Translations under genes and position numbers: made by a program | Assembly (NCBI GenBank): GCA_023512255.1 | Contig: JAILZY010000028.1 | Span: 1 to 41,498 of the forward strand | Source: a bacterium | GTDB taxonomy: Bacteria; SZUA-182; DTGQ01 | Reading direction: 5' to 3' | Length of the DNA: 41,498 bases | Notes under the pieces: generated by a model | Seen by the model: only the letters and a program-made list of their open reading frames with translations | Told to the model about the DNA's origin: nothing | The model's database searches: none | Shown here: one piece after another, positions 1-41,498 of the stretch | Layout of the letters: every line of letters starts with the position of its first letter | How positions within the stretch are numbered: position 1 is the first letter of the stretch

Positions 1-73
1 TACTATTGTCTTTTACCTCAATACCCTTACCCTGCGGCTTATCTCCTCCTCCTAATTTAAACATGGGGAACAT
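1..73 (-). CDS. 5' end of an unknown gene leaving the window
   Basis: Read leftwards from an ATG at 73, an open frame runs off the window edge and would begin MFPMFKLGGGDKPQGKG. The 17 bases around this start recur in inverted orientation at 41422-41438, where a similar start (MFPMLKK) stops at once. That suggests a repeated gene start. No clear ribosome binding site is visible, only 24 codons can be read, and I recognise no family. It lies 37 bp downstream of the small gene at 111-293 on the same strand. Confidence 0.3.
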   Translation of the reverse strand, partial: MFPMFKLGGGDKPQGKGIEVKDNS

Positions 74-110
74 CTGGCCAACCAAAACCTAACTTGAACG
101 AGTATATGAG

Positions 111-293
111 TTATGAGATAATTATACTTTGTCTTTCAAGTGTGTATCTCGGAAATACATAATCATAATTAAGTTCCTGTTCTTTTTCTTCTGATTCGGG
201 TACTGCAAGAAAATATACTTCTTTTGATTCAAGCTGCCAGAAGGGAGTAAAATAGATATTTGTACTAATATTTACTTGAGTAGCCTTTAACAT
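111..293 (-). CDS. Small hypothetical protein, 60 aa
   Basis: I do not recognise this protein. In its favour is a good ribosome binding site: AGAGGG lies about 8 nt before the ATG at 293. The product is acidic in the middle (EEKEQE), has no signal peptide or membrane segment, and ends in a hydrophobic IIIS tail. It is divergent from polA and followed on the same strand by another possible gene start at position 73. A two-gene unit of small accessory proteins is possible, but nothing in the sequence gives a function. Confidence 0.4.
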   Translation of the reverse strand: MLKATQVNISTNIYFTPFWQLESKEVYFLAVPESEEKEQELNYDYVFPRYTLERQSIIIS

Positions 294-472
294 AATTGTT
301 TCCCTCTTCCAGCTAATATTATTATATCTGATAGATAACTTTAGATTTTAGTTTTAATTTTAATTATACATTTTATTTAAGTTAATATCAAGAGTTAAAC
401 TCTCTTTGTACTAATCGGATAATTTCTGATAAAACATCGATAATTTGTTGAAAAAGATAAAATAGCCTAAAA
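294..472. promoter_or_regulatory. Divergent A+T-rich region upstream of polA
   Basis: This 179-bp gap separates the small leftward gene from polA and should hold both promoters. It is very A+T-rich. It contains a perfect 13-bp palindrome, AGAGTTAAACTCT, at 391-403, about 70 bp before polA, which could be an operator. No convincing -35/-10 pair stands out. Confidence 0.25.
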
Positions 473-3181
473 ATGGATAAAAAAATACAGCAAAATCGCC
501 TACGACTTTATCTGATCGACGGCAATTCCTATATCTACCGAGCCTACTACGCTATGCCCCATCTTTCCACTTCCCAAGGGGTTCCTACCAACGCGGTGTT
601 CGGCTTTACCAACATGCTGCTTCGGGTACTCAGGGAAGATCAGCCGGACTTTCTAGCCATAGCCTTTGATGCCAAAGGAGCGACCTTCCGACATGAGTCT
701 TTTGCTGACTATAAAAGCAACCGACCCAAGATGCCGGATGAGCTCCTGGTTCAACTTCCAGCTATCAGAAAGATTGTCTCTCTGCTGCGCATCTGCACCC
801 TAGAGGTGCCGGGCTATGAGGCTGACGATGTTATCGGCACTATAGCTGAGAGAGTAAGTGATAGATTCGATGTGTTCATTATCACTGGCGACAAGGATGC
901 CTTCCAACTTGTTGGGCCTCATGTTCAGGTTATTAGGGAGCAGAGGCAGAAGGAGCGGACTATCTATAACCAGGAAAAGGTACGGGAGCGCTATGGAGTC
1001 GGACCTGAGCAAATGGTAGATTTTCTGGCCTTGTGTGGGGATAAGATCGACAATATCCCTGGAGTGCCAGGGATAGGAGAAAAAACTGCCCGGGATCTTC
1101 TTCTGGAATTTGGCAGCCTGGATGATATTTTGGCCAGAGCCTCGGAAATCAAAAAGCCAAGGGTGCGTGAAAAAATTATCGAATACAAGGAGCAGGCTGA
1201 GCAAAGCAGATTTTTGGCTACTATTCACCGTGATGTGCCGATAGTCTTTCAGGTGGATGAGTTTCGAATTCAGCCCCCAGACCGTGATGGGCTCATCCAA
1301 TACTTGAGAGAACTTGAGTTTTTCTCGCTCCTCAAGCAGCTTCCCGAATCTCCACCTCAGGATCAGCCAAAGTATCCCCATGATTACCGCACCGTGCTCA
1401 GTGAGGAGATGTTCGATGAGCTGCTCGCTTATCTTCAGAAAGTTCCGGAATTTGCCCTAGATCTTGAAACCACCAGCAAAGATCCTATGCGGGCCAAGAT
1501 AGTCGGCATTTCCTTCTCTTTTTTAGCCCATCTGGCTTACTACATTCCTATTGCTCATCGCTACCTCTCCTGCCCACAGCAACTGCCCCTTGATTATGTA
1601 CTCGAGCGACTTCGGCCAATCTTGGAGAATGAGAAAATCGGCAAGATAGGCCAGAACATCAAGTATGACTATCTGGTTTTATATCGCTATGGCATTGAGC
1701 TGCGGGGAATTTCCTTCGATACTATGATCGCCTCCTGGCTGCTCAACCCAGGCCGTACCCAGCACAACCTGGAAGTGATCGCCCTTGAATATCTCAACTA
1801 TCAAATGCTGACCTATAAACAACTGGTGGGCACAGGAAAGAACGGAATGACCTTCGATCAGGTGGATATCCCGCAAGCGAGCTTCTACTCCTGCGAGGAT
1901 GCGGATATCACCTTTCAGTTGACCAATATCCTACGACCTAAAATTGAACAGGAGGGGCTTTCCTCCCTTTTTTCTACAATTGAGCTTCCATTGGTCAAAA
2001 TTTTGGCACATATGGAGCGGGAAGGGGTAAAGATTGACCCGGAGAGCCTGTCCCTTATGTCGCGCGAGCTTGAAGGCAGATTGCAGGAGTTAACTAGGCA
2101 AATTCACCTCTTAGCTGGCGAGCCCTTCAACCTCGACTCTCCTAAACAACTGGGGTATATCCTGTTTGACAAACTCCATCTGCCAGTCAAAAAGCGAACC
2201 AAAAACGGCCCTTCCACCGATGTGGACGTACTCACAGAACTTGCTCAGAAACACTATGATCTGCCTCTCCTCATGCTCGAGTACCGCCAGTTGAAAAAAC
2301 TAAAATCCACCTATGTCGATGCCTTGCCCTGCCTGATTAACCCTGAGACTGGACGGATTCATACCTCCTTTAACCAGACAGCTACCGCTACTGGCAGGCT
2401 AAGCAGCAGTGAACCCAATCTGCAAAATATTCCGATCCGCACCGAATTGGGCAAACGGATCCGTGAGGCATTTGTGCCGGAAAAGGGATACCTTCTGCTT
2501 AGTGCTGATTATTCGCAGGTGGAGCTTCGGATTTTGGCTCATTTGTCTCAGGATCCCATCCTGATTCAGGCCTTTCAGCAGGAAGAGGATATCCACACCC
2601 GCACTGCTTGCGAAATTTTCAATCTCAGTCCACAGATGATAAACGGCGAGCTGCGAAGGCGGGCTAAGGTAGTAAACTTTGGGATTATCTACGGCATGAG
2701 CCCTTTTGGCCTGGCCAAGGACCTTGGGATTAGCAGAACTACGGCCAACGAATACATCGAGCATTACTTCCTTCGCTATGCAGGCGTCAAGACCTTTCTT
2801 GATCGGACCATTCAGCAGGCCAGAGAAACTGGCTATGTTACTACCCTCTTCAACCGCAAGCGACATTTGCCCGAGCTGCACTCCTCTGACAAAAATATCC
2901 GGCAGATGGCCGAGCGTATGGCAATAAATACACCAGTGCAGGGAACAGCCGCGGATCTGGTGAAACTGGCCATGATTCGAATTTTTAACCGGCTGCTTGA
3001 GCGCTCCTCCTCTGCTCGGATGATTCTGCAGATCCATGATGAGCTGCTCTTTGAGGTTCCCGAAGGGGAGATTGAAGAAATTTCACACCTGGTCCGCGGC
3101 GAGATGGAAAAGGTGATTCATCTGAGTATTCCCCTCAAAGTCGATATTGGCCTTGGCTCATCGTGGGCCAAGGCGCATTAA
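473..3181 (+). CDS. polA: DNA polymerase I
   Basis: Replication and repair polymerase that removes RNA primers and fills gaps. At 902 residues it is full length with all three domains. The 5' nuclease (about 11-290) has LIDGNSYIYRAYYAM, GYEADDVIGT and CGDKIDNIPGVPGIGEKTA. The proofreading 3'-5' exonuclease appears active, because DLE of its first motif is present at 330-332. The polymerase domain carries motif A (DYSQVELRIL, near 679), motif B (RRAKVVNFGIIYG, near 727-741) and motif C (QIHDELLF, near 853). The start is the first ATG of the frame, immediately before the nuclease fold, and its ribosome binding site is weak. It stands alone on this strand, 62 bp before the small Cys-rich gene. 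Confidence 0.98.
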   Translation: MDKKIQQNRLRLYLIDGNSYIYRAYYAMPHLSTSQGVPTNAVFGFTNMLLRVLREDQPDFLAIAFDAKGATFRHESFADYKSNRPKMPDELLVQLPAIRKIVSLLRICTLEVPGYEADDVIGTIAERVSDRFDVFIITGDKDAFQLVGPHVQVIREQRQKERTIYNQEKVRERYGVGPEQMVDFLALCGDKIDNIPGVPGIGEKTARDLLLEFGSLDDILARASEIKKPRVREKIIEYKEQAEQSRFLATIHRDVPIVFQVDEFRIQPPDRDGLIQYLRELEFFSLLKQLPESPPQDQPKYPHDYRTVLSEEMFDELLAYLQKVPEFALDLETTSKDPMRAKIVGISFSFLAHLAYYIPIAHRYLSCPQQLPLDYVLERLRPILENEKIGKIGQNIKYDYLVLYRYGIELRGISFDTMIASWLLNPGRTQHNLEVIALEYLNYQMLTYKQLVGTGKNGMTFDQVDIPQASFYSCEDADITFQLTNILRPKIEQEGLSSLFSTIELPLVKILAHMEREGVKIDPESLSLMSRELEGRLQELTRQIHLLAGEPFNLDSPKQLGYILFDKLHLPVKKRTKNGPSTDVDVLTELAQKHYDLPLLMLEYRQLKKLKSTYVDALPCLINPETGRIHTSFNQTATATGRLSSSEPNLQNIPIRTELGKRIREAFVPEKGYLLLSADYSQVELRILAHLSQDPILIQAFQQEEDIHTRTACEIFNLSPQMINGELRRRAKVVNFGIIYGMSPFGLAKDLGISRTTANEYIEHYFLRYAGVKTFLDRTIQQARETGYVTTLFNRKRHLPELHSSDKNIRQMAERMAINTPVQGTAADLVKLAMIRIFNRLLERSSSARMILQIHDELLFEVPEGEIEEISHLVRGEMEKVIHLSIPLKVDIGLGSSWAKAH

Positions 3182-3243
3182 AGCCGCATTAGGGGGAAAA
3201 GCCGCGACAGGGGGGATTAAGACATTGAGGAGATTAATGGATC

Positions 3244-3546
3244 ATGAAAATTTGTCATCATTGCCGAAAGTCTGTTGAGGTGGACAGAGTGGTCAGTAGA
3301 CTGGCCACCTGTCCACATTGTGAAAGCTACTTGCACTGCTGCCTAAACTGCGCTCTTTATTCCGAGCAAGCACCGAATAAGTGCCGGGAGCCGCAGAGCG
3401 AACATATTTCTGAACGGCAGGGGGCAAACTTTTGTGACTTTTTTATCTTCGCTGAGAGCTCTGATCAAGGCAGTGATAAAAAGCCAAGCCAGCTCGATGA
3501 GGTCAGACGAAAATTTGATGCCTTGTTTAAGAAAAAGCCAGAGTGA
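3244..3546 (+). CDS. Small Cys-rich putative zinc-binding protein, 100 aa
   Basis: The first half carries CHHC (4-7), CPHC (23-26), a CCLNC cluster and later single cysteines, followed by KCREPQSE and NFCDFF. This spacing looks like a paired zinc ribbon. I recognise the pattern from short unnamed proteins of many bacteria that share NQCREPQAE and NFCDFF-like stretches, but I know no established function. The C-terminal third is charged and probably helical. GAGGAG at 3227-3232 lies 11 nt before the start. It follows polA closely and may be co-transcribed. Its last 82 bp overlap the 3' end of the oppositely oriented cytochrome gene. Confidence 0.8.
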   Translation: MKICHHCRKSVEVDRVVSRLATCPHCESYLHCCLNCALYSEQAPNKCREPQSEHISERQGANFCDFFIFAESSDQGSDKKPSQLDEVRRKFDALFKKKPE

Positions 3547-4241
3547 GGATTTTCTTCTCCTTTCCCCTCTCCCTTCGGAAGATTAGCATGATGACAGAGG
3601 CTGCAATTCGTAGACGCGATATTCTGCTCCTTGTGACAGAGAAAGCAAGAGCGTTTCATCGTCGGACGAAATGAACCCTGGCTATGACCTACATCTCTAT
3701 GACAGGGCATGCAGGGTGATATGGTTCCAATCTTTTTCATAATTTGGATATGTCGGACGTGATCCAAGGCAATGGTTCGGCTCAGCCCCTGCTGCTGCTG
3801 GCTATGGTTGTCGATCCTGTCTATGTTATGGCACCCTGATCGGGTACAGGTTAAGGGAGCTACTGGCGTTGCTGTCTTAGCTAATTCTGCTGCTTCTGCT
3901 ACTCTTGATTGCGATTGAGTGAGATTAGACTCACAATTTCCTTCCGACAAAAAAGATGGGAGCCTAATATCGAACTTCATTAGATGAGAGAAAATTGTCT
4001 CGATTTGACCTTGAAGGAACCCTACTGAGCCAGGACGAGAATGACATAGCATACAGGCAGTGGGTTGTGAATTGCTCTGGCTGTGCTTTGATTTTCTCCA
4101 GGTAGCAGCAATATTAGACGTTTCATGGCAGCGCAGACAAAACCAGGTGGTAGAAGAAATTTTCATTCCAATCAGAACCACTATGCTCATTAAGCAAAAA
4201 CTTGTAGCGGCAAAGATCAGCAGTTTTCTCAGCGTTCTCAT
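3465..4241 (-). CDS. Membrane-anchored hexahaem cytochrome c (NapC/NirT-like)
   Basis: Probable periplasmic electron carrier anchored by one N-terminal membrane helix (about 6-27). From the chosen start it is 258 residues with five CXXCH sites (35-39, 63-67, 177-181, 199-203, 213-217) and one wider CX4CH site (132-138), so up to six haems. The single anchor and first haem pair resemble NapC/NirT quinol dehydrogenases, but the spacing is not canonical. I chose the ATG at 4241, with GGAGG 13 nt upstream; a GTG at 4283 would add 14 residues but lacks a well-placed site. It follows the Rieske gene on the same strand, which suggests electron transfer from a Rieske centre. The 3' end runs 82 bp into the opposing Cys-rich gene. 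Confidence 0.85.
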   Translation of the reverse strand: MRTLRKLLIFAATSFCLMSIVVLIGMKISSTTWFCLRCHETSNIAATWRKSKHSQSNSQPTACMLCHSRPGSVGFLQGQIETIFSHLMKFDIRLPSFLSEGNCESNLTQSQSRVAEAAELAKTATPVAPLTCTRSGCHNIDRIDNHSQQQQGLSRTIALDHVRHIQIMKKIGTISPCMPCHRDVGHSQGSFRPTMKRSCFLCHKEQNIASTNCSLCHHANLPKGEGKGEENPHSGFFLNKASNFRLTSSSWLGFLSLP

Positions 4242-4348
4242 ACTACGGGCATTTCCTCCATCAAGAAATAAGAGCCGCTTCACTTCTTATTTTATTCAGC
4301 TATATTTATATTCAGATTTTTCCAATCCAGTGGCTAGCCAGCTTGGGG

Positions 4349-4831
4349 TTAAGTATTTCCAATGAGTATCTTATTATTATCCATATCAATGGTAGCCTTA
4401 ACTATGTTAAGGGGTTTTGGGGCCGGGCCGGATTTTACATTTCCATTCAGGTCATACTTTGCACCGTGACATGGGCATACAATTTCCTGGCTCTTATCGT
4501 CCCACTGAACGATGCATCCTAGGTGAGTGCAGACAGCCGAAAGAGCGAAAATGCCATCAGTTGTCCGGATAACAATGGTTGGAGTTTCTCGATAATTGAT
4601 GATCTTTGATTTCCCTACGGCTATCTCGGCTGCATCGACCTCGACGATACCCGAATTCTTGGTGGATCGCTTGCTGGGGGGAATTAGATATCTGACAAGT
4701 GGATAGAGGAGCGAGCCAGCTGACACTCCCAAAATTCCTTTGGTTAAAAAATCCAAGAATATCCTTCGGGTAATTCCCAAATGGAATCTGCGCCTCTTTA
4801 ATGATTCTCCTTCCGCCTTAGCTAGTTCCAT
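4349..4831 (-). CDS. Rieske [2Fe-2S] protein of a quinol:cytochrome c oxidoreductase type
   Basis: High-potential Rieske protein. CTHLGC (101-106) and CPCHG (119-123) supply the two Cys/His ligand pairs and the disulfide cysteines. The N-terminus has a twin-arginine-like signal anchor (TRRIFLDFL, 21-29, then a hydrophobic helix to about 50), as is usual for Rieske subunits exported by Tat and left membrane-tethered. Start choice: ATG at 4831 with GGAG 12 nt upstream; GTG at 4849 would add six residues without a site. The hexahaem cytochrome follows after about 100 bp. In a bc1 or b6f-type operon a cytochrome b gene would be expected beside it, but none is present here. A short mobile element ends 49 bp upstream and may affect expression. 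Confidence 0.92.
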   Translation of the reverse strand: MELAKAEGESLKRRRFHLGITRRIFLDFLTKGILGVSAGSLLYPLVRYLIPPSKRSTKNSGIVEVDAAEIAVGKSKIINYRETPTIVIRTTDGIFALSAVCTHLGCIVQWDDKSQEIVCPCHGAKYDLNGNVKSGPAPKPLNIVKATIDMDNNKILIGNT

Positions 4832-4879
4832 AGTAGTGGTAAACTCCACGATAAAAATCTTAAGTCAAACGGTATTAAG

Positions 4880-4981
4880 TGGTCTTTTCGCTAAGTACAG
4901 AATCACTAATTAAAGGCCAATCTTAAGGTTTTGGCTTCGAAGAGGTTATCGTTAAGGTATATTTACTTAGCGAAAGAACCA
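4880..4981. mobile_element. Non-autonomous element, family A copy 1 (102 bp)
   Basis: The ends are inverted repeats: TGGTCTTTTCGCTAAGTA at the left and, read inward from the right, TGGTTCTTTCGCTAAGTA (16 of 18 match). The element is flanked on both sides by TTAAG (4875-4879 and 4982-4986), a 5-bp target duplication. It has no open frame. A related copy lies at 31336-31464. Both copies sit just upstream of a gene, here the Rieske gene. Confidence 0.7.
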
Positions 4982-5042
4982 TTAAGTTAAGCTATAAAAT
5001 ATATTTGATTGCCCGCTGTTGTATCAATTTGTATCAATAATG

Positions 5043-5077
5043 AACAGGGGGCAGATTTTAAAACTCTGTCCCCTGTT
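5043..5077. repeat. Perfectly pairing 13-bp hairpin
   Basis: AACAGGGGGCAGA (5043-5055) pairs with TCTGTCCCCTGTT (5065-5077) over 13 bp with one G-T wobble and a 9-nt loop. No T-run follows on either strand, so it is not a typical intrinsic terminator. It may be a palindromic repeat unit. It lies about 130 bp beyond the end of the leftward lipoprotein gene. Confidence 0.55.
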
Positions 5078-5204
5078 TGCCAACCGGACGGACAACTCCA
5101 TGGCCTGGGTGCTTAATTCTTAATTTTAAGGTTATTCCGAAAAATGCTGGGGAGCAATATCAATCCTGAAATTAAAGTCCATATCAACTTTTCGGAAAAT
5201 TCCC

Positions 5205-6587
5205 TTAATAACGAGTTCCGGTAAGATCACATATCCCATCCCCATTTGCATCGGTAAAGTTATCATTGATTCCGTCCCTGTCTTTATCCTGCCAGCCATA
5301 TCCATGGGCATAGGACATTCCCTCACCGGGTTTGCCTGGGTCACAGATTCCATCTCCATCGGCATCGGCAAAATTATCATTGGTTCCGTCTCTGTTCTGG
5401 TCGACAAATTTGAACCGATATCCGTGGATAGACAGCCGTCCGGTCAGATCATTTATCCCATCCCCATTTGCATCAATAAAATTATCATTAATTATATCTC
5501 CATCTTTATCCTGCCAACCATATCCATGAACATATGCTATTCCATTGATATCATTGATCCCATCTCCATTTTTGTCCTGAAAAAAGTCATTAAGCCCATC
5601 ATTATTCTTATCGACAAATCCAAAAGTAAAACCATAGGGAGGTCCTCCAGGGGTAAGATCATTTCTCCCATCCCCATCGGCATCAGTAAAGCGGTCATTT
5701 ATCCCATCGGCATTTTCATCCTGCCATCCATAACCATGAGCATAGCTCTGTCCAGTCAGGTCATTCCTTCCGTCTCCATCTGCATCCCGGAAAAGATCAT
5801 TTACTCCATCGGCATCCTCATCTCGCCAGGGGAAGTGATAGCCGTCAAATCCTGTGCATATTAGCAGCCCATCAGCATCAATGCCAATTATTTGGCCCAA
5901 ATCAAGATCATCTGCTAGCAGAAGTCGCAAATTTTTTCTGGCTATCTGTTTTCCATCACGATACAAAATCAAGGTATAGTCTCCTGCTGGACAGCCAAGG
6001 ATTTGAAAATAGCCTTCTGAATCAGGAACTCCGTATAATCCGGTGCCCCCCAAAACCATGACCAGAGGATATTGGCTGATGACAGCTCCGGTAGTGGTTT
6101 CTCCTCCTCTTCCTGTTCCCTCTCTTCCCGTTCCCTGTCCAGCGTTTTGAGGACCTGGGCTGCCGGTAGGCGGCCCTGGGACTCCATCAGGTGGTCCGGC
6201 CACAGTTCCATCTGGTGGCCCTGCACTGCCATCGAGTGGTCCTGGAGTATCGTCAGGCGGTCCAGCATTACCACCCGAAGGAGCATTCCCTGGGCCACCG
6301 GGGGCGCCTTGCGTGCCCCCTTCGGGACCTGGGACATTATCCGGCGGACCAACTGTTCCGTCAGGCCCTGGATTTTGCGGCCCTTTTAGCCGGCTGCGGG
6401 AGTAAGAGGTGAAAAAGCCAATATCCAAGGTCCCCGAAAGCCTGATTCCAGAAACGATGGTTAGCTCTTTCGCAGCCTCCGATTCCGATTCATAGCCCGA
6501 TGGGGAATCACTCCTGCACCCTGAGGCACATAAAAACAAAATAAGGGCAACTTTTGCTCCAAAGCTCATCAGCCTGCGGCAGTCCAT
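5205..6587 (-). CDS. Lipoprotein with collagen-like segment and calcium-binding TSP3-type repeats
   Basis: Predicted surface lipoprotein of 460 residues. A lipid signal peptide ends at C24 (ALILFLCASGC). A Gly/Pro-rich collagen-like stretch (about 70-165, many GPPDG-like units) follows. Next comes a small beta-domain (about 170-240, GYFQILGCPAGDYTLILYRDG) like a carboxypeptidase regulatory fold. The last 215 residues hold about ten acidic units of the type DADGDGRNDL alternating with HGYGWQDE, resembling thrombospondin type 3 or EF-hand-like calcium loops. I place the start at the ATG at 6587, seven nt after GGAGG; a longer TTG-started version would bury that site. Likely role: calcium-stiffened stalk or adhesin-like surface structure. 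No partner is evident. Confidence 0.85.
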   Translation of the reverse strand: MDCRRLMSFGAKVALILFLCASGCRSDSPSGYESESEAAKELTIVSGIRLSGTLDIGFFTSYSRSRLKGPQNPGPDGTVGPPDNVPGPEGGTQGAPGGPGNAPSGGNAGPPDDTPGPLDGSAGPPDGTVAGPPDGVPGPPTGSPGPQNAGQGTGREGTGRGGETTTGAVISQYPLVMVLGGTGLYGVPDSEGYFQILGCPAGDYTLILYRDGKQIARKNLRLLLADDLDLGQIIGIDADGLLICTGFDGYHFPWRDEDADGVNDLFRDADGDGRNDLTGQSYAHGYGWQDENADGINDRFTDADGDGRNDLTPGGPPYGFTFGFVDKNNDGLNDFFQDKNGDGINDINGIAYVHGYGWQDKDGDIINDNFIDANGDGINDLTGRLSIHGYRFKFVDQNRDGTNDNFADADGDGICDPGKPGEGMSYAHGYGWQDKDRDGINDNFTDANGDGICDLTGTRY

Positions 6588-6611
6588 ACAACATCCTCCG
6601 ACCAAACGGTG

Positions 6612-6645
6612 GCTAAAATGTGGCTAAATGCTAAAATGTGGCTAA
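6612..6645. repeat. 16-bp direct repeat, period 18
   Basis: GCTAAAATGTGGCTAA occurs at 6612-6627 and again at 6630-6645, identical in both. It lies in the leader of the calcium-repeat lipoprotein gene and belongs to the window-wide set of short tandem duplications. Confidence 0.8.
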
Positions 6646-6691
6646 GTATAGATAAGCAACATCAGAATAAACTTCACCCTGTCTGTTAATT

Positions 6692-6797
6692 CTACACTTT
6701 TGCGGAAAATTTCTCCATGCCTTGAAATTCTTGAAAATTATTTTTCATACCAAACCAAGTAAAATCAAAGCTTCGGAGAAAAATTGCCAAAGTATAG
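6692..6797. mobile_element. Non-autonomous element, family B copy 1 (106 bp)
   Basis: Begins CTACACTTTTGC and ends GCCAAAGTATAG; the ends are imperfect inverted repeats. The exact 6-bp duplication TTAATT flanks it at 6686-6691 and 6798-6803. The interior aligns along its full length with the copy at 30802-30906, sharing CCTTGAAATTCTTGAAA and GTAAAATCAA. It has no coding capacity. Confidence 0.75.
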
Positions 6798-7289
6798 TTA
6801 ATTTCTAATAATGTTCATTCTGATAATGTTCATTTAGTGAACCTTTACTTAATTTTCTCCTTAATAAAGCAAGAATGATACCAGTGGGCAGGGTAATAAA
6901 GCTGGAAAATAGACTAAGCAATCCTAAGGCAATCCTAAGCGAACACAATCCCTCAGTGGCCATCTTCAAAATCCCCAAAGCCGGATTGATAGCCCCAAAG
7001 CTAGATTGATAGATTGATATTAGATTATTTCGAATCTTGGAATAGACGCTAATTTTTATATAAGATGTTGATTTATATGTGATCATATAAGGCGTAATAG
7101 ACTCGATTAAATAGTAAACCAATATCCAGTCAAGGTTCAATATGTTAACATCTTGATTTTGAGGTGTTCAATATTCTCTTTTTGGCTTGATTCATGTTTT
7201 AATTCTGAAAAAGATTCGCTTCAAGAATAGAAAAGTCATCTACTGACAATAAAGATCCCTAACAATAAAGATCTATAACTTAAAAGATC
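6798..7289. other. Gap of about 490 bp without a convincing gene
   Basis: A leftward frame at 6805-7140 (111 codons, TTG start, no ribosome binding site) contains one predicted membrane stretch. However, it is built over several short tandem duplications (12 bp at 6808-6834, 11 bp at 6918-6939), so I do not treat it as a gene. A 16-bp perfect tandem repeat, AAAGATCTATAACTTA, occupies 7267-7298. Confidence 0.5.
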
Positions 7290-7364
7290 TATAACTTACT
7301 CCGGTAGCGTAAGCGTCTCGCCTTGTGCTTGACCAGCGAGGCGTTATCTTACCGAGAGGTTATA
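7290..7364. other. Long interrupted hairpin, possible structured RNA or palindromic element
   Basis: The two arms fold over nearly their whole length around a 14-nt loop (7322-7335). The inner stem pairs 7314-7321 with 7336-7343 (CGTCTCGC with GCGAGGCG). The middle stem pairs 7303-7312 with 7344-7353. The outer stem pairs TATAAC (7290-7295) with GTTATA (7359-7364). There are a few bulges and G-U pairs. No T-run follows. It stands about 120 bp upstream of the sigma-54 promoter. Confidence 0.5.
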
Positions 7365-7480
7365 ATTATTTATAATTTATTATGGTCGGATACTTACCGG
7401 ATACTTATATGGTTATCTCGTGAGAATGAATAAACTCCTCATGACTCTGCCAAAGCCTGGCCTTTTCACGGCCTTTGAGG

Positions 7481-7496
7481 TGGCATTAATTTTGCA
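7481..7496 (+). promoter_or_regulatory. Sigma-54 (-24/-12) promoter
   Basis: TGGCATTAATTTTGCA has GG and GC with the exact 12-bp G-to-G spacing of RpoN promoters, and it matches TGGCA and TTGCA. Transcription should start near 7507, about 75 nt before the lipoprotein ATG at 7582. This also argues against the longer frame starting at 7420. Confidence 0.8.
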
Positions 7497-7581
7497 CAAT
7501 AATTTGCCCAAACTGCCGCCATTAATTGCCCAGAATAAGACAGCTCAAAAATTGCTCTTAAAATTAAGGAGGAGGTACCAA

Positions 7582-10320
7582 ATGTCCCAAAAAACGTTCC
7601 TGGTTGCTGCTCTGTTTTTTACCACCATCTCACTCTGTATTCTGCTCGAAGGATGCGGCAGCGGAACTTCTTCGCCCACTACCGACTCTGGAGCTAATAC
7701 ACAATCAGGGGTCTCAGACTATGCGGCCTATATTTTCGGCCCGGCCTCATCCGGCCAATCGCTATTTAAGCTCTATAATCTTGCTGATACCAGCACAGAA
7801 GATGGAATTTTGATTCTGGATAGCCCAGATCAGGCCCCAGCCGGCTATGAGCCGATCGAGGGTTGCAGACTGATCCTTCCCGATGGCACCGAAGCCAGGA
7901 CGGATAGTTCTGGCTGGTTTAGGTTTACCCAGATTCCCTTTAACAGATCTGAGAGGGGAATTCCCCTGATTGTTGATCCGCAGGAGTCGAACCATCCCCG
8001 CTTAGCCAAGCTGATCGTCCCACTCATTGTGCCCAGAGCAAGGAACAGTTTTGAGTTTACAAATAACGGCCAGGGGCAGGATCTTAGGCTGATTATTAAA
8101 CCTGCTTCGCTGCTTTTATCCAAGGGGGCAAGATTTTTATACCGGGCCTTTTTAGTTGATGACCGCCAAGGAGCAGTATATCAGCTTCTTCCAAGTGAGG
8201 TTAGCTGGTCAGTCAGTGGTGATGGGGGAAGAGTTATTGGCAATATCGCCTCTAGCGGGCTATTCCAGGCTAGCGGCCTGGGGAAGGGGCAGGTGGTAGC
8301 CAGGGCAGTGGTCAACTCCCAACAGATGACAGCCTGGGGCGAAATAGAGATTGTCGATCGACTCCAGGTGTCTAGGATCTACGGCCAGGTTACCGACGCC
8401 TTTCAGCATCCTGTTGTCGGGGCGATTATTTTTGTGGCCGGATTTGAAAACGGGGTGATTACGAACGCTCAAGGGAGTTATCTCATCCCCAGCGTTCCCA
8501 CTGGTGAGAGTCTGACCTTGACCTTCATTTATCGAGGAATCGTAATTAAGACTTTGAATGGTGTAGTGGTGGAACATGGAGAGGCCAAGGAAATCAATGT
8601 GAGTCTAGACACCTTCCAGGAAACAGGGAAAGTTTTCTCCCGTGAAGGCCGGCTTATTCTGGCGGTCGAAGGATTGCAAGGACCACTTTCAACGGATGAA
8701 TTCCCCAAGACCAAAGAATATGAACTCCTTGGAGTAGCTGAGGTTGAGCCAAATCTATACCAGCAACTTAAGCAGGATGAGAGTGTGGGTTTTTGGGTCA
8801 TCATCGAAGGGCTCCCGATTCTCTCTTCGACCCAAGGAGGAGAAAGTCTCCAGCCTCAGGTAAAGGTTACCTCACTCAAGATACTTTCACCCGGCGAGCA
8901 AAATTTGCCGGTTCAGACCCTGCAAGGTGAGATTTCCTGGCAGGATGATGGACAACAGGTTTATTTCAGGGGACAACCGGGTAGGGGAGTGATTTTAAAT
9001 CAACTGATTCTCAATCAACTGAAGGTTTCAGGGATTGAAAAATTTCCCTTGATTTTAAAGAAATTGCAGGATTTTTCCGGCAGATGGTTTGCAGCCAAGC
9101 TAATTGGTCAGATTGATCGCTCGAGCCACAGTATTACCCTTTTTCAACTCAGCTTGGTTGAGACCTTCTTCCAACAAGAGGGAGAGATATCCTATGATCC
9201 CCAAATCTTGCCAGGAGGGGCCATTCTTATGACTGCCGGAAACAGCCAGACAGGTTTAGAAAATCCCCCTTCCTCGTTGGATCGGTCTTACCTTCTTCTC
9301 AATGTACAGGCAGTCTCGCCGCAGGTCTATAACCTCTTAGTCTCTTATGCGAATCAGGGCTTTCCCGGTGAGATTTCAGGAATCAAAATTGATGATCCGA
9401 ACTATGCTCTCCCACTGATCCAGGTGTGTCGAATTCAGCTATTTTCCAAAGCAAAAGGATATCTGCTCCACAGGAGGGGAGAAATCTGGTCTGATGAGCA
9501 AGGGCAGATCCGATTCTCTCTATCCCTGCCCCTTGGGGACGATGCTGATGTATACCTCCTGGACGGGGTTTCGCAGTTTGAAAAAATTCAACTCACTCTG
9601 GAACAATTTCCAGGCAGGCGCTATCTGTGCTTTCTGTCGGGGGAGATCAGCCAGGGGGCTGAGGAAGAGGAAATTGTAGTCTCTCAGATCGAGCTTCTTG
9701 GTCCGGCTGAAGAGCAGTCGGGGACCGGATCAGGGCTTCAAGGTGATGGAATTGCCTATTATAAACTTGAGAGCAGCTTGCCCATTGGTGGCAGGTATCT
9801 GTACCAAAAATTCATCAATGGGAGGATTGACCGCGAGGTGTATGAGCTGAGCAATATTCGGCCAGGCAGCGAAATTGCTGACCTGTTGAAATCTCGCCCC
9901 GGGCTGATTGTCCAGGTCAGCCTCAATTACTCAAATCCTCCGGTGAGCGGGCAGCAGCAGAATAATGCCCGAACAGGGCCACCGCGGCTGATCGTCAATC
10001 AGATTGATATTTTGAAAAATGTGGATCCGCTCTTTCAGGTTTCTGGTGAGCTGATTTATCACTCCTGGGAAGATATGATCGAGCTTGTGGCTACCTCTTC
10101 TGCTTTCCCTGAAGGGACCAGGCAAAGTTTTATCCTGGAGAGCGTGCCAAATGATATCTTGCTAACTCTCCTGACGCATCCCAATCGATTCATGGCCACG
10201 AGCGGGATCATTCAGGTTTTTCAGCCAAGGCAGCTCTCCATCCTTGAACCCTTGAAAGCCAAGGCTCTTGAACTAGTGATTGAGGAAAATTTGGATTTGG
10301 ATAAGGTTTACTCCAAATAA
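7582..10320 (+). CDS. Large lipoprotein (912 aa) with carboxypeptidase-regulatory-like and repeated beta domains
   Basis: A lipid signal peptide ends at C25 (CILLEGCGSG). A short domain (about 85-145) and a clearer one (about 265-345, IYGQVTDAFQHPVVGAIIFV, then NAQGSYLIPSVPTG) look like carboxypeptidase regulatory-like folds. Between them a region with the pattern VSWSVSGDGG resembles a bacterial Ig-like domain. The remaining 550 residues seem to be several diverged copies of one unrecognised beta-rich unit, each ending near a hydrophobic segment such as KVTSLKIL or IVNQIDIL. Start: ATG 7582 directly follows GGAGGAGG and opens with the signal peptide; the frame extends back to 7420, across the promoter. 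The sigma-54 promoter predicts regulated, probably condition-specific surface expression. A hairpin terminator follows. Confidence 0.85.
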   Translation: MSQKTFLVAALFFTTISLCILLEGCGSGTSSPTTDSGANTQSGVSDYAAYIFGPASSGQSLFKLYNLADTSTEDGILILDSPDQAPAGYEPIEGCRLILPDGTEARTDSSGWFRFTQIPFNRSERGIPLIVDPQESNHPRLAKLIVPLIVPRARNSFEFTNNGQGQDLRLIIKPASLLLSKGARFLYRAFLVDDRQGAVYQLLPSEVSWSVSGDGGRVIGNIASSGLFQASGLGKGQVVARAVVNSQQMTAWGEIEIVDRLQVSRIYGQVTDAFQHPVVGAIIFVAGFENGVITNAQGSYLIPSVPTGESLTLTFIYRGIVIKTLNGVVVEHGEAKEINVSLDTFQETGKVFSREGRLILAVEGLQGPLSTDEFPKTKEYELLGVAEVEPNLYQQLKQDESVGFWVIIEGLPILSSTQGGESLQPQVKVTSLKILSPGEQNLPVQTLQGEISWQDDGQQVYFRGQPGRGVILNQLILNQLKVSGIEKFPLILKKLQDFSGRWFAAKLIGQIDRSSHSITLFQLSLVETFFQQEGEISYDPQILPGGAILMTAGNSQTGLENPPSSLDRSYLLLNVQAVSPQVYNLLVSYANQGFPGEISGIKIDDPNYALPLIQVCRIQLFSKAKGYLLHRRGEIWSDEQGQIRFSLSLPLGDDADVYLLDGVSQFEKIQLTLEQFPGRRYLCFLSGEISQGAEEEEIVVSQIELLGPAEEQSGTGSGLQGDGIAYYKLESSLPIGGRYLYQKFINGRIDREVYELSNIRPGSEIADLLKSRPGLIVQVSLNYSNPPVSGQQQNNARTGPPRLIVNQIDILKNVDPLFQVSGELIYHSWEDMIELVATSSAFPEGTRQSFILESVPNDILLTLLTHPNRFMATSGIIQVFQPRQLSILEPLKAKALELVIEENLDLDKVYSK

Positions 10321-10377
10321 AGGATCATACTTCGTGTAATCTTCCCCCTCGAGTTTTCTTAGACATTGGAGGCACTT

Positions 10378-10457
10378 GCCTTCCCTTAGAAGGAAGGCCC
10401 ACAGGATAGTCTATGGTCAGGGCGGTCTATGGAAAGACCGCCCTGCAATAGGTTTTT
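10378..10457 (+). terminator. Two stem-loops after the large lipoprotein gene
   Basis: The first stem is GCCTTCC/GGAAGGC (10378-10384 with 10392-10398). The second, stronger stem is CAGGGCGGTC/GACCGCCCTG (10418-10427 with 10436-10445), 10 perfect bp with an 8-nt loop, followed within 7 nt by TTTTT. Only the rightward reading has the T-run. The structure lies between convergent genes. Confidence 0.6.
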
Positions 10458-10479
10458 ATAAGTTAAATGCTACCTTGCA

Positions 10480-11028
10480 TCAGATGAGGGTCAATCCAGC
10501 AATAGTACCCGCACTTAGCAAAGGAGCGAATTGGGGATATGAAGTATAATAGGCGCTATTGGCCACCGGCACATTGGCCTGGAGCCAGCTCGTGCTGGTT
10601 GGCAACAGCGTGCTCCATTTAACCAGACTCAGGTTGAGCGGCAGAGGAGTTCCCAATGGGCTCAAGAGATAGGATGGTGGCCACAGATTAACCCCAAACA
10701 GGGGATCATAGTAGACCATACCTGATGGAGTATTGTACAAAAGCCACGGATACTTCTGATTAATCGGATCCCAGGTCAACCCTGGCTGTACAGGAAGAAC
10801 GGTATCTCTGGTCAGGCTGGTAACAATTGGCGTCGGGACCCCGATAGCGTTTGGTGGCGAGAGCACAGGAGACCACAAGGGCCACAGGGTATTATACGGC
10901 GGCAGAGGCCACCAGTTCAGAGTAGTTGTTGTCAAAGCAGCCTGACTGACAGAAATTAGGGCTAAGAAGGTAAATACCAGAACAGCTAAACCTAATAAAC
11001 TTTTTTTGGGCATCTTTTGGGAACTCAT
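10480..11028 (-). CDS. Secreted Pro/Leu/Trp-rich protein of unknown function, 182 aa
   Basis: A clear signal peptide (charged KMPKKS, then a hydrophobic core, cleavage likely after SQA at 30) leads a 152-residue mature protein. It is unusually rich in Pro, Leu, Trp and Tyr (WWPLPPYNTLWPLWSPVL and similar), almost free of charge, and without cysteine. I recognise no family. It may be a secreted structural or cell-surface protein. AGAGGTGG lies 6 nt before the ATG, a strong ribosome binding site, so the gene is likely real. It converges on the large lipoprotein gene and has no operon partner. Confidence 0.75.
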   Translation of the reverse strand: MSSQKMPKKSLLGLAVLVFTFLALISVSQAALTTTTLNWWPLPPYNTLWPLWSPVLSPPNAIGVPTPIVTSLTRDTVLPVQPGLTWDPINQKYPWLLYNTPSGMVYYDPLFGVNLWPPSYLLSPLGTPLPLNLSLVKWSTLLPTSTSWLQANVPVANSAYYTSYPQFAPLLSAGTIAGLTLI

Positions 11029-11865
11029 ACCTAACCACCTCTTTAAAATGATGCTTGATAATTAATGAATAAATGTTATTAAGACATAGGAAAACACTTA
11101 ACAAAAAGTCTGCTTTCCTTGCCATCCCCCCTTCCTCCAAATTTTCTCCCCCATTTCCTCCATATGGCACATCTTGACATCTAGGATAGATATAATAGAT
11201 ATATTAGCTGACCACAAGCCGTAAACCTAAGGCCTCACCTGTCCAGATATTAAATAACCCACCTGTCCGCATATTACGAGAAAATATCATGATATCATGG
11301 ATAATTGTGAATAATGGCTATCCTCTGGCCAGAGTCTGTATGCGGATCAATTCAAAAACAGAAAAATAAACTTTTCCTTAAGGACCAGAAAGCCAAAATT
11401 TAGACCATGTAGAAAATCGACAGAAAACCCGAAGGCGCAACAGGAAGAGGTATTTACAGGCGAAAATATTGGGTCTTGCTTTTTTCGTATTGATTTATTA
11501 ATTAATCTGCTCTTGTCATTTATCAACCCCTGCTATCATGGAAGCGTAAGGAGAATTTTTTCGCTCTCATAAGGCGAATTATCACTATTAGATTGCATAA
11601 AGTGTTAGATTGCATAAAGTGTGCCTTGTATTTTTATACCTTCTAGTCATCTATTTTCTGGTAAATACTGAGGCTTCAGGGTCAAGAAAATCCTTCATCC
11701 GCAAAAAGAATATGCAAAATCTTTCACACTTTTTGGAGTATTAGACATAAGAGGTTGTTTATTAAAATCTATTTCAATCATAAAGATGTGAAATAAAATT
11801 CACTTTTGAAAATATCCCCTTTGGGCTGATAAAAATTGATAAAAATATAGTCGCTCTCATATAGT
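11029..11865. other. Gap of about 840 bp without genes
   Basis: Non-coding and A+T-rich. It includes two CACCTGTCC-containing repeats at 11236-11252 and 11260-11276 (15 of 17 identical) and a perfect 17-bp tandem repeat, TTAGATTGCATAAAGTG, at 11588-11621. No RNA gene or promoter could be supported. Confidence 0.5.
11588..11621. repeat. Perfect 17-bp tandem duplication
   Basis: TTAGATTGCATAAAGTG is repeated head to tail with no difference. It is non-coding. Confidence 0.85.
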
Positions 11866-12111
11866 AGCCAAAATGGAGAAGCACTGAAGATTAAAGGGAT
11901 GGGCCGCAAGCCAAAGCTAACCAATGAGCAGAGGGTAAAACTGAAAGAGATCATCATAAAAGGTCCAGAATAGTATGGGCTCAAGACAGGCATTTGGATT
12001 TCCTCTGTTATTCAGTGGGTTATCCAGGAGCAGTTCAATATCTTCTATGCAGTCAAAAATGGATGGGCCGCTTATCCAGGCAGCGCATGGAAAGGTAGTC
12101 CCCCTGATTAA
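11866..12111 (+). pseudogene. Remnant of an IS630-family transposase N-terminal region
   Basis: The forward frame reads GEALKIKGMGRKPKLTNEQ, then RVKLKEIIIKGPE, an in-frame TAG at 11971-11973, then YGLKTGIWISSVIQWVIQE and FNIFY. This is the helix-turn-helix linker pattern (GRKPKLT..Q, KGP..YG..TG.W) typical of IS630/Tc1-type transposases. The DDE catalytic part is absent and the frame soon loses similarity, ending at 12109-12111. It is a decayed insertion sequence piece just before the CRISPR-like repeats. No ends or target duplications were found. Confidence 0.65.
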
Positions 12112-12152
12112 CCTGTCTTCATTAACCTGTCTATGGAGGGAGCCGATATCAG

Positions 12153-12174
12153 CCGGTTCGAATTTTCGAACCGG
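12153..12174. repeat. 22-bp near-perfect palindrome
   Basis: CCGGTTCGAA and TTCGAACCGG are separated by TT only. The 10-bp arms are perfect. It sits between the transposase remnant and the repeat array and may be an old element end or a protein-binding site. Confidence 0.6.
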
Positions 12175-12305
12175 TTTATCCTGCCGCCGGGCATCGAAGG
12201 CTCCGGCCTGCCCGAATAGCTCAAATTCTTCCATGCCCTGGCCATCCCCCTGGCTATCCCTATGGAGCCAGGCCTTGAGTCGCTGAATGCACAGCCACGG
12301 CTGCG

Positions 12306-12643
12306 GCCATTGCCCTGTGAGTGAAGAATGAGTTCTCCTTCTGGTTATGGTTTAAGCGCTCCAGCGCCACTCTCCTGTATGAGTGGAGAAGGGTATACGG
12401 ATGATCCGTTAATTGCTAATCAATGGGCCATTCTAAGTGGAGAAGGGGCCAAGCGCGCTAGCCTGCATGGCGCGCCCTGAGCCATTGTCCTTGTATGAGT
12501 GGAGAAGAGGGCATCTGAGCGCTGGGGAGGCCGAGCTTTTGCCCATTATCCCTGCCATTATCCCTGTATGAGTGGAGAAGAGGCCTGCACGGCAGATTTA
12601 GTCGCTACCGCGTTACCATTATCCCTGTATGAGTGGAGAAGAG
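12306..12643 (-). CRISPR. Short decayed CRISPR-like array, six repeats, no cas genes
   Basis: Repeats start near 12306, 12366, 12427, 12481, 12554 and 12615, mostly 60-61 bp apart. The 28-nt unit is CCATTATCCCTGTATGAGTG followed by GAGAAGAG. The last two (12555-12582, 12616-12643) are identical, the fourth has two changes, and the first three are increasingly damaged. The intervening 32-33 bp segments differ, with one 12-bp partial repeat at 12542-12553. Read on the minus strand the unit (CTCTTCTCCACTCATACAGG then GATAATGG) resembles type I-E repeats, and the 61-bp period fits. Decay grows away from the right end, so a leader would lie at the right, but the next gene ends only 16 bp away. No cas gene is in the window. 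A degenerate minisatellite is the alternative. Confidence 0.55.
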
Positions 12644-12659
12644 ACTAGGGTCATTATAA

Positions 12660-13952
12660 CTATAGTCCACCGTTCTCATTCAGCTTGACCAAATAAAAAT
12701 TACTGCCCCCCTGGCCAAAAGAATCGGTGTATCCAGCTACAATATAGCCTCCATCTGAGGTCTGCTGTATAGAATATGCTTCCTCATCACTATCTCCCCC
12801 TACTGTTGTATCCCAAATTTTATCGCCGCTCCTATTCAGCTTGACCAAATAGAAATCTCTGCCTTGGCCAAAGGAATCGGTACATCCAGCTACAATATAC
12901 CCGTCATCTGAAGTCTGCCGAATGGCATAAGCCTCTTCGTAACTATCTCCTCCGAAATTTTTTCCCCAACTTATCGTGCCATTATCATTAACCATAGCTA
13001 TGTAAAAGTTGGTATTACCAGGAGGGGTAATTTCTATTTCTATGCATCCGGCCACAATATACCTGCCATCATGGGTCTGCTGGACAGCATTAGCTGCGTC
13101 AAAGCCGCTTCCCCCGAAGGTTATATCCCATTTTTTATTACCTTTTTCATCAAGTTTTACCAGGCAGCCATCAACATCCCATTCACCCTTACCGAGATAT
13201 CCGGCAATAATATAGCCACCATCAGAAGTCTGCTGGATAGCTTTAGCTTCATCATAATAATTCCCCCCAAAAGTCTTATGCCATTCCTCAGAGCCATTTT
13301 TATCAAGCTTGATTATGTACCAATCAGCATCATAGCTTTCATTTTCAACGTATCCAGCAATAACATACCCCCCATCAGAGGTTTGCCAAATGGAGTTGGC
13401 CACCTCATCACTATTCCCCCCAAAGGTTTTCCCCCACCTTTCATAGCCATTATTATCAAACTTTACAATGTAGATATCGCTAGACCCTGCTATCCCGAAA
13501 GAACTCGTATATCCGGCCACAATATACCCCCCGTCAGAGGTTTGCTGAATGGATCTGGCTTCCTCGAACCCGCTTCCTCCAAAGTTTTTTTTCCACTCTT
13601 CCTGCCCCCCCTTGGTAAGCTTTACTATATAGAGATCGAGATAGCCTGCTCCAAAAGAATCGCTATAGCCGGCTACAATATAGCCGTCATCAGAAGTCTG
13701 CACAACGGATTTGGCCACATCTTCGCCACTTCCTCCGAAAGTCATCTTCCAGGTACTCTTTCCCTCCAAAGTATCTTTGGGAGAACCGGGAGTATCTTTG
13801 GAAGAATCGGAGGCTTGAGGGCCGTTATTAGATGATCCCCCGCCACAACCAAAGAGGGAAAGAGATGAAATGCAACAAGTTAATAACAGGAAAAAGGTGA
13901 ACAATGAGAAATTAAGGATGGCCAATGACTTTTTTAAACTGCTGGTCTTCAT
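12660..13952 (-). CDS. Lipoprotein with a predicted seven-bladed beta-propeller
   Basis: A lipid signal peptide ends at C36 (SLFGCGGG). A Ser/Asp/Pro linker follows, then seven repeats of about 52-58 residues. Each has the pattern W-K-T-FGG, DEA-SIQQTSDGGYIVAGY, DSFG and D-Y-VKLD-NG. Seven such units suggest a closed propeller for binding or scaffolding at the cell surface. Similar repeat proteins are common in environmental bacteria and mostly have no known function. AGGAG stands 7 nt before the ATG at 13952. It is a separate leftward unit; the decayed CRISPR-like array begins 16 bp after its stop and would be on the same transcript. Confidence 0.88.
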   Translation of the reverse strand: MKTSSLKKSLAILNFSLFTFFLLLTCCISSLSLFGCGGGSSNNGPQASDSSKDTPGSPKDTLEGKSTWKMTFGGSGEDVAKSVVQTSDDGYIVAGYSDSFGAGYLDLYIVKLTKGGQEEWKKNFGGSGFEEARSIQQTSDGGYIVAGYTSSFGIAGSSDIYIVKFDNNGYERWGKTFGGNSDEVANSIWQTSDGGYVIAGYVENESYDADWYIIKLDKNGSEEWHKTFGGNYYDEAKAIQQTSDGGYIIAGYLGKGEWDVDGCLVKLDEKGNKKWDITFGGSGFDAANAVQQTHDGRYIVAGCIEIEITPPGNTNFYIAMVNDNGTISWGKNFGGDSYEEAYAIRQTSDDGYIVAGCTDSFGQGRDFYLVKLNRSGDKIWDTTVGGDSDEEAYSIQQTSDGGYIVAGYTDSFGQGGSNFYLVKLNENGGL

Positions 13953-14081
13953 TTTTTAACTCCTAAACTACTTTATTCCCTTTAAGCACAACCACCGAGT
14001 TAACAGATGGAGAACCAATATAGCGGATCTTCAATAGCGGACCTTCTGGCCCCGCCCCTCTGTCATTACTCCCTACGAAAC

Positions 14082-14126
14082 AGATAGCCTCCGCCACACG
14101 AGGAGCGCCTGCGGCGGAGGCTATCT
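14082..14126. terminator. 14-bp perfect stem-loop
   Basis: AGATAGCCTCCGCC (14082-14095) pairs with GGCGGAGGCTATCT (14113-14126) around a 17-nt loop, 50 bp after the parvulin lipoprotein stop. There is no T-run, so termination is plausible but not certain. Nearby, ATAGCGGATCTTC and ATAGCGGACCTTC (14020-14046) form another short tandem duplication. Confidence 0.45.
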
Positions 14127-14176
14127 TGTGACAGTAAGGACCGGAGGTTCTCGGAAAGGCCTTCTGTCAGCGGCTA

Positions 14177-15742
14177 TCATAAGGGATCCTGAGCCTCACG
14201 CTTAAAACTTTTCACTTCTATTTTGTAGTGCCTTTTCGCTTCTTCAAGCTTTTGATACATCCTTTGGGTCATCAGTTTAATCTTTATGGTGCTTTTTACC
14301 TCATCAAGCGGCTTAATCTCACCGCCTTTTTTATCCAGCAGACTTATGATCTCGTAACCATCTTCTGTTTTCACCACTCCGCTCACCTCGCCTTTCTCTA
14401 AAGCAAAAGCCGCTTTTTCAAAGGCGGAATCTTTTTCCCCTTTGCCAAACCAACCCGTTTCGCCGGCCTTCAAGTTCGAGGCCCGACTGGATTTTTTCGT
14501 GGCCAGCTTATGAAAAGAAGCCCCTCCTTTAAGCTCTCTTAGGATATTTTCAGCTTCCTCTCCCGTATTGGCGCAAATGTAACTAACCCTTATCTTGAGC
14601 GGCGCTCTAAACTCCTCAAGATGAGATTGGTAATAATCCTTTATCTCCTGATTGCTGATTTTAATTTTGTCGATAATAAAACGTCGGCGAAAGGCATTGG
14701 CAAGTATCTGCTCACTTTTTATTTTAAGCTCCAAGGCGACTTGCGGGTCATGCTCAAGGCCCACCTTCCTTGCTTCGCTGGCAAAGACCTCTCTCTCGAT
14801 CAAATATCTTGTCCATTTCTCTCTGAGCCTTTCCTTTTCCTTTTTCGAAGTCTCCCTGTCGACAATAGGAGCAATTTCTTTTTCGGTGATCGACTTGTTT
14901 CCAATCCAGGCCAATATTCCCACTTGTTGAGAAATCTTTACCTTCGCCTCCTGGTAGTATCTATTAACAAGCTCATCTTTTCTTTTTGCAAATGACAGGG
15001 AGTATATATTCTTTTTGGCTTCTTCAAAGGATATATGTTGACTCTCTCTTTTATCCAGTATCCTGACAATTTGGTAGTTTTTCCCCGTTGGGATGATTTC
15101 GCTGATTTTCCCTTTCTCCAAGGCATAAATAGTTTTTTCCAGTTCAGGCTCTATCTTGCCTTTTGATAGCCACCCATGCTTTCCGCCCTTCTTCCAGCAG
15201 CGGCAAATGGAATTTCGCTTGGCCACCTCTTCGAAAGAGATTCCTTCCTGCAGTAGCTTCATTACCTCTTGGGCCTGCTTGGCCCTTTTAACCACTATGT
15301 GACTCATCAATATCCCTTCAGGGATAACAAAGGCGTCCTTGTGTTCCTGATAATATCTTTCGATCTTCTCTTCAGCAGGAGTTGCCTGTTGGTCAATGTA
15401 TTTCTTGACGAAATATCGGGCTAAAATTTCACTTTTCGTCCTTTCTATTTCCTTCCTTATCTCCCGATCATTTTCCAGCCCTGCCTTCGTCGCCTCTCTG
15501 GATAAGACTTTCATCTCTATCAGGTCATTCATCAACCTATCATCCTTCAAAGCTAACCTATCCTTCAAAGCTTCGGGTATCGATTCCTTTACCACCCGTA
15601 AAGCCTCTTCCAATTCCTCCTCAGTGATCCGCTGATAATCTATTTTGGCTGTTACACTCTTATCCAGGCAACCAGCAACCAGCAGAATTAGCAAACCAAG
15701 TGCATACGAGAAGGTTCTCCACCTGGTTACTGACACCTTCAT
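14177..15742 (-). CDS. Lipoprotein peptidyl-prolyl isomerase with two parvulin domains (SurA/PrsA-like)
   Basis: Envelope folding chaperone of 521 residues. A lipid signal peptide ends at C25 (LILLVAGCLDK). A SurA-like helical region is followed by a parvulin domain (about 143-233: LMSHIVVKRA, GGKHGWLSKG, YALEKGKISEII). A second helical linker and second parvulin domain follow (about 381-472: RVSYICANTG, AGETGWFGKG, FALEKGEVSGVV). Both domains keep the G-W-G-G and ALEKGEIS core. SurA has the same double-parvulin plan; lipidation is more like PrsA. It is last in the leftward redox block, so it probably helps fold the exported cytochrome or oxidoreductase. AGGAAAGG lies about 12 nt before the ATG. 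Confidence 0.92.
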   Translation of the reverse strand: MKVSVTRWRTFSYALGLLILLVAGCLDKSVTAKIDYQRITEEELEEALRVVKESIPEALKDRLALKDDRLMNDLIEMKVLSREATKAGLENDREIRKEIERTKSEILARYFVKKYIDQQATPAEEKIERYYQEHKDAFVIPEGILMSHIVVKRAKQAQEVMKLLQEGISFEEVAKRNSICRCWKKGGKHGWLSKGKIEPELEKTIYALEKGKISEIIPTGKNYQIVRILDKRESQHISFEEAKKNIYSLSFAKRKDELVNRYYQEAKVKISQQVGILAWIGNKSITEKEIAPIVDRETSKKEKERLREKWTRYLIEREVFASEARKVGLEHDPQVALELKIKSEQILANAFRRRFIIDKIKISNQEIKDYYQSHLEEFRAPLKIRVSYICANTGEEAENILRELKGGASFHKLATKKSSRASNLKAGETGWFGKGEKDSAFEKAAFALEKGEVSGVVKTEDGYEIISLLDKKGGEIKPLDEVKSTIKIKLMTQRMYQKLEEAKRHYKIEVKSFKREAQDPL

Positions 15743-15869
15743 TACTATTTCATTCCTTTCCTCTAAGGAGATTGACTTTAAAGCACGAGGGACAAGAGAA
15801 GCAGACTTTTAGTCTGCTTCTCTATCCCCCAAACTGTCATTGGCTAAGAAGTATCAGGCCATTCATTCT

Positions 15870-17855
15870 CTACCGGACCCTTACTCTTACATAGTTGCTT
15901 TTGACCTTATTCTTCTCAATCCATAAATATTTGACTCCTTGATAGCCGGAAGGTATAGCGGCTTTAAATTTTATTGCCGTGTTGCTCCAGCTCCTTACCT
16001 GGCTTTGCAAAATACCCTTGCCCAGATCAGGGTCCTGCGCTTCCGATTCTGAGCCGATGCGCACTTCTCCTCCGCTTCTGCTGGTACCGAAATTAAGCCC
16101 GTATATCATGATCAGTCCATTGTCTTTGATCCAGACAGGTGACACTTTGTAAACAATGGGACTCTTACTCAGCTCAAAATATACCGGATCGGCTGCTATC
16201 ACCTGGAAAATCGTATCCTCGCTGTCATAAGTTCCATTGCCGTTATTGTCGCCGAAATAGATGGCTTTAACGTAAACGGCCCATTTACCCGAAGCCAGTC
16301 CTTCGGGTTTTAAGACAGTTGCTTCACCGGGGTCGAGGACAAAGTTGCGGCTACCGGTTGAAGGATCTACGCTATCGGTAAAGAAATCGTAAAATCTTAC
16401 TTCAAAGGAGGAATCCGTCCAGCTTCGATAATTGAGAGCCGTATAGGTACCTTGTGAGGCGACAAAATCGACAACGCGGTAGACACCATGATAGCCATCG
16501 CTGAATATCTCTGTTTGATTAGCGCCAAAATTGACGCCTAAGATCCGAATCCAGGTACCGCATGGCCCAGAAGAGGGTTCTGTTTTAAGGGGAGGAGGAT
16601 AGTCTTCCAGAGTGAAGACTCTCTCATTACTTTCACCTGTCGGCGTTACGACCTTTATCTTGTAATTCGCTTTCGGAAGGAGCGTCCAGCAGGGAATTTC
16701 AAACTCAATGAGTGTATCCGCCCAGGAATAGATAGGCATATCGATCCACTCAGAGGAATATTGAGACTCAACCAATAGCTTTACGCTATATCCTCTTAAA
16801 TGTTCTTCTCCAAAATGTTGCCCTCGCAGGGTCACGATAGCTCCGCAAGCACTATGGGCAGGCTGAATACCTGTTTCATCCAGCTCAATTTCAGGCGACA
16901 AGGCTGGAGGAACGGGAGCTTCAGCAATAATAACATATCCATGGCATCCGAAGCACTGTTCATTGGCCGAAAACCCCCGGTAGCGAACTGGATTGACATC
17001 CGAAGGATCGCTGTTGCCTCCTACGTGAAAACCTGCTGCCTCCCAGCCATTGGTATTATCGACATGGGGACTAATGCTATGGATGCTTTCTATGCTATGG
17101 CAAACCTCGCAGTAGCGAATGAGCAGAGGATTAGAAGGATTCCAGGAGGGATTGTAAGGATCCTGAGCATGGCATCGATAACACTCGGAGGCTACATTAC
17201 CTACAAACCCCATGTGATGGGTATCCATGTTCCCATAAATTTTCTTTCCATACTCATAAAACCCTATGTTTTGACCCTGGCAGTCGAGATGGTCAAATGT
17301 CGATGGGTGGCCGGGATTTTGAGGATCTCCCGTAGTCGAAACCTCTTGCTTCCAGTGGCAATTATCGCACGAGAATGGAGTGGGAGTTACGATCGAGGGC
17401 GGATAGAGGCTGGAGTCCCGCAAGGGATTAATTTCGGCGATCAGGTTCGGACTATGGCACGTAACACAGTTTGCCGAGCCTGACATATCGGTATTATGGT
17501 GCCAGCCATTGGTGAGAAGATCATCCTCACTCGCGCTATGGCAACCACTGGTCGTGCAGTTCCTTTCGACAACTATTCCCCCGGGAATCTTCCTCGGATG
17601 GCAGCGAATACAATTGCGGTCGGCAATTACCGTTGGAGTGGCATGATGCCTGTCAGCCAAGCTGTTACCATGACAGCTTCGGCAGTCATTTTGGGATAAC
17701 TCACTATAAATCGTATCATAAATACCAATTTCCTGTGGCACGTAATCCATGGATGGCTTAGGACGATTATAGTCCTCTAATGCCAAAAGGATGCTCCGGC
17801 TACAGAAAATAATGAGTATCATTACTGCTAACCCTAAAAACCTTTTCCTACTCAT
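15870..17855 (-). CDS. Exported octahaem cytochrome c with C-terminal IPT/TIG domains
   Basis: Secreted or envelope electron-transfer protein, 661 residues. An N-terminal hydrophobic signal (MSRKRFLGLAVMILII) is followed by seven CXXCH sites (58, 82, 130, 163, 225, 249, 301) and one CX4CH (100-106), all within residues 58-305. The remaining 350 residues form about three IPT/TIG immunoglobulin-like domains, marked by VTLRGQHFG, IRILGVNFG and IMIYGLNFG. IPT domains are common in extracellular proteins, so a surface location is plausible. Start: ATG at 17855, 7 nt after AAGGAG; a GTG at 17903 would add 16 residues but has no signal. It follows the TorD-type chaperone gene and the Mo enzyme, so it may carry their electrons. 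Confidence 0.9.
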   Translation of the reverse strand: MSRKRFLGLAVMILIIFCSRSILLALEDYNRPKPSMDYVPQEIGIYDTIYSELSQNDCRSCHGNSLADRHHATPTVIADRNCIRCHPRKIPGGIVVERNCTTSGCHSASEDDLLTNGWHHNTDMSGSANCVTCHSPNLIAEINPLRDSSLYPPSIVTPTPFSCDNCHWKQEVSTTGDPQNPGHPSTFDHLDCQGQNIGFYEYGKKIYGNMDTHHMGFVGNVASECYRCHAQDPYNPSWNPSNPLLIRYCEVCHSIESIHSISPHVDNTNGWEAAGFHVGGNSDPSDVNPVRYRGFSANEQCFGCHGYVIIAEAPVPPALSPEIELDETGIQPAHSACGAIVTLRGQHFGEEHLRGYSVKLLVESQYSSEWIDMPIYSWADTLIEFEIPCWTLLPKANYKIKVVTPTGESNERVFTLEDYPPPLKTEPSSGPCGTWIRILGVNFGANQTEIFSDGYHGVYRVVDFVASQGTYTALNYRSWTDSSFEVRFYDFFTDSVDPSTGSRNFVLDPGEATVLKPEGLASGKWAVYVKAIYFGDNNGNGTYDSEDTIFQVIAADPVYFELSKSPIVYKVSPVWIKDNGLIMIYGLNFGTSRSGGEVRIGSESEAQDPDLGKGILQSQVRSWSNTAIKFKAAIPSGYQGVKYLWIEKNKVKSNYVRVRVR

Positions 17856-17903
17856 AACCTTTCTCCTTAGTAACCTAATAATACCTAGTCTCTTGTTTAG
17901 CAC

Positions 17904-18623
17904 CTAGGTCAAAGAGGATTTGCACGTCAGCCTTTCAGCTTCCGAATGCAAAAATGCTTTGGTCACATAACTGAATTCACGGTAAAAAACGGACTTGCTG
18001 CCGGAGGATATTACCTTGTCAAGGAATAGAGGTGCCCATTTCGTCAGATGATTCAGAAGAAATCTCTCCCGAATAGACGACATTTTAGATGCCCGTTCCA
18101 TGTCAAGGGTGCTTTTTCCTTCTCCCGCACTCATCCCCCTGGCCTTTAGCTCTTCCCATATCAGGTACCATACGAATTCAGCTTCAGCGGCGAAATGGTC
18201 AGGAATATCCTTGAACCCCTCCGATACCTTGAGACCGGCTTCCATATAGAGCTTTACCGCTTCCCTCGTGGTATCCCCCCAGACCATCCCCTCACTTTCC
18301 AGATATAGGGATCCGTAAGGCGGGGCCGGTACCTTAGGTCGGGCGGTAATGAAAAGAGCCGTATATTCCTTTTTAAGCTCAAGCCACGCCTCCTCTTTGG
18401 TATGCTTTTGCCTCCATTGCCTTATCCTCTCAAAATGCTCCGAAGGCTCAATTCCTGATAAGCGATACAGAGGAAGATGCCTTTCCATCTCTCCGCTATC
18501 CAAAAGAGTCAGCAGCTCTTCCTCCGGGTAGTAAAAACAGCGGGTAATATCAGCATAAACTACCATCCCGGCTGCCAGATGCTGCTCATACTCTTCAAGA
18601 ACTTGATCATCTGTCATGCACAT
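17904..18623 (-). CDS. TorD/DmsD-family chaperone for the molybdoenzyme
   Basis: Cytoplasmic chaperone, 239 residues, mostly helical, with the family hallmark YTALFITARPKVPAPPYGSL followed by a GFKDIPDHFAAEAEFVWYLI stretch (the E-P-D-H-E-L-like signature). Such proteins bind the Tat signal of Mo oxidoreductases and hold export until cofactor is inserted. The gene starts 2 nt after the stop of the molybdoenzyme gene, with GGAAGG 8 nt before the ATG inside that gene's end. This is a tight translational coupling that identifies its client. Confidence 0.9.
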   Translation of the reverse strand: MCMTDDQVLEEYEQHLAAGMVVYADITRCFYYPEEELLTLLDSGEMERHLPLYRLSGIEPSEHFERIRQWRQKHTKEEAWLELKKEYTALFITARPKVPAPPYGSLYLESEGMVWGDTTREAVKLYMEAGLKVSEGFKDIPDHFAAEAEFVWYLIWEELKARGMSAGEGKSTLDMERASKMSSIRERFLLNHLTKWAPLFLDKVISSGSKSVFYREFSYVTKAFLHSEAERLTCKSSLT

Positions 18624-18625
18624 AA

Positions 18626-20965
18626 CTAAGCCTTCCCCAGTATCCTGATAACCGTATCCAGGATAGCACTGCCCATGGCCGCATTGTAGGGATAGCGCCT
18701 CAAAGACTCCGATACAGTACTCTCAGGCAATAAGTCGCCATCATTGATCCCTTTGTTAAAGGCCACTCTCAGATTCCTATTGAAATGACCATAACCATGC
18801 TCGGTCATGACCGTATCCGGCCTTATCCCCTTAATTACCTTGACTCTTATCTTTAAGGTCTTGCCTGTCGGCGAGGAAATCCAGGCATAGTCACCCGTTT
18901 TTAATCCGAACATGGCTGCGGCGTCAGGATGTATATAAAGCAGATTCTCCGGCTGCAGGTCCATGATCAGGTAATCGTTGCGGTTCTTGTTCATCCTGTG
19001 GTAGGGAGTGTGATTGGTGACCACGTAAAATTCATCCGCAGCGCTTCGTTCGGTCAGTTTGGGATGCCAGACAGGCATGGGCTCATGGCCGTCTTGTGCC
19101 AACCTTTGAGAGTATAACTCTATCTTTTTGGATGGCGTGCCAAGGTTGGCCAGGTTTTGGGGTATGGGCGGATATACTTTATTTTCCCAGATGCCGTTAT
19201 GCGCTCTCAGCCAGGCTACCGGATCTTCGGTCGGGCCGAGGCCGATCACGTTCCGCATCCTTTGCAGGTTCAGGGTCCCCCAATCGATATCGAATTGCCC
19301 TGGCCACAGCTTATTCAGAATGCCGTTCACCATAGCGCTAAAGCCCTTCCTGTCCCACAGAGCGCCCACACCATCTCTGAGATACATTCGATTCCACAGG
19401 GAGTGCTGATCGGTTGTGCCAAAATTATTCTTTATTTCCACCCACCACGTCTCCGGCAGAACCACATCGGCCAGCCACCCGATATTACTAGGGATGGTAT
19501 CGATAACGACTAGAAAGATATCCGGATTACACAGCTCGGCAACAAGGGTATCGGGATTGGGGAAGCTGTGAGAGTCGTAACTATGGGAAATTATTACCTT
19601 GACTGGGTAGGAGGGTGTTCCGTCGGGGAATGGCTCTCCTAATCTTGCTCTTCTCAGGCCATCGGCTAGATGGCTGAAGTTTCCTTTGCTCTTTTTCCCT
19701 CCGCCAATGGCCTTGGTCACAGAGGGAAATAGATGCTGCCCATCAACCCTTATGTTTCCATCCTTTGGCGGATAATTAACCTTGCTCGGAGCAAAGGCCG
19801 CAAGCGAAGGCGGAGTAGCCGGCATGCGGGGGATCCAAAAACCACCGACCCGTTCAAAGGCTCCAACCAGGGCATTGAGGATAATCTGCGCCTGACAGAA
19901 AGAGAAGCTGTTGGCATAGAGAGGACCGCCTACATCCCTCTTATAGGCAGGGGAAAGCGGTCGCTCCGAAGCAGCGAATTCACGGGCAATCCGCCTGATA
20001 TCATCCGCCGGAATGCCGCAGATGCTCTCGGCCCACTCAGGGGTATATCCCTGACTGTTGACATGAGCCGCCAACTCGTCAAAACCATAGCAATAGCTTG
20101 ACACATAAGCGGCATTGTAGAGATTCTCGTTGATGATTACCTGGATCATGGCCAGGACCACCGCCAGGTCGGTTCCCGGTTTAATGGCAAACCACTCATC
20201 AGCCATATTGGCCGTAACCGAAAGCCTGGGATCAAAGACCACAATCTTGGCACCTTTTCCCCTAGCCGCCAGGAAGCCATTCAATTGGGCCATCTTCGAC
20301 TTGCCCGGCATATCGTAACCAAAGCAGAGAAGATAGGTAGCCTCTTCGAGCTCAAGCGTTCTGCTCTTGTTTACGCCAAGGGTCGCCCACCAGGCTACAT
20401 CGTGGGTAATGTAGCAGGTATCCACATGGCACACCTGATTGGGCGTTCCGATGGCATCGACAAAATGCATCGGGACCTCTGTGGGTCGCAGCAGACCTAA
20501 AACAAATCTTGGCCCCACAGTGTCGATTGCATTCCGGATCCTTTCGGCAATCAGAGTGAAGGCCTCATCCCAGCTAATAGCCACCCAGCCCGGGTCTTCA
20601 TCCTTGCCCTTATTCAGGTTAGTCCTCTTAAGCGGCTTTTTCAGCAAGTCAGGATCGTAGAGATTGCGCATGGCTGACTGCCCCTTGACACAGATTTTCC
20701 CCTGGCCGCCGCTGCTGAGCTCATCAGCTGGATTTCCACTTATCTCTTTAACTACCCCGTCTACCAGCTTGAGGATCACTCCACAGTTGTTGTCGCAGGT
20801 GCCGCACATGCTGTATTTGAACTCGGTCGGCAGATAATAAGCGTATGCCTCGCCGCCTTGCAAGATATTAAAAGCTTTCATGGTATGGCTGAGCAGAGGG
20901 GATACGGTGATGGAAAGCCCCCCTATTCCTGCCCACTTTAAAAAATCACGTCTTCTAATAGCCAT
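18626..20965 (-). CDS. Tat-exported molybdopterin oxidoreductase, PsrA/PhsA/ArrA-like catalytic subunit
   Basis: Catalytic subunit of the DMSO-reductase superfamily, 779 residues. The twin-arginine signal is MAIRRRDFLKW. An N-terminal [4Fe-4S] site uses C54, C57, C61 and C92. C184 (in HVDTCYITHDV) aligns with the Cys that ligates Mo or W in polysulfide, thiosulfate and arsenate reductases. The C-terminal pterin-binding part has NHTPYHRMNKNRND and LLYIHPDAAAMFGLKTGDYA. Length fits PsrA/PhsA better than ArrA or TtrA, but sequence alone does not fix the substrate (polysulfide, thiosulfate, arsenic or selenium oxyanions). It is coupled to its chaperone gene and has an Fe-S partner upstream; no NrfD-type membrane subunit is present. 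Start: ATG 20965 after GAAAGGG. Confidence 0.93.
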   Translation of the reverse strand: MAIRRRDFLKWAGIGGLSITVSPLLSHTMKAFNILQGGEAYAYYLPTEFKYSMCGTCDNNCGVILKLVDGVVKEISGNPADELSSGGQGKICVKGQSAMRNLYDPDLLKKPLKRTNLNKGKDEDPGWVAISWDEAFTLIAERIRNAIDTVGPRFVLGLLRPTEVPMHFVDAIGTPNQVCHVDTCYITHDVAWWATLGVNKSRTLELEEATYLLCFGYDMPGKSKMAQLNGFLAARGKGAKIVVFDPRLSVTANMADEWFAIKPGTDLAVVLAMIQVIINENLYNAAYVSSYCYGFDELAAHVNSQGYTPEWAESICGIPADDIRRIAREFAASERPLSPAYKRDVGGPLYANSFSFCQAQIILNALVGAFERVGGFWIPRMPATPPSLAAFAPSKVNYPPKDGNIRVDGQHLFPSVTKAIGGGKKSKGNFSHLADGLRRARLGEPFPDGTPSYPVKVIISHSYDSHSFPNPDTLVAELCNPDIFLVVIDTIPSNIGWLADVVLPETWWVEIKNNFGTTDQHSLWNRMYLRDGVGALWDRKGFSAMVNGILNKLWPGQFDIDWGTLNLQRMRNVIGLGPTEDPVAWLRAHNGIWENKVYPPIPQNLANLGTPSKKIELYSQRLAQDGHEPMPVWHPKLTERSAADEFYVVTNHTPYHRMNKNRNDYLIMDLQPENLLYIHPDAAAMFGLKTGDYAWISSPTGKTLKIRVKVIKGIRPDTVMTEHGYGHFNRNLRVAFNKGINDGDLLPESTVSESLRRYPYNAAMGSAILDTVIRILGKA

Positions 20966-21186
20966 GATTAATACCCTTTCTCAAAATATTTACAGTCATT
21001 TGAGCAGTCGCGAAGACTTCCCAGCGCGCTCTTGTCAGGCTGACTGACTTAAAAATTTACATGTTAAGCAAAAATCACTTCCGCCTCCCATGCCTTGATA
21101 TGCTGAAGAAGAAACTCCGCGGATACTCAATTACTTGACTGATTTCAATCTCTTCCAAAAACCTTCATCAAAACTGAACACTCTTC

Positions 21187-21855
21187 CTACCTGCCGATCA
21201 AAAGGCTATAAGCGCTGAGACTCTCGGTGAGTATCCAGAGCACTGACGTATTCCCACACGGCCCATTCTGGCCAGGATAAAGACGAGCGTTCGGATATTT
21301 GGGTAATAAATCATTCAATCTCTCATAAGCCTTCTGAACCATCACACTATAGTCTCCAAAGGAGATAGCTCCGGTTGGACATGCATCCGCACAGGCAGTT
21401 GCTCTCCCGCTGCCATCGCTTATCCTGTTAAAGCAGAGCGTGCACTTTCTCATCTTACCAAGTTCCTGATTGAACTTTGGAACCTGGTATATGCAGGCCC
21501 TTTCGCAAGGCCGGGTACGGCACCTACTGGGATTGCATTTGTTTCCCATAATGACTACGGCGCCCGTCGGTTTTATCTCAATAGCTTTGAGTGGGCATAC
21601 TTTTGCACAAATAGGGTATTGGCAGTGCCTGCACTGATCCTTGAAAAACAGCAGGCTTATCTTTCCACTACCATTCTGGTGCTCATAGTCTTTCACCACC
21701 GTGTATCTAGTGCCAGTGAGCCTGGGCGGCAAATCACATCTTCCCTCCTGCATGCCCGGCTCGGCCGGAAGATCATTCCACACTTTACAGGCTACCTGGC
21801 AAGCCCGGCAAGATATACATAACGAGCTATCAATCAATAATACCTTTCTGGCCAC
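21187..21855 (-). CDS. Four-cluster ferredoxin-like electron-transfer subunit
   Basis: Beta subunit for the adjacent molybdoenzyme, 222 residues. Sixteen cysteines fall in four groups for four [4Fe-4S] clusters: C13/16/19/23, C75/78/83/87, C107/112/117/121 and C138/141/155/159. The layout matches the PsrB/DmsB/FdnH family, and the segment around LTGTRYTVVKDYEHQNG resembles formate dehydrogenase beta subunits. There is no membrane helix or export signal, so it would travel with the Tat-exported partner. It starts with GTG at 21855; AAGGAG lies 7 nt upstream and sits in a 14-bp perfect tandem duplication (21859-21886), so a second copy of the site lies further up. The molybdoenzyme gene follows after a 221-bp gap. 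Confidence 0.92.
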   Translation of the reverse strand: MARKVLLIDSSLCISCRACQVACKVWNDLPAEPGMQEGRCDLPPRLTGTRYTVVKDYEHQNGSGKISLLFFKDQCRHCQYPICAKVCPLKAIEIKPTGAVVIMGNKCNPSRCRTRPCERACIYQVPKFNQELGKMRKCTLCFNRISDGSGRATACADACPTGAISFGDYSVMVQKAYERLNDLLPKYPNARLYPGQNGPCGNTSVLWILTESLSAYSLLIGR

Positions 21856-21907
21856 TTTCTTACTCCTTCAAACTTACTCCTTCAAATAAGGTTAAGTTAA
21901 ATTTTGA

Positions 21908-21940
21908 CGTTACTACTAATATTGTCTGGCGTTACTACTA
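21908..21940. repeat. 11-bp direct repeat, period 22
   Basis: CGTTACTACTA appears at 21908-21918 and 21930-21940 upstream of the Fe-S gene. It is non-coding and part of the tandem-duplication set. Confidence 0.6.
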
Positions 21941-22025
21941 AATGCCCATACATTTCTCTCCCTTGGACGACTTAACCCCTCTTTCACCTCCTCTTTATGG
22001 TTAACTGATCTTCAGTTAAATGATC

Positions 22026-22586
22026 TCACTTCGTCTGGGGCCTCCGTGAGTATAGAAATTTGTTGAAAATTGTACTTATATGAAGGGAATTGATGAAACA
22101 ACCATTTTCGGAATTAAAAGGTCCTCTTAAAGATGGATCATTAGAAGATGGATCATTATTCGATGAGTCACTGCCTGGAGGATAATTATCCGAAGGACCG
22201 CTATCATCCTTCACGACTATCACTTTGAAAGTGCAGGTGCTGAAGTTGCCAGATGAGTCAATTGCAGTTACCTCAACCTCTGTTGTTCCCAGCGGAAATT
22301 GCGAACCTGGCTCATAGCTGTAAGTCAGCTGAGGAGCAGGGTCTGTGGCATCGATGACTTTCGCCTCATAAAAGACCTCGATTTGGCTGTTTGTAGTTGA
22401 GACGACCTTATCGCCAGGGCATATAATTACCGGCGGATCAGTGTCGTCAAGATAAGGATTGGGTGGGGGAGAAGTAGTGGGTGTGCCGAAGGCATAGAGA
22501 TAGCCATCACAACTTCCGATGTAAATCGTGCCATCCCTCCCTATGGCAGGAGAGGAAAAAACCGCCCCCCGGTCTGGTAATTCCAT
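22026..22586 (-). CDS. C-terminal part of the propeller/HYR protein (frameshifted continuation)
   Basis: This frame picks up where the upstream propeller frame breaks. It begins with the rest of a blade (VFSSPAIGRDGTIYIGS, DGYLYAFGT). It then has a linker and a HYR (hyalin repeat) domain (PPVIICPGDK through GTTEVEVTAIDSSGNFSTC and FKVIVV), and ends in a low-complexity Ser/Asn/Pro tail that includes a 14-bp duplicated DNA segment. The nominal ATG lies inside the previous blade and has no ribosome binding site, so it is not an independent gene. One extra base in the G6 or T6 run at 22556-22570 would fuse it to 22541-23542. Confidence 0.75.
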   Translation of the reverse strand: MELPDRGAVFSSPAIGRDGTIYIGSCDGYLYAFGTPTTSPPPNPYLDDTDPPVIICPGDKVVSTTNSQIEVFYEAKVIDATDPAPQLTYSYEPGSQFPLGTTEVEVTAIDSSGNFSTCTFKVIVVKDDSGPSDNYPPGSDSSNNDPSSNDPSLRGPFNSENGCFINSLHISTIFNKFLYSRRPQTK

Positions 22587-23542
22587 TTCAGGTTGCCATC
22601 CGAATCAAGGGCATAGATGTTGTTATCCCAGCTTCCAATATAGACCGTGCCATCTGCGCCAATAGCCGGTGAGGAATCGATGCTGTCTTCTGCCAGGTAA
22701 CTCCATTTTAAGTTGCCATCTGCATCAAGGGCGTAGATCTTGCCGTCCCTGCTTCCGATGTAGATCGTGCCATCTGCACCAATAGCCGGTGAGGAGTAGC
22801 AGATACTGTCGCCGGTTTGATAACTCCATTTCAGATTACCAGCGGGGTCAAGTGCGTAGACTTTGCCATCCCAGCTTCCAATATAGATCGTGCCATCTGC
22901 GCCAATAGCCGGTGAGGAGTAATAGATACTTCCTTCTTCTGTTTGGTAACTCCATTTCAAGCTGCCATTTGGGTTTAGGGCGTAGATTCTGCCGCTTTCA
23001 CTTCCAAAATAAACAGTGTTATCGGTGCCGATAGCCGGTGAGGAGTAAATGCTGCTCTCTATCTCGTAACTCCATTTCAAAGTGCCGGTTGGATTTAAAG
23101 CATAGAGCTTACCATTATAACCTGCAATATAGACCGTGCCGTCTGCGCCTATGGTCGGTGAGGAATCAATCCAATTATCGATCGAATAGCTCCATCTTAC
23201 GGTCTTGTCCGGGTTAAGGGCGTAAACCTTGGCATAAAAACCTTCACCCTGACTATTGTCGTGGCTGGCGAAATACACTGTGCCGTCTGCGCCTATGGCT
23301 GGTGAGGAAAAAATCCAATCCCCGGCTGAGTATTTCCACTTTAACGTATTATTTTGTGCTCCCGTATATTGACTTTGACCAGTATGCTTTGAATCGTGCC
23401 CCTTGCACGGCCAGTCACTGTTGGCCAGCCCCCCTTTTTCGGCAGCATTTGTCCACCAGCAAGATGCCCACCCCGCTATTAGGATTATGAAAAAAAGAAC
23501 CCGCAGTAATTCAACCAGGACATTAAAACTCTGTCTCCTCAT
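22541..23542 (-). CDS. PQQ-type beta-propeller lipoprotein, N-terminal part of a frameshifted gene
   Basis: An exported protein. The N-terminal hydrophobic stretch ends WASC (C28), a possible lipid attachment. Six to seven repeats of about 37 residues follow, of the type GNLKWSYQT, SSPAIGADGTIYIGS, DGKIYALD. This is the PQQ-like or YncE-type propeller pattern. The frame is lost at YQTGG, just where the next blade continues in the frame of 22026-22586. The joined protein would be about 500 residues with a C-terminal HYR domain. Start: ATG 23542, 9 nt after GAGGAG; an earlier in-frame ATG touches the site. Upstream are a candidate sigma-54 promoter and paired inverted repeats. Confidence 0.82.
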   Translation of the reverse strand: MRRQSFNVLVELLRVLFFIILIAGWASCWWTNAAEKGGLANSDWPCKGHDSKHTGQSQYTGAQNNTLKWKYSAGDWIFSSPAIGADGTVYFASHDNSQGEGFYAKVYALNPDKTVRWSYSIDNWIDSSPTIGADGTVYIAGYNGKLYALNPTGTLKWSYEIESSIYSSPAIGTDNTVYFGSESGRIYALNPNGSLKWSYQTEEGSIYYSSPAIGADGTIYIGSWDGKVYALDPAGNLKWSYQTGDSICYSSPAIGADGTIYIGSRDGKIYALDADGNLKWSYLAEDSIDSSPAIGADGTVYIGSWDNNIYALDSDGNLKWNYQTGGRFFPLLP

Positions 23543-23695
23543 TAACCGCATCTCCTCAGTCTATCCCTTCATTTGATCTTTTCCAAAAGTACCGAATTCT
23601 CAATTCCTCGACGATAAGGCAACTCTCCTCACAAACATAACAGAAACATAACAGGGATAATCTTCCTCGAGAAGAAGAAGTTTGGAAAAAAGGAA

Positions 23696-23711
23696 AGCAA
23701 TTTAGATACCT
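23696..23711 (-). promoter_or_regulatory. Candidate sigma-54 promoter of the propeller gene
   Basis: Read leftwards the sequence is AGGTATCTAAATTGCT, with GG and TTGC at the exact RpoN spacing. It departs from consensus at the first and fourth bases. Transcription would start near 23685, leaving a leader of about 140 nt before the ATG at 23542. Confidence 0.5.
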
Positions 23712-23909
23712 GAGAGATAATATAGATTTTAATACTGATTTGTAGGTCTTTTAGGTCGCAGGTGATAGTTCAATATAATGTTAAAATCAACATAAATAAG
23801 GGATTTATGAAAAATTAATAATAGACAACTTATTGATGGTTAGCTGAAACCATAGGTAGACACGAAGGTAGACAAGAACGATTGCAACATCCTCATAGTC
23901 CATTATGTA

Positions 23910-23942
23910 TTTCAATATCTGAAAAATGTTTCATTTTTGAAA
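23910..23942. promoter_or_regulatory. Paired inverted repeats, candidate activator-binding sites
   Basis: TTTCAATATCTGAAA (23910-23924) and TTTCATTTTTGAAA (23929-23942) share the arms TTTCA/TGAAA. Their centres are about 18.5 bp apart. They lie about 225-255 bp upstream of the predicted transcription start, the usual place for enhancer sites of sigma-54 activators, and such an activator is encoded next door. Confidence 0.5.
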
Positions 23943-24101
23943 TATCATGTGCGAAATATTAACTAATCATAAGGGTTCACAGGCGTAAAATTCTCCTCCC
24001 CCTATCCTAAGCCAATAATACCGAACATGATCAATAAAAGTGCTAAAAATCCTTATGAATTACATAAACTCTTATTTTGATTTCACTACCGGACACTATT
24101 A

Positions 24102-24192
24102 TCATCATTCCCGTCATCATTCCCGCGAAAGTGGTAATTCATGTATGGTTGCAGCGACCCTCTGGATTTACGCCTACGTAGGAATGACATGA
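24102..24192. repeat. Degenerate palindromic repeat of the TCATTCCCGCG type
   Basis: The left arm near 24115-24140 (TCATTCCCGCGAAAGTGG then TAATTCA) and the right arm near 24161-24190 (TGGATTTACGCC, TAGGAATGACA) are diverged inverted repeats. The pattern resembles the widespread short palindromic elements with TCATTCCCGCGAAAGCGGGA-like arms. A perfect 12-bp tandem, TCATCATTCCCG, covers 24102-24125. Confidence 0.5.
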
Positions 24193-24266
24193 AATGCCTT
24201 ACAGGCAGATACAAAACCGGAAGATAAAATGTGTTCGCTAGTAAGATTTTGATAAAGAAGGTGCGG

Positions 24267-24334
24267 AAGCTCAGTTAATAGCCAGGCTGGTTTAAGCTCG
24301 GTTAATGGCCAGGCTGGTTTAGCCAGGCTGGTTT
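24267..24334. repeat. Two and a half tandem copies of a 27-bp unit
   Basis: Copies at 24267-24293 and 24294-24320 (25 of 27 identical) and a 14-bp partial copy at 24321-24334 share GCCAGGCTGGTTT. The last copy reaches the stop codon of the activator gene. This is the longest unit among the window's tandem duplications. Confidence 0.8.
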
Positions 24335-26150
24335 ATAAAGTGAAGAGGAGGCACAGGCTACGCAGTTTTTTGCTCAAACCGTATTTTTTCATTTTCCGCC
24401 ATAAGGTAGGCCTGCTGATATCCAGCTTTTGCATAACTGCCTTCAGATTCCAGTCGCATTCCTCCAGGATACTGAGGAGAACTTCTTTATCGATTTGGTC
24501 TCTCGAGAGACCCTCCATCATCCCAACCTTGATAACCTGATCGACCTGTGGATTAAGAAGATCTTGAGGAAGATGTCTGGGTTGTATAGTAAGTCCCTTA
24601 CATTTGACAAAGGCATGTTCAATAAGATGCTCTAATTCCCTGATATTTCCCGGCCAGGAATGCCGAAAAAGAATCCTCATGGCTTCTCTTGACAGGCCGG
24701 TAATTTTTTTACCTGTCTTCTGGTTGAATTTCTCAATAAAATGCATTGCCAGAAGAGGAAGGTCATCTATTCTCTCCCTGAGAGGAGGTAGTTTTATTTC
24801 TACTACCTTTAGGCGGTAATAAAGATCTTCACGGAATCTTCCGCGGGCTACTTCCTCTTTGACGTCCTTATTGGTAGCGGCAATAATCCGTACATCTACC
24901 TTGATTGTTTTTTCACCGCCAACCTTCTCAAATTCCCGCTCCTGGAGCACCCGCAACAGTTTAGTCTGAAGGTTGAGGCTCATATCTGCAATCTCGTCCA
25001 AAAATAGCGTCCCGCCATTAGCCAGCTCAAACCGCCCGGTTTTATCCTTGATAGCGCCGGTAAAGGCTCCTTTTACATGTCCGAACAGTTCACTTTCCAA
25101 AAGATTTTCAGAAAGCACGGAGCAGCTGACCCCAATAAAGGGTTTTGAAGCCAGTAATCCCTGGTAGTGGATAGCGCGGGCGACTAGTTCCTTGCCGGTT
25201 CCGCTCTCGCCCTGGATGAGAACGGTAGCTTTACTCTGAGATACATCTTTAATCGTCTCGTAAATCTCCTGCATTTTCGGGTTTCTGCCAATGATTTCTC
25301 CACAACGGAATTTCCTGGTTAAAGGACTCAGTCGGAGTTTTTCTAACTTGAGCAATTGATCTTCGAGCCTCTTCCTTTTAGTAATATCCCGATAAATTCC
25401 CATGATCTGCTTTTCCTGGCTATCCTGACTTATTATTTCCGACTCGTTTGCCTCCAGTAAAATAATACCACCATGTTTCGTCTTACATTCGAGCAGATGA
25501 GGCTCCAAGTATCTTTGCAAATCTTCCTGGTCCTGAATCTGTTTACGCCATGGATCATTAATTGGATTTTCAGTGAGGAATTGTCGAAAGGGTTTAAAGC
25601 AAACCTCGTCCACTTGATACCCCATAATTTTTTCAATAGATTCACTTACGAATAAAATGGTGCCCTGCAGGTCTTGCACCAGAATCAAATCACGCGAATG
25701 AGAAACCAGGGTACAATATTTTTTTTCCGAAATCAGCAGCTTTTGTTCCAACTCCTTTTCCTTGGTAATATCCCTGACGATCTCTACTATAGCTTTTTTT
25801 TGATTATCTCGTATCAAGGGGGCAGCCTTGATTTCAAACAACCGGCCTTTAAAAGTATTTTGACAATGAATAATATTTTGCCCTTGAGATGAGTTTTCAA
25901 TATCCAATAAGGGACAAAAAGTGCAAGGCTGATTATGGCCGCATAAAAACTTGAAACACTGATTTCCGATTTGATCTTCAAAGTATGATATAGCTGTCTG
26001 ATTCATAAACTCAATTATATGCTCATCATTGATGACCAGCACAGCATCAGCCATACTGTGGAACAGGTTATAAAGATTATCTCTTTCCTGTTTGATCTTC
26101 TCTTCAAGTTTTAGCTTGTTCATCAAAAAGGTGGTCTGTGCTTCGAGCAA
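24333..26150 (-). CDS. PAS-PAS-AAA+-HTH sigma-54 activator (cytoplasmic part)
   Basis: Enhancer-binding activator of RpoN. It has two PAS domains (about 25-130 and 140-260), then an AAA+ domain with Walker A GESGTGKE (314-321), the sigma-54 contact loop GAFTGA (361-366) and Walker B LFLDEI (382-387). A C-terminal Fis-type helix-turn-helix follows ([20 protein letters not shown]). The first PAS has four cysteines at 65, 70, 76 and 79 ending in PCTFCP, a pattern that could hold a metal or redox group. The nominal TTG start has no ribosome binding site. The same frame extends upstream ([18 protein letters not shown]) into the sensor frame, which is one base out of phase. The two therefore form one membrane-bound regulator. 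Confidence 0.9.
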
Positions 26151-26160
26151 GTTTTTCTTC

Positions 26161-27168
26161 TTATTGGCTTGATGAAAGAGAGATCCCCCCAGAAAAAAAA
26201 ATGCTCAGAAGAATGAAAATAAGGAGTAAAATATTTCGGGTATTATCCCTGATCGGATTGTAAAGAGAAGTATAGGGTGTAGTTATTCCGATTAACCATT
26301 TTGTTGAGTCGAGCACAAGAGGCGTGAAAGCGTAAAGCTCCTGATCTTTACCCCAAAAAGGATAAATGCCAAAGGCTTCTTTTCCATCCCTCAAGTCTTG
26401 GCAAGGGCTCTTTTGGCTCTTGGCTTTTCTATATCTTCTCTGCGATTGTGCCTTTTCTATAATATCCCAGTAATTTTTTAAAAGTAAAGAAGAGTCAGGA
26501 TGATAAACAATCAACCCTTTTTGATTAATTATCCATACGCTGCTTTCCGTTTGCATGCCAAGCTTTTCTGACTCAAGAAAGGGCAAAAAGAAGTCGGTGA
26601 ACGTATCCATATGGATAATACAGCACAATACACCGATAACTTTCCTTTTATCCGCTCCTTCTAGTGGAAAAATAGGATAGCTCATGAGTATGACATAATC
26701 CTTCGATTTAGTAAAAAAGCAATTACTGATACTAGGTTTACCATTTCGAAAAACCTGCTTTATACATGGCATATCATTCAATATCTTATCCACTTCATGC
26801 TCAACAATAGGATAGATATATTCAACCCTCCCATTTTGATCAATCTTACAGATGGAATTTATCTTATCACTGAAAAGGCGGTAAAAATCCTGAAATAATT
26901 TGGCATAAGCTTTCGGCTTTTCCTGCTGCAAATCCTTTTCAGCGCTCAAGTGGGTGATTTCTTTATCTAAATCTTTCATACTCCGCTGGATAGCGATTGC
27001 CACAGTTCTAACGAGATTAAGCTGATCAGTATGGAACGATTGGATTATGGTCTTCGGAAAGCTTTTAATTATCTTAAGAAAGAGCAGAATGGCTATGAAA
27101 AACAGAACGATGAAGACGGCTATAATCAGGAGCGGTCCCTTTTTCCTGGGTATCAGCAACTTGTTCAT
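26161..27168 (-). CDS. dCache-type sensor domain with two membrane helices, N-terminal part of the split activator
   Basis: An N-terminal helix (about 13-35) anchors a 270-residue periplasmic region. That region has features of a double Cache ligand sensor: WIINQKGLIVYHPDSSLL, a preceding C-rich loop, and YAFTPLVLDSTKWLIGITTP. A second helix (NILLLIFILLSIFF) follows. The frame is lost at a run of nine T (coding strand; plus 26193-26201). Dropping one T continues as SIFFLGGSLFHQANKKKN straight into the PAS-AAA gene. Start: ATG at 27168 (third codon of the open frame) with GAGG 9 nt before it. This would detect an external ligand and activate sigma-54 promoters. Confidence 0.8.
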   Translation of the reverse strand: MNKLLIPRKKGPLLIIAVFIVLFFIAILLFLKIIKSFPKTIIQSFHTDQLNLVRTVAIAIQRSMKDLDKEITHLSAEKDLQQEKPKAYAKLFQDFYRLFSDKINSICKIDQNGRVEYIYPIVEHEVDKILNDMPCIKQVFRNGKPSISNCFFTKSKDYVILMSYPIFPLEGADKRKVIGVLCCIIHMDTFTDFFLPFLESEKLGMQTESSVWIINQKGLIVYHPDSSLLLKNYWDIIEKAQSQRRYRKAKSQKSPCQDLRDGKEAFGIYPFWGKDQELYAFTPLVLDSTKWLIGITTPYTSLYNPIRDNTRNILLLIFILLSIFFSGGISLSSSQ

Positions 27169-27181
27169 ATTCAAAAGCCTC

Positions 27182-27196
27182 GACCAAAGTTTGGTC
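27182..27196. promoter_or_regulatory. Perfect 15-bp palindrome in the activator leader
   Basis: GACCAAAGTTTGGTC lies 13 bp before the sensor start codon. Position and symmetry suit a repressor or autoregulatory operator. No family can be assigned. Confidence 0.35.
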
Positions 27197-27341
27197 TCAA
27201 AATACCAGTATCTGGGGAGCGAAGTGTATGCGATGCAGCTGATAATACTATACCTTAATTATACCTGCGGTTAGATATATTTAAAAGAGAAAAACCTCTC
27301 GCAGAAAACAAGTAATTGAAATATAATAATATCTTGTATTT

Positions 27342-27750
27342 TTATGCACTTATGCTATATTCGGCAGGGGCCTGGCGATAGATGCTGAGTGCCCGATCCA
27401 GGATGTCCGCGGCCTGCACGGATCTTGCCGGCTGGATGCTACCTGCTTGTTCCCGGAAAAACCATGTTTGATCTAATCAGAGGCGAATCCATAAATTACC
27501 CAAAAGATATAGGGTCAAAAAGATCAACAGCCCTCCGGCCAAAATCAACAGCAGATTGGATAAAGAAAACTGCCGGTTGCAGGGCAGGCTTTTTGATCGG
27601 CTTGAGCTTGACCAAGCCTGGACAGACAGCTTTGGCAGTAGTTGATCCCATCTACTCGAGTTGAGCATTCACTACAAATTGCACAGCGGCATTGAACACA
27701 CAAACCAATGGCCCGGCAATTAGGATAGGATGTAGGCTTACAAGCTTGCT
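27342..27750 (-). pseudogene. Decayed B-box zinc-finger membrane protein
   Basis: Three pieces of one broken gene are visible. From 27718 to 27545 one frame reads CRAIGLCVQCRCAICSECST, then RVDGINYCQSCL, a clear B-box/treble-clef signature. A shift of frame then gives SLSNLLLILAGGLLIFLTLY and LLGNLWIRL, a membrane helix, ending in TGA at 27477. The same frame continues past the TGA as AADILDRALSIYRQAPAEYS to a TAA at 27342. An in-frame TAA and no start codon are found at the 5' end. So there is at least one frameshift and one or two nonsense codons. It follows a paralogous intact B-box gene on the same strand. The 63-codon frame at 27477-27668 alone is not a gene. Confidence 0.65.
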
Positions 27751-27777
27751 GGAAGATTTAACTGGCTGCTCCTCTGG

Positions 27778-28665
27778 CTACCATAGGCCCATTCTTACCC
27801 CTACGATAGCTATTAGGCTGGCTGCGGCTATCACCATGAGAAGAGGAACAAAGATCATGGCTAAAATGGCCTGAGCTATCGAGAGTTTGTGCAGCCGCCT
27901 CAATCCACTAAAGATCACAATCTGAGTGATAATTACAGCCCCCAGGTTGATAAGCGGAATCGCTGCCAACACCTGAGCGGCGCTCCCATAGCCAACAATT
28001 CGAAAGGTTTGATTAAAATCTCTTCTCTTGAACTGTAGCCAGATTCCCAGGTGAATGGAGGCTGCACTCAAAAAAAGAGTGATCGGGACAGCTATCAATA
28101 AGATCATGCTCCCGGCAATCAATCCCAGAACTCCGCCCATGAGGATTGGTAGGGAAGAGAACATCGAATATAGGGGGAAAAACATGACGCCTACAACTAG
28201 GGCATGAGCAAATGATAGATAACCAAAGGTGAGAGCCGAGGTTTTGTCCGGGGTGAGGGGAAGTTTATCAAAAAAATTAAATGGATGCAGGATAATCTCC
28301 TTCCAGGTGATCCAGTATCTGGTGTAAAAGAAAATGGATTTGTCTTCCCAGGCGCAATAGCGGCTATTTTCCTCTATTTTTCTATAGCAATCCTGGCAAT
28401 AGGGGCTACTTTGTCCGCTGACCGGATCGGTGTAGGAGACTCTACACTGATCGCAGATAAAGGTAGCGCAGCGGGTACAAACCCCGATAGCCTCAGCCTC
28501 GGGATGGTAGCCGCAGGTGGGTCGGACAACATAAGAAGAGGTCTCTTCGGCTACGGTTGAGTAGCTCTGCCTGGTGGCAGCGCACTCAGCACACAATCCC
28601 TCGGCAGCCTGCTCGCTCGGCAGGAGAGGTTTTTGGCACTGACTGCAAACTGGCTTATCTTCCAT
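27778..28665 (-). CDS. B-box zinc-finger protein with a Yip1-like membrane domain
   Basis: Membrane protein of 295 residues. The N-terminus has a zinc ribbon (CSQC 7-10, CAEC 26-29) and then a B-box type site (CGYHPEAEAIGVCTRCATFI, CDQC, YCQDC). The rest has about five membrane helices in the arrangement of the Yip1/DUF1282 family (WKEIILHPFNFFDKLP, then FGYLSFAHALVVGVMFFPLY). Bacterial proteins combining these parts are known only as families; their role is undefined, perhaps membrane organisation. The ribosome binding site before the ATG is poor. The decayed paralogue lies directly downstream. Confidence 0.82.
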   Translation of the reverse strand: MEDKPVCSQCQKPLLPSEQAAEGLCAECAATRQSYSTVAEETSSYVVRPTCGYHPEAEAIGVCTRCATFICDQCRVSYTDPVSGQSSPYCQDCYRKIEENSRYCAWEDKSIFFYTRYWITWKEIILHPFNFFDKLPLTPDKTSALTFGYLSFAHALVVGVMFFPLYSMFSSLPILMGGVLGLIAGSMILLIAVPITLFLSAASIHLGIWLQFKRRDFNQTFRIVGYGSAAQVLAAIPLINLGAVIITQIVIFSGLRRLHKLSIAQAILAMIFVPLLMVIAAASLIAIVGVRMGLW

Positions 28666-28783
28666 CTGGTTCTCTGGGATGAAATATTTTTAGATAACCA
28701 TATCATAAAAAGGAGTTTTCAGTCAAATTGCTGCAAGCAGCCATAAAATCTAGCTCCTTATACGAGCCCCCACCCTCTTCCAT

Positions 28784-30619
28784 TCACAGATACCGCTGTC
28801 GCTCTCCCAGGAGAATGATGTCCCGCAGAGCCTGCTCACCTCTTGCTCTCATCCAGGCTCTCTCAAAGTGATGTCCCTGAGCGATCTGGGCAAGAGATGC
28901 CAGAGCCCGCAGGTGGAAGTTTCGCTCATCTTTTGTCCCCACTAGGACGAAGATAGCATGAACCCGAGGTGCGGTGTCTGAAAAGGCAATCCCTGGTCGT
29001 GATCTAGCCAGTAGAATATCGAATACCCGCTCGCCTTCAATAATAATATGAGGTATGGCTAGCCATGGGCTTATAGCCGTGCTGCTCTCCCTCTCCCGGT
29101 CCACAAGCAATTGAAAAAGTACGTTCGGCTCTTCTTGCAGCCTGCTAGCCAGAGTTTTGGCTACAAGATGCATAAATTCCGTAAGGTCCATCTCCTTGTC
29201 AATATCCAGAACGGGGCTGTTTTCTATGATCTGGTCGAATCGATCCCTGACAATATTATCCCTTTCCCGAATGATTTCCCTCAATTCGGATTCCAGGGAG
29301 CCGGTAGCCAACTCCTTGGCTGTGATCCGCTCAAGTAGGTGAAGCAGCGCATATTCTTTGTTAACTCTGATGCGGCCATAGAACCAATAGATGAGAAATC
29401 CGCTGACCATGAGAATGATAGTTGTGACCACAGCTTCCCAGCCCATCTCCAGCAGGAGAAACACCAGGCCAATAATGCCGGCGATCTGCATCCAGGGATA
29501 TAAGGGTGCTCGAAAGCTCGGCTGATAGTTTTGCATCCTGCCCTCACGGATAATAATAATGGACAGATTAGCCAGGATATAGGTGAGAATAAGAATGGCC
29601 GAGCCTGCTTCAACCAGAACATCTAGTCTGAGAAATAAAATAGCCATGACCATACTGCCGGTGACTAGAATGGAAAGCTGGGGAGTTTTAAATCGCGGGC
29701 TGATCTTACCCAAAGATTGTGGAATAAGACCATCCCTGCTTAAGGCCAAAAGATACCTGGCCGCAGACATGATGCCTGCATTCGCGGTAGTAACACAGGC
29801 TAAAATAGCCGCCATGTTCAAGGCTATCCTTCCAAACGGCCCCATAATAGCCGCGGCTCCATCCGAGATAGGAACCATAGATTTGCTCAGCTCTTCAGCC
29901 TTAAGTATGCCTATGGTAACAAAAACCATAAGGCTGTAGAGGCTAGCTACCACTAAAATCGAGAGAATCATTCCTAAAGGAATATCATGGCCCGGCTTTT
30001 TTACCTCCTCGGCCACACTGACCACCTTTAGCAAACCGCCGTAAGAGAGAAAGACAAATCCAGCACTGGAAAGGATAATGCCCAGACCATGAGGGGCAAA
30101 GGGTGAAAAGTGTTGAACCTGAACTGCCGGCAGGCCACGAACTATATAGAGAAGCATGAGAGACAGCAACCCAAAGACCAGCATGGCCTGAAGACTGCCT
30201 GCCTCTTTGACTCCAACCAGATTAACCGTAATAAAGAAAATACAGAGCAGCAGCGAAATTATCCGAATATCAACCCCAAGGAATGGAGTTACAAAAATAG
30301 CCGTTCCAAGCAGGGCAAATGCGCTCTTTACCGAGAGCGAAAACCAGCTAAGCAGGCCAGCTACTGTGCCTGCACCAGGCCCTAAACCGCGGGTTATGAA
30401 AAAGTAATCCCCGCCCGCTTTAGGCATAGCCGTGGCCATCTCGGCTATGCTGAACATGCCGGTTGCAGCTAGCAGACCAGCCAGGGCAAAGCAGATAATA
30501 GCTGCCGGACCAGCCTTGGCGTAAACAAGCCCCGGTAGAACAAAAAGCTCAGCGCCGATCATAGAGCCGGCAGCAATACTGAAAATATGAATCAAGCCAA
30601 GTTCTTTTTTCAATTCCAT
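28784..30619 (-). CDS. APC-family amino-acid permease fused to a PTS EIIA domain
   Basis: Inner-membrane transporter of 611 residues. The first 420 carry about twelve helices with the APC start LGLIHIFSIAAGSMIGAELF and an AEMATAMPKAGGDYFF segment. After a cytoplasmic linker (about 420-465) comes a PTS EIIA type-2/EIIANtr-like domain. Its AIPH motif keeps the phosphorylatable His (about 524), and the supporting His in FHLRALASLAQIA is also present. So transport may be governed by phosphotransfer; this is inference. Start: ATG at 30619, just before the conserved N-terminus. The longer TTG-started frame to 30688 adds 23 unlikely residues. No strong ribosome binding site is visible. Confidence 0.9.
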   Translation of the reverse strand: MELKKELGLIHIFSIAAGSMIGAELFVLPGLVYAKAGPAAIICFALAGLLAATGMFSIAEMATAMPKAGGDYFFITRGLGPGAGTVAGLLSWFSLSVKSAFALLGTAIFVTPFLGVDIRIISLLLCIFFITVNLVGVKEAGSLQAMLVFGLLSLMLLYIVRGLPAVQVQHFSPFAPHGLGIILSSAGFVFLSYGGLLKVVSVAEEVKKPGHDIPLGMILSILVVASLYSLMVFVTIGILKAEELSKSMVPISDGAAAIMGPFGRIALNMAAILACVTTANAGIMSAARYLLALSRDGLIPQSLGKISPRFKTPQLSILVTGSMVMAILFLRLDVLVEAGSAILILTYILANLSIIIIREGRMQNYQPSFRAPLYPWMQIAGIIGLVFLLLEMGWEAVVTTIILMVSGFLIYWFYGRIRVNKEYALLHLLERITAKELATGSLESELREIIRERDNIVRDRFDQIIENSPVLDIDKEMDLTEFMHLVAKTLASRLQEEPNVLFQLLVDRERESSTAISPWLAIPHIIIEGERVFDILLARSRPGIAFSDTAPRVHAIFVLVGTKDERNFHLRALASLAQIAQGHHFERAWMRARGEQALRDIILLGERQRYL

Positions 30620-30801
30620 GATTACGTTATACCAAACAATGAATGGTACACCGCGGCGAGCAAGAGAGCAGCACACCTTGCCTCTCAAGGCGATTGCAGA
30701 GAAATGGGGTAGCCAATAATATCAAAATGTTATCGAGTTATCCTAAAATTATAACGATTAATCCTCAACTGATTAATCCTTAATAAGTATTGATATCTTT
30801 A

Positions 30802-30906
30802 CTATACTTTTGCAGAAATTTCTTAACGCCTTGAAATTCTTGAAAGTTACCTCTAATAGCAAATCCAGTAAAATCAAGGCCTTGGAGAAAAAGTGCCAAA
30901 GCATAG
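30802..30906. mobile_element. Non-autonomous element, family B copy 2 (105 bp)
   Basis: Begins CTATACTTTTGC and ends GCCAAAGCATAG, with the exact 6-bp duplication TCTTTA on both sides (30796-30801 and 30907-30912). It aligns end to end with the copy at 6692-6797. A longer direct repeat, TTAATAAGTATTGATATCT, also flanks it (30780-30798, 30910-30928). Confidence 0.75.
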
Positions 30907-31335
30907 TCTTTAATAAGTATTGATATCTAACTATTTGATATCTTTGGCGATTGCCTTGCCCTTGCTCTTGCCCGGGTGTGAAAGATAATAAAGATAAAAA
31001 AAAGAAGGCATCCTCCTTGCCCTTACAGACATAGGCACCTTTGACCATCCGCCTTCGGGCAAGGAGGCCGCAACATTGTACAAGATCGAAAGGAGGCCAA
31101 CAACATGTACGATGTAACTATCGTCAAATAAAATAAATTCCTTCTACAAAGATAGAGTTTAGCTTAAAGATATTTTTATAGAGTTAGCTTACAGATATTT
31201 TGTAGAGATTATATCATACTTTTCTTTCTCATGAAAATCGGCTATGCTTATTTTCAGATGTTTTCTGTCCTTTATGTGGAAACTTTTTATGGGGCTCATT
31301 TTTCGGCTTATTGACTTGTAAATCAGACAGATAAG
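30907..31335. other. Gap with short repeats and a decayed leader
   Basis: No gene is supported here. TAGAGTTTAGCTTAAAGATA (31153 on) recurs slightly changed from 31179, a 26-bp period duplication. The stretch 31012-31131 is described separately. Confidence 0.45.
31012..31131 (+). promoter_or_regulatory. Hairpin over a ribosome binding site, with an 8-codon remnant gene
   Basis: CCTCCTTGCCC (31012-31022) pairs perfectly with GGGCAAGGAGG (31057-31067), so a folded leader would hide that Shine-Dalgarno-like sequence. A second AAAGGAGG (31090-31097) is 7 nt before ATG 31105, which opens MYDVTIVK and stops at 31131. The start resembles flavoprotein N-termini, but the body is missing. It looks like the leader and first codons of a lost gene. 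Confidence 0.35.
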
Positions 31336-31464
31336 TGGTCTTTTCGCTAACAAAGTGCGCAAGCTGGGCAGACACAAGGTCCGCCCTTACAATTGATAGC
31401 GTAATTGATCCGCTGCGCAACTTTTGTTACGCACTTAGCGAAAGAACCACTTAGCAAAAGAACA
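31336..31464. mobile_element. Non-autonomous element, family A copy 2 (129 bp)
   Basis: The left end is TGGTCTTTTCGCTAA. The outer right end, read inward, is TGTTCTTTTGCTAA, and a second inner copy of the right end (GCGAAAGAACCA) is present. ATAAG flanks both sides (31331-31335, 31465-31469). The interior holds a palindrome, GGGCAGAC with GTCCGCCC. It ends 65 bp upstream of the acyltransferase ATG. Confidence 0.65.
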
Positions 31465-31529
31465 ATAAGTAGTTAGTGGGAAAACAGAATTTCGAGGGCA
31501 AAGAGATTAAATCAAAAAGGATTAAATCC

Positions 31530-32321
31530 ATGGTGGAAGACATTACCCGCACTGACAGCTATGATACACCTGAGGAGAAGCGAAGGCTCAGCCTTTGGGC
31601 CAGGCTTTTTTCAGTGCAGATTTCCTTCTATGCCCAGGTGGGTCGAGCCGTATTGAAAGGTTGGCGAGTTGCTCGCAAAGGGGGCTACAACAATGCCCTC
31701 TGGTGCGAGCAAAGTCGGGGGATTATTGAACTTGTTGAATCGCATGGGGGGATTTTCCATATCAGCGGCCTGGATCATATTCGCCGCACGCCAGGTCCGG
31801 TGGTATTTATCAGCAATCACATGAGTACCCTAGAGAGTCTTGTTTTACCCTGCCTGATTTTGCCTTTTAAGGATCTTACCTTCGTGGTTAAAGAGAGCCT
31901 GCTGAACTACCCCTTTTTTGGCCCTATATTAAAGAGCATTGAGCCGATCGCCGTAACTAGAAAAAATCCAAGGGAGGATTTAAAAACCGTCCTTCAAAAG
32001 GGTGGAGAAAGTCTAAAAAAAGGCCGCTCCGTGCTCATTTTCCCACAGAGCACCCGCTACCCTGACCTTGATCCTGAACGCTTCAATACCCTCGGAATCA
32101 AATTAGCCAAAAACGCCGCCACTCCGGCGATCCCACTGGCTTTGAAGACCGATTTTTGGCCAGTAGGCAGACTAATAAGTGATATCGGGCCAATCGGCCG
32201 CAAAACGCGGGATATCTATTTCAGTTTCGGCCCCCCCATGACCATCCAAGGTAGCGGAAAGGAAGAACATCAGAAGGTTATTAGCTTTATTCAAAATTTC
32301 TTAGCCAGTATTCGAGGTTGA
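31530..32321 (+). CDS. PlsC-type lysophospholipid acyltransferase, divergent motifs
   Basis: Membrane-associated acyltransferase of glycerophospholipid synthesis, probably acylating a lysophosphatidate-like acceptor, 263 residues. The core is present: SNHMSTLES (motif I), then PFFGPILKSIEPIAVTRKNP (motif II, normally G-FIDR) and VLIFPQSTRYPD (motif III, normally FPEGTRS). Motif I is H-X4-E rather than H-X4-D, and motif III has QS for EG. This points to a subfamily distinct from classic PlsC. Start: ATG at 31530, 9 nt after AAAGGA; a GTG at 31476 opens the frame without a site. A family A element ends 65 bp upstream. No neighbouring lipid gene. Confidence 0.85.
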   Translation: MVEDITRTDSYDTPEEKRRLSLWARLFSVQISFYAQVGRAVLKGWRVARKGGYNNALWCEQSRGIIELVESHGGIFHISGLDHIRRTPGPVVFISNHMSTLESLVLPCLILPFKDLTFVVKESLLNYPFFGPILKSIEPIAVTRKNPREDLKTVLQKGGESLKKGRSVLIFPQSTRYPDLDPERFNTLGIKLAKNAATPAIPLALKTDFWPVGRLISDIGPIGRKTRDIYFSFGPPMTIQGSGKEEHQKVISFIQNFLASIRG

Positions 32322-32457
32322 GTGATAGCGGCTAGTCTCACATTTATTTCTACCCCTTAAAATAATCTCTCCCTCCTTAAAAATAATCCCGAAGTTTTCT
32401 CTCACCGTTCCCGAAAAGATTAGTAGAGAAAACCCCTATCAGAAGGAAGGATCGACC

Positions 32458-32775
32458 ATGAAAATTGACAGGCAGACTAACAATATCATCAATCTCGAGC
32501 AGGCTTACAGCGGAGAGCGGATCAGGAAGAGCGAGCGGAGAGCGGATCAGACTCAAAGGGGTGAGAGAACAAATGCTGCCGGAGACAGAGTTAATATTTC
32601 TTCACAAGGCGCAACGATTCAGAGGATAAAAGCAAAGATAGCCGCTATTCCAGATATAAGGCAGGATCTGGTAAACAAAGCCAAGCAGGATTTAGTAAGC
32701 GGAAACTATCAGGTGGACAATGATAAAGTTGCCCGAGCAATGATACGGGAAAGTCTGATGGATTATCTTCTCTGA
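32458..32775 (+). CDS. flgM: Anti-sigma-28 factor FlgM
   Basis: Negative regulator of flagellar late genes: binds FliA (sigma-28) until the hook is complete and is then exported. 105 residues with the usual plan: disordered N-terminus (DRVNISSQGATIQRIKAKIA) and helical sigma-binding C-terminus (VNKAKQDLVSGNYQVDNDKV ARAMIRESLMDYLL). The N-terminal third contains a small internal duplication, ERIRKSERRADQ, from a repeated AGCGGAGAGCGGATCAG stretch. AAGGAAGGA precedes the ATG. It heads the flgM-flgK-flgL cluster. I saw no clear sigma-28 promoter. Confidence 0.9.
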   Translation: MKIDRQTNNIINLEQAYSGERIRKSERRADQTQRGERTNAAGDRVNISSQGATIQRIKAKIAAIPDIRQDLVNKAKQDLVSGNYQVDNDKVARAMIRESLMDYLL

Positions 32776-32797
32776 TCCACAAACTGCTCCAGTCCGA

Positions 32798-32829
32798 TTG
32801 AGTAAGGATCAGGTTGAGTAAGGATCAGG
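32798..32829. repeat. Perfect 16-bp tandem duplication
   Basis: TTGAGTAAGGATCAGG occurs twice, head to tail, between flgM and flgK. It occupies the place where a flgN gene would usually lie. Confidence 0.85.
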
Positions 32830-32912
32830 GCAAGACAAAGGGCAAAAGAGCCGACCCAAAGCGGGCGACAACACCTCAACCCGCCGGGGTGAGATAGGTA
32901 GGTTTTTCAGCC

Positions 32913-34307
32913 ATGTCTGATATCAACGGCATCCTGAATATCGGCTTGTCGGCCTTGCGGGCCGCTAAGACCGGTGTTGAGGTAACGGCTCAGAATATTG
33001 CCAACGTGGACACACCTGGCTACAGCCAAAAAGAGGTGGTCCTTGGTCCGAAAAAAGGGACCGAGGGACCGCCTTATTTTTTTAACGGGGTAGAAATATC
33101 TGAAATTAAAAGGGCTTATGATGAAGAACTGGCCAGAGAGATTTCCGCACAACAAAGCCGCTCATCCTACTGGCAGACTAGCGAAGAGTACCTGGCCCGG
33201 ATTGAGGAAATTTTCAGCGAATCCGACCAATCGGGTTTAAGGAGTGATCTTGACCTGTTCTGGAATGCCTGGCAAAAGCTGTCCACAAACCCTAGCGGCT
33301 ATGGCGAGCGGCAAGAAGTTGCTGCCGCAGGCAATAGACTGTCTGAAACCCTAAGCTCAAGATCTTCCGACCTTCAGGAAATTATGGCTAATATCAATCG
33401 GCAAGTTAGCAGGAACATGGAAGAAATCAATCAGATCCTGCAAAAGATCGCCGAGCTTAACCGTCAAATCAGCGAGTCCATCGGTGGACAGGTTAATGAA
33501 TATAAAGATAGATTAGATAAGCTGATTGAGGACTTAAGTGAGCAAATCAATGTCAATTACTGGCAGGAGAAAAACGGCCAGGTTACGGTTTCGCTGAATG
33601 GTCATTCTCTGGTCGAGGGGAATCAAGCCGCGACTTTAACCTCAGCAACCGATGAGCAAGGCCATACAGTGGTACAAAAGAAATTGACCGATGGCACCTT
33701 GATTGATGTAACCGAGCGGATCAACGCCGGAAAAGTGGCTGGGCTTCTCTCACTCGGCAATAAGATCATCCCAGGCTACCTGGAGAAGTTAGACAAGCTG
33801 GCCTTTGGGCTCAGTCAAAAGGTAAACGAGCAGCACCAAAGCGGCTACGGACTTGATGGCTCAACCGGAGTCAATTTCTTCAAACCCTTGGACACTTCAG
33901 CCAATGCAGCCCGCAATCTGGCCCTTAATCCGGATATTGAAAACAATCTTAATCTGATTGCCGCCTCCTCTTCACCCGAAGTGCCTGACAATGAAAACGC
34001 CATCAAGATAGCCGACTTTCAGCGAAATTCTGCTTTTGAGGAAGGCAGCCAGCTACTGACAGCTAACGATTACTATGCTAGCCTCTACCGAACCATCGGC
34101 CGTGATACCCAACAGGCTCAAGCCAAGAGCGATCAGCAGCGGCTGATAGTGAATAACCTGAAAGACAGGCGGAGCATGATTTCCGATGTGGCTTTGGATG
34201 AGCAGCTGGCGAATCTGATCAAATTTCAGCAAACCTATAATGCCTCGGCCAAGATTATCTCCACCGCTGATCAGATGATGTCAACGCTGCTCAATCTTTC
34301 GATCTGA
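32913..34307 (+). CDS. flgK: Flagellar hook-associated protein 1
   Basis: Joins hook and filament, exported through the flagellar type III path. 464 residues, normal for the family. The N-terminus has the rod/hook pattern ILNIGLSALRAAKTGVEVTA QNIANVDTPGYSQKEVVL. The C-terminus has the matching DEQLANLIKFQQTYNASAKI ISTADQMMSTLLNL. The middle is coiled-coil-like and variable. The start ATG precedes that N-terminus directly and has only a weak AGGTAGG site. flgL follows after a 140-bp, very A+T-rich spacer (34308-34447). FlgN, the usual chaperone, is not encoded between flgM and flgK. Confidence 0.95.
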   Translation: MSDINGILNIGLSALRAAKTGVEVTAQNIANVDTPGYSQKEVVLGPKKGTEGPPYFFNGVEISEIKRAYDEELAREISAQQSRSSYWQTSEEYLARIEEIFSESDQSGLRSDLDLFWNAWQKLSTNPSGYGERQEVAAAGNRLSETLSSRSSDLQEIMANINRQVSRNMEEINQILQKIAELNRQISESIGGQVNEYKDRLDKLIEDLSEQINVNYWQEKNGQVTVSLNGHSLVEGNQAATLTSATDEQGHTVVQKKLTDGTLIDVTERINAGKVAGLLSLGNKIIPGYLEKLDKLAFGLSQKVNEQHQSGYGLDGSTGVNFFKPLDTSANAARNLALNPDIENNLNLIAASSSPEVPDNENAIKIADFQRNSAFEEGSQLLTANDYYASLYRTIGRDTQQAQAKSDQQRLIVNNLKDRRSMISDVALDEQLANLIKFQQTYNASAKIISTADQMMSTLLNLSI

Positions 34308-34447
34308 TCGGCATGTAAGTGAATTCTATCGAAAAGGCGAAAGTATAAAAGTAAAATATAAATATATAATAAAAATATAATAAAAAAATAATATTATATA
34401 TTAATTTATGATTATATATTTTATGAAAGGAATATTAAGCGCTCACT

Positions 34448-35353
34448 ATGTACATCCTCAACCGAACCCTCTATAACCACGCTCAGGAGAGAATCCAAAA
34501 GGCTAACCAAGAGCTTTATCGAATTCAGGAGACTCTCTCGTGCGGCAAACAGATCGTGCGGCCTTCCTATAATCCAGAAGGGGCGGAGCAGGTTTTGCAC
34601 TACCGTAGCGTCCTATCCAACATACAACAATATTCGGACAATATCGACTTTGGATACAGGTGGTGCCAGGCAACTAATGATACTCTCAAGACAGCAAGCG
34701 ATCTGCTGCTGCGATGTCGGCAAGTAGCTCAAAGCCAGGCTGACAGCACAGCCACTCAACAAACCAGGGCCGTATCGGCCAAGGAGATCGAGGAAATCTA
34801 CCATGATCTGGTGGATCTGGCCAATATCAAGCATGAAGGAAGGTATCTGTTTGCCCCAGAGCAGCTTTTAACTCCGCCATTTAACCCGCAGACGGCCGCC
34901 GAGGATGAGCCTGCTGAGACAGAGCGGCCGCCAGAATTTCTCATGCGGATTAAGATCGGGGATGAGAAACAAATCCAGGTCAACACCAGCAAGGAGGTTT
35001 TTACCGGGGGGCAAAAAGGGAAGAATATCTTCCGAGTGGTGAGCGAGCTGAAAACCAGTCTTGAGAATAATGACCCTGAGGCTATCCGGGCGGCATTTGC
35101 CGAAATCGACCAAGCTATGGAGCAGATCAAGCAACAGCAGGGAGAAATCGGGGTCAGGATGCAGCGCCTTGAGCGCACCCAGGAGGCATTTACTGAGCTG
35201 AAAGGCTTGACTGAGTCAGCCCTAAGCCAGCGGGAAGATGCCGACTTGATCGAGAAGGCCGTAGACTTCGTTACGAAAAGCAACCATCAGTCTATCAATC
35301 TGGCTACTCTGGCCAAGATCCTAAACACCAATCTGCTGGATCTTTTGGGTTAA
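34448..35353 (+). CDS. flgL: Flagellar hook-associated protein 3
   Basis: Second hook-filament junction protein, flagellin-like, 301 residues. The N-terminus (MYILNRTLYNHAQERIQKAN, then QETLSCGKQIVRPSYNPEGA) and the C-terminus (DAVDFVTKSNHQSINLATLA-like, ending KILNTNLLDLLG) are the paired helices of the D0/D1 domains. The centre (about 140-200) is acidic and variable. AAAGGA is 16 nt before the ATG, further than usual. It ends the flagellar group; a sigma-70-like promoter for the next gene begins 35 bp later. Confidence 0.93.
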   Translation: MYILNRTLYNHAQERIQKANQELYRIQETLSCGKQIVRPSYNPEGAEQVLHYRSVLSNIQQYSDNIDFGYRWCQATNDTLKTASDLLLRCRQVAQSQADSTATQQTRAVSAKEIEEIYHDLVDLANIKHEGRYLFAPEQLLTPPFNPQTAAEDEPAETERPPEFLMRIKIGDEKQIQVNTSKEVFTGGQKGKNIFRVVSELKTSLENNDPEAIRAAFAEIDQAMEQIKQQQGEIGVRMQRLERTQEAFTELKGLTESALSQREDADLIEKAVDFVTKSNHQSINLATLAKILNTNLLDLLG

Positions 35354-35387
35354 GTCTAATGGTCTAGGAGAAATATTAACCACATTC

Positions 35388-35416
35388 TTGACTTTTGCTA
35401 AAAGAATCTCTATATT
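35388..35416 (+). promoter_or_regulatory. Sigma-70-type promoter of the antitoxin gene
   Basis: TTGACT (35388-35393), a 17-nt spacer and TATATT (35411-35416) form a good -35/-10 pair, 39 bp before the antitoxin ATG. Confidence 0.65.
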
Positions 35417-35454
35417 GAAACCATAAGAAAGCCGATATTGAGGACTATATTATT

Positions 35455-35685
35455 ATGGCCACTACAATAACTGTCAAAAATATTCCAAATGATTTATACG
35501 AAATGCTCAAAAGAAAGGCTGCTAGAAATCACCGGAGTATTAACAATGAGATTATTTCCATAATAGAAGATTCTCTTCAGACTAAGCGCCTTGATCCTGA
35601 TGACTTTCTTGTTTCCATAAGAAAGTTAAGAGAGAAGACAAAACAGTTTATGTTAACCGAAGATTTTATTAACCAATGGTGCTAG
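35455..35685 (+). pseudogene. FitA/Arc-like ribbon-helix-helix antitoxin, 5' part, cut by an insertion sequence
   Basis: A 76-codon frame whose first 40 residues are a ribbon-helix-helix DNA-binding domain of the FitA/VapB type (TITVKNIPNDLYEMLKRKAA, then RSINNEIISIIEDSL). A toxin-neutralising tail follows (LREKTKQFMLTEDFINQ). In relatives this tail continues as AK-EGRP-like residues. Here the frame runs into the insertion sequence and stops at TAG 35683-35685. The lost end, INQAKNE, is found beyond the element at 36561. No toxin (PIN) gene follows, so the pair is broken or an orphan. DNA binding by the truncated product is still possible. Confidence 0.75.
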
Positions 35686-36558
35686 TTTTTCTAAAGGCTA
35701 AATTCAGCGATAGACAAAGGAACAAATCCGTGTTCATCGGGTTGGAGACCGTTCCATTGGGCGAGTATGTTGAAAGCAGCCATAGCAAAAGCCAGATGAG
35801 CTTGAAAATATTCCCAAACCCGATGGGCCATCTTCTTAAAATGGGATACGGTGGTCAGCATGGAAAGCACAGTTTCGATCAGCATTCTTTCATTCCATTC
35901 TCCCCGCATACAGAGTTTCAAGTTGGGAGGATCTCCTGTCTTGGAATGGAAAGAAGTGTCTGAGAGAACAATCAGTTGGTCTTTGACCTTTTTCACAAGG
36001 GATTGAAAGGTAGAATCGTGCACATTAGCGGTATCGCAACACCATCCAACGATCAATCCGAATTTATTCAACAGCATGCACAGCTTTCCTCCAACGATCC
36101 AGCGATGGTTGGATACTCCCTTCTTGCCAATTTGCCGTGGACTTCTACCTTCTCGGATAGGATGAATAAATTCAATTCCATAGCTATCGATCACTCCCAA
36201 AAGAGTAGGGTCTGCCAAGAGGCGGTTAGCCCACTGCCTATGCTTTTTGAAGAGGCGAAAAAGGCGGGTTCTCTCAGGCAATCCAGGGAAAAGATACAGC
36301 CAATTGTTGACCATCCACCTATAGAAGGCTCTGTTTCCAACTCCCTTGATAACAAACAAAATAACCATCGTGACAATCTCACTGGGATGCATCTTCAATT
36401 GAGGGTGCTTCCTAACTGCGGCCATAGCGTCGTCCACCTTAGAAAACAATGTGATAATGAAATCTTCATGGGACATGGGATTCTCCTTATCAATAGTTTT
36501 GAATTTCTATCCATACTATCGGAGAGAATCCCTTGTCTCTCTAAACTAGCACCATCGG
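35677..36558. mobile_element. Insertion sequence of about 0.88 kb, DDE type
   Basis: One transposase gene is bounded by inverted ends: TGGTGCTAGTTT on the left and AAACTAGCACCA on the right (36543-36554), extending to 18 of 19 bases if TAACCA/CGGTTA are counted. TTATTAACCAA (35666-35676) and TTATTAATCAA (36559-36569) look like an 11-bp target duplication with one later change. The exact right boundary is uncertain by about 4 bp. It interrupts the antitoxin gene. Confidence 0.8.
35691..36476 (-). CDS. DDE transposase, IS4/IS982-like
   Basis: Cuts and joins the element ends. 261 residues. The N-terminus (MSHEDFIITLFSKVDDAMAA) resembles IS982-type starts. The core has likely catalytic acids in LLGVIDSYGIEF, LIVLSDTSFHSK and ERMLIETVLSML, with HRWIVGGKL between. 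It appears complete, with AAGGAG 6 nt before the ATG at 36476, so the element may still be active. It runs against the interrupted antitoxin gene. I am sure of a DDE transposase but less sure of the family name. Confidence 0.85.
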   Translation of the reverse strand: MSHEDFIITLFSKVDDAMAAVRKHPQLKMHPSEIVTMVILFVIKGVGNRAFYRWMVNNWLYLFPGLPERTRLFRLFKKHRQWANRLLADPTLLGVIDSYGIEFIHPIREGRSPRQIGKKGVSNHRWIVGGKLCMLLNKFGLIVGWCCDTANVHDSTFQSLVKKVKDQLIVLSDTSFHSKTGDPPNLKLCMRGEWNERMLIETVLSMLTTVSHFKKMAHRVWEYFQAHLAFAMAAFNILAQWNGLQPDEHGFVPLSIAEFSL

Positions 36559-36560
36559 TT

Positions 36561-36623
36561 ATTAATCAAGCTAAAAATGAAATATTTTCCACAAACCACT
36601 TTCAGATTAGACCAATTCCCTGA
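36561..36623 (+). pseudogene. Displaced 3' end of the antitoxin gene
   Basis: Directly right of the insertion sequence the frame reads INQAKNEIFSTNHFQIRPIP and stops at 36623. INQ duplicates the last residues before the element, and INQAKNE is the expected antitoxin tail. After this point no PIN-domain start was found up to 36766. Confidence 0.65.
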
Positions 36624-36766
36624 AACATGAGTTATTGCCATTACCCCTCCTGCTATTATACTCGTAGCAATCCAATTCCTGCTTGATAATTATTTATTGC
36701 CTTTCCCCCACCGATGGCCTGGCCAAAGGCTGCTTGGCAGCAGCGCCATACTGCCCTACAATTGCC

Positions 36767-38062
36767 CTACCATCTTGTTCCTGAGGGTATGATTGATCCT
36801 TTTGGAATAATAGTGATCCCATCCTTGACCCAGATCGTATCTGACTGAAAATCACTAACCTCTGGTTTTGCCCGGATGATTACCCCATCACCGATGCGCA
36901 CGTTTTTATCAATAATGGCTCGCTCGATCAGGCATCCTCTGCCAATGCCAAGGGGTGGCAGCTCTTTTGGCATCTCCCCAAAGCTACCGCCTACTGCCTC
37001 TTCGCCGTCGTAAAAGTCAGCCCCAAGCATAACCACATGATCGAGACAACTCCCCTGGCGAACTACCCCTCGCATACCCACAATAGAGTTAACAATATGA
37101 GCGCCGGTAATGCTTGAGCCTTCAACCACCAGGCTGTCAACAATCCTGGATTGGACGATTCGGCTTGGGGGCAGGGCACGATTTCGGGTATAGAAGGGCC
37201 AGCGGGGTGAATATAGGGAAAAAGGCGGCTCAGGATGGACCAGAGCAAGATTGGCCTCAAAAAAGGTGTCGATCGTGCCAAGGTCTTTCCAGTAGCCGGA
37301 AAAAGGATAAGCTACGATTCGATAGTGGCCGATGGCTGAGGGGATAACCTCGCGGCCAAAGTCATTCTTAGTTTGATCAGCCAAAACCTTAACCAAAACC
37401 TTTGACTCAAATACATAAATCCCCATCGAAGCAAGATAGCGGTCTTGGCTGATGGCCCCCCCTTGTGATTCAAAGAGGCGGGGTGAGGCACGGAAGCGCT
37501 CGATGACCGCAGGGTCTTTGGGCTTTTCGACAAACTCCTCAACCATTCCCCAGGCATCCACCCTGAGCAAACCCATGTTCGGAGCCTCTGCCAGGGCAAC
37601 AGGATAGACACAAATGGTAATCTCGGCCTTATTTTGCCGGTGAAAGCGGATAAGGTCAGCGTAGTTCATCCGATACAGATGATCACCTGACAGTATGAGC
37701 ATCTGCTCTGACTGATAATACATGGTATGCCTGAGGGTGGCCCGGACCGCATCTGCCGTCCCTTGGAACCAATCAGCCCCTTGTAGAGTCTGCTCAGCAG
37801 CCAGAATAACCACTCCGCCGCCTCGAAACATGTCAAACTGATAGGTCTGCATGACATGCCGATTCAGACTGGCTGACATGAACTGCGTCAGGACGAATAT
37901 CCGATTAATTCCTGAGTTGATGCTATTTGAGATGGGAATATCAATCAGGCGGTATTTGCCGGCAAAGCTTACCGCAGGCTTGGCCCGCTCAAGGGTCAAG
38001 GGAAGCAGTCGCGTGCCGCGGCCGCCGCCTAAGATAATGGCAACGACATTGTCTATGCTCAT
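36767..38062 (-). CDS. glgC: Glucose-1-phosphate adenylyltransferase
   Basis: Makes ADP-glucose from glucose-1-phosphate and ATP, the committed step of glycogen synthesis. 431 residues. Nucleotide-binding signature LGGGRGTRLLPLT (11-23) with ERAKPAVSFAGKYRLIDIPI just after, LSGDHLYRMNYADL, VEEFVEKPKDP, and a C-terminal left-handed beta-helix (IGRGCLIERAIIDKNVRIGD). Start: ATG 38062, giving the typical MSIDNVVAIILGGG. A TTG at 38086 would add eight residues. It lies 40 bp after the ClpX-like gene on the same strand and could be co-transcribed, though no functional link is evident. Confidence 0.96.
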   Translation of the reverse strand: MSIDNVVAIILGGGRGTRLLPLTLERAKPAVSFAGKYRLIDIPISNSINSGINRIFVLTQFMSASLNRHVMQTYQFDMFRGGGVVILAAEQTLQGADWFQGTADAVRATLRHTMYYQSEQMLILSGDHLYRMNYADLIRFHRQNKAEITICVYPVALAEAPNMGLLRVDAWGMVEEFVEKPKDPAVIERFRASPRLFESQGGAISQDRYLASMGIYVFESKVLVKVLADQTKNDFGREVIPSAIGHYRIVAYPFSGYWKDLGTIDTFFEANLALVHPEPPFSLYSPRWPFYTRNRALPPSRIVQSRIVDSLVVEGSSITGAHIVNSIVGMRGVVRQGSCLDHVVMLGADFYDGEEAVGGSFGEMPKELPPLGIGRGCLIERAIIDKNVRIGDGVIIRAKPEVSDFQSDTIWVKDGITIIPKGSIIPSGTRW

Positions 38063-38101
38063 ACTCTTCTTTTCGGCTTGTATCAATCTTTGTAACTTTC
38101 C

Positions 38102-39328
38102 TCAGTCTTTGTAACTCTCCCTGATCAATTCGCTCAGGTAGTTTTCCGGATCCTGAATGCCAGCGGCTGGGATGATAAACTCCCGTATTCCGGTTCTCTT
38201 GTTGATGAGTTTTAGCCCATGTTCATAATTCTGAAAGGCCTGCTTCAGGAAATCTTCCGCGTTCAGTTTATCTTCCTCCTTCCAGACCTTTTCTACCAGA
38301 CAGTCAATAGCCTCTTCTGAAAAAGACAGTTTAACCTCATTCCGACTGGAGAATTCCTGCTCAAAGCTTCGAGCCGTATGATAGATAGCCAGGACCTCAT
38401 CAATCACTGAATCGAGGTCCTTGCGCTCTTCCACAATCCGCCTAGTGATAAGACTGATCCGCTGAGGAGAAAAGGTTAGTCCGTAGCGTTCATGAAACTC
38501 CACGCACTTTTCTCTGATAGGCCCCTCGAGGCTTCGCTCCTCTTCCGCCATCAGCTCTCTGAAGCGAGCTTCTCGCTGCGGATCATGAGGATTTTGAAGA
38601 ATCTTCTCTAACTCTCCCTCTGGATCCTTGACCATGGAAGCGGTAACGACCAGATGGCGAATATCAGTCGAGGGAAGTACATGCTCAAATCTCAACAGAA
38701 CCCGCTCGACTGCACTGGCTAGACCTCGCGCTCCGGTCCGCTCCTTGAAAGCGTTTTCGGCGATCAGCCGCAGGGCCTCATCCTCAAACTGAAGGTCGAT
38801 GCCATAGGCCTTGAAATCTTTTTTCTTACTGTTGATAATCGGGCTTTTCGGATTGCGCAGGATATGATATAGGTCTTCGACCTCAAGATTCTCAAAGACC
38901 GTTATTACTGGTAGCCTGCCGATAAACTCGGATTCAAACCCGTATTGAATCAAATCTTCAGCCTTGACCATCCGAAGGTACTCGGTTTTCTCGTCTTTTG
39001 ATTTTACTTCCGCCCCAAATCCTATACCCTGCCGGTTCAATCTCTTTTTTATTATCTCCTCCAGACCGTTGAAAGCTCCGCTCATGATGAACAGGATATG
39101 TTTCGTATTGATCTTCTTTCGCTCTCTTTTTCCCGTCTTCTGAAATTCCATCATAGCTTCCATCTGGCTGAGCGGATCCTGGGGAGACCTGAGCTCCACC
39201 TCGGTTTCTTCCATGGGTTTGAGCAGGGCCCGCTGCACGCCGGATCGGGAAACATCAGGCCCGATCAGATTGCATGAAGCGGCGATTTTGTCTATCTCGT
39301 CCAGATAAATGATCCCATACTGAGCAAG
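38102..39328 (-). CDS. ClpX-like AAA+ ATPase, C-terminal part after an in-frame amber codon
   Basis: Continues the frame of 39329-39862 beyond TAG. It opens LAQYGIIYLDEIDKI, the Walker B region. It then has SGVQRALLKPMEETE, ILFIMSGAFNGLE, the ClpX-type GFESEFIGRLPVI and sensor-2 TGARGL. A roughly 170-residue extension that ClpX lacks follows, rich in charged helices. A GTG at 39238 could restart translation but would omit Walker B. Together with the first part the gene would encode about 586 residues. Confidence 0.8.
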   Translation of the reverse strand, partial: LAQYGIIYLDEIDKIAASCNLIGPDVSRSGVQRALLKPMEETEVELRSPQDPLSQMEAMMEFQKTGKRERKKINTKHILFIMSGAFNGLEEIIKKRLNRQGIGFGAEVKSKDEKTEYLRMVKAEDLIQYGFESEFIGRLPVITVFENLEVEDLYHILRNPKSPIINSKKKDFKAYGIDLQFEDEALRLIAENAFKERTGARGLASAVERVLLRFEHVLPSTDIRHLVVTASMVKDPEGELEKILQNPHDPQREARFRELMAEEERSLEGPIREKCVEFHERYGLTFSPQRISLITRRIVEERKDLDSVIDEVLAIYHTARSFEQEFSSRNEVKLSFSEEAIDCLVEKVWKEEDKLNAEDFLKQAFQNYEHGLKLINKRTGIREFIIPAAGIQDPENYLSELIRESYKD

Positions 39329-39862
39329 CTAAATGTTTCCATTAGCCTCATGAACAAGATCCCGCACCAAATCCTCTACATCTCCCCCGACATAGCCAGT
39401 TTCGCTGAACTTGGTCGCGTCTCCTTTGACAAAAGGAACTCCGATCTTTTTAGCAATCAACTTGATTAGAAAGGTCTTGCCCACGCCTGTAGGACCAATC
39501 ATAATGATATTATTTTTGATTTCACCCAGGCTGTCATTCTGCTTTTTCTTCTGATTCTGCTCAAACATCCTGACTCGATTGTAATGGGTGCAGATCTTGG
39601 TGGCCAGAACCTCTTTGGCTCTGTCTTGCTTGACCAGATATTCATCAAGGTAAGCCTTTAGCTCTTTAGGCTTCATATCAAAGTGGATAGGCAGCGGCTC
39701 AGCCGCACTCTTGCTGCTATCTTCCTTGTTATTATCCTTGTTATCCGATTCCCGTTCAGGTCGGGGGCCGAACCCGACCAACTTGATTCCAGGGCCATAT
39801 TTTTTGGTCAGGTATTCATTCAGATCCTTTTCAATTTCTTTGATATCAAGGTTAACAATCAT
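39329..39862 (-). CDS. ClpX-like AAA+ ATPase, N-terminal part ending at an in-frame amber codon
   Basis: First 177 residues of an AAA+ unfoldase-like protein. It has the helical segment KPKELKAYLDEYLVKQDRAK, Walker A GPTGVGKT (123-130), and GDATKFSETGYVGGDVEDLV as in ClpX. The ClpX zinc-finger domain is absent; residues 30-60 are low complexity. The frame meets TAG (39329-39331) after EANGNI, where relatives have EANGN-I-E-LAQYGI; GAG to TAG is one base change. Downstream sequence is fully conserved, so the mutation is recent, an error, or read through. GGGGG precedes the ATG by about 12 nt. Confidence 0.82.
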   Translation of the reverse strand: MIVNLDIKEIEKDLNEYLTKKYGPGIKLVGFGPRPERESDNKDNNKEDSSKSAAEPLPIHFDMKPKELKAYLDEYLVKQDRAKEVLATKICTHYNRVRMFEQNQKKKQNDSLGEIKNNIIMIGPTGVGKTFLIKLIAKKIGVPFVKGDATKFSETGYVGGDVEDLVRDLVHEANGNI

Positions 39863-40075
39863 GGCTGCTTTTCCCCCTTACCTTATTATTTCTAGGTCCG
39901 CACATCCATTTTTCGATGAGAAAGCCGCACAATTTCCACAAAGTGCGCAGAATGACAGATAATACCAGCGTATAGCACTAATTATGCCCTTATTATTATA
40001 GCATAACTATATAAAAAGACAATGTATTCTGATATTTTATTACTCGGGCGGGGGCAATTGCAATTATTCTGCTGC
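39863..40075. other. Intergenic gap before the ClpX-like gene
   Basis: A 213-bp gap that should carry the promoter of the ClpX-like/glgC unit and the end of the RuBisCO-like transcript. I see no strong hairpin with a T-run and no confident -35/-10 pair. Confidence 0.4.
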
Positions 40076-41230
40076 TTACTCTCCGGAATGAGTTGCCCAG
40101 GCTGCTGCCGACAATGGATCAGAAAGCATCTGATCGAGGAAGCGTTTGACATTTTCCCTAAGATCTTGGCCTAACTCATACAGGCTAGCTCCGATCAGAA
40201 AAATGGTATCCTCAGGATATTTTTCCCGAATTCGGGGCAGGTTCGAAAGGGTAATGCCTCCTGCGGGAGTCGGAAAAGAAGGCGATAGTGCCCCAAGGGG
40301 GGCCAGCAAATTGGTACTGATTTGCTGACAGGTGAGCTCATCAAAGGAAAACCGGCCACTGAAATCCGGGAAAATTACCGCATCCGCTCCAGCCAGACGG
40401 AAGATGGTCCCTAACAGGACCTGCGGAGCGATACCCTCACTGCCGGTGAAAAAGGCTCCGCTCAGGGAGGGATGAGCCATGAGGAGAAAGGGGTAGCTTT
40501 CGTTTTCGGCAATAGAGCGAAAATAATCAAGCCCTATGATCACAGGCTGCATGAGCAGCCCATCCACTCCTAACTCTAGGGCATAGTCGATCTGCTGCTG
40601 CATAACCTGCGGGCTGTCGTTTATGTTAGTAAAGTAGAGTGTTTTTCTCCCACTCTTTTCCTGGGCTCTCAGGAGAGCCTGGCGGCAGAGACGAACCCGA
40701 TCTTGATAGCTACACCTTGGTTGATTTCCCAAGTTATGGTCATCCTTGATGATATCGATCCCACCGAGAGAAAGCTCAAAGCAGATCTTAGCCAGGTCCG
40801 TAGCGCTGCATCCCAAAGGTTTTAGGGCTGTGCAGGTGAGAGGACGGCCCCAAACCCCTACCCTACTCCTCAGCCCTTGCACTCCATAGGCTGGTCCGGT
40901 AAATTTTTGGAGGTAATCGGGGGGAAGGGTCAAATCAATAAGTCTGATTCCTTTCTTGAGTGAGATGTTACCGAAAATCAAATTCATGAGCTGATTCAGC
41001 GAGCCATTCAAAATATCAGGCGAATAGTCCACAGTTACCCGATACCGATTTTCACCCTCGGCCTGAATATCGGAGATTTGCCCCACAATTTTCTCCAAAA
41101 TGTATGGATCTGAAATCAAATGCCCTGGCATCTCCACCGTTTGCTCAAAAGCGATCTCGGTAGCCAACTTTTGCGGATTTTCTTCGGTCGTAATCAGGTA
41201 AGATGCCCGAATCCAGTTTAATTGAGCCAA
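40076..41230 (-). CDS. Form IV RuBisCO-like protein
   Basis: RuBisCO-superfamily enzyme, 384 residues, much shorter than true large subunits (about 450-480). It keeps the KPLG lysine (K137), the metal-site GGIDIIKDDH with carbamylatable K162 and D164, and AHPS with H253. The usual Glu of KDDE is His (H165). The loop-6 Lys motif GKxEG is replaced by FPDFSGRFSF, so carboxylase activity is not expected. Similar proteins act as enolases, isomerases or decarboxylases in sulfur salvage or sugar-acid catabolism; no neighbour identifies the substrate. Start: TTG 41230, 8 nt after AGGAG. An 18-bp imperfect tandem repeat lies upstream (41274-41311). Confidence 0.9.
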   Translation of the reverse strand: MAQLNWIRASYLITTEENPQKLATEIAFEQTVEMPGHLISDPYILEKIVGQISDIQAEGENRYRVTVDYSPDILNGSLNQLMNLIFGNISLKKGIRLIDLTLPPDYLQKFTGPAYGVQGLRSRVGVWGRPLTCTALKPLGCSATDLAKICFELSLGGIDIIKDDHNLGNQPRCSYQDRVRLCRQALLRAQEKSGRKTLYFTNINDSPQVMQQQIDYALELGVDGLLMQPVIIGLDYFRSIAENESYPFLLMAHPSLSGAFFTGSEGIAPQVLLGTIFRLAGADAVIFPDFSGRFSFDELTCQQISTNLLAPLGALSPSFPTPAGGITLSNLPRIREKYPEDTIFLIGASLYELGQDLRENVKRFLDQMLSDPLSAAAWATHSGE

Positions 41231-41421
41231 TTTCCCCTCTCCTTTTTAGATAGGAGTCTAATTTTAAGGATGCATCTTAAGTAGCTCTATATAATCTTAA
41301 GTCGCTCTATAAATATCAGATTCTGGAATGAAATAAAGTTTTGAAGAAAGATACCGGCAAATAAGGGCATCCTTAAGTTTAACATCGCTGTTTCTGTTTG
41401 ACAATATATTTAATGTGCTAG
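41231..41421. promoter_or_regulatory. Upstream region of the RuBisCO-like gene
   Basis: ATCTTAAGTAGCTCTATA and ATCTTAAGTCGCTCTATA (41274-41291, 41294-41311) are tandem copies differing at one base. They sit 45-80 bp before the start codon and might be paired binding sites or simple slippage. Confidence 0.3.
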
Positions 41422-41438
41422 CAGATGTTCCCCATGTT
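41422..41438. repeat. Inverted copy of the gene-start repeat at the left end
   Basis: CAGATGTTCCCCATGTT is the exact reverse complement of 60-76. Here the frame (MFPMLKK) stops after seven codons, so it looks like a broken copy. A GGGGAGGAGAG stretch follows, comparable to the GGAGGAGGAG after the left copy. Confidence 0.6.
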
Positions 41439-41498
41439 GAAAAAATAATGTTGAAAATATAAAGGGGAGGAGAGAAAATAAAGAGAGAAGAAAGTTAC

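Follow-up and report, generated by a model that had tools for sequence, protein, structure and literature searches.

With which partner does an exported molybdenum (Mo) oxidoreductase exchange electrons when no membrane subunit is encoded beside it? The question is raised by a group of genes in the window, i.e. the entire stretch of 41,498 nt analysed here, which comes from a MAG of 172 contigs. The original prediction placed five genes on one strand, encoding an Fe-S protein, a Tat-exported Mo oxidoreductase, a chaperone, an octahaem cytochrome and a double parvulin, and proposed that the cytochrome takes the place of a membrane quinol subunit. All five open reading frames are confirmed, on the minus strand and in this order, and domain searches agree with the naming. 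The features of the cassette, including a lipoprotein gene that ends it, are as follows:

21187..21855, minus strand: Fe-S electron-transfer subunit with four [4Fe-4S] clusters, formate dehydrogenase beta type, lacking the C-terminal membrane helix (Fer4_11)
18626..20965, minus strand: Mo/W-bisPGD catalytic subunit, PhsA/PsrA-like, 779 aa (Tat signal RRRDFLK, 4Fe-4S cysteines)
17904..18623, minus strand: TorD/DmsD-type Tat-proofreading chaperone (PF02613, 2.4e-23; TIGR03482, 3.3e-15)
15870..17855, minus strand: OmcZ-family octahaem cytochrome precursor with signal peptide, 8 haems, Pro-rich linker and C-terminal IPT/Ig domains (OmcZ homology)
14177..15742, minus strand: double-parvulin (SurA_N and two PpiC) peptidyl-prolyl isomerase lipoprotein (domain searches; lipobox VAGC)
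12660..13952, minus strand: DUF5122 beta-propeller lipoprotein, last gene of the conserved cassette (domain search)

The cytochrome open reading frame as called (15870–17903) begins at an upstream GTG; the most likely start is the ATG at 17855, preceded by an AGGAG site. Two bases separate the Mo and TorD genes, and 48 bases the TorD and cytochrome genes. The Tat motif is present on the Mo subunit, and neither an NrfD nor a cytochrome b gene is found within the cassette or beside it, as expected if the cytochrome replaces the membrane subunit of an exported enzyme. The single NrfD gene of the genome is at another location (L026), where it is paired with its own Fe-S gene. Promoter and terminator scans gave scores no better than those of shuffled sequences, and no Rfam elements were found in the window.

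Other genes of the window may be described briefly. A PQQ/BamB-type beta-propeller gene (22026–23551, minus strand) is split into two overlapping open reading frames in different frames (22541–23551 and 22026–22586), as in a frameshift, and the second part carries an HYR domain. Beyond it in the upstream direction, also on the minus strand, a PAS-domain sigma-54 activator (24333–26150) adjoins a dCache sensor protein (26161–27174); this pair (24333–27174) might regulate the cassette. A NapC/NirT-type multihaem cytochrome (3465–4283) and, after it, a Rieske protein bearing a PetC-type anchor are encoded about 10 kb away from the cassette (3465–4849, minus strand), and these two are likely to form a quinol-to-cytochrome complex.

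The cytochrome and its OmcZ relatives

The cytochrome displays seven CXXCH motifs and one CX4CH motif, i.e. eight haem sites, together with IPT/TIG domains. In this the description as an octahaem IPT cytochrome was correct, but the protein is not an anonymous one: OmcZ is a known homologue of its haem region. An hmmsearch of all PDB chains with a profile built from the cytochromes of three cassettes (two are described below) gave OmcZ as the sole credible match: 8d9m, a Geobacter OmcZ entry, at 1.4e-9, and 7lq5 at 2.1e-9, with the next chain at 0.12. The 7lq5 structure is that of Geobacter OmcZ (PMC11208441). A whole-genome search with the cassette profile also yielded, at locus L058 of another lineage, a protein that is beyond doubt an OmcZ (8d9m match at 2.9e-157). 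It is colinear with the window cytochrome; the alignment begins at the signal peptide, extends to the first IPT domain and has a BLASTP E-value of 5e-22.

All 16 haem cysteines (16/16) are invariant in 23 family sequences. Exactly 16 histidines are invariant as well (positions 78, 86, 87, 102, 122, 135, 136, 150, 183, 229, 230, 245, 269, 275, 293 and 321), eight of them within the haem motifs and eight elsewhere (86, 87, 135, 136, 229, 230, 275 and 293); the haem region of the window cytochrome has a total of only 19 histidines. The number of invariant histidines is that required for bis-histidine ligation of eight haems, the ligation described for OmcZ (PMC9473688). OmcZ precursors have tandem C-terminal Ig domains that are cut off by the OzpA protease (PMC9473688), and the IPT domains of the window cytochrome correspond to these. 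Each protein has a non-canonical haem motif, CX4CH at haem 3 here and CX14CH at haem 2 in OmcZ. On sequence evidence, the homology of the cytochrome to OmcZ, which forms the nanowires of Geobacter, extends over the full length; polymerisation is a separate matter. Membership of this family agrees with the earlier view that it is a cytochrome of the surface or extracellular kind. An MtrC/MtrF-like domain had been considered (Pfam E-value = 1.7e-4, below the cut-off), and is superseded by the OmcZ identity.

Structure prediction from a three-sequence alignment gave a pLDDT of 36.6. With 23 sequences the IPT/Ig beta-sandwiches have values of 70–93 and the haem region about 37; a fold search on this model bears on the Ig-like domains alone, not on the haems. 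One match (27% identity; TM 0.84, normalised by target length) is to 8co1_A2, a ~95-residue domain of a type II secretion system whose structure has been solved. This match is probably due to the last IPT domain (15870–16200 of the window, minus strand) and could be a hint of a secretion route.

A second, degenerate OmcZ-like gene is present in a congener (L009:16434–17639, minus strand), ~6 kb from the intact OmcZ-like gene. It has kept haem motifs 1–3 and the C-terminal domains and has lost haems 4–8, and it adjoins large multihaem cytochromes with up to 15 CXXCH motifs.

The OmcZ cluster is composed of OmcZ, a protease and an isomerase (PMC11208441), and omcZ/ozpA operons are widespread (PMC9473688). 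Among 21 OmcZ loci of another lineage, an OzpA-type subtilisin is found at 16 and an isomerase at 16, with both at 13. In the present genus a prolyl isomerase adjoins the cytochrome in each of the three cassettes, in the form of the double parvulin, and no OzpA-type subtilisin is adjacent to the cytochrome in any of them; the genome of the window has seven subtilisins, all outside the cassettes. Since OmcZ clusters normally contain an isomerase (PMC11208441; 16/21 loci), the suggestion that the double parvulin is a folding or maturation partner of the cytochrome is plausible. Across 386 broadly sampled genomes, close matches to the OmcZ profile were confined to this genus and the genome of L058, and there was one further, weak match.

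Sister cassettes and the enzyme subunits

A second locus in the same genome (L008) and one in a congener (L009) display the cytochrome, the double parvulin, the Fe-S subunit and the beta-propeller lipoprotein in the same order. Amino acid identities to the window proteins at L008 and L009 are 62% and 60% for the cytochrome, 49% and 50% for the parvulin, and 41% and 39% for the Fe-S subunit. The catalytic slot is different: a selenocysteine formate dehydrogenase (FDH) and an FdhE-type chaperone replace the PhsA/PsrA-like Mo protein and TorD. The FDH gene has an in-frame TGA (motif DHQARL(U)HSSTV); with the TGA read as selenocysteine, the L008 protein scores 889.4 bits with the FDH-N alpha equivalog TIGR01553 and passes its cut-off of 814.2. 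Genes for tRNA-Sec are found in both genomes. The FDH-N gamma cytochrome b and the C-terminal helix of the beta subunit are absent from both loci.

Because of this substitution, the five genes grouped in the original prediction are rejected as one conserved unit. The genes themselves are real; the set that is conserved, however, takes in the propeller lipoprotein (12660–13952), and Mo and TorD are variable. Because the cytochrome, parvulin, Fe-S and propeller genes recur with a different enzyme, the Mo–TorD pair can be seen as the variable head of a conserved chassis. The base for this recurrence is three full cassettes in two genomes of one genus, with the PhsA-like head seen once. Full-length matches to the double parvulin occur solely beside the three OmcZ-like cytochromes, and the propeller lipoprotein is found only at the two cassettes in the genome of the window, with one extra copy in the congener. 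None of the 21 OmcZ loci of the other lineage has a Mo oxidoreductase or its Fe-S subunit (0/21). No operon of OmcZ with a formate dehydrogenase or Mo oxidoreductase was found in the literature searched, an absence that is weak evidence. The sister copies with an FDH in the same socket suggest exchangeable enzymes plugged into extracellular electron transfer.

The best PDB match of the window Mo subunit is Thermus polysulfide/thiosulfate reductase A (3.8e-82). The N-terminal 4Fe-4S cysteines are at positions 54, 57, 61 and 92, and Cys184 aligns with PsrA Cys173, the Mo ligand. The subunit does not pass the PhsA equivalog model PRK15488 (348.7 bits, cut-off 694). Within the order, the genes of its nearest PhsA-like relatives (identities of 40% and 35%) are accompanied by those for TorD, a b561-type cytochrome b and an Fe-S protein anchored by a membrane helix at its C-terminus, an arrangement seen at L019–L021; a more distant relative is encoded with NrfD. 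The original prediction named an NrfD/PsrC gene conserved with the Mo subunit elsewhere as evidence against itself, and for the Mo gene this is found in part, since the nearest relatives have cytochrome b561 or, in one case, NrfD.

At 51% identity, the protein encoded at L007:285–2995 is the Mo subunit's closest relative; its gene is on a 3-kb contig labelled Dehalococcoidia, directly after an ArsR-type regulator gene. An assignment of substrate was dropped, since the PhsA cut-off was failed and this short contig with its ArsR-like flank is too little to go by; a sulfur compound is the likeliest substrate for the PhsA-like enzyme. Rhodanese-like genes flank the PhsA-like relatives at L020, L021, L023 and L024, with none at the window, and may be read as hints of sulfur substrates. 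The relatives at L020:8135–14610 and L021:5430–11594 share a conserved cluster of rhodanese-like, small TPR-like, PhsA-like Mo subunit, TorD, formylglycine-enzyme-like, Fe-S and cytochrome b561 genes; a formylglycine-enzyme-like gene within a Mo operon is odd.

Hydropathy analysis shows no membrane segment in the window Fe-S subunit, compared with one in conventional relatives. In a phylogenetic tree it is placed in the FDH-beta clade (98/95), apart from the Phs-type Fe-S proteins that accompany the relatives of the Mo subunit. With an FDH-beta type Fe-S subunit and a PhsA-like Mo subunit, the window operon is thus a hybrid. A first tree gave a special link between the Fe-S subunits of the window and the sister cassettes (98/93), which vanished once conventional FDH-beta proteins were added; it is therefore not claimed that the Fe-S gene arrived together with the cytochrome. 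Conventional FDHs of the same genus and order (L128, L130) have a cytochrome b as gamma subunit and a beta subunit with the C-terminal helix. Whichever head they carry, the OmcZ-linked cassettes lack both the membrane subunit and the anchor helix of the Fe-S subunit. Absence of NrfD by itself is not special, as ArrAB, Shewanella DmsAB and Desulfovibrio Fdh are likewise without it.

Proposed electron path and alternative explanations

The preferred explanation, with a probability of about two in three, is that a periplasmic Mo oxidoreductase has lost the membrane subunit that linked it to quinones and is connected instead to an octahaem cytochrome of the OmcZ family. The observations behind it are the gene content of the locus and its recurrence, the homology to OmcZ, and the disappearance of the membrane subunit as well as of the anchor helix on the Fe-S protein. 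The small number of cassettes, the lack of an adjacent OzpA-type subtilisin and the 220-bp gap between the Fe-S and Mo genes count against it, and enzyme and cytochrome could act separately though they share an operon. The PhsA/PsrA-like subunit would be assembled with the aid of TorD and exported by the Tat system together with the soluble four-cluster Fe-S subunit. The Fe-S chain would carry electrons between the enzyme and the octahaem cytochrome, in one direction or the other, in place of a direct exchange with quinones. The parvulin lipoprotein may aid folding or maturation of the cytochrome precursor, whose IPT domains would be cleaved off by a protease encoded elsewhere, and the processed cytochrome, perhaps polymeric, would take electrons across or beyond the outer membrane. 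The catalytic slot would be interchangeable, because the sister cassettes hold a selenocysteine FDH.

Flow from enzyme to cytochrome, as for formate, is favoured by a narrow balance over the reverse. The haem potentials of OmcZ are −420 to −60 mV (PMC9473688). This range suits electrons from formate. Sulfur compounds are thermodynamically workable within it in either direction. A stronger form of the proposal, in which the FDH and PhsA-like heads discharge directly into an OmcZ-type extracellular nanowire without a quinone step, from swappable positions on a conserved chassis of wire, isomerase and propeller, is tentative, and we would sooner bet against it than on it. The missing adjacent protease gene is the main argument against polymerisation of the cytochrome.

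A narrower version of the preferred explanation, which overlaps with it, is a serious contender, although it falls short of even odds. Here the OmcZ-like protein is domesticated: an unprocessed periplasmic monomer that serves the Mo and formate enzymes as a subunit or partner, as a cytochrome c subunit does in Desulfovibrio formate dehydrogenase, docks through its retained IPT domains, forms no filament, and passes electrons on to other periplasmic cytochromes. Absence of the protease gene from all three cassettes, the tight coupling of the cytochrome to periplasmic catalytic subunits and the displaced non-canonical motif (CX4CH at haem 3, against CX14CH at haem 2 of OmcZ) are consistent with it, and NapC-type and many other multihaem cytochromes are on hand as partners. 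However, the full precursor architecture of OmcZ and a dedicated isomerase are retained, all ligands are invariant, and the seven subtilisins encoded at other sites could be set against the missing protease.

Since the PhsA-like arrangement was seen once and a NapC/NirT-type cytochrome gene (3465–4283) is also in the window, the Mo–TorD pair might simply have been inserted beside an OmcZ operon; the enzyme would use NapC/NrfH-like or other cytochromes, and the OmcZ-like protein would serve general extracellular electron transfer. This is improbable in view of the independent catalytic type (FDH) in the equivalent place of two other cassettes, the loss of the Fe-S anchor with both head types, and spacings of just 2 and 48 bases between the Mo, TorD and cytochrome genes. 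An ordinary PsrABC/PhsABC reductase with its membrane subunit encoded elsewhere is more improbable still: the nearest catalytic relatives are indeed PhsA/PsrA types with b561-type or NrfD subunits and the genome has one NrfD gene, but this gene adjoins its own Fe-S gene (L026), and the window Fe-S subunit is of the FDH-beta type without an anchor helix. The original proposal of a new respiratory or extracellular electron-transfer system is reasonable as a hypothesis.

Comparison with known systems

Geobacter OmcZ forms filaments that conduct electricity. How electrons enter OmcZ-type filaments is an open question; in Geobacter, neither loading in the periplasm nor anchoring has been settled (PMC12307469). 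An OmcZ-type cytochrome and a defined periplasmic enzyme in one operon provide a specific candidate electron source, which is testable in vitro with formate. If the proposal is true, Mo enzymes can be rewired from quinones to extracellular cytochromes by replacement of the membrane subunit and trimming of the Fe-S anchor, and the two different catalytic heads would be independent cases of this rewiring.

The window catalytic subunit resembles those of PhsABC/PsrABC in fold family, position of the Cys ligand and TorD-type chaperone. It differs in scoring below the PhsA equivalog cut-off, in having no membrane subunit and in its FDH-type Fe-S partner. The sister cassettes are similar to FdnGHI and the Desulfovibrio periplasmic formate dehydrogenases in that their selenocysteine FDH alpha is above the FDH-N cut-off and the Fe-S subunits are of the FDH-beta type; unlike these, the cassettes have neither the cytochrome b gamma subunit nor the beta anchor helix, and the partner is an OmcZ-type cytochrome.

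In the Shewanella dmsEFABGH cluster (extracellular DMSO/iodate reductase), genes for Mo, Fe-S and chaperone proteins are likewise joined to a multihaem cytochrome, and a Mo enzyme is placed in an extracellular electron pathway (PMC11302344). That cluster, however, uses a porin-cytochrome pair (DmsEF, MtrAB-like) rather than an OmcZ-type protein, and has no isomerase.

The OmcZ cluster (omcZ, ozpA, prolyl isomerase; Geobacter GSU2076/GSU2075, ANME and Borgs) shares with the window a signal peptide and eight bis-histidine haem sites in the same order (PMC9473688, PMC11208441), the C-terminal Ig/IPT domains of the cytochrome and an adjacent isomerase gene. In the window, by contrast, there is no adjacent protease, the isomerase is doubled and lipidated, and the non-canonical motif is at haem 3. 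Unlike the 21 OmcZ loci examined, the window operon also encodes a Mo enzyme.
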